A stretch of 44,977 nt of DNA, from NCBI GenBank assembly GCA_947507965.1, contig CANNQU010000022.1, positions 1 to 44,977 of the forward strand. The letters run 5' to 3'. The number at the start of each line of letters is the position of its first letter. Position 1 is the stretch's first letter. Source of the DNA: Bacteroidota bacterium. GTDB taxonomy: Bacteria; Bacteroidota; Bacteroidia; UKL13-3. Made by a program: the position numbers and the translations under genes. Below are positions 1-44,977 of this stretch, one piece after another. The notes below the pieces were generated by a model. The model worked only from the letters and a program-made list of their open reading frames with translations. It had not been told where the DNA came from and did no database searches.

Positions 1-169
1 CGTTAGCATCAAAATACGTCAATGGTAACTTGTTCATGGACCTAGGATCTGCGAAAGGAGGGCTTCAGAATAGGAATGACGAAACAGCATTGATACGGTC
101 TTTGCGGATCATTTTATTTTCGCCAGCACATCAAATACTGAAATACCCCTTATTTCATGCTATACTTAT
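1..169. other. Left-edge non-coding sequence
   Basis: No convincing gene; a plus-strand ORF from 30 to 260 runs into the real minus-strand gene. The stretch 47-110 (GATCTGCGAAAGGAGGGCTT ... AGGAATGACGAAAC) loosely resembles the GATCCTTCCTGCGTCAGGAT repeat edge seen at the right end, but the similarity is too weak to call. Confidence 0.3.
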
Positions 170-592
170 TTACTCGAAATACACCAAAGGAATCCTTTGG
201 GTTATTATCTCTTTGTTGTTTACCATCTTCTTCTCCGAATACCAGATTATAATACGATGAAGTGAATTTAAATCATCTGCATTAATGGTGATGCCTTGAT
301 TGCCAGCTGCATCAAAAACCGGGAAGGCATTAAAGCGGAGCTGAGCAGAATCACTCACGATAATATTCTTGGTGATATTTAGCTCATTGGAATCTTTAAT
401 ATATACAATGGTGATCTTATCCCCAGCCTTTAATTGCCCTTTAGCCATCAGTAGATTGGCGTTAAAGCCATTCTCAGAACAGGTAGAAACACACTCGAAT
501 ACTCGTTCACCATTAACCAAAACAAGCCAGTGGTTTGCATTTACGGCAAGGCTATAAAGAAAGAGAAAGAAAAGTATAATTATCGCTTTCAC
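170..592 (-). CDS. Small exported protein of unknown function
   Basis: 140 residues. The first ~19 residues form a clear Sec signal peptide (Lys, then a hydrophobic run ending VNANH). The remainder looks like a beta-rich extracytoplasmic domain with two cysteines (FECVSTCSENG, about residues 33-43) that could form a disulfide. I recognise no family. The start is GTG at 592, immediately after the TAA stop of the upstream membrane-protein gene (593-595), so translation is probably coupled and both genes share a transcript. No catalytic motif is visible. An exported accessory of the GT-C-like protein is possible, but only by position. Confidence 0.7.
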   Translation of the reverse strand: MKAIIILFFLFLYSLAVNANHWLVLVNGERVFECVSTCSENGFNANLLMAKGQLKAGDKITIVYIKDSNELNITKNIIVSDSAQLRFNAFPVFDAAGNQGITINADDLNSLHRIIIWYSEKKMVNNKEIITQRIPLVYFE

Positions 593-2062
593 TTATTTCA
601 TGTTTTTAAGTTCAATATCGTTTTGTATTTTATAAATACGTATTTGTAAGGTATCACCTCTGATACCAAAATTACGATTGTTATGTTCTTCATGCAACAA
701 AATAAAATTTTCATTCTCATCAAGCCAATGCTTAGGCAAATTGCCTTCAATAGGGCAAAACTGGGAGTCCCAAATAATAAGTGCGTCCTTGCGAAAAGAA
801 ATGGAATTATTGACATAGAAAATGGATGATGTCTTCGAAGGGTCGAATCGATCTAAATTTAAAATATGCGCTACAAATGGATCGAAAAAATAGAAGAAAT
901 TATTTTGTAAATTATTTTCTTTAATCCATTGACACGATTTGTATTGCGCTTGCTCAAAATCACTTAGCTTATATGGAATCTCGCGGCGATTTTGCTTTAT
1001 TGGAATAAGAAATACAGCAACCAACAAAAGAAAGCCAAGTGTCTTCACCCATACCTTTTGAGCAATTTCTAAATCCATCATCCAATGAAAGGCAAAAAAG
1101 GCCGAGAGTGCAATAACGGGACCAATACCTGCCATTACCCGCAATAATCCCAAGGAACCAAAAATTCCTAACCGCCAAAATATACTATGGGCTATAAAAT
1201 AAACCGAAAAACTTCCAAATATTAAAACCATCCGTATATTGAGCATCCGATCGCTACCCAAAGATCTTGCTTTTAATTGTGCATAATAGGCCCTAATAAA
1301 AATCACAATAGCCAGGAGAACCAAGAGTACCTGTGGTGCTCCGGCTATATCCTCGTTGCCTCTTACAAACTGGAGTAAAGAACCTTTGCCATACACATTA
1401 ACCGCAAGAAGATATGGGTTGGTACTAAATACCCATTTCAAGTTACTATAAACAAGAAGCCCAATAATAGAAAACACGACGGTTCCAAGGAATAAAAGCC
1501 CAATGGCCTTATACTGCTTATAATACAATGCCATTAAGGCAAACACAGGAATAATCAAGAAGCCTTCGCTGCGTATAAAAGGTAAAAATGAAATTATTAA
1601 ACACGCCCAGCGTTCCCTGAAATTTTGATAGAGATAGATTCCTGAAATCAAAAACAAGGCAAATAAAATTTCAGTGAGGCCACTAAAAACACTTACAAAA
1701 TATACCGGTATACTAAACACAAAAACAAGGCTTAGCCAGGCCAATTTTGGAACATGCTGGCGAGCAATTAGAAAGCTAAGGTAACCGGTACTTAAGGCAC
1801 AGATGATGTTAAACAGTTTAACGCCTCCAAACCCAAACTGTGCCCACGGTGAGGCAAGCAACGTAAAGATCGGCTTTCCCCATTGATCCAGAAAATTTTC
1901 GGGATGTTTAAATGCAAATCGAGCAAAAAGATAATGCATCCAGCTATCGCCACCGCCATAAGTGCCAATACTAAACCAGGAGCAAGCTAAAAACACCAAT
2001 GCATAAAAGCCCAAGCAGATTGGGACCATTATATTATTTTGTTTCCACCACGGTTGTTGCAT
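593..2062 (-). CDS. Polytopic membrane protein, GT-C glycosyltransferase-like
   Basis: About 489 residues with roughly ten hydrophobic segments. After the first membrane segment comes a periplasmic-type loop (GGGDSWMHYLFARFAFKHPE, then NFLDQWGKP) resembling the first acidic loop of ArnT/PMT-type GT-C enzymes that use polyprenyl-phosphate sugars. The C-terminal ~110 residues are soluble. The preferred start is ATG at 2062; a TTG three codons upstream (2071) is also in frame. It lies 52 bases downstream of dtd and directly upstream of the small exported-protein gene. The GT-C assignment rests on topology and the acidic loop. Donor and acceptor are unknown, and a non-enzymatic membrane protein cannot be excluded. 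Confidence 0.65.
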   Translation of the reverse strand: MQQPWWKQNNIMVPICLGFYALVFLACSWFSIGTYGGGDSWMHYLFARFAFKHPENFLDQWGKPIFTLLASPWAQFGFGGVKLFNIICALSTGYLSFLIARQHVPKLAWLSLVFVFSIPVYFVSVFSGLTEILFALFLISGIYLYQNFRERWACLIISFLPFIRSEGFLIIPVFALMALYYKQYKAIGLLFLGTVVFSIIGLLVYSNLKWVFSTNPYLLAVNVYGKGSLLQFVRGNEDIAGAPQVLLVLLAIVIFIRAYYAQLKARSLGSDRMLNIRMVLIFGSFSVYFIAHSIFWRLGIFGSLGLLRVMAGIGPVIALSAFFAFHWMMDLEIAQKVWVKTLGFLLLVAVFLIPIKQNRREIPYKLSDFEQAQYKSCQWIKENNLQNNFFYFFDPFVAHILNLDRFDPSKTSSIFYVNNSISFRKDALIIWDSQFCPIEGNLPKHWLDENENFILLHEEHNNRNFGIRGDTLQIRIYKIQNDIELKNMK

Positions 2063-2114
2063 AAAATTCAAGGTTGAATTAAGGTGCTAAGTTATTGTTT
2101 TATCCTTTTGTTAT

Positions 2115-2567
2115 TTACCCTTTATTTTTAGAATCAATGATAATGGTTACGGGGCCATGATTTACTAAAGCCACCTTCATGTTAGCGCCAAAGATACCGG
2201 TAGCTACGCTTTTACCTAGGTCGTGTTGCAGTTGGGAAATCATTCTTTCATACAATGGCTTAGCTATTTCTGGTCTGGCAGCATCGATATAACTTGGGCG
2301 GTTTCCTTTTTTTGTAGCAGCATACAAGGTAAATTGACTTATTAATAAGAGCTCACCATTAACATCGCCCACACTAAAATTCATCACCCCTTGGGCATCG
2401 TCGAATAGGCGCATATTGCATATTTTCTGCGATAGCCAAATACTATCATTTTCATCATCTGCGGCCTCTATACCCAATAAAATGAGGAGTCCACTGCCGA
2501 TTGCTGACTCTAATTTTCCATCAATTATTACAGAAGCCTCGAGAACACGTTGAATTACTGCCCGCAT
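2115..2567 (-). CDS. dtd: D-aminoacyl-tRNA deacylase
   Basis: 150 residues, the normal family length. Dtd hydrolyses D-amino acids (and glycine mis-attached to tRNA-Ala) from tRNA in the cytoplasm, using chiral selection through a Gly-cis-Pro motif. The two signature motifs are intact: SQFTLYA at about residues 77-83 and NHGPVT at about 136-141. The N-terminus (MRAVIQRV) is typical and fixes the ATG start. It is divergent from pdxJ with only 42 bases between the starts, and the membrane-protein gene follows 52 bases downstream on the same strand. Confidence 0.96.
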   Translation of the reverse strand: MRAVIQRVLEASVIIDGKLESAIGSGLLILLGIEAADDENDSIWLSQKICNMRLFDDAQGVMNFSVGDVNGELLLISQFTLYAATKKGNRPSYIDAARPEIAKPLYERMISQLQHDLGKSVATGIFGANMKVALVNHGPVTIIIDSKNKG

Positions 2568-2609
2568 AGAAACAATTTTAATTTACTTTGCATCATAGAA
2601 AATTAATCC

Positions 2610-3323
2610 ATGACCAAACTTTCTGTAAATATAAACAAGTTTGCTACCTTACGCAATGCCCGCGGAGGTAACAATCCAGACCTCATCCAAGTGGCTCTTG
2701 ATATTGAACGATTTGGAGCCGATGGAATCACCGTACATCCCCGCCCAGATGAGCGGCATATTAAATATGAAGACGTCATCGCATTAAAGAAGGTTATCAC
2801 CACCGAATTCAATATTGAGGGTAACCCGAAAGAACAGAAATTTATTGATTTAGTACTGGCCGTAAAGCCTACCCAAGTAACCTTAGTGCCCGACACGATG
2901 AGCCAGCTCACCAGCAATCAAGGATGGGACACGGAAAAGGAAAAAGGATTTTTGAGAGATGTCATTGACGTATTTAAAAAAGAAAAAATACGTGTCTCCA
3001 TCTTCTGCGATGCGGTTACAAAGATCATTGGAGGTGCAGCAGAAACCGGAACAGACCGGATTGAATTATATACCGAATTATATGCAAAAGAATATCTAAA
3101 AAATAAAGACCATGCCATTAAGCCTTATTTAGCGTCCGCCAATTTAGCCCATTCCTTAGGTCTGGGTATTAATGCCGGCCATGACCTTGATCTTAAAAAC
3201 CTAAATTATTTCCATCATAACATCCTCCATTTAGCAGAAGTATCGATAGGTCATGCCTTCGTTTGCGATGCCCTCTATTTAGGGTTAGAGAATACCGTTC
3301 GATTGTATAAAAGAGCGTTGTAG
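2610..3323 (+). CDS. pdxJ: Pyridoxine 5'-phosphate synthase
   Basis: 237 residues, full length. PdxJ condenses 1-deoxy-D-xylulose 5-phosphate with 3-amino-2-oxopropyl phosphate to give pyridoxine 5'-phosphate in the DXP-dependent vitamin B6 pathway. Family hallmarks are present: the N-terminal [15 protein letters not shown] phosphate/substrate segment, [16 protein letters not shown] (about residues 36-51), the TDRIELYTE segment and the C-terminal [10 protein letters not shown] and [15 protein letters not shown] segments. A near-consensus -7 element (TTACTTTG, 2583-2590) lies 20 bases before the ATG. It is divergent from dtd and converges on rho. No other pdx gene is in the window. Confidence 0.97.
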
Positions 3324-3353
3324 AGTAGGGTTTATCGGAATGGGGTGTTCAGC

Positions 3354-5018
3354 TTACCCATTCATGGTGGCAATAAACTCCTCATTGCTATTGGTTAGGC
3401 GCATGTGTTTTAGCAACATCTCTATTGCCTCTTCTGCGTTCATATCACTTAAATGCTTACGCAAGATCCAGATCCGTTGTAAGAATTCCTTCGACAATAA
3501 TAAATCTTCACGTCGAGTGCCTGAAGCAGGAATATCAATAGCAGGGTACACCCGTTTGTTAGCCAATTTCCGATCGAGTTGCAATTCCATATTACCTGTT
3601 CCCTTAAACTCTTCAAAAATTACTTCATCCATTTTACTTCCGGTATCGGTTAATGCGGTAGCAATAATAGTAAGCGATCCGCCGTTTTCTATTTTACGAG
3701 CAGCACCAAAAAAACGCTTTGGCTTGTGTAATGCGTTAGCATCTACTCCACCACTTAATATTTTACCGGAGGCTGGTGTTACCGTGTTATAGGCACGAGC
3801 CATACGAGTGATGGAGTCCATCAAAATCACCACATCGTGTCCACATTCTACCATACGTTTAGCTTTCTCATGAACCATATTACATAGTTTCACATGTTTG
3901 TCAGCCGGCTCATCGAATGTGCTCGCCACCACTTCAGCACGAACACTCCGAGCCATATCGGTTACTTCTTCCGGACGCTCATCAATTAATAAAACGATTA
4001 AATAAACTTCCGGGTGATTTGCGGCAATAGCATTGGCAATATCCTTCAGTAAAACCGTTTTACCGGTTTTGGGTTGCGCTACAATAAGCCCCCGCTGGCC
4101 CTTACCAATGGGTGCAAACATATCAATCAAACGAGTAGAATAATTGTTTTTACTGTAAACCAAATTCAATTTCTCATCGGGGAAAAGTGGCGTCAGATGC
4201 TCAAAAGAAACGCGATCACGAACTTCAGCAGGGGTACGTCCGTTGATGCTGATTACCTTTATTAATGCAAAATATTTTTCTCCTTCCTTTGGAGGACGGA
4301 TAGTGCCTTTCACCGTATCTCCTGTTTTTAACCCAAACAATTTTATTTGCGAGGGAGAAACATAAATATCATCAGGACTTGGCATATAATTATAATCACT
4401 GCTTCGTAAAAAACCATATCCATCGGGAATCAATTCTAAAACCCCCTGATTGGTTATATGATCATCAAATTCAAAGACACTTGCTACTTGCTGGCGTTGA
4501 TTTTGAAGATTCTGTTGATTGTTGATGTTTTGTTCCTCATTACTATTCTCATTTACATTTTCTTCCTCGTTTTTCACATCGTCCTTTTTCTCATGCAACG
4601 GTTTAGCATGATGGTTTGGATGAGGTTTGGGCTTGTGTTCGGCATTCTTCTGCTCTTCCTTCAAACTCAACCTTTTGCGTTTTCGCTCTTCATGCAACTC
4701 CTCATCAGTTTTTTCCCCTTGCTCTATATCAATTTTCGGCTCTACCGTTTCATTGATTACGATTTCACCTGTTGGCACCTCCTCTATTACTTCTTCCCCT
4801 TCTGACTTTTTCTTACGACCGCGTTTCTTTTTTTCTAGAGAAACCTCAGAATTTTCGGTCAACAACACATCCGGTTGATTCGCCTTTTGCTTTAAAATGA
4901 GGTTACCCATTAGTTCCTGTTTGCCTAGATTTTCATAATTGGCAACGTCCAGCTTTTGCCCTAATTCCTGTAATTCAGGAAGCGACATTTCGCTTAATTG
5001 AGAGATGGTGAAGTTCAT
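3354..5018 (-). CDS. rho: Transcription termination factor Rho
   Basis: About 554 residues from ATG 5018 ([17 protein letters not shown], the Rho_N helical domain); an upstream in-frame ATG at 5075 would add 19 atypical residues. Rho is the hexameric RNA-dependent ATPase that terminates transcription. A low-complexity charged insertion (Glu/Lys/Asn/Gln, about residues 70-180) separates Rho_N from the RNA-binding domain ([18 protein letters not shown]). The ATPase core follows, with Walker A in [15 protein letters not shown], Walker B ([16 protein letters not shown]) and the Q/R-loop region. Such insertions are seen in Bacteroidota Rho and make it longer than the ~420-residue E. coli protein. 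It is divergent from plsC across a 333-base spacer. Confidence 0.97.
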
Positions 5019-5201
5019 AATTGAATGAATTCCTTTATTTTGTATTAAATTGAATTTTACTTTTTGCAGCGGCAATTTTTAGTAAGCTTTATGTTGGAAA
5101 ACCAAAAACAACATTTGAGAGAAACTAGATAAACAAAAAAAATAAGGATTGAATATTTGCCCCTCGAAGTGTGTTCTGCCCTGCAAAATCTTTAACTATG
5201 T

Positions 5202-5227
5202 AATTCTTTTAAGATTTGAAAAGAATT
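5202..5227. repeat. 9-bp perfect inverted repeat upstream of rho
   Basis: AATTCTTTT at 5202-5210 and AAAAGAATT at 5219-5227, separated by 8 bases. It could be an operator for a dimeric regulator or a weak RNA hairpin in the rho leader. Function is unknown. Confidence 0.45.
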
Positions 5228-5310
5228 AATGTTGCAAGTATAGTGAAAAATATTTTATGGAAACAAAAAATATTTTTGGAATAAAAGGAGAAGAAGGATG
5301 CAAATCAAAT

Positions 5311-5340
5311 TTTGATAATCGATTACATTAAATAACTTCG
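5311..5340 (+). promoter_or_regulatory. Bacteroidota-type promoter of plsC
   Basis: TTTG at 5311-5314, an 18-base spacer, then TAACTTCG at 5333-5340. This matches the Bacteroidota pattern TTTG-N19-TAnnTTTG with one mismatch in the -7 element. The ATG follows 11 bases downstream. Confidence 0.65.
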
Positions 5341-5351
5341 CAGTATTATTA

Positions 5352-6104
5352 ATGAACTATATAATTTACACATTTAAAAAAATTTGGGGTATTTGGTTTT
5401 ATTTAAACCTTTCGATTTGGTTCTTTATCCTATTTCCTGTTTTTTGGGTCACCTTGAGCTTTGAAAAACTTTACCCATTAGCCCATCGTACCCGTCGTTT
5501 CTGGTCAGAAATACTTCAGATTACCTCATTACAGTGGTGGGATGTAAAATACAAGATACCGATCGATTTTAACAGGCAAAATTACATCATTTGCAGTAAT
5601 CATACATCCTATATGGATATACCTATGATGTGTATTGCGATTCCGGGGTATTTCAACTTTATGGCGAAGGCTGAACTTGGCGATATTCCATTATTTGGCA
5701 GGTTCTTTCGTACCATAGATATCGCTGTGAATCGTAAATCGGCACGCGACAGTTATCGCGCTTTTGAATTGGCAAAAAAACACTTAGCAACTGGAGCGAG
5801 TATTGTTATTTTTCCTGAGGGAGGGATTCCGGACAGTACCCCCGTGATGAAAAAATTTAAACCGGGGGTTTTCAAAATTGCACTACAATTAGGCGTTCCG
5901 GTATTACCTGTTACTTTTATTGATAATTGGCGTTTACTTCCTGACGATGGAAAATATTCAGCTTTACCTGGTATTACCCGTGCCATTGTTCATGAACCCA
6001 TTGAAGTAGCAGGACTGACGGATGATAATTTAGGGGCATTTGCAGAGCAGCTTTACAACACCATTAATGGCCCACTCATTGAGCATCGAGTAGTAAAAGA
6101 ATAG
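5352..6104 (+). CDS. plsC: 1-acyl-sn-glycerol-3-phosphate acyltransferase
   Basis: 250 residues. This is a PlsC-family LPLAT acyltransferase that makes phosphatidic acid from lysophosphatidic acid at the inner membrane. An N-terminal hydrophobic segment (about residues 11-35) anchors it. The catalytic block NHTSYMD (residues 83-89) gives the H(x)4D motif, with His84 and Asp89. The FPEGG motif is at 154-158 and the late VPVLPVTF block follows. All conserved LPLAT motifs are intact. It is transcribed alone from its own promoter, 56 bases ahead of uvrB. Specificity for other acyl acceptors, such as ornithine lipids, cannot be excluded from sequence alone. Confidence 0.9.
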   Translation: MNYIIYTFKKIWGIWFYLNLSIWFFILFPVFWVTLSFEKLYPLAHRTRRFWSEILQITSLQWWDVKYKIPIDFNRQNYIICSNHTSYMDIPMMCIAIPGYFNFMAKAELGDIPLFGRFFRTIDIAVNRKSARDSYRAFELAKKHLATGASIVIFPEGGIPDSTPVMKKFKPGVFKIALQLGVPVLPVTFIDNWRLLPDDGKYSALPGITRAIVHEPIEVAGLTDDNLGAFAEQLYNTINGPLIEHRVVKE

Positions 6105-6140
6105 TAATACGGCCCTTAATCTTCTTCCTCTCTCCTTTGT

Positions 6141-6148
6141 TACCTTTG
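6141..6148 (+). promoter_or_regulatory. -7 promoter element of uvrB
   Basis: TACCTTTG, a perfect match to TAnnTTTG. It ends 12 bases before the uvrB ATG, implying a very short leader. Confidence 0.65.
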
Positions 6149-6160
6149 CAATCGATTTAA

Positions 6161-8182
6161 ATGGAATTCAGACTCACTTCAGATTTTCAACCCACCGGCG
6201 ACCAACCTTCCGCTATAGTACAATTGGTGGAAGGATTAAACCGTGGTGATAAAGCACAGGTATTATTGGGTGTAACCGGCAGTGGAAAGACATTCACCGT
6301 TGCCAACGTAATAACCCAGGTACAACGACCGACACTTGTGCTTAGTCATAATAAGACTTTGGTAGCTCAACTATATGGCGAATTTAAACAGTTTTTTCCG
6401 GATAATGCAGTAGAATACTTTGTAAGCTATTACGATTACTATCAACCCGAAGCCTTCATAGCATCTACCGGCACATATATAGAAAAGGACTTACAGATTA
6501 ATGAAGAAATTGAGAAATTACGATTAAAAACCACGTCATCCTTATTAAGTGGGCGACGGGATATTATTGTCGTCGCTTCGGTATCATGTATCTATGGTGC
6601 CGGAAACCCGTCGGATATCCAAGGAAGCATCATCCATCTAAAACTAGGGCAACGCATCAATAGGCAGACCTTATTATACAACCTGGTGGATGGTTTGTAT
6701 AGCCGTACCACAGCCGATTTTAATCGAGGTAATTTCCGGGTAAAAGGAGATACGGTAGATGTCTATTTAGCGTATGCCGACTATGCCTATCGCATTCATT
6801 TTTTTGATGATGAAATAGAAGCATTGGAAATGTTTGACCCTCTAACGGGGCAGCGCATCGAAAAAACAGATAGGATTGCAATATACCCTGCAAATCTTTA
6901 TGTGAGTTCTAAAGACACGTTACAACATGCCATCAAAGAAATACAAGATGATATGGTGAAGCAATGTGCTTATTTTAAAAATATTGGTTTGCACCTTGAA
7001 GCAAAACGCTTGGAGGACCGCGTGACCTTTGATTTGGAGATGATGCGCGAACTTGGATATTGCAGTGGAATTGAGAACTACTCTCGTTATATGGATAAAC
7101 GAAAAGCAGGCGATCGCCCGTTTTGTTTACTCGATTATTTTGCAGATGACTTTTTACTGATTGTTGATGAAAGCCATGTATCCATGCCCCAAATTAAGGC
7201 GATGTATGGCGGAGACCGAAGTCGTAAACAGGCCTTAGTAGAAAACGGATTTCGCTTACCTTCGGCAATGGATAACCGTCCGTTAAAGTTTGATGAATTT
7301 GGTACGATAACCAAACAAACAATTTATGTAAGTGCCACCCCTGCCGATTATGAATTAAATGAAGCGGAAGGGTCGATCGTAGAGCAATTAATACGCCCCA
7401 CTGGACTGCTTGACCCAATCATTGAGGTTCGACCCAGCATTAATCAGGTGGATGATTTACTGGATGAAATTGATGACCGAGTAAGAATGGGCGACCGAAT
7501 TTTAGTCACGACCCTTACCAAACGTATGGCCGAAGAGTTGAGTAAATACATGCTTCGGTTAAACATAAAATGTGCCTATATTCATAGTGAAGTAAAAACT
7601 TTAGATCGAGTGGAGATATTGCGGGACTTACGATTGGGAGTATATGATGTATTGATTGGAGTAAATTTATTACGCGAAGGATTAGACCTCCCGGAGGTAA
7701 GTTTTGTGGCCATCATGGATGCCGACAAAGAAGGTTTTTTACGCAGCACCACCTCCTTGGTTCAAACTATTGGACGTGCCGCCCGAAACGATAGAGGAAA
7801 AGTAATCATGTATGCCGACCGGATGACGGAAAGCATGCGCAAGACCATTGAAGAAACAAACCGTCGAAGAGAGAAACAAATTGCCTATAATTTAAAACAC
7901 GGTATCACACCACAAACCGTTCGGAAAAGCATTGAGGAAATTCTAAAACAAACCAAGGTGGCGGATGCAAAAGATGGCGTTACAAAATTTTATCTAGAAC
8001 CGATAGAACCCGATATCGCAGCAGATCCTGTAATTAAGTTGATGAGTAAGCCACAAATCGAAAAGATGATTAGCGACACCCAAAAGGCGATGCAAAAAGC
8101 AGCCAAAGAAACCGATTTCCTACTGGCGGCCAAACTACGTGACGAGATGTTTTCATTGCAAAAAATGCTGCAAGAAAAATAA
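6161..8182 (+). CDS. uvrB: UvrABC system protein B
   Basis: 673 residues, full length. UvrB is the damage-verifying, DNA-loading helicase-like subunit of nucleotide excision repair. Visible features: Walker A GVTGSGKT (37-44), the beta-hairpin region around YYDYYQPEAF, the DESH box (VDESHVSMPQ), helicase motifs V and VI (GVNLLREGLDLPEVS; QTIGRAARN), and a C-terminal UVR domain (MQKAAKETDFLLAAKLRDEM) that contacts UvrC. The ATG start gives the standard N-terminus (FRLTSDFQPTGDQP). No uvrA or uvrC is in the window. Confidence 0.98.
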   Translation: MEFRLTSDFQPTGDQPSAIVQLVEGLNRGDKAQVLLGVTGSGKTFTVANVITQVQRPTLVLSHNKTLVAQLYGEFKQFFPDNAVEYFVSYYDYYQPEAFIASTGTYIEKDLQINEEIEKLRLKTTSSLLSGRRDIIVVASVSCIYGAGNPSDIQGSIIHLKLGQRINRQTLLYNLVDGLYSRTTADFNRGNFRVKGDTVDVYLAYADYAYRIHFFDDEIEALEMFDPLTGQRIEKTDRIAIYPANLYVSSKDTLQHAIKEIQDDMVKQCAYFKNIGLHLEAKRLEDRVTFDLEMMRELGYCSGIENYSRYMDKRKAGDRPFCLLDYFADDFLLIVDESHVSMPQIKAMYGGDRSRKQALVENGFRLPSAMDNRPLKFDEFGTITKQTIYVSATPADYELNEAEGSIVEQLIRPTGLLDPIIEVRPSINQVDDLLDEIDDRVRMGDRILVTTLTKRMAEELSKYMLRLNIKCAYIHSEVKTLDRVEILRDLRLGVYDVLIGVNLLREGLDLPEVSFVAIMDADKEGFLRSTTSLVQTIGRAARNDRGKVIMYADRMTESMRKTIEETNRRREKQIAYNLKHGITPQTVRKSIEEILKQTKVADAKDGVTKFYLEPIEPDIAADPVIKLMSKPQIEKMISDTQKAMQKAAKETDFLLAAKLRDEMFSLQKMLQEK

Positions 8183-8276
8183 AAAATGTTTTGATTTAAA
8201 TAACAAATGAAATTCTATTTGTTAACGAAGAAACGCAACCGAAAGCATTTCATTTTTAATTTTAAATTTCATACCA

Positions 8277-8284
8277 TATCTTTG
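8277..8284 (+). promoter_or_regulatory. -7 promoter element of cdaA
   Basis: TATCTTTG, a perfect TAnnTTTG match, 17 bases before the cdaA ATG at 8302. Confidence 0.65.
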
Positions 8285-8301
8285 ACAAAATTGATTACAT
8301 T

Positions 8302-9081
8302 ATGTTCGAAGATATTCGAGTTCTAAATTTAGTTGATGTTGCAATACTAGGTCTCCTTCTTTATTTGATTTTTCGTTTGCTTAAAGGCACAACGGCATTT
8401 ACGGTAAGTGTCGGTTTATATATACTCATATTAATCTATGGCATTGCAAAACATTTCGAAATGCCGATACTTAGTTCTTTTCTGGGAGCTTTTTGGGATC
8501 TAGGAATTATTTTTGTTATTGTTATATTCAGACAGGAAATACGTCGGTTCCTAATGTTATTGGGGAAAAATGTTTTAACGGGAAATAAATTTTCCATTGC
8601 CCGCATCCTACCGATGGCCATGACCTACAAGGAAAAGGAGTTGCACATGATGGAGGCCGTTTTGGAAGCCTGTTACCACATGTCGGAAGAGAAAACAGGA
8701 GCCTTAATTGTATTTACAGGAACTACCGAATTAAAATATATTTCACAAAGCGGCACCAATACCGATGCCGTAGTATCCTCGAAAATCATTGAAACTTTTT
8801 TCAACAAAACAAGCCCTTTGCATGATGGGGCTCTGATTATAAACAAGAATCGAATAAAGGCAGCTGGGTGCATCTTACCCATCTCTCAAGAAATAACGAA
8901 CCTCCCCGAAAACGTAGGCACCCGACACCGATCGGCCGTAAGTGTTACCAACCAAAATGATGCCATTGCCATCATTGTTAGTGAAGAGAATGGGAATATT
9001 TCGATTGCCAAACAGGGATTGCTTTTCTATAATTTAAACAAACAGCAATTGCTGAAGGAATTATTGGAACAGACCGTTTAA
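8302..9081 (+). CDS. cdaA: Membrane diadenylate cyclase CdaA
   Basis: 259 residues. CdaA condenses two ATP into cyclic di-AMP, a second messenger linked to potassium, turgor and cell-wall control. Three N-terminal membrane segments (about residues 10-26, 32-48 and 64-77) precede a DAC (DisA_N) domain. The catalytic DGA (175-177, in SPLHDGALII) and RHR (208-210, in GTRHRSAVSVT) motifs are both intact, so it should be active. It is flanked by its own promoter and a strong terminator, so it is probably monocistronic. No cdaR, glmM or c-di-AMP phosphodiesterase is adjacent. Confidence 0.94.
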   Translation: MFEDIRVLNLVDVAILGLLLYLIFRLLKGTTAFTVSVGLYILILIYGIAKHFEMPILSSFLGAFWDLGIIFVIVIFRQEIRRFLMLLGKNVLTGNKFSIARILPMAMTYKEKELHMMEAVLEACYHMSEEKTGALIVFTGTTELKYISQSGTNTDAVVSSKIIETFFNKTSPLHDGALIINKNRIKAAGCILPISQEITNLPENVGTRHRSAVSVTNQNDAIAIIVSEENGNISIAKQGLLFYNLNKQQLLKELLEQTV

Positions 9082-9120
9082 TCGTTAAATTCAACTTTTG
9101 TTACGGAAATAGTAATGCAT

Positions 9121-9154
9121 AAAAAAATCCCCACAATACTGCGGGGATTTTTTT
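9121..9154. terminator. Bidirectional intrinsic terminator, cdaA / collagen-like gene
   Basis: A-run plus TCCCC (9121-9132) pairs with GGGGA plus T-run (9143-9154): a 12-bp stem with a 10-base loop and T-tracts on both strands. It sits between two convergent genes and can serve both. Confidence 0.9.
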
Positions 9155-9171
9155 ATGTAGGTGTTATTTAA

Positions 9172-10626
9172 CTAATCGAAAACCAATACCGTTACATAAT
9201 AATAATCATTAAAATTCCAATTGGCGAAGGATGACGAACTGCCTGCCATTCCAAAATTATACGTTCCGGCAGATAGACCACTGAACACCCAACTAACTGA
9301 ATAGGTGCTTCGTTGATTCTGTACTGTTTGACAGTACAACGCACCACCCACAGTGGTAGGGGCTGTAGCACTAGTAAGTTTGTAGGCTGGATACAGCGCA
9401 AGATTCGTTGCTCCTCCAGCTACCGAACTTCCACACGCTGCTGAAGCAGTAACAAATACCTTTTGCCCGGCGGTAATGGTAATAGCTCCTGAAGTTGCAA
9501 TTAAGGCATTGGTAGCCGTAATTGTTGGCACTCCACCGGAGTTATTATTCATCCCCGAAAGAATTCCTGTAGGGGCTGTCCATGTGGCATTACCTGTGGC
9601 ATCACTGGTAAGCACTTTATTTGCGCCAGCACCCGTAGAAAATTTAAGTGTACCGGTAACATCTAAAGTTGCGGCTGGTGTAGCCGTTCCTATACCCACC
9701 TTACCGGTAGCATCGATGGTCATTCGAGGAACACCGGCGGTTCCGAAATTAAGATATCCTGCTTCCCAATTCCATACACTAATATCAAGCGAATTTGAGG
9801 TTGCGGGGCCTATTAAAAATCCATCCGCGCTGCCTGATGCGGAAGCCGTATTGGTAAAATGGAGGCCGTTATAAACGGAAGCAGTACCCGCTAGATTTAG
9901 TATTCCATTAGTAGCAGGAGTCGTTGTTCCTATACCGACAATGGTACCATTATCAAAAATTTGAGATACGCCCACAGCTGTTGCGCTGGTAAATTTAGCT
10001 ATTGTATTGGTAACGCCACCACTAATACCAGGGCCTGTTGCTCCTGTTGCTCCTGCCGGGCCTGTTGGGCCTGTTGCTCCAGCAACGCCAGCTGCACCCG
10101 TTGGACCTGCTGGGCCGGCAGGACCAGTAGCTCCTGCAGGGCCTGTTGCACCGGTAGCACCCGCTGCGCCTGCTGTTCCTGCTGTTCCTGCTGGGCCTGT
10201 TGGGCCTGTCGGGCCTGTCGGGCCAACTGCACCTTGAGCGAACAATGCAAACGGAACACTTTGAAGTTTAGTAGTACCCATATCAGTATATGTTGTACCT
10301 CCAGCAGGGTCAACTTCTACCTTGATAAATTTATTCCCAGCACTCCAGGTAATACCTGCAAAAGTACCCGTTGTAACACTGCCACTACCAATAACAATAT
10401 TAAATAAACCAAATTGATTGGTAGATATAGCGTGCGTTTCAGTGTACTGAACGGTACCTGTTGGGGATGCATCGATAATACTAATACGCACACCAACAGC
10501 TTGAGTAGCTAAAATGTTGCCGGCTGCGTTGCGGGCTACCGCCTGATAGTTAATCCCTTGTGGGGCTTGAGCATAGACCGTTACAAAGGTCAGAGCTAAA
10601 ATAAAAAGTGTAAATAATTTTTTCAT
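9172..10626 (-). CDS. Secreted collagen-like repeat protein
   Basis: 484 residues. A signal peptide (1-20, ending VYAQ) is followed by a beta-sandwich-type domain common in Bacteroidota surface proteins ([13 protein letters not shown] to [12 protein letters not shown], about 21-131). Next are about 23 uninterrupted Gly-X-Y triplets rich in GPT, GPA and GAT (about 132-200), which should form a collagen-like triple helix. A tail-fibre-like region (GIGTTTPA..., [16 protein letters not shown]) and a C-terminal beta domain ending in a Tyr-rich strand complete it. There is no obvious T9SS sorting domain. It lies 27 bases downstream of a T9SS cargo gene and is probably co-transcribed with it. A surface fibre or adhesin role is inferred. 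Confidence 0.85.
10007..10237 (-). repeat. Collagen-repeat coding DNA
   Basis: Low-complexity 9-base periodic DNA encoding the Gly-X-Y block. It yields spurious long ORFs in other frames (Cys/Ser- and Gln-rich shadows). The repeat length may vary between strains by slippage. Confidence 0.75.
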
Positions 10627-10653
10627 GATTATAAAATAAGATTAGTTGTTGAG

Positions 10654-11160
10654 TTAACGATTGATTTGAATTTTTATGTTTTTAAGATTTTCCTGATTGC
10701 TAGACAAGGTAATTAAATACATGCCATTGCTTATTCCAGAGAAATCCAATTTTTGAATACTGGGATATTGGGCATCCGCCATGAAATTTCCAGTAACTAA
10801 TTCCTTGCCATTCATGTCGAGCACTTTATACGTGACCAAAGCAACAGAAGGAAGATTTACTTCCAGGAAAACCTCATTTAAGGCCGGATTCGGATAGGCA
10901 TTGGCACGAATTACCTTAGCGTTAACGAAAGTAATACCAACAGGAGCAGAAGTGGGTTGTTGAAACCCTTGTGACAACTTAACATTGGTAGCAGAAAGGG
11001 TAGTAACTGCCGCTTCACCGATGGTAGCCGATAAGCTGCCCCAAGACGCTGTGCTGTAATTACCACCAGATGCTACTACTTTGTTTGATAGCGTTTGCGA
11101 TTGCATAGAAAGCGAAAGGCAAAGGAATAGAAAGAAGAAGGAAAAGATTTTTAAATTCAT
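10654..11160 (-). CDS. Small T9SS-sorted secreted protein
   Basis: 168 residues. A signal peptide (about 1-21) precedes a short module (VVASGGNYSTASWGSLSATIGEA ... LSQGFQQP, written here as a pattern) that recurs in Bacteroidota exoproteins. The C-terminal ~80 residues are a T9SS type A sorting domain: AYPNPALNEVFLEV, a middle VLDMNGKELV strand pair, and the terminal GMYLITLSS...KIQINR. Such domains direct outer-membrane export and are usually cleaved on attachment. There is little mature domain beyond the two modules. It is first in a two-gene unit with the collagen-like gene, which suggests joint surface display. Confidence 0.88.
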   Translation of the reverse strand: MNLKIFSFFFLFLCLSLSMQSQTLSNKVVASGGNYSTASWGSLSATIGEAAVTTLSATNVKLSQGFQQPTSAPVGITFVNAKVIRANAYPNPALNEVFLEVNLPSVALVTYKVLDMNGKELVTGNFMADAQYPSIQKLDFSGISNGMYLITLSSNQENLKNIKIQINR

Positions 11161-11201
11161 TTTTTGAGATTGTGATTAGTTTTTTTTGAAATTAGGAATA
11201 T

Positions 11202-11209
11202 CAAATGTA
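11202..11209 (-). promoter_or_regulatory. -7 promoter element of the T9SS/collagen unit
   Basis: CAAATGTA on the plus strand reads TACATTTG on the minus strand, a perfect TAnnTTTG, 41 bases upstream of the ATG at 11160. Confidence 0.6.
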
Positions 11210-11294
11210 ATACAATATTTTTAAGATTTCAAAAATAGGTGTTCAAAGATTGCTTTTTTTACCAAAAATCGCCATAAATTAGATTTCAAAAGAT

Positions 11295-11302
11295 TATTTT
11301 TG
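11295..11302 (+). promoter_or_regulatory. -7 promoter element of the helical-repeat gene
   Basis: TATTTTTG, a perfect TAnnTTTG match. It overlaps the first possible TTG codon (11300), so that codon is unlikely to be transcribed as a start. This favours TTG at 11321. Confidence 0.55.
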
Positions 11303-11320
11303 TACTCCTTACGTTCACTA

Positions 11321-12853
11321 TTGAAGACTACGAGTAATTATCTATTCCATCTCATCCATTCCTTATCAAGGAATGAAAAAGGATATTTTAAAAAGCAGGT
11401 GATGGCACATTCTCATGCTGCCGACCAAGTGCAGCACCTCAAACTTTTTGATGCGATTGATAAGCAATCAGGTTATGATGAGGAGGCGTTACTCGAAAAA
11501 TTCAAAGAAGAGAAATTCATCCTTCAATTCTCTGTTGCTAAGAATTATTTGATTTATCTAGTTTTAAAATCTTTGGTTCAATATAATTCGGGTAAAAGTG
11601 CAGAATCAAATCTCAATCGAGAGTTGGATTTCAGCCAAGTTCTCTTTATAAAAGGATTTTACAAAGAATGTACGACGCAATTGAAGAAAGCAAAAAAAAT
11701 AGCTTACAACTTCGACAAACACGATTATACGCTGACCATTATTAAAAAGGAGAAGCAGCTTATTGCAAGTCTGAAAAACGAGACCATGATTTCCGATTTG
11801 CAACGGCTGATGGAAGAGGAGCGCCACGTGCTGGATATGTTAAAATGTGAGAGTGAATATGGTGTAGTGTATTATAGCTTTTTAAACGAGATACATAAAA
11901 GTAGAATGAGGAATAGCGCGGAAGAGCATGAGTATCTTAATAAATTACGTTCTTCGATAGCAAAAAAAGACAGCACCGCCCATACTACCTTTAATTGTAA
12001 AAACTATTTTTTTGGAATTGAAACGATCTATAACTACCTCATCAACGATTTTGAAAAAGCAAGCTATTACGGGCACGAGCATCGAAAACTATGGGAGGAA
12101 AACAAGGCTCGATTTGACGATGAGAAGGATGATTACCTGGAAATAATTTATCACTACATAAGCTCCTGTTTTCAAACAAAAAACTATAAAGAAATAAACG
12201 AGTGCCTCACCAAAATAAAAAATTTAGAAACGGAGACCAACGACACAAAACAGCGAAAAAACTTTATTTATTACACGCTAAGACTTCGCTACTGCGCTTC
12301 CTTAGCGTTGTATCATGAGCTAAAAGAGCTTTTGGAGGACATAGAACGAAATTCGAAAGTGATTGACCAAGAACTTTACCCCGCTTATAAGATTACGCTC
12401 TCTATAAATTGTTCGATTACGTATTTTGTACTTGAAGAATATCGAAAAAGTCTGCATTGGCTTAATACCTATCTTAACAATTCAAATAAAGATATCCGAA
12501 AGGATGCCTACAGCTTCTCTCGTATTTTTAATTTAATGCTACACTATAAGCTTGGAAATAATGATTTACTGGAACATGTGATAAAAAACACCTATAGAGA
12601 AATTAAAAGCCAGGTCAATATTTTTAAATACGAAAATCTAATTTTAATGTTTATTAAAAAGGTGGCAAAGAACAATTCGAAAAAGAACGTCACCCTACAT
12701 GCTAAAGAGCTACAAACACAGTTAAAAAATTTACAAAACAACCCCATTGAAAGAGACGCGATGCGATATTTTAATTTCATTTGCTGGCTGGAGAGTGAAA
12801 TTCAGCAAGTACCTTATCGGAGTTTAGTAGAAAAAGAAATAAAAATTAATTAA
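11321..12853 (+). CDS. Helical-repeat protein of unknown function
   Basis: About 510 residues from TTG 11321 (MKTTSNYLFHLIHSLSRNEK). It is soluble, with no signal peptide or membrane segment. The sequence is almost entirely amphipathic helices rich in Lys, Glu, Leu and Tyr, with TPR-like spacing (for example LFIKGFYKECTTQLKKAKKI, about residues 107-126, and later EEYRKSLHWLNTYLNN). I recognise the general type as a conserved Bacteroidota hypothetical whose N-terminus carries an L-x-x-SLS-x-NEK-x-YFK pattern, but not a function. A scaffold or protein-interaction role is plausible. It is monocistronic, with its promoter overlapping the 5' end. Confidence 0.75.
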   Translation: MKTTSNYLFHLIHSLSRNEKGYFKKQVMAHSHAADQVQHLKLFDAIDKQSGYDEEALLEKFKEEKFILQFSVAKNYLIYLVLKSLVQYNSGKSAESNLNRELDFSQVLFIKGFYKECTTQLKKAKKIAYNFDKHDYTLTIIKKEKQLIASLKNETMISDLQRLMEEERHVLDMLKCESEYGVVYYSFLNEIHKSRMRNSAEEHEYLNKLRSSIAKKDSTAHTTFNCKNYFFGIETIYNYLINDFEKASYYGHEHRKLWEENKARFDDEKDDYLEIIYHYISSCFQTKNYKEINECLTKIKNLETETNDTKQRKNFIYYTLRLRYCASLALYHELKELLEDIERNSKVIDQELYPAYKITLSINCSITYFVLEEYRKSLHWLNTYLNNSNKDIRKDAYSFSRIFNLMLHYKLGNNDLLEHVIKNTYREIKSQVNIFKYENLILMFIKKVAKNNSKKNVTLHAKELQTQLKNLQNNPIERDAMRYFNFICWLESEIQQVPYRSLVEKEIKIN

Positions 12854-12895
12854 TTCTACGAAATAACGTTATATTATATCCTATTTCCGTACCTC

Positions 12896-13366
12896 ATGAA
12901 ACGTATTCTTTATCTTTTTTTCGTGCTCTATTTCTCATCTAGCACCATGGCGCAGGAGTTCAATAAGGACGCTATCTTAATAAAGTCAAAAAAAAGCTTC
13001 CGGGCTAAACGAAACATAACGATAACACTTGAAAATCGTACTGGACTAGAGTTGTTACGCCTAAATCCAATGTCGCCATTACAAGTTTTTAAGTGGGACG
13101 GGAAAATATGGGAGCAAGTAACACAAGTAGGATATTGTTCATGTGGCATACTTCCCTGTCCACCGCCACCAGAACAACTACCTTTTTTTCAGAAAGAGGT
13201 TATTGTTTTTGAATGGAACCAAATGGAAAGCCGCTGCATTGATATGCAACATGGATTGAAAGAATATAAGTGGGCAGGAAGAGGCAAATTCAAGGTTATC
13301 TTCGAATTAAAAAAGGATCGTGATGGTGAATCTTTTCTACTGGAAAAAACATTTACCGTACGCTAA
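12896..13366 (+). CDS. Secreted protein with a Cys/Pro-rich loop, unknown function
   Basis: 156 residues with a signal peptide (1-19, ending TMAQ). The mature part alternates beta-strands (ITITLENRTGLEL, VFKWDGKIWEQV, EVIVFEWNQM, GKFKVIFELKKD), suggesting a single Ig-like beta-sandwich. Between strands is a loop GYCSCGILPCPPPP (about residues 81-94) with three closely spaced cysteines, plus a fourth in ESRCIDM. These could form disulfides or bind metal. The gene is short and unlike anything I can name. It converges on carB with one base between the stop codons and has no obvious terminator of its own. Confidence 0.7.
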   Translation: MKRILYLFFVLYFSSSTMAQEFNKDAILIKSKKSFRAKRNITITLENRTGLELLRLNPMSPLQVFKWDGKIWEQVTQVGYCSCGILPCPPPPEQLPFFQKEVIVFEWNQMESRCIDMQHGLKEYKWAGRGKFKVIFELKKDRDGESFLLEKTFTVR

Positions 13367-13367
13367 A

Positions 13368-15020
13368 TTATTGAGCAGGGCTTTCAAACGTACTGTAAAA
13401 ATAGTTGGTCTCGCTTGGGAATTCTGCCGCACAAGTGTCCACCATTTTATAAGCACGTGATATTCCCATTCCTTTTCTTTTTTCATAAACTTCATCTTCC
13501 GTACAGTTTCCCAAAAGGTAGGCAATTTGGGTATCAGCGTAACCATGTTTTTTAATTTCCCAGAATAAATCTTCCGGCAAATTATTTAAATTATAACGGC
13601 GTACCTCCTGTTCCAATGACACCAATCTTTGTATTTGATTTAAAAACCAAAGATCTATTTTTGTGATTTTATAAACTGTATTTAAAGGAACGCCTAAACT
13701 TAAGGCATCTTTAATAAGAAAAACGCGATTCCAAGATGGGTGTTCCAAGCCTTCCACAATTTCTTCCAATTTACGTTTCTGTTTTCCATCAGCACCCAAT
13801 CCGTCACGCCCTATTTCCAGGCTTTGACAGGCCTTCTGAAGTGCTTCAATAAAGGTTCGGCCAATAGCCATTACCTCTCCCACACTTTTCATTTGCAATC
13901 CTAATGTTCTATCTGCCCCTTTAAACTTATCAAAATTCCAGCGAGGAATTTTAACAATGACGTAGTCAATACTCGGTTCAAAAAAAGCACTTGTTGTTTT
14001 CGTTATTTGATTTTTTAGTTCGCTGAGATTATATCCAATGGCCAGTTTCGCGGCAATCTTTGCAATGGGGTATCCCGTAGCTTTTGAAGCCAAAGCAGAG
14101 GAGCGTGATACCCGTGGATTAATTTCTATCGAGTAAACCTCCTCCGTTTCAGGGTTCATACTAAATTGAACATTGCAACCACCGGCGAAATTTCCAATAT
14201 TACGCATCATTTTAAATGCCATATTGCGCATGTTTTGAAATGCCGTATCGCTCAAGGTCATAGCCGGGGCTACGGTAATACTATCACCGGTATGAATACC
14301 CATCGGGTCAAAATTTTCAATGGTACATATTACCACGATGTTATCTAGACTATCACGCAATAATTCCAATTCATATTCCTTCCATCCCCAAACACTTTTT
14401 TCCACCAACACCTCATGTATCGGCGATGCTTTTAATCCTCTATTCAATGCTTCATCGAGCTCTTTCTTATCTTTCACAAAACCGCCTCCTGTTCCACCTA
14501 ATGTATAGCTTGGTCTTATTACTATCGGAAATCCTATTTCCTGAGCAAATTCTTTTCCCTCTAAAAAGGAGTTCGCTGTTTTACTTTGGGGTACTGGGAT
14601 CTCTAATTTGTGCATCAACTGCCGAAAAAGTTCTCTATTCTCGGTGGTGTCAATAGCTTTAATATCAACACCTATGATCGATACCTTATATTTTGCCCAC
14701 AACCCAATCTCTTCAGCCTCTTTGCAAAGATTCAATGCGGTTTGCCCGCCCATGGTAGGCAGCACACAATCAATCTTTTGTTCCTGTAAAATTTGCTCTA
14801 TACTTTGTACCGTTAATGGAAGTAAGTAAATATGATCAGCCGTAACCTTATCGGTCATAATGGTGGCGGGATTACTGTTAATTAAGGTTACTTCTATTCC
14901 CTCCTCTCGCAAACTACGACTGGCTTGGCTTCCGGCATAATCGAACTCACAGGCCTGACCAATAATTATGGGACCCGAACCAATGATTAGTACCGATTTT
15001 ATAGTTGTATTACGTGGCAT
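13368..15020 (-). CDS. carB: Carbamoyl-phosphate synthase large chain, N-terminal half only
   Basis: 550 residues. They match the first half of CarB: the carboxyphosphate ATP-grasp domain (IIGSGPIIIGQACEFDYAGS; SYTLGGTGGGF; EINPRVSRSSALASKATGYP) and the oligomerisation domain ending DTCAAEF...YFYSTFES, then a stop. E. coli CarB is ~1073 residues and its first synthetase half ends near 553, so this ORF stops at the domain boundary. The second synthetase and allosteric domains are not encoded in any frame downstream, where an unrelated convergent gene lies one base away. This suggests a split CarB, as in some archaea and thermophiles, with the other half elsewhere; loss by rearrangement is the alternative. 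It lies 29 bases after adk. No carA is present. Confidence 0.92.
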   Translation of the reverse strand: MPRNTTIKSVLIIGSGPIIIGQACEFDYAGSQASRSLREEGIEVTLINSNPATIMTDKVTADHIYLLPLTVQSIEQILQEQKIDCVLPTMGGQTALNLCKEAEEIGLWAKYKVSIIGVDIKAIDTTENRELFRQLMHKLEIPVPQSKTANSFLEGKEFAQEIGFPIVIRPSYTLGGTGGGFVKDKKELDEALNRGLKASPIHEVLVEKSVWGWKEYELELLRDSLDNIVVICTIENFDPMGIHTGDSITVAPAMTLSDTAFQNMRNMAFKMMRNIGNFAGGCNVQFSMNPETEEVYSIEINPRVSRSSALASKATGYPIAKIAAKLAIGYNLSELKNQITKTTSAFFEPSIDYVIVKIPRWNFDKFKGADRTLGLQMKSVGEVMAIGRTFIEALQKACQSLEIGRDGLGADGKQKRKLEEIVEGLEHPSWNRVFLIKDALSLGVPLNTVYKITKIDLWFLNQIQRLVSLEQEVRRYNLNNLPEDLFWEIKKHGYADTQIAYLLGNCTEDEVYEKRKGMGISRAYKMVDTCAAEFPSETNYFYSTFESPAQ

Positions 15021-15049
15021 AATTTAATTTTTCTATGGTTTACTCTTAT

Positions 15050-15619
15050 TTACTTTGATATCTCCGTGCAAAGTGCACTAAAAATAACGTCTACACTTCC
15101 TACTCCATTTACCCCTTTGTATTTATTCTGAGCCTGATAATAGCTTTTCACCGGCATGGTTTCCGCGTTATAAACCTCGATCCTTTTTTGAATGATTTTA
15201 GGGTCCGCATCATCCGAGCGACCACTAACTTTGGCGCGTTCTGTAAGTCTGTTTTTTAGTTCCTCTTCATTTACTTCTAAGGCAAGCATCATGGTGATGC
15301 CCGTATTCTTCGTAGCCAGAAAATCGTCTAAGGCTTGAGCTTGTGGGTGCGTTCGGGGAAATCCATCAAAGATATACCCATTCGCATGCGGATGCTTGTC
15401 GGCTTCCGATTGAAGCATATCAATGGTTAATGCATCAGGCACCAACTGACCTTTATCCATATAGCTTTTTGCCAATATGCCCAACTCGGTTGCATCCTTA
15501 ATATTTGACCTAAAGATATCGCCTGTACTTAAATGCACCAGATTGAATTTCTCAAGTAACTTAGCAGCTTGCGTTCCTTTTCCGGCACCTGGCGGACCGA
15601 ACAATACGATGTTTAACAT
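15050..15619 (-). CDS. adk: Adenylate kinase, short form
   Basis: 189 residues. It catalyses AMP + ATP = 2 ADP in the cytoplasm. The P-loop GPPGAGKGT is at 8-16, the NMP-binding LSTGDIFR at 30-37 and the GFPRT motif near residues 85-89. Arginines of the short LID follow (RAKVSGRSDDADPKIIQKR). The LID is the short type without the zinc-binding insertion of long Adk, consistent with the length. A perfect -7 element lies upstream. The N-terminal carB half follows 29 bases downstream, probably co-transcribed. Confidence 0.96.
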   Translation of the reverse strand: MLNIVLFGPPGAGKGTQAAKLLEKFNLVHLSTGDIFRSNIKDATELGILAKSYMDKGQLVPDALTIDMLQSEADKHPHANGYIFDGFPRTHPQAQALDDFLATKNTGITMMLALEVNEEELKNRLTERAKVSGRSDDADPKIIQKRIEVYNAETMPVKSYYQAQNKYKGVNGVGSVDVIFSALCTEISK

Positions 15620-15647
15620 GGGAAAGAAGATTGAATTATTTAGGGAG

Positions 15648-15655
15648 CAAAAATA
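15648..15655 (-). promoter_or_regulatory. -7 promoter element of adk
   Basis: CAAAAATA on the plus strand is TATTTTTG on the minus strand, a perfect TAnnTTTG match 28 bases before the adk ATG. It overlaps the tail of the upstream terminator's T-tract region, so adk has its own promoter. Confidence 0.65.
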
Positions 15656-15659
15656 AGAA

Positions 15660-15697
15660 AAATAAAAAAGCTCCTGATAATTATTTACCAGGAGCCT
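15660..15697 (-). terminator. Intrinsic terminator after the T9SS cargo gene
   Basis: Minus-strand stem GCTCCTG/CAGGAGC (15689-15695 and 15670-15676) with a 12-base AT loop, followed by a T6 tract. It is just past the stop of the 15716-16462 gene and separates it from adk. Confidence 0.88.
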
Positions 15698-15715
15698 TAA
15701 AGATGGTTAAATATG

Positions 15716-16462
15716 TTATTGTTTCACCAACTTGGTGGTAATTATGTTGTTGCCAACACGGTACTCTACCATATAAATTCCGGTAGATAACGTAGATAAA
15801 TCCAATGTGTTTTGATAGATGCCGGCCTTTTCATCCTCATTGATCACCGTTAATACTTCACGACCCTGAATATCTTTTATTACAATTTTCACGGCATTAT
15901 TTTCGGAAAGAATATAATTTAATGTGGTACTATTCACTGCCGGGTTAGGTGAAGCACTGATACTGTTTACAAGAACTGAGGTTATGTTATTGGGGTCGAG
16001 GCCTACAGAAAACATGTTCATCAAAACATTAGAGCATCCTAAATTATTGGTGGCTACCGGATCAGTAGCCGCATCGGCTGCACTACGATTGAACAATAAC
16101 ACCTCCGTACAAAATGGATGAGTTCCTTGTAGGTTATGGGTGAACGTTAATCCGGCAAATAACGGCATGGTCACCTCGTCGCCAACAGCTATTGCGAGTC
16201 CAAAAAAGGCTTTACCTAAAGGCTTACCCCCACTCATTAAATAGCTTCCATCAAGCGCCAAATAATAGGCAATAGTATCGGTAACCTTAACTGCTGCAGG
16301 TCCTAAGTTTTTTACTTTACACGTGATATCGAATGGTTTACCCGATTGGATTTCCTGGTTGTACATCGGCAAATATTGCGAAGATCGTAAATCGCAAGAT
16401 CGCTGTGCATTGGCCACGTTTAGAACAAAAATAAGAGTGAATAGAGTAAATAACTTTTTCAT
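15716..16462 (-). CDS. T9SS-sorted secreted protein with Ig-like domain
   Basis: 248 residues with a signal peptide (1-19, ending NANA). Residues ~20-150 form an Ig-like/CARDB-type beta domain (YNQEIQSGKPFDITCKVKNL, written as a pattern; DTIAYYLALDG; FTHNLQGTHPFCTEVLLFN) with scattered cysteines. The C-terminal ~80 residues are a T9SS type A sorting domain (SASPNPAVNSTTLNY; IKDIQGREVLTV; GIYMVEYRV...TTKLVKQ). The protein should be exported across the outer membrane. It has its own perfect -7 element (16492-16499) and terminator, so it is monocistronic within a housekeeping stretch. The ligand or partner is unknown. Confidence 0.87.
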   Translation of the reverse strand: MKKLFTLFTLIFVLNVANAQRSCDLRSSQYLPMYNQEIQSGKPFDITCKVKNLGPAAVKVTDTIAYYLALDGSYLMSGGKPLGKAFFGLAIAVGDEVTMPLFAGLTFTHNLQGTHPFCTEVLLFNRSAADAATDPVATNNLGCSNVLMNMFSVGLDPNNITSVLVNSISASPNPAVNSTTLNYILSENNAVKIVIKDIQGREVLTVINEDEKAGIYQNTLDLSTLSTGIYMVEYRVGNNIITTKLVKQ

Positions 16463-16491
16463 GATGGAGGTTAATTTGATGATTTATGTTT

Positions 16492-16499
16492 CAAATATA
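16492..16499 (-). promoter_or_regulatory. -7 promoter element of a T9SS cargo gene
   Basis: CAAATATA on the plus strand is TATATTTG on the minus strand, a perfect TAnnTTTG match 29 bases upstream of the ATG at 16462. Confidence 0.6.
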
Positions 16500-16521
16500 A
16501 TTAAATTAAATGTTAAATGGG

Positions 16522-17184
16522 TTAGTCTCTGCATTGCATTAAAAATAAATTTCCTGTCGCGTGTGTAATAACGATAAAACCATCTTCAGCCGTTTGGTTG
16601 CTGCTCGACGTTTTAGTACCCAACTCCAAAACGTCATCCAACAAATTGTATTTCAATCCTGAGGTAGAAACGCCCGAAACTTTACTTAGTGGCATTAAAG
16701 AGATATTCGTGTTGTTGGGGTACCATTTTTCGAAATGCTTCTTTAAGCAAAATGATTTGCTCCAATCGTCATGCATCACCAAGGTAATTTGCTCCTTATA
16801 TTTAGCCATACTGCTCAAGTTGTTCAAGGTGTGATCCGATCGCAAGCCACTCGCCCACACGATGTTTGCGGCACGATGTCCGAGTTCAATCAAATACTCT
16901 AACCCTTTTTCCAGATCCGTCTTCTCCTGGTCGGGCGTGTAAATTATTTGCAATGGGTATTGCTCCCGTTGTATTTTTTCCAGGTCCATTTCTCCATCAA
17001 AATCACCCAACAAAACATCCACTTTAATACCCTTTTCCATAACCCGGTAAATTGCTTTGTCAAGAACCAGAATAAATGGATTCCATTCTAATAGTTGACC
17101 TAAGAGCTCATCACTGCACATAGCCCCATTTGCTATTATTAGGGCAGGCTCTTGTTTATCGCGTACTACATGATGAGAACTCAT
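16522..17184 (-). CDS. thiN: Thiamine pyrophosphokinase
   Basis: 220 residues. It transfers pyrophosphate from ATP to thiamine, giving thiamine diphosphate. Family motifs are present: the early LIIANGAMC segment, LLGDFDG (about residues 58-64), the DQEKTDLEKGL block (about 85-95) with the acidic and basic residues that bind ATP and metal, and SGLRSDHTLNNL (about 111-122). The C-terminal half is the beta-sandwich thiamine-binding domain (SGVSTSGLKYNL). It is divergent from the DUF115-like gene. No TPP riboswitch or other thiamine gene is nearby. Confidence 0.9.
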   Translation of the reverse strand: MSSHHVVRDKQEPALIIANGAMCSDELLGQLLEWNPFILVLDKAIYRVMEKGIKVDVLLGDFDGEMDLEKIQREQYPLQIIYTPDQEKTDLEKGLEYLIELGHRAANIVWASGLRSDHTLNNLSSMAKYKEQITLVMHDDWSKSFCLKKHFEKWYPNNTNISLMPLSKVSGVSTSGLKYNLLDDVLELGTKTSSSNQTAEDGFIVITHATGNLFLMQCRD

Positions 17185-17240
17185 GTTACAATATTAAGGA
17201 TAAGATTTATCGCTTTCTCTACGAAGAGCGAAATAAAGAT

Positions 17241-17248
17241 TATTTTTG
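17241..17248 (+). promoter_or_regulatory. -7 promoter element of the DUF115-like gene
   Basis: TATTTTTG, a perfect TAnnTTTG match, 17 bases before the TTG start at 17266. Confidence 0.6.
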
Positions 17249-17265
17249 AATAAATTTTCAACGCC

Positions 17266-18147
17266 TTGGACATAAAATATTTTTTATCCTCATTTACACT
17301 GCATCATCTTCGGTATTTAAAACATTATGCTTATTACCTAAAACACAGGAATCTCGTTAGAAGAAATAAATTGTATTATAATAAACATCAAGGCAAGCGA
17401 TGTTTTATTATCGGGAGTGGACCCAGCATGGCATATACCGATATCAGCACGCTGGTAAATGAGCATGTCATTGCCTTGAACAGCTTTTTTGTCAATCCAC
17501 AATGCAATGAAGTTCTACTAAATAATATTCCTGAAAAATATTATTTAGTGCCTCCGAATCACCCCCCTCAAACAGAAGAAGATTGGACACAAACGTTGAG
17601 AACGATGGAAGAAAAAATAAAGTTTCCGATAACGATGTTTTGGGGTATTGATTATAATTCCGGGCATTGGCGGGAAATAATTGAGAAAAACAACTTGTTT
17701 GGTTCCTTCCCTATCCATTATTTCTTCTGTGGTATTCATACACAAGATGGTTATCGGTTAGCAAAGAAGGATATGAACCTAAGCCGCATGTCTCTCTCCG
17801 CATCAAGCACCCTCATTAATGCGCTGGAACTAGCATTATACCTTGGTTTTAGCGAAATTTATTTATTGGGTTTTGAACATAATCATATTTGTGTACAACA
17901 GCCGGAAGAATATAGGGCCTTTCCTAATGCAGTACATTATGAAAAAGAGCTTCGTATTGACTTTGGAAGCAAGCGACCCAATACGACTAATTCTAATATT
18001 CTATTAAATAATTACCACGCTTTTAAAATTTATCTTGAGATACTGAAACTTTTCCCTGATCGGAAAATTATAAACTGCACGCCAGGAGGGATATTAGATG
18101 TGTTTCAGAAAATGAAATTTGAAGATGTATTAAAACAAAAATTATAA
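17266..18147 (+). CDS. DUF115 / sialyltransferase-like Rossmann protein
   Basis: 293 residues from a TTG start (MDIKYFLSSF); no in-frame ATG precedes the conserved core. After a basic, Tyr-rich N-terminal ~40 residues comes GKRCFIIGSGPSMAYTDIS (43-61). This glycine loop is shared by DUF115/MptE-like proteins and GT42 CMP-sialic-acid transferases. Late in the protein LSASSTLINALELALYLG and EIYLLGFEHNHI match the second conserved block of that fold. I infer a sugar-transfer or nucleotide-sugar-binding enzyme for surface glycans; the substrate cannot be read from sequence. No other glycan genes flank it. The lipoprotein gene follows 9 bases downstream, so co-transcription is likely. Confidence 0.75.
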   Translation: MDIKYFLSSFTLHHLRYLKHYAYYLKHRNLVRRNKLYYNKHQGKRCFIIGSGPSMAYTDISTLVNEHVIALNSFFVNPQCNEVLLNNIPEKYYLVPPNHPPQTEEDWTQTLRTMEEKIKFPITMFWGIDYNSGHWREIIEKNNLFGSFPIHYFFCGIHTQDGYRLAKKDMNLSRMSLSASSTLINALELALYLGFSEIYLLGFEHNHICVQQPEEYRAFPNAVHYEKELRIDFGSKRPNTTNSNILLNNYHAFKIYLEILKLFPDRKIINCTPGGILDVFQKMKFEDVLKQKL

Positions 18148-18156
18148 ACTTTACCT

Positions 18157-18600
18157 ATGAAAAAAATCGCATTCTATATTCTCTTCACACTTTTTTTTAC
18201 ACGGTGTACCAATAAAAATAAAGATGATGAAATTCCGGTCGTTCCGGTAAATATTTATATCGACCTCAATTTGAACAGCAGTGCGCCATTGAATACTGTA
18301 GGCGGCTATATCTATGAAAGTGGAGGCAACAAAGGCATCCTCGTATTTCATAATTTCGATGACCGCTATTTAGCTATCGAACGTACCTGTAGTTACCACC
18401 CGTACGATACCTGCAATTTAATAACGATGGATAAAAGTGGCCTAATTTTGAAATGCGGAAAATATAATGGCAACTCCTTTATCGACTGTTGTGGATCGGC
18501 TTTTACTTTCGAAGGATTTGTAAGTAAATCGCCGGCTACCCAATCCTTAAGAACCTATAGCGCCGTTAAATCCGGCAACAGCTTGCATATCTTTAATTAG
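18157..18600 (+). CDS. Degenerate Rieske-like lipoprotein
   Basis: 147 residues. The signal peptide ends at Cys17 (TLFFTRC), a lipobox with an unusual Arg at -1. Residues ~65-147 resemble a Rieske [2Fe-2S] domain: RTCSYHPYDTC (77-86) takes the place of the C-x-H box, and DCCGSAF (110-116) plus FEGFVSKSPATQSLRTY parallel the second box (CPCHGSxF ... GPAxxPLxxY). The spacing of box 1 is C-x-x-H, and in box 2 the Cys and His ligands are Ile and Cys, so a normal cluster is unlikely. It may be a cluster-free fold held by disulfides, or bind another metal. The 3' end overlaps the convergent BNR gene by 8 bases. Confidence 0.7.
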   Translation: MKKIAFYILFTLFFTRCTNKNKDDEIPVVPVNIYIDLNLNSSAPLNTVGGYIYESGGNKGILVFHNFDDRYLAIERTCSYHPYDTCNLITMDKSGLILKCGKYNGNSFIDCCGSAFTFEGFVSKSPATQSLRTYSAVKSGNSLHIFN

Positions 18601-20116
18601 TGGGTTGATTCAACACGGTTAACTTCTTCTTTCTAAAGCCATTTTTCAGTGTTATTTTAGCCTCTCTAAAGCCTCTTGCATTCATTACAAATTCCTGTTC
18701 TCCATTACCTAGGCCTGTTATAACCTTTTTTGTTCCATTAAAAGAAATAGTAAGAACAAATTTTTTCTTTTCAGGAAATACGAAATGAATATATAGTGAA
18801 TCATTTAAAATGACCGCCTGAACACCTTCCATTAGAGGCCTATTCGTTGATGAGAGTGCAACGAAAGGAGCAGCATAAACGACAAAATTAGTATTCTCAT
18901 TAGCCGTAAACACCGGTATTATTTTTCCTTCTACGGCATCAATATCAATGTAGTCACCAAAAAAAACGGTGCTTCCCGGGGCCGCAAATGGCTTTGGTGT
19001 AATGCGGCTATTTTTCCATGTGCTACCTCCATCATCACTACTTGCTAAATATACATCAAGATAGGCTCCAGTATTGCTGTTACGTTTATCATAAAACAGT
19101 ATATATACATTTCCTGAACTGGCATCAATACTTAAATTATTGCTAAACTGATCGGCGCCATTACCGAGAGGGTCATTATTAACTCTTTGGTCTTCACTCC
19201 AATTTTCTCCCCCATCATCCGAATATTTTATAAACACATCGGCATCGCCGTTTCGGGTGTCAGCCCAATTTACATAAATACGATCTTTGAATTTTGAATT
19301 CCGATTATTGCATAACATAAAGGGCATTCCATTCGCTCTAAAGATATGCTTTACTGGAATATCCCATCCATTTACCTGACGTGCAATAACTTTATCGGTA
19401 CCAAATGATACCCCCCCATCGATACTTTTATCCAACCAAAGGTTATTCATTCCACTCCAACAAACATAGATATTTCCTTTGCTATCGGCACACGATGTTG
19501 CTCCTTCCATCGTACTATCACCATCTAAACAATCACCTGAAACATCAGAGACCGTTAGTGACTCAGACCAAGTAGCACCTTGGTTCTTCGACTGAGAGAA
19601 ACGAATTCTGGAATGATCGTTAGGGTTTTTACTTTTGTACTTATCAAATTCAGTCCAAGAAATAAATACATTACCATTTAAATCGGTATTGAGCCATTCT
19701 TTGTCTTGCACTCTGCCTTCGTGGTAACCAATACCGATATCATAAAAGCAAGTATCATAGCGAACGTTTATTTTTTGAACCACCATTTTATCGATCCAGT
19801 TTGGAAAAGACTTCCTTGGATTTTTGCCAAGATGAGCAAAATACAAATTTCCTTTACTGTCGAAATGAACCATTGGGTCTCCCCAAATTCCATTCATCGA
19901 TTCCATTTGTTTCTCCTTCCAAGTAATACCTCCGTCAACGCTATAATAATAATTATTGATATTGGATGAAGCAACAACCTGCATTGGGTTTACCGGATTA
20001 ATGGCAATACTCACTTCTTCCGGTGAATTCTCTGAATAGTTTACCTTGATGAGTTTTTGCTGTGCCTGAAGGCCAACAAAATTAAAGAGGGATATCGCAC
20101 CCATAATATATTTCAT
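18593..20116 (-). CDS. Secreted BNR/Asp-box beta-propeller protein
   Basis: 507 residues with a signal peptide (1-19, ending LQAQ). Five Asp-boxes (S-x-D-x-G-x-x-W/F) are visible: SVDGGITW (59-66), SKNQGATW (176-183), SIDGGVSF (231-238), SDDGGENW (299-306) and SDDGGSTW (360-367). These define a sialidase-type six-bladed propeller. I do not see a FRIP motif, and the arginine triad is not evident, so sialidase activity is doubtful. A binding or structural exoprotein is equally likely. The last ~90 residues are a beta module that might be a divergent sorting domain (ILTI...KITLKNGFRKKKLTV pattern), but it lacks a clear PNP motif. Confidence 0.8.
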   Translation of the reverse strand: MKYIMGAISLFNFVGLQAQQKLIKVNYSENSPEEVSIAINPVNPMQVVASSNINNYYYSVDGGITWKEKQMESMNGIWGDPMVHFDSKGNLYFAHLGKNPRKSFPNWIDKMVVQKINVRYDTCFYDIGIGYHEGRVQDKEWLNTDLNGNVFISWTEFDKYKSKNPNDHSRIRFSQSKNQGATWSESLTVSDVSGDCLDGDSTMEGATSCADSKGNIYVCWSGMNNLWLDKSIDGGVSFGTDKVIARQVNGWDIPVKHIFRANGMPFMLCNNRNSKFKDRIYVNWADTRNGDADVFIKYSDDGGENWSEDQRVNNDPLGNGADQFSNNLSIDASSGNVYILFYDKRNSNTGAYLDVYLASSDDGGSTWKNSRITPKPFAAPGSTVFFGDYIDIDAVEGKIIPVFTANENTNFVVYAAPFVALSSTNRPLMEGVQAVILNDSLYIHFVFPEKKKFVLTISFNGTKKVITGLGNGEQEFVMNARGFREAKITLKNGFRKKKLTVLNQPTN

Positions 20117-20186
20117 AAAAAACGATGTATTAGAAGTTCAAAGAAAAGGATAAATAAAATATAGTTTCCGAGAAGGATAAAATAAA

Positions 20187-20214
20187 AAAGCCATCTGAAT
20201 AAACAGATGGCTTT
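20187..20214 (-). terminator. Intrinsic terminator of the H1-like gene
   Basis: An 11-bp perfect stem, AAAGCCATCTG (20187-20197) with CAGATGGCTTT (20204-20214), and a 6-base loop. On the minus strand it is followed by a T6 tract, 39 bases past the stop of the Lys/Ala-rich gene. Confidence 0.9.
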
Positions 20215-20253
20215 CTTATTTTTAAAATGCATGTATAACATGCATACCACTTA

Positions 20254-20463
20254 TTACGCTTTTTTAGTGGCGGCTTTTTTAGGAGCAGCTTTTTTAGGAG
20301 CAGCTTTTTTAGCGGCAGCTTTTTTAGGAGCAGCTTTTTTAGGAGCAGCTTTCTTAGCAGCTGGTTTAGCAGCTGGTTTAGCAGCCGCTTTTTTTGGTGC
20401 TGCTTTCTTAGCAGCTTTTTTTGGTGCTGCTTTTTTAGCAGCTTTTTTAGTAGCTTTAGCCAT
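20254..20463 (-). CDS. Histone H1-like Lys/Ala/Pro-rich protein
   Basis: 69 residues made only of Lys, Ala, Pro, Thr and the initial Met. It is built from KKAAPKKAA-type repeats and resembles the tails of eukaryotic H1, chlamydial HctB and AlgP. It is very basic, with no acidic residues, and should be disordered until it binds nucleic acid. A perfect -7 element 27 bases upstream and a strong terminator downstream show it is a genuine gene. Nucleoid compaction or RNA binding is the likely role, by analogy. The DNA repeats make its length prone to variation, and plus-strand Ala/Phe/Leu-rich ORFs here are shadows. Confidence 0.8.
   Translation of the reverse strand: MAKATKKAAKKAAPKKAAKKAAPKKAAAKPAAKPAAKKAAPKKAAPKKAAAKKAAPKKAAPKKAATKKA
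20270..20455 (-). repeat. Tandem short repeats inside the H1-like gene
   Basis: Repeated 15-18-base units (plus strand: aggagcagcttttttaggag-like, alternating with gctggttta units) encode the KKAAPKKAA blocks. They are a probable site of slippage or recombination between units. Confidence 0.75.
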
Positions 20464-20489
20464 AATAAAATTAATTAATTTAGACAGAA

Positions 20490-20497
20490 CAAATGTA
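20490..20497 (-). promoter_or_regulatory. -7 promoter element of the H1-like gene
   Basis: CAAATGTA on the plus strand is TACATTTG on the minus strand, a perfect TAnnTTTG, 26 bases before the ATG at 20463. Confidence 0.65.
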
Positions 20498-20553
20498 GAT
20501 TCATTTTCTTACTCCACAATAGACGCATTGCGTGTGTTAATAATTTCAAAAGG

Positions 20554-20592
20554 CAGATAGGCCTGAAACACCTATAAAATATAGACTATATG
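20554..20592. repeat. Dyad-containing direct repeat, copy 1
   Basis: The core is ATAGGCCTGAAACACCTATA followed by an A/T-rich stretch and AGAC. It contains the inverted pair ATAGG...CCTAT. It matches copy 2 (20871-20910) in the same orientation at roughly four-fifths of positions. Confidence 0.55.
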
Positions 20593-20870
20593 CCATATGA
20601 TAAGAATGAAAAAAGTTTTACACATATATTTCAAAAAACGAAGTGCCCTCAGAATTTATTTCTTTACTTCTTGAAATCCTTTGGTGGATAGTGTTTCAAG
20701 CTGTTCCAATAAATTAATAATTTTAAAAACTTCTCTTTAAAGATAGAATTTGAATTTTCTTTGCCAATGATATTTAAAAATAAATGACTGGTTTTTTGCT
20801 TCAATACCCTTTTTATGAAAACGGTTTTTCCTTTCGTTTTCTTTTTAACAACACAAAAATAAAATTTACC

Positions 20871-20910
20871 TATAGGCCTGTAATACCTATAAACAAAGAC
20901 GTTATAGGCA
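20871..20910. repeat. Dyad-containing direct repeat, copy 2
   Basis: The core is TATAGGCCTGTAATACCTAT, then AAACAAAGACGTTATAGGC. The inverted pair TATAGG...CCTATA is preserved although the loop bases differ from copy 1. It is an operator-like or hairpin-forming site about 317 bases from copy 1. Confidence 0.55.
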
Positions 20911-20986
20911 CAACAAAAATGAAAAAGTAATTCCACTTAAAGATATAATGTAGTTTATTTTCTATTCATACAGCGATTCTGAGGCT

Positions 20987-21013
20987 AAAAAAAAACATGG
21001 TTTTACGGCCATG
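20987..21013 (-). terminator. Orphan minus-strand intrinsic terminator-like hairpin
   Basis: On the minus strand CATGG, an 8-base loop and CCATG (21013-20996) are followed by nine T residues (20995-20987). No annotated minus-strand gene ends here. It could end an unannotated small transcript starting in 21014-21164, or antisense transcription of the DUF6929 gene. Confidence 0.45.
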
Positions 21014-21164
21014 AGTGTATTTTTATTTGAACGCTTTTTTCAAATTGAATTTACAATTACACCGATAAATGTTTTTCTGAAACTTCATTTTTAAAATAAA
21101 ATCGGGTAATTTGTTTGCTAGGATAAAACGAAAATGTATTTTAGCGGTATTATTTTACAACCGC

Positions 21165-22049
21165 ATGAAACTTCAATTACTTCAGTCGAAAATATTTGAT
21201 TCTATTCCTTCGGGATCTGGTATCGAAAAATGGCAAGACAAAATTTATATCGTAGGAGACGACAGTAATTTTTTATTTGAGTTAAACAATGATTGGGAGT
21301 TAACAAAAGCGATACGACTTTTCGACCGACCAACAGATGAGAACGAAAGAATCATGAAGCCGATAAAGCCCGACCTTGAAGCGGTGACCCTTGTTCCACC
21401 GAGTCATTTGTTAGCCATGGGTTCGGGTACTCTACCGGAGTTGCGTGATGTAGGTGTGCTTTTAAATCTTGCAGCACAAGATGAACTTGAATATTTGAAT
21501 TTCAATGAAATATATGAAACGCTCAGAAGTATTACCTCACAGGTAAATATTGAAGGGGCTTGTAATGTAGATGATAAAATAATTCTATTAAATAGAGGAG
21601 ATAATCAGCATTCCAATCAACTCATCATCACGAATTGGAATAGGAAGCAACTCTCTGTTGAGAAACAACTGGATATTCATTTTTTAGATTTGCCTCAGAT
21701 AGAAAATATCAATGCCGGTTTTACGGGATGTGTTCATTTACCTGAAACGGATATGATGATTTTTTGTGCTTCCGCAGAAGACACCTCCAATGGATATGAC
21801 GACGGAATGATAAAAGGAAGTTTGTTGGGTGTGATGCAAAACTTCACCTCTCAAATTGCGCATCATGAAGTAAAAATATCAGATATAATGATACCCGAAT
21901 TCTTTAAAGGCAAGAAAATCGAATCGGTATGTATCGATGAATTTATAAATAGAAATGAAGTTACCATCTTAGTTGTTGCCGATAACGATAAAGGGAAAAC
22001 AGAGCTAATGCGTTTGCACATGTCCTTTTCAGATTCGTTTTTTAGGTAA
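21165..22049 (+). CDS. DUF6929-type protein
   Basis: About 294 residues from ATG 21165 (MKLQLLQSKIFDSIPSGSGI); an upstream in-frame start at 21111 would add 18 residues that overlap a promoter-like TATTTTAG (21137-21144). There is no signal peptide. The pattern of short beta-hairpins (DKIYIVGDDSNFLFELN; LEAVTLVPPSHLLAMGSG; NIEGACNVDDKIILLNRGDN; GFTGCVHLPETDMMIFCASAEDT, cited as patterns) indicates a cytoplasmic beta-propeller of the Bacteroidota DUF6929 type. Biochemical function is unknown. The reductase gene begins 6 bases after its stop, so the two form an operon. Confidence 0.75.
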   Translation: MKLQLLQSKIFDSIPSGSGIEKWQDKIYIVGDDSNFLFELNNDWELTKAIRLFDRPTDENERIMKPIKPDLEAVTLVPPSHLLAMGSGTLPELRDVGVLLNLAAQDELEYLNFNEIYETLRSITSQVNIEGACNVDDKIILLNRGDNQHSNQLIITNWNRKQLSVEKQLDIHFLDLPQIENINAGFTGCVHLPETDMMIFCASAEDTSNGYDDGMIKGSLLGVMQNFTSQIAHHEVKISDIMIPEFFKGKKIESVCIDEFINRNEVTILVVADNDKGKTELMRLHMSFSDSFFR

Positions 22050-22055
22050 TAAAAC

Positions 22056-23051
22056 ATGATATTAGTTAGCGGCGCTACTGGCTTTTTAGGATCTTATGTC
22101 GTGTGTGAGTTACTCCTGCAAAACAAAAAGGTGCGTGCCCTTAAGAGAGCCTCCAGCACCCTCACTGAATTTGAGTTTATATGCACGGTGAATCATATTT
22201 CTGAGTTGCAACTTCAAAATTTAACCTGGTTTACTGCCGACATTTTAGAAATAGCTGATTTGGAAATAGCATTCCAAGAGGTAGATGAAGTAATCCATTG
22301 TGCCGGAATGGTTTCTTTTGTTCCGAAGGACATGGAAGAAATGGTACGCATCAATGTGGAGGGTACGGCCAACATGGTAAATACTGCATTACATCAGAAG
22401 GTACATAAATTCGGATATATAAGTAGTATCGCAGCCATTGGCAGAGGAAACAACGAGAACCTCATCGATGAGAATACAAAATGGGAAACGAGTGCTAATA
22501 ATACCAACTACGCTGAAACCAAATTCGCCGCCGAGATGGAAGTATGGCGTGGCATACAGGAAGGACTAAATGCTGTAATTGTAAACCCCGGGATAATTAT
22601 TGGTGCTTGTGATTTCACACGAGGTACCGGCAAAATGTTTGAGATAGGCAAAAAAGGATTATCCTTCTATACGCCTGGCATCAATGGTTTTGTTGATGTA
22701 AGAGATGTAACCAAATGTCTGCTACAACTATTGGAGAGAAATATTTTCAATGAACGCTTCATTCTGGTTTCGGAAAACTATGCCTTCAAAAGGTTTTATG
22801 ACGAAGTTGCAGATGACCTTCATAAAACAAAACCAAAATACAATACGCCTTTTTGGTTAGCTAAGCTAGGCTACCAATTTTTGGCTTTGAAAAGTTTCTT
22901 CACCGGTAGAAAACCATTACTCACCAAAGAAACAACCTTTGCCGCCTACCGAAAGTTTTACTACAACAATGCCAAAATAAAGAAGGCATTGGATTTCGAA
23001 TTTATTCAAGTAAAAGAAACCATTGGCTGGACTTGCGAGTGGTATAGATGA
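22056..23051 (+). CDS. NAD(P)-dependent epimerase/dehydratase (extended SDR)
   Basis: 331 residues. The Rossmann motif GATGFLG is at 6-12, the AGMVSF/NVEGT region follows (about residues 88-108), and a YAETK (Y-x-x-x-K) catalytic pair comes later. The PGIIIGACDFTRGTG block is typical of dihydroflavonol-4-reductase-like and hopanoid-associated extended SDRs. The C-terminus carries a hydrophobic helix and basic residues. The substrate is unknown; roles in aldehyde, sterol-like or sugar reduction all occur in this family. It is co-transcribed with the DUF6929 gene (6-base gap). Confidence 0.85.
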   Translation: MILVSGATGFLGSYVVCELLLQNKKVRALKRASSTLTEFEFICTVNHISELQLQNLTWFTADILEIADLEIAFQEVDEVIHCAGMVSFVPKDMEEMVRINVEGTANMVNTALHQKVHKFGYISSIAAIGRGNNENLIDENTKWETSANNTNYAETKFAAEMEVWRGIQEGLNAVIVNPGIIIGACDFTRGTGKMFEIGKKGLSFYTPGINGFVDVRDVTKCLLQLLERNIFNERFILVSENYAFKRFYDEVADDLHKTKPKYNTPFWLAKLGYQFLALKSFFTGRKPLLTKETTFAAYRKFYYNNAKIKKALDFEFIQVKETIGWTCEWYR

Positions 23052-23104
23052 TTTAATTGTTGATTCTGGTTCGGTAATACACAAATCTTTATTATTTTCG
23101 CTTT

Positions 23105-25219
23105 GTGTTATTGTTTACGATTATTACCGAGGAGCCGTGGTGGTTCATCTTGTTTTGCATTATTCTGGGGGCGGCTTATGCGCTAATTCTTTACCCTGTA
23201 AAATTATTAAAGACCGTTGAAGGTAAAAAGCCAAAATTACTTCGCTTCATGGCTGTATTACGCTTTTTTATTATCTTTTTTCTATCCTATTTACTCCTCT
23301 CGCCACTAATAAAGTCATACTTACGCGAAGTACAGAAACCCATTATTGTGCTCGCCCAGGATAATTCACAATCTATTTTACTTAATAAAGACTCTTCCTT
23401 TTATAAAACAGATTATCTGAAGAATTTGGAGCAACTTAAGAATACCCTGAGTGAAAAATTCGAGGTGCAATATTATAGTTTCGGCAAAACACTGAACGAA
23501 ACCCCTTCTATTGAATTTAATGAGAAGCAGACCAATATTAGCGCGCTACTGGATGCCGTATATGATAAATATGAAGGGCAAAATTTAGGTGCCATAATTT
23601 TAGCAAGCGACGGTATTTATAACCAGGGAAGTAACCCGTTGTATAACAATAAAAAACTTAAAACAACAATATATACATTGGCTTTAGGCGATACCACCTT
23701 ACCTCGCGACGTCATCGTAAAAAAAGTAAGAATCAATTCGATTGCCTATCTCGGAAACTCCTTTCCAATAGAAATTGAAGCAGATGCTTATGGTTATAAC
23801 GGAGAGAATCTCAGTGTAACGGTAGTCCATAACGGCCAAACAGAATCAATTCAGAATATAACGGCCACTTCTTCACGTTTCACCAAAACCCTGCTTTTAC
23901 ATTTTGATGCCAAAGTAAAGGGAATGCAGCGCTACACCATTAGGATCAATAAGCACCAAGGAGAATTGAGTTTTTTGAATAATACGAAAGATGTATTTAT
24001 TGATGTTATTGATGGAAGGCAAAAAATATTATTGCTGGCCGGCGCACCCCACCCTGATTTAGGAGCATTGAAAAACGCTATCGAAACGAATCAAAATTAT
24101 GAAATTCAACTATTATATGCAAAAGCACTCCCGGTAGATATTACCACAAAGTTACACGAATACAGTTTAATTATTCTTCATCAAATTCCATCAACTGAAT
24201 TCTCTACAAAAAGCCTATTTGATGCCCTCGATAAAATAAAGATTCCACGTCTCTATATTTTGGGCGGTCAAAGCAATTTATCCGTATTCTACAGTTTAAA
24301 TGAGGGACTAAGTATTGGCAATAATCGAGGGACTACAAACGATGCATTACCAAGACTCAATAGCAATTTTAATTTATTTACACTAAGTGATGAAACACAG
24401 AACAATTTAAATAAATTCCCACCATTACAAGTGCCCTTTGGAAATTATAATGCTGCAGGCGATGCCCACATTTTGTTTAAGCAACAAATAGGTGCCACCC
24501 TTAGTGATATGCCACTCCTTTTATTTACGAATAAAAACGACTATAAGACGGGCATTATTTGTGGGGAAGGAATTTGGCGATGGCGTATTCAAGAATATGC
24601 TCAAACAGAGTCGCAGAAGGCATCGAATGAAGTACTAACGAAAACCATTCAATATCTTTCTTCAAAAGATGATAAACGTTTACTCCGGATTATTTCGGTG
24701 CAAAAAACATTTGAAGAAAACGAAAATGTACTATTCGATGCCGAAGTATATACTCCGAGCTATGAACTCACCAATGAACCAGAAGTGAGTTATAAAATTA
24801 TTAATGAAGAAGGAAAAACATTCGACTACCAATTTAGCAAGAGTGGAAAATCATATCATTTAGATTGTGGCATTTTGCCGGCTGGAAGCTATCGTTATTT
24901 TGCCGCCACGCAATCGGGTGGGAGACCCGAAAATGTTTCAGGTCAATTTACGGTAATTCCATTACAGGCTGAATTCACTGAAACAGTAGCGAATCATCAA
25001 TTACTTGCCTCCTTGTCGTATATGCATAATGGAAAGCTTTTTTATGCAAAGGAAATGCAAAAAATAGTCGATGAAATAATAGCCAACCAAACCATTAAAC
25101 CACTTAGCTATGCACACCAACGTCTAGAAGACTTAATAAATTTGAAGTGGATTTTTGCCCTTCTACTGTTTACATTAACCGCAGAATGGTTCTTTAGAAA
25201 ACGGGAAGGTGGGTACTAA
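23105..25219 (+). CDS. VWA-domain membrane protein
   Basis: About 704 residues from GTG 23105; TTG at 23111 is an equally good start, because a near-consensus -7 element (TATTTTCG, 23093-23100) sits only 4 bases before the GTG. Two N-terminal membrane segments (about 13-31 and 48-68) precede a von Willebrand A-like domain. Its MIDAS motif DNSQS is at 86-90 and the distal LASDGIYNQGSNP follows. Ig-like beta domains and a GATase-like segment (KILLLAGAPHPDLGALKNAI) come next, then one C-terminal membrane helix (about 683-698). It is related in layout to BatA-type aerotolerance and MoxR-associated proteins, but no MoxR or Bat partner is near. Confidence 0.8.
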   Translation: MLLFTIITEEPWWFILFCIILGAAYALILYPVKLLKTVEGKKPKLLRFMAVLRFFIIFFLSYLLLSPLIKSYLREVQKPIIVLAQDNSQSILLNKDSSFYKTDYLKNLEQLKNTLSEKFEVQYYSFGKTLNETPSIEFNEKQTNISALLDAVYDKYEGQNLGAIILASDGIYNQGSNPLYNNKKLKTTIYTLALGDTTLPRDVIVKKVRINSIAYLGNSFPIEIEADAYGYNGENLSVTVVHNGQTESIQNITATSSRFTKTLLLHFDAKVKGMQRYTIRINKHQGELSFLNNTKDVFIDVIDGRQKILLLAGAPHPDLGALKNAIETNQNYEIQLLYAKALPVDITTKLHEYSLIILHQIPSTEFSTKSLFDALDKIKIPRLYILGGQSNLSVFYSLNEGLSIGNNRGTTNDALPRLNSNFNLFTLSDETQNNLNKFPPLQVPFGNYNAAGDAHILFKQQIGATLSDMPLLLFTNKNDYKTGIICGEGIWRWRIQEYAQTESQKASNEVLTKTIQYLSSKDDKRLLRIISVQKTFEENENVLFDAEVYTPSYELTNEPEVSYKIINEEGKTFDYQFSKSGKSYHLDCGILPAGSYRYFAATQSGGRPENVSGQFTVIPLQAEFTETVANHQLLASLSYMHNGKLFYAKEMQKIVDEIIANQTIKPLSYAHQRLEDLINLKWIFALLLFTLTAEWFFRKREGGY

Positions 25220-25256
25220 ATAAAGGAGGTTCACTACTATTCGTACTAGTAATACA

Positions 25257-26225
25257 CTATTTCTTCATGGCATATTGTCTTCCCAAATTCTCTAACATAT
25301 CTTTTGTCATTTTATCGAGGTCGAACTTAGGTTTCCAACCCCAATGCTTTTTCGCCATTTTATCGTCAATGCTATTGGGCCAGCTATCCGCAATGGCCTG
25401 TCGGTAATCGGGAGCATAGGTAATTTTAAATTCGGGGATCAGCTTTTTTATACTCATAGCCACTTCCTTCGGGGTAAAACTCATGCCAGACAAATTATAG
25501 CTGCTTCGTATTTTTATTTTTTCGGAAGGCGCTTCCATGATATCGATCGTCGCTCGTAACGCATCTGGCATATATAACATCGGCAATGCCGTATCTGCCT
25601 TAAGAAAACACTCAAATTTTTTATGCAGCAGTGCTTCATGATAAATGGTAACAGCATAATCGGTGGTGCCACCTCCGGGTGCGCTTTTCCATCCAATCAA
25701 CCCGGGATATCTCAAACTTCTTACATCAACCCCATATCTTTTATTATAATACTCGCTGTAACGCTCACCTGCTAACTTCGTAATGCCATAAACCGTATTC
25801 GGATCCATAACACAGTTTTGAGGGGTGCTTTGCGGGGGTGTATTGGGACCGAAAACAGCGATAGAAGATGGCCAATAAACTTTTCGCAACCCTAAATCTT
25901 TAGCGGCATTCAACACATTAAACAAACCATCCATATTCAACTCCCAAGCGGCTGCAGGATTGCGCTCACCACTTGCACTTAAATAGGCCGCTAAATGATA
26001 AACCTGCGTTATTTTAAGTTCCGTAATTATGGCATATAATTTTTTGGCATCCAACACATTTAGATGTCGGTAAATTCCGGTATCGAACAAATGTTTTACC
26101 TCTTTCTCTTTTCGAATATCGCAAGCAAAAACATGATCCTCTCCATGCACTTTCATCAACTCGAAAGTAAGTTCTGTGCCTAATTGTCCGCAAGCTCCAA
26201 TGACTAATATATTATCTTTTTGCAT
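25257..26225 (-). CDS. tdh: L-threonine 3-dehydrogenase, GalE-like SDR type
   Basis: 322 residues. It oxidises L-threonine to 2-amino-3-ketobutyrate with NAD+, the first step of threonine conversion to glycine and acetyl-CoA. This is the short-chain, metal-free type known from Flavobacterium and animals, not the zinc enzyme. Motifs: GACGQLG (10-16), Ser120/Ser121 (WPSSIAVFG), Tyr146 and Lys150 (VYGITK), and the family signature RYPGLIG (172-178) with PGGGTTDYAV (183-192). It lies 10 bases downstream of the YfhO-like gene, so it is co-transcribed. No kbl (2-amino-3-ketobutyrate CoA ligase) is adjacent. Confidence 0.92.
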   Translation of the reverse strand: MQKDNILVIGACGQLGTELTFELMKVHGEDHVFACDIRKEKEVKHLFDTGIYRHLNVLDAKKLYAIITELKITQVYHLAAYLSASGERNPAAAWELNMDGLFNVLNAAKDLGLRKVYWPSSIAVFGPNTPPQSTPQNCVMDPNTVYGITKLAGERYSEYYNKRYGVDVRSLRYPGLIGWKSAPGGGTTDYAVTIYHEALLHKKFECFLKADTALPMLYMPDALRATIDIMEAPSEKIKIRSSYNLSGMSFTPKEVAMSIKKLIPEFKITYAPDYRQAIADSWPNSIDDKMAKKHWGWKPKFDLDKMTKDMLENLGRQYAMKK

Positions 26226-26235
26226 CCTTTAAAAA

Positions 26236-28764
26236 TTAAACAACTTTATTTTTTCGTCCTTTAAAATACATCACCATACTTCCCAAGAGAAGGGCAAAAA
26301 TAAGATACGACGAAGCCGTGGAGATTCGCTCCCATCGATCATACGTTTTTGCATTTATTTTAAATTCAACCACGTGCTTACCCGCCGGTATTACCGCTCC
26401 ACGTAACACATAATTACATCGAAAATAATTGGCTTTAGAGCCATCAATAAACAGTTCCCAATCGGGCTCATAATACACCTCACTAAATACCGCTATTTGT
26501 GGTGACGATGAATTGCTTTCATATTTCTGGTGATTCGGGTGATACTCTGTTTGCTTTATGAAAGCAGCGGAATCATTAGACTCCTGAAAGGTTTTAAGCT
26601 GGGCTTCAAAGCGTTGATCCACAACACAGGTTAACTCCGTATTTATTCTGTTCAATGCCAGCATTTCCGAATCGGCATTGGCTACGACGTCAACGTTCTT
26701 CACAAACCAACAATGGCCCAAACTATTCCGGTTTTCTATTGGTGCCGCTTCGCTATTGAAAATAATATACTTTGCATCAAGCATATTTAAAATAGGGGTC
26801 TTGCGAAAGATAAATTCCAAGGTGCTATCGATCGATTTAGAACCTTCTAATGCTTTCGTTAAGATTTGAATTTCCGGTTGAATCTGATATTCGATGAGTT
26901 CTTGATAACGTTTTACTTTTGCTCCGTGATATCCACCGATCGAGCGATGATAATAGGATGTAGAGGCATCATTAAACGTTGAAACGGCCAAATTTAATAC
27001 TCGTCCATTCTCACTATTGCTTGCCAGAATTAGCTCATCAGCTTTTGTTTGTGGAAACGAACCGGCAATGTCTTTTCTCTTTCTTTCGAGTTGATCGGCC
27101 CCCAAGTAACGCTTATCAACCATAACCATATCCACCACAATAGCTATTGATATTACCGCTAACACGAGTTCCAATTTTACTCTGTTTTTCATGAAAACAA
27201 ACAAGGCGCCCGCTCCTACCAAAATAAAAAACAGGGAGCGTAAAGCTTCTGCCCTCACGATACCTTCACAGTCCTCGGTTATGGTTTTTTCATATTCTGC
27301 AGGAATTTCTTTCCCGAATACATTCGCATACTTCGATTTCAAAACGTCTTTTTGTTGTTCTTCGTTATAGGTAGTAAAGCTAATGGTAGAGCCTGGAGCC
27401 AACACAAAAATAAAACACAAACCCGCTGATATTCCTACTGCATAATAAAATTTCTTGAGTATGTTTTCTTTTCTTTTTAAGGCATCGAAAAATTCCTTTA
27501 ATCCGAGAAAAGCAAGAAGAGGAACACATACTTGAGCGATAACGAATGCTGTAGTAACCGCTCTGAATTTATTATAATATGGAAAGTGGTCGAACATAAA
27601 ATAATTAAACGACTCAAAGTTACGTCCATACGCTAAGGCAATAGATAACACCGTGGCACCAACCAAAGCCCATTTAATTGGTGACCGTAGTAGAATACAA
27701 CCTAAAATGAAGAGAAAAAATACCAGTGCACCAAAATAAGGTGGTCCTGCCGTAATACGCAAATTGCCCCAATAACCCAATAAATAAGCACTTATTTCTT
27801 TTGCGTTTTTTTCTGATGCGGCGAGCTTATACGTATTACTTGTTTTGTCGAACGGAGCCTGTTCGGCACCGCCGTATAAATTGGGTATGAGCATGGTTAA
27901 CGCTTCAATGCCACTGTAACTATATTCAAAAGTATAGTTTTTATCGAGGCCCGTTTCATTTTGTTCTTCGACGGTCTTATTCAATGTTAATTCACTTTTG
28001 CCTCGAATCGAATACTCGCCATACTCTTTACTCACCATGACACTGCTTAAGCCCGTGGCAGCACCTAACCCAATGGCAACAACCAAGAATATACTTCGAA
28101 TTAAAATGTCCTTATAGTTTTTTTTCATTATGGCCCCAATGATTTCTGCAATATACCAAGCTGCCATAATGAAAAACATATAATAGGTAATTTGAAAGTG
28201 ATTGGCTCCCATTTGAAACGACAAGCCTATAGCCGCAATGGAAGCGCCAACCCATTTATTGCCACGCAGCACCATATTAAACCCGGCCAAAACCAACGGA
28301 ATATACCCGATGGCACTCACCTTCGTTACGTGGCCGGCAGCCGTAAACACCAAATTATTACTAGAGAGTGCAAAAGCTAATGCCCCACCTATAGCCATAT
28401 ATGGATTCACTTTGAACGTGAGTAATAGAATATAAAAGCCTAGCATAAGCACAAAAAGCTGATTGACCGGATAGGGTAGAAATAAATTGTAGAACGAAGC
28501 CAACTTATTATAGACTACATTACCGTAATATGGCATATTAATCAAATACATAGGCATACCACTAAACATACTTTCCGTAAAAAATACGGTGCCGTCTTTA
28601 TTATATTTCGCACTTTCGGCAACGGCCCCTTCATACATTTTGGAATCATGTTGTTTTATTTGTTTATTGCCAGAGGTAATCTCGCTGAAGTAGAAAAAAG
28701 AAACGAGAATAAAACATAAGAAAGCAATGGCGTGCGGTATGATTTTTTTTACGGTTGGGTTCAT
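26236..28764 (-). CDS. YfhO-family polytopic membrane protein
   Basis: 842 residues with about 12-13 membrane segments. The first is at residues ~11-29, a long external loop (NKQIKQHDSKMYEGAV ... SGMPMYLINMPYYGN) follows, and a soluble domain of ~250 residues lies before the final helix. This is the Bacteroidota YfhO layout, a GT-C-like family implicated in adding sugars to surface polymers such as lipoteichoic acid in Firmicutes. The acidic loop residue typical of GT-C is present (QHDSKMY). The acceptor in this organism is unknown. It lies between xth (49 bases upstream) and tdh. Confidence 0.85.
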   Translation of the reverse strand: MNPTVKKIIPHAIAFLCFILVSFFYFSEITSGNKQIKQHDSKMYEGAVAESAKYNKDGTVFFTESMFSGMPMYLINMPYYGNVVYNKLASFYNLFLPYPVNQLFVLMLGFYILLLTFKVNPYMAIGGALAFALSSNNLVFTAAGHVTKVSAIGYIPLVLAGFNMVLRGNKWVGASIAAIGLSFQMGANHFQITYYMFFIMAAWYIAEIIGAIMKKNYKDILIRSIFLVVAIGLGAATGLSSVMVSKEYGEYSIRGKSELTLNKTVEEQNETGLDKNYTFEYSYSGIEALTMLIPNLYGGAEQAPFDKTSNTYKLAASEKNAKEISAYLLGYWGNLRITAGPPYFGALVFFLFILGCILLRSPIKWALVGATVLSIALAYGRNFESFNYFMFDHFPYYNKFRAVTTAFVIAQVCVPLLAFLGLKEFFDALKRKENILKKFYYAVGISAGLCFIFVLAPGSTISFTTYNEEQQKDVLKSKYANVFGKEIPAEYEKTITEDCEGIVRAEALRSLFFILVGAGALFVFMKNRVKLELVLAVISIAIVVDMVMVDKRYLGADQLERKRKDIAGSFPQTKADELILASNSENGRVLNLAVSTFNDASTSYYHRSIGGYHGAKVKRYQELIEYQIQPEIQILTKALEGSKSIDSTLEFIFRKTPILNMLDAKYIIFNSEAAPIENRNSLGHCWFVKNVDVVANADSEMLALNRINTELTCVVDQRFEAQLKTFQESNDSAAFIKQTEYHPNHQKYESNSSSPQIAVFSEVYYEPDWELFIDGSKANYFRCNYVLRGAVIPAGKHVVEFKINAKTYDRWERISTASSYLIFALLLGSMVMYFKGRKNKVV

Positions 28765-28813
28765 TATAAAAATTGTATTTGCGGTAAAAATAATTAAAAT
28801 ATAAATACTTTAT

Positions 28814-29584
28814 CTATCCTAGTTTTAGTGATACACTCAATCCACAATGATCGCTATGCACTCCATCGGAATATATCGCTGCTGCTTCCAGGTTCTGCTC
28901 CAGGTTTTTTGACACCATACAGTAATCTATTCGCCAGCCTTTATTATTGCCTCGAGCCCCAGCCCTGAAGGTCCACCAGGTATATTGATGAGGTTCTTGA
29001 TGAAAGTGTCGAAACGAATCGATGAATCCACTCTCTAAAAATTTACCCAACCATTCGCGTTCTTCGGGTAAAAAACCACTGTTTTTTGCATTCCCCTTCG
29101 GATCATGGATATCTATCGGATGGTGACAGATATTATAGTCGCCGCAAATAACAAGATTGGGACGACGTTTCTTTAAATGATCAATGTAATGCTGGAAATC
29201 ACTCAACCAGCCCATTTTAAACATTTGTCTCATGTCGCCACTGCTGCCACTTGGGTGATATACACTCATTACGCTAACGGCTGCGAAATCGACACGCAAA
29301 ACACGCCCTTCATAATCATAGATATCTTTACCACAGCCGATTTCAACATGATCGGGTTTTATTTTGCTAAAAATAGCAACCCCGCTGTAACCTTTTTTTT
29401 GAGCACTATGAAAATAACAATACGGAAAACCTGCCTCTGCAAAGAGTGATACGTCTAACTGGTCGACGTTTGCTTTTATCTCCTGCAAACAAACCACATC
29501 CGCATTTTGATTTACCAGCCAACCTAACCAGTTTTTACTGAGGGCCGAACGGATGCCATTAACATTATAGGATATAACTTTCAT
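28814..29584 (-). CDS. xth: Exodeoxyribonuclease III
   Basis: 256 residues from ATG 29584 (MKVISYNVNGIRSALSKN); an upstream in-frame start at 29623 would add 13 residues. It is an AP endonuclease and 3'-5' exonuclease of base excision repair. Active-site blocks are intact: Asn7/Asn9 (SYNVNG), Glu35 (CLQEIKA), the GDYNICHHPIDI block with catalytic Asp and Asn, RIDYCMVS, and the terminal HSDHCGLSV with the essential Asp-His. It leads a probable three-gene minus-strand unit with the YfhO gene and tdh. It is divergent from ndk. Confidence 0.96.
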   Translation of the reverse strand: MKVISYNVNGIRSALSKNWLGWLVNQNADVVCLQEIKANVDQLDVSLFAEAGFPYCYFHSAQKKGYSGVAIFSKIKPDHVEIGCGKDIYDYEGRVLRVDFAAVSVMSVYHPSGSSGDMRQMFKMGWLSDFQHYIDHLKKRRPNLVICGDYNICHHPIDIHDPKGNAKNSGFLPEEREWLGKFLESGFIDSFRHFHQEPHQYTWWTFRAGARGNNKGWRIDYCMVSKNLEQNLEAAAIYSDGVHSDHCGLSVSLKLG

Positions 29585-29695
29585 GATAATAAAACAAGGC
29601 GCAAAATAAGTAAGAATTGACAATTAAAAATAATTATTGACAATTGTTGCCTACCTTCGCGCCTCAAAATTCAATCATTACGTTACATTAACCTT

Positions 29696-30112
29696 ATGAG
29701 CCAAATTACGTTCACCATGTTTAAGCCCGATGCAGTAGTCAACGGGTACGCCGGAAAAATCTTAAATGATATTACCGAAGCAGGCTTTGCCATTATCGCC
29801 TTTAAATACACTAAATTATCACCAGAGATGGCAGGTAAGTTTTATGCAGTGCATCAAGAAAGAGGATTCTATAACGATCTGGTATCGTATATGAGTTCCG
29901 GGCCAATTTATGTAGCCATCTTACAGAAAGTGAATGCTGTGGCTGATTTCAGAACGCTCATCGGAGCAACTGATCCGAGTAAAGCAGAAGCAGGAACCAT
30001 TCGAGCCAAATATGCGAAGAGTATTGAAGCGAATGCGGTTCATGGAAGCGATAGCGACGAGAACGCCAACATTGAAGCCAATTTCTTTTTTACACAATTT
30101 GAGCGTTTCTAG
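29696..30112 (+). CDS. ndk: Nucleoside diphosphate kinase
   Basis: 138 residues, normal length. It balances NTP pools by moving the gamma phosphate through a phospho-His. Catalytic His116 is in [12 protein letters not shown], the phosphate-binding Lys10 in TMFKPDA, and the Gly/Tyr residues of the family are present. A near-consensus -7 (TACCTTCG, 29652-29659) precedes it and a strong terminator follows, so it is monocistronic. Confidence 0.97.
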
Positions 30113-30140
30113 TTTTCTCCTATAAATACCCACTACTTAA

Positions 30141-30163
30141 CCCTGGCCTTCCAGGGTTTTTTT
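30141..30163 (+). terminator. Intrinsic terminator of ndk
   Basis: A CCCTGG (30141-30146), CCTT loop, CCAGGG (30151-30156) hairpin is followed by seven T residues. The next gene's -7 element begins in the T-tract, so terminator and promoter abut. Confidence 0.9.
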
Positions 30164-30170
30164 ATTTTTG
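30163..30170 (+). promoter_or_regulatory. -7 promoter element of the DUF2851 operon
   Basis: TATTTTTG, a perfect TAnnTTTG, 12 bases before the ATG at 30183. It starts within the T-run of the ndk terminator. Confidence 0.6.
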
Positions 30171-30182
30171 CACTTCACCATC

Positions 30183-30770
30183 ATGAACAAAAATAAGATG
30201 ATTGGAATCGTTGCAGCCATTGCTGGATTAATTCTTACTGCCTTTTTATTATATGGAGCCCTCCAATTTTATCGCACCATTACAGCAATAACCCGAGGTA
30301 ATCCTTCCATTATAGCTTCGCACGATACGTTGCATTTAGTATCCGATAATGATACTTTAATGGAGGTTAACGCTTCATTAAACCAACAGATATCTGAAAA
30401 ACTAATGAATTCGACCGCCCGTGATAAAATTGAAAAACAATTTCTTCTCCATCGTTCTATTACCGAATTCACGCTTAAAATGGATTCTTTACAACAGTTC
30501 AATATAACGCTAGAGAAAAGTTTATATGCCCTAAAAAATGCGGTAAACATATTCAATATGGGTTGCCGTTCCTCCTTATTTAATACCCAAGATGTTGATG
30601 AGATTACGCTGTTGCAAACTTTTATTATTACCGATGAAAATAAACTAAATAGTACTATTTTTGAATGTTTCTCTAAAAAAGAAAAACAATGTTTCGATGC
30701 AATAAAACATCAAGCCTTGTATTTAGAATCAATTATCTTAGAAAAAAACCTTTATCAATTAAAACAATGA
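30183..30770 (+). CDS. Small membrane-anchored protein, unknown function
   Basis: About 195 residues from ATG 30183 (MNKNKMIGIVAAIAG). One N-terminal membrane helix (about 6-26) is followed by helical, Gln/Asn/Leu-rich sequence. The pattern (SITEFTLKMDSLQQFNITLE; FECFSKKEKQCFDAIKHQAL, written as patterns) suggests a coiled bundle. Three cysteines occur late. I recognise no family. The stop codon overlaps the start of the DUF2851 gene (ATGA at 30767-30770), so translation is coupled. Confidence 0.65.
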   Translation: MNKNKMIGIVAAIAGLILTAFLLYGALQFYRTITAITRGNPSIIASHDTLHLVSDNDTLMEVNASLNQQISEKLMNSTARDKIEKQFLLHRSITEFTLKMDSLQQFNITLEKSLYALKNAVNIFNMGCRSSLFNTQDVDEITLLQTFIITDENKLNSTIFECFSKKEKQCFDAIKHQALYLESIILEKNLYQLKQ

Positions 30771-32044
30771 ATGAAAATTTGCTTCATTACGTATGGAAGT
30801 ACCGACTCTTTAGCAACCACCATTTAACAACTACTCAGGGCGAAACAATAGAAATACTAAGCGTTGGGGAACACAACCCCAACGCCGGACCCGACTTTTT
30901 TAACGCACGGATCCGATGTGATAAAACGATTCTAGCCGGAAACATTGAAGTACACACTCGTTCGAGTGATTGGAGAAAACATCATCATCAAAAGGATAAA
31001 ACCTATCAAAATATTATTCTTCATGTTGTTTATGAAGATGATGAACCCATCCTTAGCACGAACCATGAGGCCCTATTAACATTGGTGTTGAAACATCGCA
31101 TCCCCATGATTGTACTCGAAAGGTATGATGACTTACAACAGCTTCAACCTTTTATTCCTTGCCATCAGCATTGGAACACGGTGGATGAGTTTACCAAGGA
31201 TCGCTGGTTGCAACGAATGGTTATTGAACGGCTCGAAACAAAATGCAATACACTCGAGTTACGGCTACTTGAAACCAAGAATCATTGGGAGGAAGCCTTT
31301 TATATTACCCTCGCTCATAATTTTGGTTTTAAGCTCAATGCGATACCTTTTGAACTGACAGCCAGGCAGATACCGTTAACGATCTTTGCAAAAAATAAAA
31401 CGAATCTCTTCCAAATTGAAGCCATTATATTTGGAGTGGCCGGGTTTCTAAATGACGACAGAATTAGTGAAAAATACTACCTCGATTTAAGAAAAGAGTA
31501 TGAATATCAAAAACAAAAGTATAACTTTAAAGAAATAGACGTTACTTTGTGGAAGTTTTTAAGACTTCGTCCCGCAAATTTTCCGCACGTTCGATTAGCG
31601 CAGTTTGCCAATTTAATTTTCCGCTCAGGGCACCTTTTCAGCAAAATAATTGAATCGGATAATGCCCAACGTATGAGGCAACTTTTTACCTGTAGCGCTA
31701 CCTTATTTTGGGATACGCATTATACTTTTCAAGAGAAAAGCAACAAAAGGAAAAAGCAACTTGGTGACGAAGCCATAAAAATAATTATCATTAATACGGT
31801 CGCACCGTTTTTATTTTTATACGGTAAAACCATGATGCTGCCAAAGTTACAGGATCTTGCTCTGGAGTTGTTGGAGGAGCTTCCGCCAGAAAAAAATTCA
31901 ATTTTAGCCAAGTGGCAAGCATTGAAAACAGAATTAAAAAATGCCGCCCGTTCGCAAGGCTTAATGCATTTAAAAAAACAGTATTGCGATACTAAATTAT
32001 GTCTTCAATGTAGTGTAGGGTTAAAGATTTTAAAAAACGAATAA
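30767..32044 (+). CDS. DUF2851 family protein
   Basis: About 425 residues from ATG 30767; in-frame codons upstream to 30689 overlap the previous gene and are not needed. The DUF2851 signature covers residues ~1-90: LLHYVWKYRLF, GEHNPNAGPDFFNARI, AGNIEVHTRSSDW and NIILHVVYEDDEPI, all cited as patterns. The rest is helical. The C-terminus carries a Cys-x6-Cys-x2-Cys cluster (KQYCDTKLCLQCSVG) that may bind metal. The family is widespread in Bacteroidota and functionally uncharacterised; its N-terminal PD...E-x-H-like residues loosely recall restriction-type nucleases. It is coupled at both ends: ATGA with the upstream gene, and TAA-ATG adjacency with the downstream gene. Confidence 0.85.
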   Translation: MNENLLHYVWKYRLFSNHHLTTTQGETIEILSVGEHNPNAGPDFFNARIRCDKTILAGNIEVHTRSSDWRKHHHQKDKTYQNIILHVVYEDDEPILSTNHEALLTLVLKHRIPMIVLERYDDLQQLQPFIPCHQHWNTVDEFTKDRWLQRMVIERLETKCNTLELRLLETKNHWEEAFYITLAHNFGFKLNAIPFELTARQIPLTIFAKNKTNLFQIEAIIFGVAGFLNDDRISEKYYLDLRKEYEYQKQKYNFKEIDVTLWKFLRLRPANFPHVRLAQFANLIFRSGHLFSKIIESDNAQRMRQLFTCSATLFWDTHYTFQEKSNKRKKQLGDEAIKIIIINTVAPFLFLYGKTMMLPKLQDLALELLEELPPEKNSILAKWQALKTELKNAARSQGLMHLKKQYCDTKLCLQCSVGLKILKNE

Positions 32045-32851
32045 ATGGAATTTACTGATCAATTGAACCGGAAGATTAATTTGGAGAGCACCCCAAAACG
32101 TATTGTGAGCATCGTGCCTTCACAAACGGAGCTATTGCATCATCTAGGGCTGGATATGGAAGTTATTGCCACCACAAAATTCTGTGTGCATCCTCAGAGT
32201 TGGTTTCGAAATAAAACACGAATAGGGGGGACGAAGAACTTAAACATTGACAAAATTGTTGAGCTGCGACCTGATTTGATCTTAGCAAACAAAGAAGAAA
32301 ATGAGCAGGTTCAACTCGACGCGTTATGCAAAACGACACCTGTTTGGATTAGTGATATTCATAACCTTAGTGAAGCATTACAAATGATTGAATCGGTTGG
32401 CGTGCTGATCAATAAAAAAACGAACGCATCTAAATTAATCGGAGAAATAAAAGCCGCTTTCGAAAAACTTAAACTTTCAATAGGGCCTAATCAATCCAAG
32501 ACGGTGCTTTATCTCATCTGGCATAATCCATACATGACCATTGGATCTGACACTTTCATCAGTGATATGTTATCTCGTTGTGGACTTACAAATTGTATTC
32601 AACAAACGAGATATCCAAAAATAGCTATTGAAGAAATAAGGGAATTAAACCCGGATTATATCTTCTTAAGCAGTGAGCCCTTTCCGTTTAAACAGAAACA
32701 TATAGAAGAACTTCAAAAAGAATTACCCCTCACCAAAATAGAGATGGTGAACGGAGAAATGTTCAGCTGGTATGGCAACCGAATGAAAATTTCGCCTGTC
32801 TATTTTGCCGAATTGCTAAGCAAATTGAAAGGGGCTCTATCGCTTCCTTAG
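32045..32851 (+). CDS. Helical-backbone metal receptor, BtuF/FepB fold, no signal peptide
   Basis: 268 residues with the PF01497 periplasmic-binding fold for cobalamin, haem or siderophores: RIVSIVPSQTELLHHLGLD at the N-terminus, IGGTKNLNIDKIVELRPDLIL mid-domain, and NPDYIFLSSEPFPF at the start of the second lobe. No signal peptide or lipobox is visible from the ATG at 32045, so it appears cytoplasmic, unlike canonical ABC receptors. No permease or ATPase gene is adjacent. The start directly abuts the DUF2851 stop. It could be a cytoplasmic cofactor-binding relative. Confidence 0.82.
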   Translation: MEFTDQLNRKINLESTPKRIVSIVPSQTELLHHLGLDMEVIATTKFCVHPQSWFRNKTRIGGTKNLNIDKIVELRPDLILANKEENEQVQLDALCKTTPVWISDIHNLSEALQMIESVGVLINKKTNASKLIGEIKAAFEKLKLSIGPNQSKTVLYLIWHNPYMTIGSDTFISDMLSRCGLTNCIQQTRYPKIAIEEIRELNPDYIFLSSEPFPFKQKHIEELQKELPLTKIEMVNGEMFSWYGNRMKISPVYFAELLSKLKGALSLP

Positions 32852-32886
32852 AATACAACTCCGTAACAGGAAATGAAGACGCCTTG

Positions 32887-33597
32887 CTAGACCATTTCAA
32901 TTTTCGCATCGTCAATTCCTGGTATTTGGTTTAATCGTAAAAATATTTTCACCAACGTTACGACATCTTTTTGGCAATAGCGAACAATACGTTCTAAATC
33001 TTTGTCAACCCAATATACCCGCCATACCTGACTTCCATCAATATCGTCTTTAGGCGACGGGATACCTAATATTTGAGCCAATAGATTTAGTGATGTAAAA
33101 CTTTTATAGTCGCCAAAACGCCACATCTCCATCGTATCCATAAAAGAGGTCTCCCATGGTTTTTTACCCGTAATATTTAAAATCATCGGTATCGGAAGAT
33201 CGTTAATTATCATCCTCCGGCAGAGATATGGAAAATCAAATTCTTTGCCATTATGCGCGCATAATGAATGCTCAGAAGTATTGAAAAATTTAGAGAGAAG
33301 ATCAGAAAATTCTTCTAATAATTTTTTTTCATCATCACCATAAAAAGATTTAATCTTCAAATTTCCGGCGGGAGAAATGAAACCACAAGAAACACAGACA
33401 ATCTTGCCAAATTCAGCATAGATGCCCGCTCTTTCATAAATACTCTCTGCCGTTTCTGTGGAGGAATCACGAAGCAAGAATTTTGCCTTGTGTTTCCATA
33501 GGTCTTGAAAAGCGTCATCTAAAAGGGAAAAGTCAGCTCGTTGCGGAGTGGTTTCAATATCTAAAAATAAGATTTTCGAGAGGGTACCTTTATACAT
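32887..33597 (-). CDS. DEDDy 3'-5' exonuclease, PolB-associated type
   Basis: 236 residues of RNase H-like fold. Exonuclease motif I is FLDIET (Asp13, Glu15), motif II AHNGKEFDFPYL (Asp121), and motif III YCQKD (Tyr207, Asp211), giving an intact DEDDy set. It matches the stand-alone 'PolB exo2' class rather than DnaQ. The role is probably DNA or RNA 3'-end trimming; no polymerase domain is fused. It is divergent from a T9SS cargo gene with 62 bases between starts. Confidence 0.88.
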   Translation of the reverse strand: MYKGTLSKILFLDIETTPQRADFSLLDDAFQDLWKHKAKFLLRDSSTETAESIYERAGIYAEFGKIVCVSCGFISPAGNLKIKSFYGDDEKKLLEEFSDLLSKFFNTSEHSLCAHNGKEFDFPYLCRRMIINDLPIPMILNITGKKPWETSFMDTMEMWRFGDYKSFTSLNLLAQILGIPSPKDDIDGSQVWRVYWVDKDLERIVRYCQKDVVTLVKIFLRLNQIPGIDDAKIEMV

Positions 33598-33646
33598 AAG
33601 AGAACTAAGTTTTTTGCAATGTAAGAAGAATCTATCAAATTCTCAA

Positions 33647-33654
33647 TATATTTG
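33647..33654 (+). promoter_or_regulatory. -7 promoter element, possibly leaderless gene
   Basis: TATATTTG, a perfect TAnnTTTG, ends only 5 bases before the ATG at 33660. Transcription would then begin at or next to the start codon. Confidence 0.6.
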
Positions 33655-33659
33655 CTCGA

Positions 33660-34490
33660 ATGAAAAATTGCTTCTTTATTTTACTTTTTTTAAGCTCCCT
33701 TATTGTCAAGGCTCAGGGTCTTTCACCGGGAATGGAGCTTGCAGGGCTTACTTCAAATCAGGCAATTTCTCTAACAGCTAAAAAAGTTAATCCCAATGCT
33801 CCACCCCATATATTCGCTGGTTACGATTTAAATCCAAATTCTGCTTCTGAAAATCTTGTTACAACCCAAGAAAATCAGCCGATGAATAACCCTTTAAAAG
33901 TTTCCGGCAATATTCCAATAGACACCTGTATTTGTACACAAATATTAAAGCGGAAAGACGAGTATGACTCCTTGCCGACACCTAAGGTTCCGGCCACGTT
34001 TAACCTGTATTATAAAAACAACGTTGGATGCAATTTAACCATCACCAGAATTACTTTATTAGAAAAGAATTGTAGAGACGCCTATAATCATGATCTTACG
34101 GTTAGGCCAAAATATAGATGGACGGTTGCCAGTTCAGAGGCATTAGATGACAAGGTATGGTCGGGTCCGGATCGTGATAGTTTAATTGTTCCTGATCAAT
34201 GCAACTGCTTCGCATCTAATGGAATAAATTCGACACTGACAGAACTACTTTTCAATATATATCCAAATCAATTTTCAGAAGAGTTAAATATTACTGCCCT
34301 AAAAGGTCAAACGATGCAATATGTTAAATTGTCAAATATAGTGGGCACCATTATTTATCATGAAAGACTAAACGACAAGGCACATGTTAAAATTAAGACG
34401 AGCCTCTTTCCATCTGGAAGCTATTTAGTATCCATTTATTACCAACAGCAAGGTTTAACGAAAAGCCTTAACTATAAGGTAATTAAATAA
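33660..34490 (+). CDS. T9SS-sorted secreted protein
   Basis: 276 residues with a signal peptide (1-18, ending VKAQ). The middle (about 90-190) is a Cys-rich beta domain (DTCICTQIL, YYKNNVGCNLTITRI, DQCNCFAS). The last ~80 residues are a T9SS type A sorting domain (YPNQFSEELNI, then YVKLSNIVGTIIY, and the terminal SGSYLVSIYYQQ...YKVIK), with Gln replacing the usual second Pro of YPNP. The -7 element is so close that the mRNA may be leaderless. It converges on an SDR gene. The mature function is unknown. Confidence 0.85.
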   Translation: MKNCFFILLFLSSLIVKAQGLSPGMELAGLTSNQAISLTAKKVNPNAPPHIFAGYDLNPNSASENLVTTQENQPMNNPLKVSGNIPIDTCICTQILKRKDEYDSLPTPKVPATFNLYYKNNVGCNLTITRITLLEKNCRDAYNHDLTVRPKYRWTVASSEALDDKVWSGPDRDSLIVPDQCNCFASNGINSTLTELLFNIYPNQFSEELNITALKGQTMQYVKLSNIVGTIIYHERLNDKAHVKIKTSLFPSGSYLVSIYYQQQGLTKSLNYKVIK

Positions 34491-34550
34491 TCATTTCATT
34501 AGATGGCGCGTAATGTAAATTCTGCATGAAGCACTGTTGGATCTGTTTCC

Positions 34551-35312
34551 TCATTTCCTAATGATGGTGGTCGCATTAGGCTGTGCGGTAGGCATTATCG
34601 TAAGTTCGTTTATATTCACATGTTTTGGGCGATTGAGCATAAACCAGATCGCTTCTGCACAGTCATTGGCCACCAGATTCTCAAAGCCATCATATACCTT
34701 TTTAGCACGTTCCTCATCTCCTTTAAAACGTACGATAGAAAATTCGGTTTCAACAGCACCCGGATGAATGGCCGAAACCCGTATGGGGAATCTTGCAAGA
34801 TCAACCCGCATGCCCCGCGATAAATTATCAACGGCAGCTTTGGTAGCACAATATACATTACCGTTGAGATAGGCTTCCTTACCGGCAATAGAGCCAAGAT
34901 TTATTATATGTCCATCGCCATTTTTGGGCATTAGTGGCAATACGGCTTTGGTAACATAAAGCAAACCCTTCAGGTTCGTGTCAATCATTTTCTCCCAGTC
35001 ATCGAGTACTCCCTCATCCAGCGTATTCAACCCCGAAGCTAGTCCGGCATTATTGATCAACACGTCGATCGGCTTAAATGCATCTGGCAAGCTTTCTATT
35101 GCAGCAAATACTTCTTCTTTATTCCTCACATCCATCGTTAAGGTACATATCGCTACCGGATACGCTGCGCTGATTTGTGCCGAGACACTTTCCAATAAAC
35201 TTTTTCTTCGCCCACATAAAATTAAATGGCAATTATTTTGCGCCAATAATAAAGCCGTGGCTTTCCCTATACCAGAAGTTGCTCCCGTAATTAAGACTTT
35301 TTTAAAATTCAT
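34551..35312 (-). CDS. Short-chain dehydrogenase, YdfG-like
   Basis: 253 residues, a classical SDR. Cofactor motif TGATSGIG (9-16), an Arg-Arg in CGRR favouring NADP, NNAG, catalytic Ser in LGSIAG, and Y-x-x-x-K (YCATK) are intact. The C-terminal HVNINELTIMPTAQPNA segment is typical of YdfG (3-hydroxy acid / L-allo-threonine dehydrogenase). The substrate remains an inference. It is divergent from the STAS-like gene. Confidence 0.9.
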   Translation of the reverse strand: MNFKKVLITGATSGIGKATALLLAQNNCHLILCGRRKSLLESVSAQISAAYPVAICTLTMDVRNKEEVFAAIESLPDAFKPIDVLINNAGLASGLNTLDEGVLDDWEKMIDTNLKGLLYVTKAVLPLMPKNGDGHIINLGSIAGKEAYLNGNVYCATKAAVDNLSRGMRVDLARFPIRVSAIHPGAVETEFSIVRFKGDEERAKKVYDGFENLVANDCAEAIWFMLNRPKHVNINELTIMPTAQPNATTIIRK

Positions 35313-35335
35313 GGTGTAAAAAAAATGATAAGTAT

Positions 35336-35343
35336 TAACTTTG
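35336..35343 (+). promoter_or_regulatory. -7 promoter element of the STAS-like gene
   Basis: TAACTTTG, a perfect TAnnTTTG, 20 bases before the ATG at 35364. Confidence 0.6.
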
Positions 35344-35363
35344 CCTAAATTATTTTTCTAAAA

Positions 35364-35762
35364 ATGCATTTTACGGTTGATAATTTAGATAAGTTTTCGA
35401 TAATAAAAATCACGGCAACTCACGTTACGCCCGAGATTTGTGTCCACGTCGAGCAGGAAGCGATGGCTCTTATTGACGACAAGCAAATAGCCGATATTAT
35501 ACTGGATGCAAAAAAAGTAAAAGAATTTTGCGATGAATCCGTCGAAATGTTCCAGATGATTCAATTAAGTACCGCACATTTAAAAGGGGTTTTTGTATTG
35601 ATATTGGATAAGAATATAGAATTTAAAAAACTAGCGAGCCTAAAAACCTGTCATTCCAAGGATGAAGCGATGGATTTAATTTTTGCCGACCAGATGAAAC
35701 GAAATTTACTGACAGAAGAAGACTTTGATTTTGAAGATTTAGAAGATGATTTGGAAGAATAG
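35364..35762 (+). CDS. STAS-like protein with acidic tail
   Basis: 132 residues. Alternating strands and helices (FSIIKITATHV, ADIILDAKKVKEF, LKGVFVLILDK, CHSKDEAMDLIF) fit a STAS / anti-sigma-antagonist fold. The usual phospho-Ser DSSG motif is missing; DAKKVKEFCDES occupies that place, so regulation by phosphorylation as in SpoIIAA is doubtful. The last ~20 residues are nearly all Asp/Glu/Phe/Leu. The order STAS-like, T9SS cargo, RNase Z in one direction suggests possible co-regulation. Function is inferred from fold only. Confidence 0.7.
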   Translation: MHFTVDNLDKFSIIKITATHVTPEICVHVEQEAMALIDDKQIADIILDAKKVKEFCDESVEMFQMIQLSTAHLKGVFVLILDKNIEFKKLASLKTCHSKDEAMDLIFADQMKRNLLTEEDFDFEDLEDDLEE

Positions 35763-35792
35763 AATAAATAACTAAATTCGTACCATTAATTA

Positions 35793-36539
35793 ATGCCCAT
35801 GAGAAAATTTATACTCGTAATTTTTGCTTTCTTTATTTCATACAACGCATTTACACAGTGCACCCCCGATGCCACTTTAACGCATTCGGGCTTGTTTCCA
35901 AACCTCTTACCCGATGGAAAAGTAGGTGTTGCTTACAATCAAACCATCACGTTCCAGTTCCCTACCGATACCACCATTTCGCCTTTTGGCTCCGTTCATA
36001 TTGATTCCATTATCATCCAGTCGGTTACCGGTTTTCCTGCTAGTTTCACCAAAGATTGTAATGCTGTAGGCTGCAAGTATTATGGCACTTCGCTTCGTGG
36101 TTGTATGAAAATTGCCGGCACCCCTGCTGCTACCGACACCGGCACAAAGAAACTAATCATTATTATCGTTGCAAAGTTAAAATTTGGCGGTACACCTATT
36201 CCTTTTCCTGTTACCGACTCTTCATTAAGCTTTCGAATTATACCCGCTAGTGTTGGCCTAAGCCGAGGCCAGAGCCCTGTTTATACGTTTGCCGTAGAAC
36301 AAATTACCCCCAATCCATTTACAGAAAAAACCGTGGTCACGGTGAGTTCGCCTAAAATTGAAAAAACAACCATTGCCATACGCGACATTCTAGGAAAGGA
36401 GGTATATACTCAAGAGGTTACATGCAAGCCGGGATTAAACCATTTCACCATAGAAACAGAAATTTTCAAAGCGGGATATTACCTACTTTCTGTCAGTTCG
36501 TCTGCCGGTGTCATTACTAAAAAGATTACAAAACGATAA
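35793..36539 (+). CDS. T9SS-sorted secreted protein
   Basis: About 248 residues (ATG 35793; the next ATG at 35799 gives a cleaner signal peptide, MRKFILVIFAFF). The signal peptide ends FTQ. Residues ~25-155 are a beta-sandwich domain (GKVGVAYNQTITFQFP; SVTGFPASF; CMKIAGTPAAT, with DTGTKKLIIIIVAK) similar in pattern to putative Ig-like cadherin modules. The C-terminal ~80 residues are a T9SS type A sorting domain (ITPNPFTEKTVVTV; IRDILGKEVYT; AGYYLLSVSS...KKITKR). It lies between the STAS-like gene (30 bases) and rnz (106 bases). Confidence 0.87.
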   Translation: MPMRKFILVIFAFFISYNAFTQCTPDATLTHSGLFPNLLPDGKVGVAYNQTITFQFPTDTTISPFGSVHIDSIIIQSVTGFPASFTKDCNAVGCKYYGTSLRGCMKIAGTPAATDTGTKKLIIIIVAKLKFGGTPIPFPVTDSSLSFRIIPASVGLSRGQSPVYTFAVEQITPNPFTEKTVVTVSSPKIEKTTIAIRDILGKEVYTQEVTCKPGLNHFTIETEIFKAGYYLLSVSSSAGVITKKITKR

Positions 36540-36645
36540 TAACTCTTAACTATTCCTTTCCTTTAGATTAAATTACTAAAAAAAATAATTTATCTTCGTA
36601 CTTTCTATAACACGCTCTGACCTTAACTTTTGAAAATAGAATATC

Positions 36646-37560
36646 ATGTCGTTTGAGTTAACCATATTAGGCAATAGTTCTTCTACCCCTACTTCACGAA
36701 GGCATCCAAGTGCCCAGGTTTTAAAAATTAATAACGATTTTATCCTCATTGATTGTGGTGAAGGCACACAAAATCAGATGCTTCGTTATAAGGTGAGTCA
36801 TAATAAAATACGTTATATTTTTATTAGTCACATGCACGGAGACCACTTTCTAGGACTTCCTGGCTTGCTTTGTACGATGAGTGTGCAAGGACGAATAGAC
36901 GACTTGGATATTTACTGCCCTGAGGAACTAGAGTTCTTGATAAATCTGCAATTTAGTTTGAGCGATGTTCAATTGAAGTTCAAAGTAGTTTATCATAAAC
37001 TTCAATTCGATGCACCTAAAGAAATTTTAGCGACTCGTGATTATACCGTAACCTCATTACCTCTCAAACACCGTATCAATTGCGCGGGATTCTTATTTTC
37101 TGAACGTGTTTATGGAAGGAAAATAAATAAGCAAGAGGCCGATCCACTAAATTTAAATCAGGCAGAATACGAGAACCTTCGTAATGGAGGCGATTATAAA
37201 GGGAAAGACGGCAAGACCATTCCGAATGCCAAACTTACCTTCGACCCACGCAAATCCTTCAAATACGCCTATATAACAGATACCCTATACGATGAGGAGT
37301 TGCTTCCTCATATTGAACGATTTGATTTACTTTATCATGAAGCAACCTTTGCGCATGACATGGTTGACCGTGCAAAAACAACTTTTCATTGTACCGCTCT
37401 ACAGGCCGGTAAAATTGCTTCACGAGCAAAAGTCGGAAAGCTTATCATCGGACATTTCAGTGCTCGATATCAAAATTTAGAAGAACTCCTTGAAGAAGCC
37501 AAGGACGTTTTCCCTCGCTCCGATATTGCCGAAGAAGGAAAGACCTTTAAGATGCGCTAG
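36646..37560 (+). CDS. rnz: Ribonuclease Z
   Basis: 304 residues. It is a zinc endonuclease that processes the 3' end of tRNA precursors. The metallo-beta-lactamase motif SHMHGDHFLGLPGL (His-x-His-x-Asp-His), the N-terminal ILGNSSSTPTSRRHPSA, the later YITDTLY (Asp), the exosite-region and HEATF, and the terminal IIGHFSARY are all present. The ATG at 36646 fits the family start. A near-consensus TATCTTCG (36591-36598) precedes it. Confidence 0.95.
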   Translation: MSFELTILGNSSSTPTSRRHPSAQVLKINNDFILIDCGEGTQNQMLRYKVSHNKIRYIFISHMHGDHFLGLPGLLCTMSVQGRIDDLDIYCPEELEFLINLQFSLSDVQLKFKVVYHKLQFDAPKEILATRDYTVTSLPLKHRINCAGFLFSERVYGRKINKQEADPLNLNQAEYENLRNGGDYKGKDGKTIPNAKLTFDPRKSFKYAYITDTLYDEELLPHIERFDLLYHEATFAHDMVDRAKTTFHCTALQAGKIASRAKVGKLIIGHFSARYQNLEELLEEAKDVFPRSDIAEEGKTFKMR

Positions 37561-37606
37561 AGCGCTGTATCTCAACATTTCATTAGGAAGTTTACATGTC
37601 GTGAAA

Positions 37607-37633
37607 TTGTTTCGGGATAATTCCTTATTTTTG
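37607..37633 (+). promoter_or_regulatory. Promoter of metK
   Basis: TTG at 37607-37609, a 16-base spacer and TATTTTTG at 37626-37633 (perfect -7). The ATG is at 37665. No SAM riboswitch fits in the short leader. Confidence 0.6.
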
Positions 37634-37664
37634 CACCCTAATTTTAAAAAATAAGTACCCAAAA

Positions 37665-38918
37665 ATGTCATATTTATTCACTTCAGAGTCCGTATCAGAG
37701 GGGCATCCAGATAAAGTTGCCGACCAAATCAGTGATGCTTTAATTGATAACTTTTTAGCCTTCGACCCCGAATCTAAAGTAGCCTGCGAAACCTTGGTAA
37801 CCACCGGTCAGGTAATATTAGCCGGAGAAGTAAAATCAAAATCTTACCTTGATGTGCAGGAAATTACTCGTGGGGTAATTCGTAAAATAGGGTACACCAA
37901 AAGCGAATATATGTTCGAGGCCAACTCTTGCGGTATTTTATCCGCCATTCACGAGCAATCGGCCGATATAAACCAAGGTGTTGATAAAAAGAAGAAAGAA
38001 GAACAAGGTGCAGGAGATCAAGGGATGATGTTCGGTTATGCAACCAACGAGACGGATAATTACATGCCTTTAGCTCTGGATTTAGCACACGCTATTTTGC
38101 TTGAATTGGCAGCCCTTCGTCGCGAAAACAAACAAATCAAATACTTGCGCCCCGATGCAAAATCTCAGGTAACCATCGAATATAGCGATGCCAACGAACC
38201 AATACGAATTGATGCCGTCGTGGTTTCTACACAGCATGATGATTTTGATGCCGAAGAGAAGATGCTGGCGAAAATAAAAAAAGACATCGTAACTATTTTG
38301 ATTCCACGCGTTAAAGTGAACTACCCAAAATATGCTCACTTATTCAACAACAAAATAAAGTACCATATTAATCCCACCGGAAAGTTTGTAATCGGTGGTC
38401 CACACGGCGATACCGGACTTACCGGTCGGAAAATAATTGTCGATACCTACGGAGGAAAAGGAGCCCATGGTGGCGGCGCATTCTCTGGGAAAGATCCAAG
38501 CAAAGTTGACCGCTCGGCTGCCTATGCTACGCGTCATATTGCTAAAAACCTAGTAGCTGCAGGCATTTGTACCGAGGTGCTTGTGCAAGTTTCATACGCT
38601 ATTGGTGTTGCCTTACCGATGGGTATCTATGTAAACACCTACGGCACGGCGAAGGTTAAATTAACGGATGGACAAATTGCCAAGAAAGTAGAAGCAATCT
38701 TTGATATGAGACCCTATTTCATTGAGCAACGCCTTAAATTACGCACACCAATGTATTCGGAAACGGCAGCATATGGCCACATGGGACGTAAGAATGAAAC
38801 GGTTACCAAAACATTTAGAGGACCCGATGGCAAAGAGAAGAAAGTGAAAGTTGAATTATTTACTTGGGAGAAATTAGATTATGTAGCTAAGGTGAAAGCC
38901 GCATTTAGCATTAAATAA
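37665..38918 (+). CDS. metK: S-adenosylmethionine synthase
   Basis: 417 residues. It makes S-adenosylmethionine from ATP and methionine. Signatures: [18 protein letters not shown] at the N-terminus, [12 protein letters not shown] (about residues 116-127), and [19 protein letters not shown] near residues 265-285. Length and motifs are complete. It has its own promoter and a strong terminator. Confidence 0.98.
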
Positions 38919-38936
38919 AAGAATCAGAACCGATAG

Positions 38937-38970
38937 AAAAGCCTCATCTAAGTATTTAGATGAGGCTTTT
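38937..38970. terminator. Bidirectional terminator between metK and the rRNA methylase gene
   Basis: A 15-bp perfect stem: AAAAGCCTCATCTAA (38937-38951) and TTAGATGAGGCTTTT (38956-38970) around a GTAT loop. It has T-tracts on both strands and lies between convergent genes. Confidence 0.92.
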
Positions 38971-38997
38971 ATTTTTAGGATATGGAGGATCCCATTT

Positions 38998-40326
38998 CTA
39001 ATGCATCAACCGCCAATGGGTAGGATACATATTATTCGTTCGGTGTTCCATTACATTTACCCAGCCTAAATTCACCCCCTGGTATCTCAGAATTTTATAG
39101 CCGAATGATGATTCTATATTTATGGTTTGCTTACGTAGGTAATTCATCGCGGTAGGCTCATCCATTTCAATCGTTTCAACCGTAGAACCTAATGCCTCAT
39201 TTAATGCCAAGGCGTGGGCAGGAATAAATTTATTAAATTTCTGTGTACCAATCTCAACACCGCACTGAATTAAGTTTATTTTTTGTTGCCGTAGGATTTC
39301 TGTTGTCTCCAGCACTTTTAGCGTAGCCGCAAAAACATGCTCCTGATGAAGGAAGAAATTAAAAGACCCCTCTATAAATTGGGTAAATGAGGAGTCCTGC
39401 TTTATTATCTTCAGTGTTTTAACAACATCGGTTTTCTTTGTTTCACGATCACTTTTTTTGCGAAGCAACGCCATAAAAAATCCTTCTCCTCGAACTAAAT
39501 AAGGATAAAATCGATAGCATCCATCTTGTGAATTTACAATATTCCACTCCTTCGGAACATCAATACGTATGGTTTCTAAATTATGTTTTTCACATAACCA
39601 GTTCACCATCGTTTCATTTTCTTCCATCGAATACGAGCACGTGCTATAGGCAATCACCCCCTCATTTTTTAGTGCCGGCAGTAAATTACTCAAAATACGT
39701 TGTTGCCTCTCACTACATAATTGAACATTGTTTTCGCTCCATTCGTTGATGGCGGCCGCATCTTTTCTAAACAACCCACTACCGCTGCATGGCGCATCTA
39801 CAACAATACAGTCGAATAACGGCGGCAGGTTGCCGAAATGCTGTGTGTCGCTGTTGGTGATAATACTGTTGTTATTACCCCATTTTATCATATTCTCCCG
39901 CAACACACTCACCCTCGATTTAATCACTTCATTACTCACCAATACACTTTCATTATTCAGTAGCGCTGCTATTAACGTGCTTTTGCCACCTGGGGCAGCA
40001 CAGGCGTCGAGCACGCATAAAGCCTCTTGTAATGGCAGTACTTGTTGCAACGCATGAAACAGAAACATACTTGAAGCTTCCTGCACATAGATGGCTCCTC
40101 CATGCCAGTAGGGATGTTGCGCATATTTTGCCCTCTCCTTCAAATAAAAACCATCGGCACACCAAGGCACAGGAGAAGCATTTTCGAATGGAGAGACGGT
40201 AATTTTTTTTCTGTTGATGCGAAAAGAATTAACCGCAGGCTCTTGATGGGCTGCAATAAATTTTTGCACCTCGAAAGCCGGTGCATTGGCAAACGACGAA
40301 ATAATTTTATGAATATCCTGCATCAA
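38998..40326 (-). CDS. rsmF: RsmF-like rRNA m5C methyltransferase
   Basis: 442 residues of the NOL1/NOP2/Sun (RsmB/RsmF) family, which methylates cytosine C5 in rRNA with SAM. The SAM motif DACAAPGGKST is at 107-117, the catalytic pair of cysteines at Cys180 (DAPCSGSG) and Cys230 (YSTCSYS). The C-terminal ~130 residues are an RsmF-type RNA-binding domain. The early PVNSFR-like segment (AVNSFRINRKK) is also present. RsmF (16S rRNA C1407) is the best match, but RsmB-like specificity is possible. Confidence 0.88.
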   Translation of the reverse strand: MMQDIHKIISSFANAPAFEVQKFIAAHQEPAVNSFRINRKKITVSPFENASPVPWCADGFYLKERAKYAQHPYWHGGAIYVQEASSMFLFHALQQVLPLQEALCVLDACAAPGGKSTLIAALLNNESVLVSNEVIKSRVSVLRENMIKWGNNNSIITNSDTQHFGNLPPLFDCIVVDAPCSGSGLFRKDAAAINEWSENNVQLCSERQQRILSNLLPALKNEGVIAYSTCSYSMEENETMVNWLCEKHNLETIRIDVPKEWNIVNSQDGCYRFYPYLVRGEGFFMALLRKKSDRETKKTDVVKTLKIIKQDSSFTQFIEGSFNFFLHQEHVFAATLKVLETTEILRQQKINLIQCGVEIGTQKFNKFIPAHALALNEALGSTVETIEMDEPTAMNYLRKQTINIESSFGYKILRYQGVNLGWVNVMEHRTNNMYPTHWRLMH

Positions 40327-40344
40327 TAGTTACCTGCTAAGAAT

Positions 40345-41187
40345 TTAAAGCAACTCCTTCAATTTAAAAACCGCATTGGCTTTGAATCCCTTCTCTGTTT
40401 GTGTTATAGTAGCACATTCATGAATTGGGTCGTGCTCAAAAAACAGAATTGTTTTTTCTTTGGTGGCTTGCATTAAAAACTCGGTTCGCTCCCGCATGGT
40501 ATCTAGTGGACGTACATCATAGCCCATCACATAATTGGGCGAGATATGCCCGAGCGACGGTATCAAATCGGCCATAAACGCTATCGTTAGCTCCCCGTAT
40601 TGAATATGAGGTATTACCATGCTGTTGGTATGTCCCATACTTTTTAAATAGGTTATCGATGGGTGTAATATGCTATCATCTCCAAACAAATTTAAATGCC
40701 CTGTTTCTCTAATTGGCAAAATATTATCGCTAAGAAAAGAAGCCTTTTCTCTTACGTTTGGATGCAATGCCTCATCCCAGTGGTCATGATGAACATGATA
40801 GGTGGCGTTTTTAAAGCTGGGCACAAAGCTCGTTCTATCGCTATTCCACTGAATACTTCCACCACAATGGTCGAAGTGCAGATGGGTTAAGATAACATCG
40901 GTGATATCATCGACACCAAAACCATGATCTCGTAATGATTTTTCCAACGTATCGTTGCCATGCAAGTAATAATGATGTAAGAATTTGGCATCCTGCTTCG
41001 TTCCTATTCCGTTGTCAATTAGAATCAGCCTTTTCCCATCTTCAATAAGCAAGCAACGCATGGCCCACGAACACATATTGTTTTCATCGGCAGGGTTAAG
41101 TTTGTTCCAAATGGTTTTGGGTACCACCCCAAACATAGCACCACCATCGAGTTTGAAGTGACCGGTAGGCACAGTATATAATTTCAT
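40345..41187 (-). CDS. Metallo-beta-lactamase-fold hydrolase
   Basis: 280 residues. The zinc motif ILTHLHFDHCGG (His-x-His-x-Asp-His) is at about residues 99-110, and HHDHW, SMGHTNSM and the terminal FFEHDPIHECA supply further ligands. The pattern resembles the AHL-lactonase/PqsE-like and methyl parathion hydrolase class of stand-alone MBL-fold enzymes. No signal peptide is visible; the substrate is unknown. It is divergent from the CPBP protease gene and 18 bases upstream of the rRNA methylase gene, so possibly co-transcribed with it. Confidence 0.85.
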   Translation of the reverse strand: MKLYTVPTGHFKLDGGAMFGVVPKTIWNKLNPADENNMCSWAMRCLLIEDGKRLILIDNGIGTKQDAKFLHHYYLHGNDTLEKSLRDHGFGVDDITDVILTHLHFDHCGGSIQWNSDRTSFVPSFKNATYHVHHDHWDEALHPNVREKASFLSDNILPIRETGHLNLFGDDSILHPSITYLKSMGHTNSMVIPHIQYGELTIAFMADLIPSLGHISPNYVMGYDVRPLDTMRERTEFLMQATKEKTILFFEHDPIHECATITQTEKGFKANAVFKLKELL

Positions 41188-41280
41188 ATACGAATTAAAT
41201 TATGATTTACATTTCAAGGCATTCATGATTGAAGGTGAATGCCTATTTTCGCATGCAATTTACATATAACAGTTATACAA

Positions 41281-42195
41281 ATGGAAATAGATTGGAAGCG
41301 TGCATGGTATTTTATCTCTCAACTTTTATCGATTTTAGGCTTCGTTTTTTTTGGAATGCTATTATCGCAAATTTTGGCACTGTATATTGGACAACACGTT
41401 TTTAAGTTCGACTATGCCCAATCGGTTGCTATTATAAGTAATCCGGCACAGGATGTTAACCAGGTCATGTTCTTACGTCTTTTTCAAATGCTCACCAATT
41501 TCGCTACGTTTGCTGTACCGGTATTAATTTATTTGCGGGTCTATAAGTATCCTATCATTAGTACCCTCAAGCTAGGAAAATTAATTTCGCCTGTTCAGCT
41601 TCTTTTAATCCTAGTCTTTGCTTTTGCGGCACTGTTCGGCCTCTCCTTCTTAGGCGATTTAAATCATGCTATCCCATTACCTGAGAAATTGCAGATAGCG
41701 GCAGATCAGATGGCTGAAGCCCAGCAAAAAATGATCGATGGGTTAATGTATATGCCTTCGGTATCGCATCTGATAGCCAATATTATTGTCGTTGGACTGG
41801 TTGCCGCCGTTGGCGAAGAGCTTATGTTTAGAGGTCTTTTACAGCCTTTATTTAAAAATTGGACGAAAAACATTCATCTTGGAATCCTTCTTTCGGCCGC
41901 ATTATTCAGTGCCATACATTTCGACCTCAGTAATTTTATCCCACGGATGGCCATCGGGGTGGCCTTTGGATATTTATTTTATTGGAGTGGTAGTTTATGG
42001 ATAACGATTCTAGCCCATTTTCTAAATAATTCAATAGAGGTGCTGGTATATTATTATCAAAGCAGCAACTCCTGGTGCCATTATTTTATAGAGGTAAAAT
42101 ACTTTCCGGTAACATGGGGATTAGCAGCCATAGCCGTTATCATAGGAATCATGTACGTCTTTAAAATGAAACACCTACCGGCGAAAACGGAGTAG
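41281..42195 (+). CDS. CPBP-family intramembrane glutamic protease
   Basis: About 304 residues from ATG 41281 (MEIDWKRAWYFISQLL); the 14 residues before it fall between a TATTTTCG promoter element (41244-41251) and this ATG. About eight membrane segments. The three CPBP (Abi/Rce1) motifs are present: GEELMFRGL, the FSAIHFD helix, and AHFLNNS. In characterised relatives these form the glutamate-histidine site for CAAX or bacteriocin-immunity functions. The substrate is unknown; no bacteriocin gene is adjacent. Confidence 0.88.
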   Translation: MEIDWKRAWYFISQLLSILGFVFFGMLLSQILALYIGQHVFKFDYAQSVAIISNPAQDVNQVMFLRLFQMLTNFATFAVPVLIYLRVYKYPIISTLKLGKLISPVQLLLILVFAFAALFGLSFLGDLNHAIPLPEKLQIAADQMAEAQQKMIDGLMYMPSVSHLIANIIVVGLVAAVGEELMFRGLLQPLFKNWTKNIHLGILLSAALFSAIHFDLSNFIPRMAIGVAFGYLFYWSGSLWITILAHFLNNSIEVLVYYYQSSNSWCHYFIEVKYFPVTWGLAAIAVIIGIMYVFKMKHLPAKTE

Positions 42196-42213
42196 AAACA
42201 GCATCAAGGAATC

Positions 42214-43635
42214 TTAATTTCTCTCGTACGCCCCTATACAAGGGGTATTGTCGCGTGGCTTACCAAGAATATCAACATCAACGATTCCGGTTAATGCGGT
42301 TGCGTTATTGATGAGTGGAGAAATACTATCAAGCTGATAATTAAACAAACACATATCCTTAAACTTGGGTTCTACATTAATTAGATTTCCATTCACATTC
42401 AGGCTCGTAATTTTTGTTCGAATAAGGCAGTGATCAATAATCTGTTGCTGAACATTCCCCGGTCGTCCACCATCATAAATTGAAAACTCTTCATCGTTGG
42501 TGCTTTGCCCGTAAATGATGGTATTAATTAAACTATATTTTAAAAAACTAGGTATCGTTTGAATCACGTTGCCCGAAGCATCCGTTACCTCATAATCGGC
42601 ATTTCCTAAATAAAAGGATTGGTAGTTACTTTGAAAGTTAGTGCAATGCGGATTAGCAAGGGTGCAAAAAGTGAAACTATAATCGCCACCAAACTGAGCA
42701 AAAACACAAAGTTGTCCGGCATCAAAAAAAGCGCAATTTACAAAGGTAGCATTTGCATTATAGGCCGATATACAGGAGGACGACATCGTTCGAATAATAG
42801 AGCTACTCATGCGTAAATTGGGATTGCCGTTCACGCTCATAGAGTCAATTTCCACCCCTACAACACCATTTTTTATGATTGAGCTGTTGATGATATTGTT
42901 TATTGAACCCGGCAAAAAACGTACGCCCCACCATTGATTCGGCATATCATCGACGTAACGCTCCAGTCGATCGCCCTGCAATATTACCGGCTCTTGAGCC
43001 GTTCCCAGCATTTCCAATGTGCCCTGCACATAAATACGTGAGCCAACGTGGCTGCAAACCTTTACTCCTTTGTTAATCGTCAGTTTTTTTCCCGGTGCCA
43101 CCAATATACTATTCCAAATAACATACGGCTTGGTTTTATCGCTCCATACCACATCATAATCAATAACGCTATCCATTAAGTAATGAGCATCTTGCCCCCA
43201 GGCCACCAAATGTATTTTTTGCTCGTTACCATTGGTAGTAAACATAATACTGTCTTCTATAAACAGAGGATTACCCAGAGACGTAATACGTGGTGTAACC
43301 TGTACAAACAAATAGAAACTATCTTTAGGGGCAATTTTATATTGTGTCACCCTATCGGTAGCGATGCCGTCAATATTAAGACGATACACCGAGGAGCTTC
43401 CACCCATAAGCCGGATATCGGTATAGAGGATGCTGTTATACGGGTTAAATATTTTTAAAACCTTCGTGGTAGAAAGAGGGGCATGAGTCGTATCAAAACG
43501 GCTGAAAACGGTATCAAAAGCAATACTGTCGGTGGAAAACGTAAGGGTTGCCGAGGTGTCATTATTGACGTCGCGTTTACGGCAACTAAAACCGATAGCA
43601 AACAGCACAAGAAAAATAAAAAGGTATTTGGTCAT
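42214..43635 (-). CDS. Lipoprotein with right-handed beta-helix domain
   Basis: About 473 residues from ATG 43635 (MTKYLFIFLVLFAIGFSC); a TTG at 43647 would add 4 residues. A lipobox (GFSC, Cys18) indicates an outer-membrane lipoprotein. Next come a beta module (residues ~25-130; FSTDSIAFDTVF, LKIFNPYNSI) and a right-handed parallel beta-helix (VQGTLEMLGTAQEPVILQG, SIIKNGVVGVEID, SSIIRTMSSS). The C-terminal LDVDILGKPRDN...GAYE-type ending resembles choice-of-anchor Q proteins. It may bind or cleave a polysaccharide, but I see no catalytic motif. Confidence 0.83.
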   Translation of the reverse strand: MTKYLFIFLVLFAIGFSCRKRDVNNDTSATLTFSTDSIAFDTVFSRFDTTHAPLSTTKVLKIFNPYNSILYTDIRLMGGSSSVYRLNIDGIATDRVTQYKIAPKDSFYLFVQVTPRITSLGNPLFIEDSIMFTTNGNEQKIHLVAWGQDAHYLMDSVIDYDVVWSDKTKPYVIWNSILVAPGKKLTINKGVKVCSHVGSRIYVQGTLEMLGTAQEPVILQGDRLERYVDDMPNQWWGVRFLPGSINNIINSSIIKNGVVGVEIDSMSVNGNPNLRMSSSIIRTMSSSCISAYNANATFVNCAFFDAGQLCVFAQFGGDYSFTFCTLANPHCTNFQSNYQSFYLGNADYEVTDASGNVIQTIPSFLKYSLINTIIYGQSTNDEEFSIYDGGRPGNVQQQIIDHCLIRTKITSLNVNGNLINVEPKFKDMCLFNYQLDSISPLINNATALTGIVDVDILGKPRDNTPCIGAYERN

Positions 43636-43725
43636 CTCTGAGAGCAACGAAGATAGGAAAGAAATATTTCAATTCGAAATGCAACCCATTTAGGACGATT
43701 CCTAACTTTATCTTATACTTGCCAC

Positions 43726-44217
43726 ATGACGACGCGTATAGAATTACTCACGGAACATCTTCAACTTCAACCCCATCCCGAGGGTGGATTTTTCAAGGAA
43801 ACCTACCGAAGTGAAGAACTTCTTCATAGTCCGGATATTGGAGGAAGTAGAAATCTGCTCTCCAGTATTTATTTCCTCCTCGTCGCTGAAAACTTTTCAT
43901 CATTTCATTGTATTGGCAGTGATGAGTTATGGTACTTTCAAGAAGGTGCTGCCTGCACTATCCATGTGTTGCATCGACAAGGAGGTTATACCAAAATAAA
44001 ATTGGGACTTGAAATATCCAATGGTGAAACATTGCAAACATGGGTAAAAGCAGGAGATTGGTTTGCCAGTGAAACCAACGGAGAATATTCATTGGTTGGA
44101 TGTGCGGTGGCGCCGGCCTTCGACTTTAAAGATTTTGAAATTGCCAACAGAAATAAACTGCTGCTCGCGTTTCCTGACTTCCAAGATTTAATTGAACGCC
44201 TTACCCGAGATGACTAA
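43726..44217 (+). CDS. DUF985 cupin protein
   Basis: 163 residues. The Cupin_5 (DUF985) fold is shown by HPEGGFFKETYRS at the N-terminus, SIYFLLVAENFSSFH, SDELWYFQEGAACTIHVL and the terminal AVAPAFDFKDFEI segment. These proteins have a small-molecule or sugar-binding beta-barrel of unclear role. TATACTTG (43714-43721) is 4 bases before the ATG; TAACTTTA (43703-43710) is an alternative -7. It converges on the THX gene. Confidence 0.9.
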   Translation: MTTRIELLTEHLQLQPHPEGGFFKETYRSEELLHSPDIGGSRNLLSSIYFLLVAENFSSFHCIGSDELWYFQEGAACTIHVLHRQGGYTKIKLGLEISNGETLQTWVKAGDWFASETNGEYSLVGCAVAPAFDFKDFEIANRNKLLLAFPDFQDLIERLTRDD

Positions 44218-44221
44218 ATAA

Positions 44222-44255
44222 CTAAGGCCCTACTACTACCGTAGTAAAGCCTTGG
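44222..44255. terminator. Long hairpin between the cupin and THX genes
   Basis: AAGGC...CTAC-type stem of about 13 pairs (two G-U on the minus strand) around a 4-base loop, between convergent genes. T-tracts are weak on both sides, so it is a possible rather than certain terminator. Confidence 0.5.
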
Positions 44256-44274
44256 TTGTTGAAAAGAAAAAATG

Positions 44275-44421
44275 TTACGCTTTTTTAGCTGCCTTGGCTA
44301 CCGGAGTAACTTTTGCAGCAGGAATAACTTTTGCAGCTTTTTTAGCTTTATGCGGACGACTTACACCGAAGCTTCCGTTTACAATTTTTCCGCGTTTGGT
44401 TTTTACATCACCTTTACCCAT
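44275..44421 (-). CDS. 30S ribosomal protein THX
   Basis: 48 residues, below the usual ORF cut-off: MGKGDVKTKRGKIVNGSFGV then SRPHKAKKAAKVI and an Ala/Lys tail. MGKGD-x-K-(S/T)-(R/K)-x-GKI is the signature of bacterial THX, a tiny basic 30S subunit protein first seen in Thermus and common in Bacteroidota. The tail (KAAKVIPAAKVTPVAKAAKKA in pattern) is H1-like. A perfect -7 element (44447-44454) lies 25 bases upstream, supporting the start. Confidence 0.9.
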   Translation of the reverse strand: MGKGDVKTKRGKIVNGSFGVSRPHKAKKAAKVIPAAKVTPVAKAAKKA

Positions 44422-44446
44422 GGTTGTATATTTTTTTTTAGAACAG

Positions 44447-44454
44447 CAAAGATA
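44447..44454 (-). promoter_or_regulatory. -7 promoter element of the THX gene
   Basis: CAAAGATA on the plus strand is TATCTTTG on the minus strand, a perfect TAnnTTTG. Confidence 0.65.
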
Positions 44455-44638
44455 AGATTTTTTGCTGAACGACGTTTATTGATATTATAGAACACAAAAA
44501 ATACCCGAAAGAAAGGGTGTTTCCGTATTTGATGGTGCTGGGTTAGACTTAATTTCCAATGCTGGCCAAGTAACAACAAAGAAACCCTTGTCACTGCCAT
44601 TAATCTTAGAGGGAAGTTTTTTATTATGAAATACTATA

Positions 44639-44895
44639 GATCCTTCCTTCGTCTGGGCAATACAACAGGGTCTATGCATCCAGTTTTCCGTCGCTACATG
44701 GGTGTGTTGATGGCTTCTCATTAGCGTTGTTTATATCGTTGGTTTTTGAGATCCTTCCTGCGTCAGGATGACAATACAACAGGGTCTATGCATCCAGTTT
44801 TCCGTCGCTACATGGGTGTGTTGATGGCTTCTCATTAGCGTTGTTTATATCGTTGGTTTTTGTTATCCTTCCTGCGTCAGGATGAGAATACAAGA
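44639..44895. repeat. 114-bp tandem repeat, two full units and a partial third
   Basis: Unit 1 (44639-44749) and unit 2 (44750-44863) are nearly identical over the block from CAATACAACAGGGTC through GGTTTTTG; unit 1 is 3 bases shorter near its start. A third unit begins at about 44864 and decays after AGAGGGTC (about 44900). On the minus strand each unit boundary reads GTCATCCTGACGCAGGAAGG, a form resembling dispersed intergenic repeats of Bacteroidota genomes. Confidence 0.85.
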
Positions 44896-44977
44896 GGGTC
44901 AATTACTCAAATTTCGATGTCCTATCATTCAGTCGTATATTCTCCTTAATAATCAGTGTTGTATTGTTCATCCTGAC
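44876..44977. repeat. Inverted repeat pair at the window end
   Basis: GTCAGGATGAGAATACAAGA (44876-44895) is matched in inverted orientation by GTTGTATTGTTCATCCTGAC (44958-44977), with ~62 bases between. Thus another copy of the repeat, facing the other way, starts where the window stops. Confidence 0.7.

Follow-up and report, generated by a model that had tools for sequence, protein, structure and literature searches.

A predicted Rieske-fold lipoprotein family of the Bacteroidia that lacks the standard [2Fe-2S] ligands and carries probable paired disulfides

The 44,977-nucleotide stretch of DNA analysed here (the window) carries, at 18157–18600 of its forward strand, a gene for a small exported protein that almost certainly combines a Rieske-type fold with the loss of the ligands that hold the Rieske cluster. 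In the mechanism we propose, this product would be a Sec-exported envelope protein, presumably lipid-anchored, with a globular Rieske domain that would no longer bind a [2Fe-2S] cluster, both His ligands having been lost and the His of box 2 having become Cys. The finger loops that formerly gripped the cluster would be stapled by two disulfides, C86–C111, which would correspond to the old structural disulfide, and C78–C112, which would lie across the empty site. Such a protein would not be an electron carrier and would act as a stable periplasmic docking module for a class-wide partner. Taken as a whole, the reading of the protein as a Rieske module without a cluster, stapled by disulfides and binding an envelope partner, is, in our view, reasonably probable.

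Gene product and predicted fold

The open reading frame is genuine, starts with ATG and encodes 147 residues. It is present as a single copy, and the gene is the only match in its own genome at E ≤ 0.001. The gene and its main parts are as follows.

18157..18600, + strand: gene for a 147-aa lipoprotein with a predicted Rieske fold and without the standard [2Fe-2S] ligands (open reading frame list, fold, profile)
18157..18204, + strand: Sec-type lipoprotein signal, residues 1–16, with no twin-Arg motif (predicted from sequence)
18205..18207, + strand: C17, the presumed lipidated Cys, with an atypical Arg at −1; the Cys is invariant in a 28-row alignment
18244..18597, + strand: predicted Rieske-fold domain, residues 30–147 (VIA-align model range 29–147)

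An AlphaFold2 model of the protein, built from 28 sequences of the same taxonomic family, has a pLDDT of 85.3 and a pTM of 0.75. Every one of the 50 matches listed by VIA is a Rieske protein or a complex that includes one, the best being 5cxm (Z 11.7, rmsd 2.4 over 98 residues), and Foldseek searches with the same model gave two matches at E ≤ 0.001, both to Rieske proteins. The model of a relative that has no insertion in its second finger (L163; pLDDT 88.7) pointed to the same fold, with 25 matches in Foldseek at E ≤ 0.001 and a best VIA Z of 10.3. In phmmer searches, 5cxm was the sole solved structure among the matches listed at E ≤ 10 (E 0.004), and the aligned region, residues 94–143, bears out the original prediction that the C-terminal half of the protein is Rieske-like; the family profile found the same structure at E 0.001. 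HHalign aligned the family profile with 19 ligand-complete Rieske relatives from the phylum at a probability of 99.5 (E 2.9e-23), and a profile of 30 uninserted relatives aligned with the ligand-complete set at a probability of 99.6. Thus, the Rieske β-sandwich fold of the window protein is well supported as a prediction; an unrelated predicted fold, which had been named beforehand as a refuting outcome, was not obtained. The tail motif ascribed to the protein at the outset, GPA-x-x-PL-x-x-Y, does not fit, as the window protein reads SPATQSLRTY and GPA is the consensus of the family.

Domain models capture this relationship weakly. In the Pfam scan the window protein hit a single, unrelated model, below threshold; the NCBIfam scan gave no match, and neither PF00355 nor PF13806 had a match listed for it at E ≤ 10. 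PF00355 matched 3 of the 28 same-family proteins (best E 0.0054) and 12 of the 30 uninserted relatives (best E 0.0063), all weakly, as expected for divergent Rieske domains. These 30 relatives received no Pfam or NCBIfam name (best Rieske-type E 0.0023 and 0.0003, respectively); the first protein in each scan, for which cut-offs are known, scores below them. The family is unnamed in the Pfam and NCBIfam versions searched. In the window's own genome, PF00355 matches another locus only and not 18157–18600.

Cluster ligands and paired cysteines

For the family-wide comparison, 263 hits were merged into 185 distinct sequences, comprising 166 family members above 80 bits and 19 proteins below 80 bits. 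With profile A3 the 166 family members score at least 84.7 bits and the 19, which are ligand-complete Rieske proteins, at most 66.3 bits; the latter set is small and was drawn from the weak hits of the same searches. A single branch with an SH-aLRT of 99 splits the 166 from the 19 in a tree that was obtained by a quick search over 115 columns and has long branches. The positions at issue are listed below, with residue counts among the 166 relatives.

18388..18390, + strand: C78, position of the box-1 Cys ligand and proposed disulfide partner of C112; Cys in 151 of 166
18394..18396, + strand: Y80, position of the box-1 His, lost here; Tyr 103, Asn 24, Phe 20, Val 8, Leu 3, His 3, Ala 3 and Trp 2 of 166, and His in 19 of 19 ligand-complete proteins
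18412..18414, + strand: C86, proposed to form a structural disulfide with C111 (co-occurrence in the 166 relatives)
18454..18456, + strand: C100, position of the box-2 Cys ligand (HHalign and MAFFT); Asp in 86 and Cys in 79 of 166
18457..18483, + strand: nine-residue insertion, residues 101–109, predicted to lengthen the second cluster-binding finger into a β-hairpin (HHalign gap, model strands)
18487..18489, + strand: C111, second Cys position of C-P-C-H and proposed partner of C86 (phmmer, MAFFT, HHalign)
18490..18492, + strand: C112, position of the box-2 His ligand and proposed partner of C78; Cys 136, Asp 17, Ser 9, Asn 3 and Glu 1 of 166

Box 1 of the window protein reads T-C78-S-Y-H81 and box 2 reads I-D-C111-C112-G-S, the latter confirming the IDCCGS sequence reported for it earlier. 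All 19 ligand-complete proteins have C78, H80, C100 and H112, and all 19 match PF00355. By contrast, none of the 166 family members keeps all four ligands; 12 keep none, 77 one, 75 two and 2 three, so that the loss of standard ligands first noticed in the window protein is a property of the family. The PF00355 ligand criterion is a C-x-H plus a C-x-x-H, and the window protein has Y80 and C112 in place of the two His residues; because of this outcome the family is kept out of PF00355. The original prediction had also pointed to a C-x-x-H spacing in box 1. That spacing is indeed present in the window protein, but the true Rieske His aligns to position 80, and His is found at position 81 in 12 of 166 relatives, so that a role for H81 finds no support. 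The cysteines named together with H81 for a check of conservation fared better, with C111 retained in 160 of 166 and C78, C86 and C112 conserved also; within the CCGS segment S114 is kept in 142 relatives, whereas G113 is found in 60. Non-conservation of this segment, the other outcome named beforehand as refuting, was not observed, its CC pair being conserved.

These counts bear on the possibility that the protein is an ordinary Rieske electron carrier whose ligands have shifted and been misread. Its fold and tail do resemble those of Rieske proteins. However, His occurs at the box-2 position in 0 of 166 and at the box-1 position in 3 of 166 family members, the alignment contradicts a two-Cys two-His site, and the window's own genome encodes, at another locus, a Rieske protein (L117) that has all its ligands and a Tat-like signal. 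We consider a shifted-ligand carrier highly improbable, and a role as electron carrier was rejected on the loss of ligands.

The altered boxes take several forms. Across the sequenced lineages, C-x-C-D, C-x-C-C and D-x-C-C states are found, with and without the insertion. The C-x-C-D form (or its E variant), which has both old Cys ligand positions and no His, occurs in 15 of 166 relatives, in taxonomic family f5 (for example, L069, L076 and L083), while in four members from family f2 (L070, L071, L073 and L074) the box-1 Cys lies one residue upstream, in D-R-C-S-S/T, and C112 is absent.

The cysteines come and go in pairs. Of the 166 relatives, 160 have Cys at both 86 and 111 and 6 have it at neither, one of the 6 (L087) because of gaps; no relative has one without the other. 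For C78 and C112, both are present in 136 relatives and neither in 15, C78 stands alone in 15, and C112 never does so. The class with neither includes the four f2 members with a Cys immediately upstream of position 78. The 15 sequences with C78 alone all belong to f5 and have Cys at 100 and D or E at 112; in these C78 may, judging from the alignment, pair with C100. Three further f5 members have C100 and no C78.

The tree requires four changes at C86 and four at C111, and the two agree in three of three independent pairs on supported branches; a fourth pair must agree as well, because both positions have the same state in every one of the 166 rows. C78 changes eight times and C112 seven times; here supported branches give two pairs, of which, as averages, about one agrees and about one has no C112 change, and for both Cys pairs sign tests on such small numbers are underpowered and cannot reach 0.05. 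When losses were scattered at random according to branch length, none of 200,000 trials reached the overlap seen for 86/111 and 25 of 200,000 reached that for 78/112. No joint loss occurs for any of the four cross-pairs tested (78/86, 86/112, 78/111 and 111/112). The two pairs are lost separately, whereas the ligands of a four-Cys metal site should disappear as a set, and we therefore favour two disulfides. Paired loss makes a C86–C111 disulfide very likely and a C78–C112 disulfide across the empty cluster site likely, with C86–C111 much the better supported of the two. The disulfides for which the original prediction had left room are to this extent supported by the family's sequences. That prediction had counted six cysteines after the lipobox; there are five (C78, C86, C100, C111 and C112), and six in total. 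Five is an odd number, which leaves one unpaired.

The placement of C100 depends on the method, as ungapped phmmer sets I109 at the box-2 Cys whereas HHalign and MAFFT set C100 there. In the HHalign alignment D110, C111 and C112 fall, after the insertion, on P, N and H of C-P-N-H, and we take C100 to be the equivalent of the canonical box-2 Cys. An insertion of at least five residues is present in 59 of 166 relatives, namely 45 of 45 from the window's taxonomic family and 14 from seven other families. The strands of the hairpin span residues 97–104 and 107–117 in the window model versus 97–100 and 106–108 in the model of the uninserted L163. C100 is retained in the window's lineage and is invariant in the 28-row same-family alignment; 87 of 166 relatives are without it, and 12 have none of C78, C100 and C112.

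In the window's order, these residues might have been put to another use, with C78, C100 and C112 forming a new thiol site on the lengthened fingers, either a periplasmic thiolate metal site or a thiol relay. C86–C111 would then hold the loops, two of the site cysteines would sit at old cluster-Cys positions and the third would replace a His. We regard such a site as unlikely, and its two forms, both limited to lineages with C100, can be weighed separately. In the first, which concerns the window's lineage, C78, C100 and C112, with Y80, C111 or water, would bind an all-Cys cluster or a mononuclear metal (Cu or Zn, for example). The alignment of C100 with the canonical box-2 Cys is in keeping with this, and so is the finding that both proteins of the window's family that have lost C86 and C111 (L006 and L008) keep C78, C100 and C112. 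Nevertheless, 71 of 166 relatives have no Cys at position 100 though C78, C86, C111 and C112 are all kept, the two Cys pairs are lost independently, unlike the ligands of one four-Cys site, and with no Tat-like signal a cytoplasm-built Fe–S cluster is unlikely; a metal site is thus rather improbable. In the second, the protein would be a thiol–disulfide redox protein in which C78–C112 is reversible and C100 is the attacking or resolving thiol, as the odd number of cysteines and the placing of C100, which is invariant in 28 rows and lies close to the CC pair in the extended hairpin, might suggest. No thiol–disulfide oxidoreductase is found among the Pfam, NCBIfam and VIA matches listed, C100 is missing from the 87 relatives noted above, and 12 have none of the three cysteines; we give this reading little weight.

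Export route and distribution of the family

The reading that we prefer, a cluster-free domain stapled by two disulfides, is also in keeping with the export signals. According to PMC3623810, most insertion of Fe–S and similar cofactors takes place in the cytoplasm, and the proteins that receive them are exported by Tat. A strict Tat-like motif, R-(R/K)-x-F-(L/I/F) within the 40 residues upstream of the presumed lipid Cys, is found in 19 of 19 ligand-complete proteins versus 3 of 166 family members, and a looser form in 19 of 19 versus 7 of 166, the lipid Cys and signal peptides having been located by a simple hydrophobicity rule. Given this difference in the strict motif, the family seems to be exported as a cofactor-free protein, and it appears to have abandoned Tat export on losing the cluster.

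The residue before C17 is an Arg in the window protein (FTR-C), which is unusual for a lipobox, and a Gln in three genus mates, and for this reason lipidation within the window's genus is doubtful. The original prediction placed the domain on the cell surface. PMC5080379 gives C-X-K-(D/E)2-X as the optimal surface-export motif. Of the 166 relatives, 12 have this form and 20 have at least one of the four forms tested. The window protein does not match the optimal form, as it reads C-TNKNKDDE, with K-D-D-E at +6 to +9 and no K at +3, although the host's own export rules may differ. Surface display is unsupported by these counts, and since the motif is rare in the family, the protein is expected, from its sequence, to face the periplasm.

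The family is widespread. Relatives at E ≤ 0.001 were found in 61 of 64 genomes of the window's taxonomic family. In the order set, whose 46 genomes all come from that same family, 45 match; one of these, G022, does so only weakly (E 4.9e-4), at a locus (L107) that encodes a ligand-complete protein. G022 belongs to the window's genus and is listed as 99% complete, and because a close relative is missing there the gene may be dispensable in it. Among 396 sampled genomes of the class, 330 match at E ≤ 1e-6 and about 307 at E ≤ 1e-20, the best matches of the other 23 of the 330 (a hand count) being weaker than E 1e-20 and possibly ligand-complete Rieske proteins. Sampling of 296 genomes across the phylum gave no match at E ≤ 1e-20 outside the class and ten weaker ones, of which the four examined (G082, G145, G263 and G275) are all ligand-complete. 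A phylum search with profile A1, which matched 81 of 247 genomes at E ≤ 0.001, included ligand-complete proteins and was excluded from the estimate of spread.

This distribution also decides against a relic of one lineage or a pseudogene in decay. Such a reading could draw on the missing ligands and the short length, and on nothing further; the frame is intact, the gene is single-copy, structural residues are invariant in the 28-row alignment, and relatives are present in most genomes of the family and class samples. On spread and conservation, a pseudogene or product of local decay was rejected as hardly credible.

Genomic surroundings and known Rieske proteins

The gene immediately upstream of the lipoprotein gene is the following.

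17266..18147, + strand: upstream gene, possibly co-transcribed, with a weak MptE-like match below the cut-off; 9-bp gap to the lipoprotein gene

A neighbour of this type is also found at loci L110 and L111 and is absent at L112. No neighbouring gene is constant among the 48 loci compared, and an operon partner was rejected on this ground; the docking role of the protein is accordingly weakly inferred and a guess. Arrangements that recur, with genes named by reading their sequences, are a putative 3-hydroxyacyl-CoA dehydrogenase gene directly upstream at 16 of 48 loci and one gene further away at 4, a pheS-like gene at 6 of 48, and a divergent greA adjoining the homologue at 11 of 11 f5 loci examined. 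Anti-phage models had no match to the 18157–18600 protein, and promoters and terminators did not exceed the counts in shuffled sequence.

Several other genes of the window are of note in their own right. A BNR-repeat gene at 18593–20116 (− strand) is convergent with the lipoprotein gene and overlaps its 3′ end by 8 bp (18593–18600). At 13368–15020 (− strand) lies a gene for a 550-aa homologue of the carbamoyl-phosphate synthase large chain that has Pfam domains D1–D3 only, presumably about half of the usual carB length, and is possibly a split carB; a similar gene at each of seven other loci clusters with it. The product of 15716–16462 (− strand) has a Por secretion system C-terminal sorting domain and is, on that basis, a probable type 9 secretion cargo. 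A 704-aa protein encoded at 23105–25219 (+ strand) has no Pfam match at E ≤ 0.01 and is retained in the loci of three genus mates.

The original prediction regarded a cluster-free Rieske domain as a new use of the fold. Such a use is already known, as NirD, the small subunit of NADH nitrite reductase, has, like the window family, a Rieske fold lacking the ligand motifs; the E. coli K-12 protein has neither C-x-H nor C-x-x-H and matches PF13806 (Rieske_2) at E 8.8e-41, and the fold searches also matched the structures 4aiv and 3c0d, which are small subunits of nitrite reductase. NirD differs in having no visible signal peptide and three scattered cysteines, whereas the window family has an export signal and paired cysteines. 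PF13806 does not match the window protein, five of the 30 uninserted relatives match it weakly (best E 0.0023), and no nirB-like gene is present among the ten neighbouring window proteins scanned (13368–25216).

The ligand-complete Rieske proteins of the phylum (L090–L109 and L117) have the same fold family and tail as the window family but retain C-x-H and C-x-x-H and their Tat-like signal. L117 (G000:C13:41906-42094), from the window's own genome, starts MQRKAFLK and has C-T-H and C-T-L-H. Among the solved structures listed, the best match in both structure and sequence is the plasma-membrane Rieske protein PetC3 (5cxm), which differs in having the box-2 C-x-x-H that is altered in the window protein. 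The arsenite oxidase small subunit AioB (1g8k, 4aay, 8r3a and 8rtl) has the Rieske fold in common and differs as part of a redox enzyme. Titles of AioB entries name mutants at paired positions, C65F-C80G and F108C-G123C, that are reminiscent of C86/C111, to which we assume the engineered positions correspond.

A BAM-complex subunit was also considered and rejected; the word ‘Rieske’ is absent from the main texts of two 2025 papers on the BAM complex of Bacteroidota, PMC12611786 and PMC12578637, and no subunit described in their keyword passages fits. The ‘Rieske’ gene in PMC9478572 is described as being of the respiratory type, and for that reason no link to it is made. In the literature searched, coverage of which was partial so that absence is unproven, no paper on the window's protein family was found.

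The family would seem to represent a natural swap of an Fe–S cluster for disulfides, with several states preserved across lineages, and it raises the question of how a cluster fold survives without its cluster. Should the thiol-site reading hold for the window's order, a Rieske protein would there have exchanged iron–sulfur for sulfur chemistry. Because the family is conserved in most of the sampled genomes of the class, it is suggested to have a role in the envelope, one to which the searches made here assigned no specific function.
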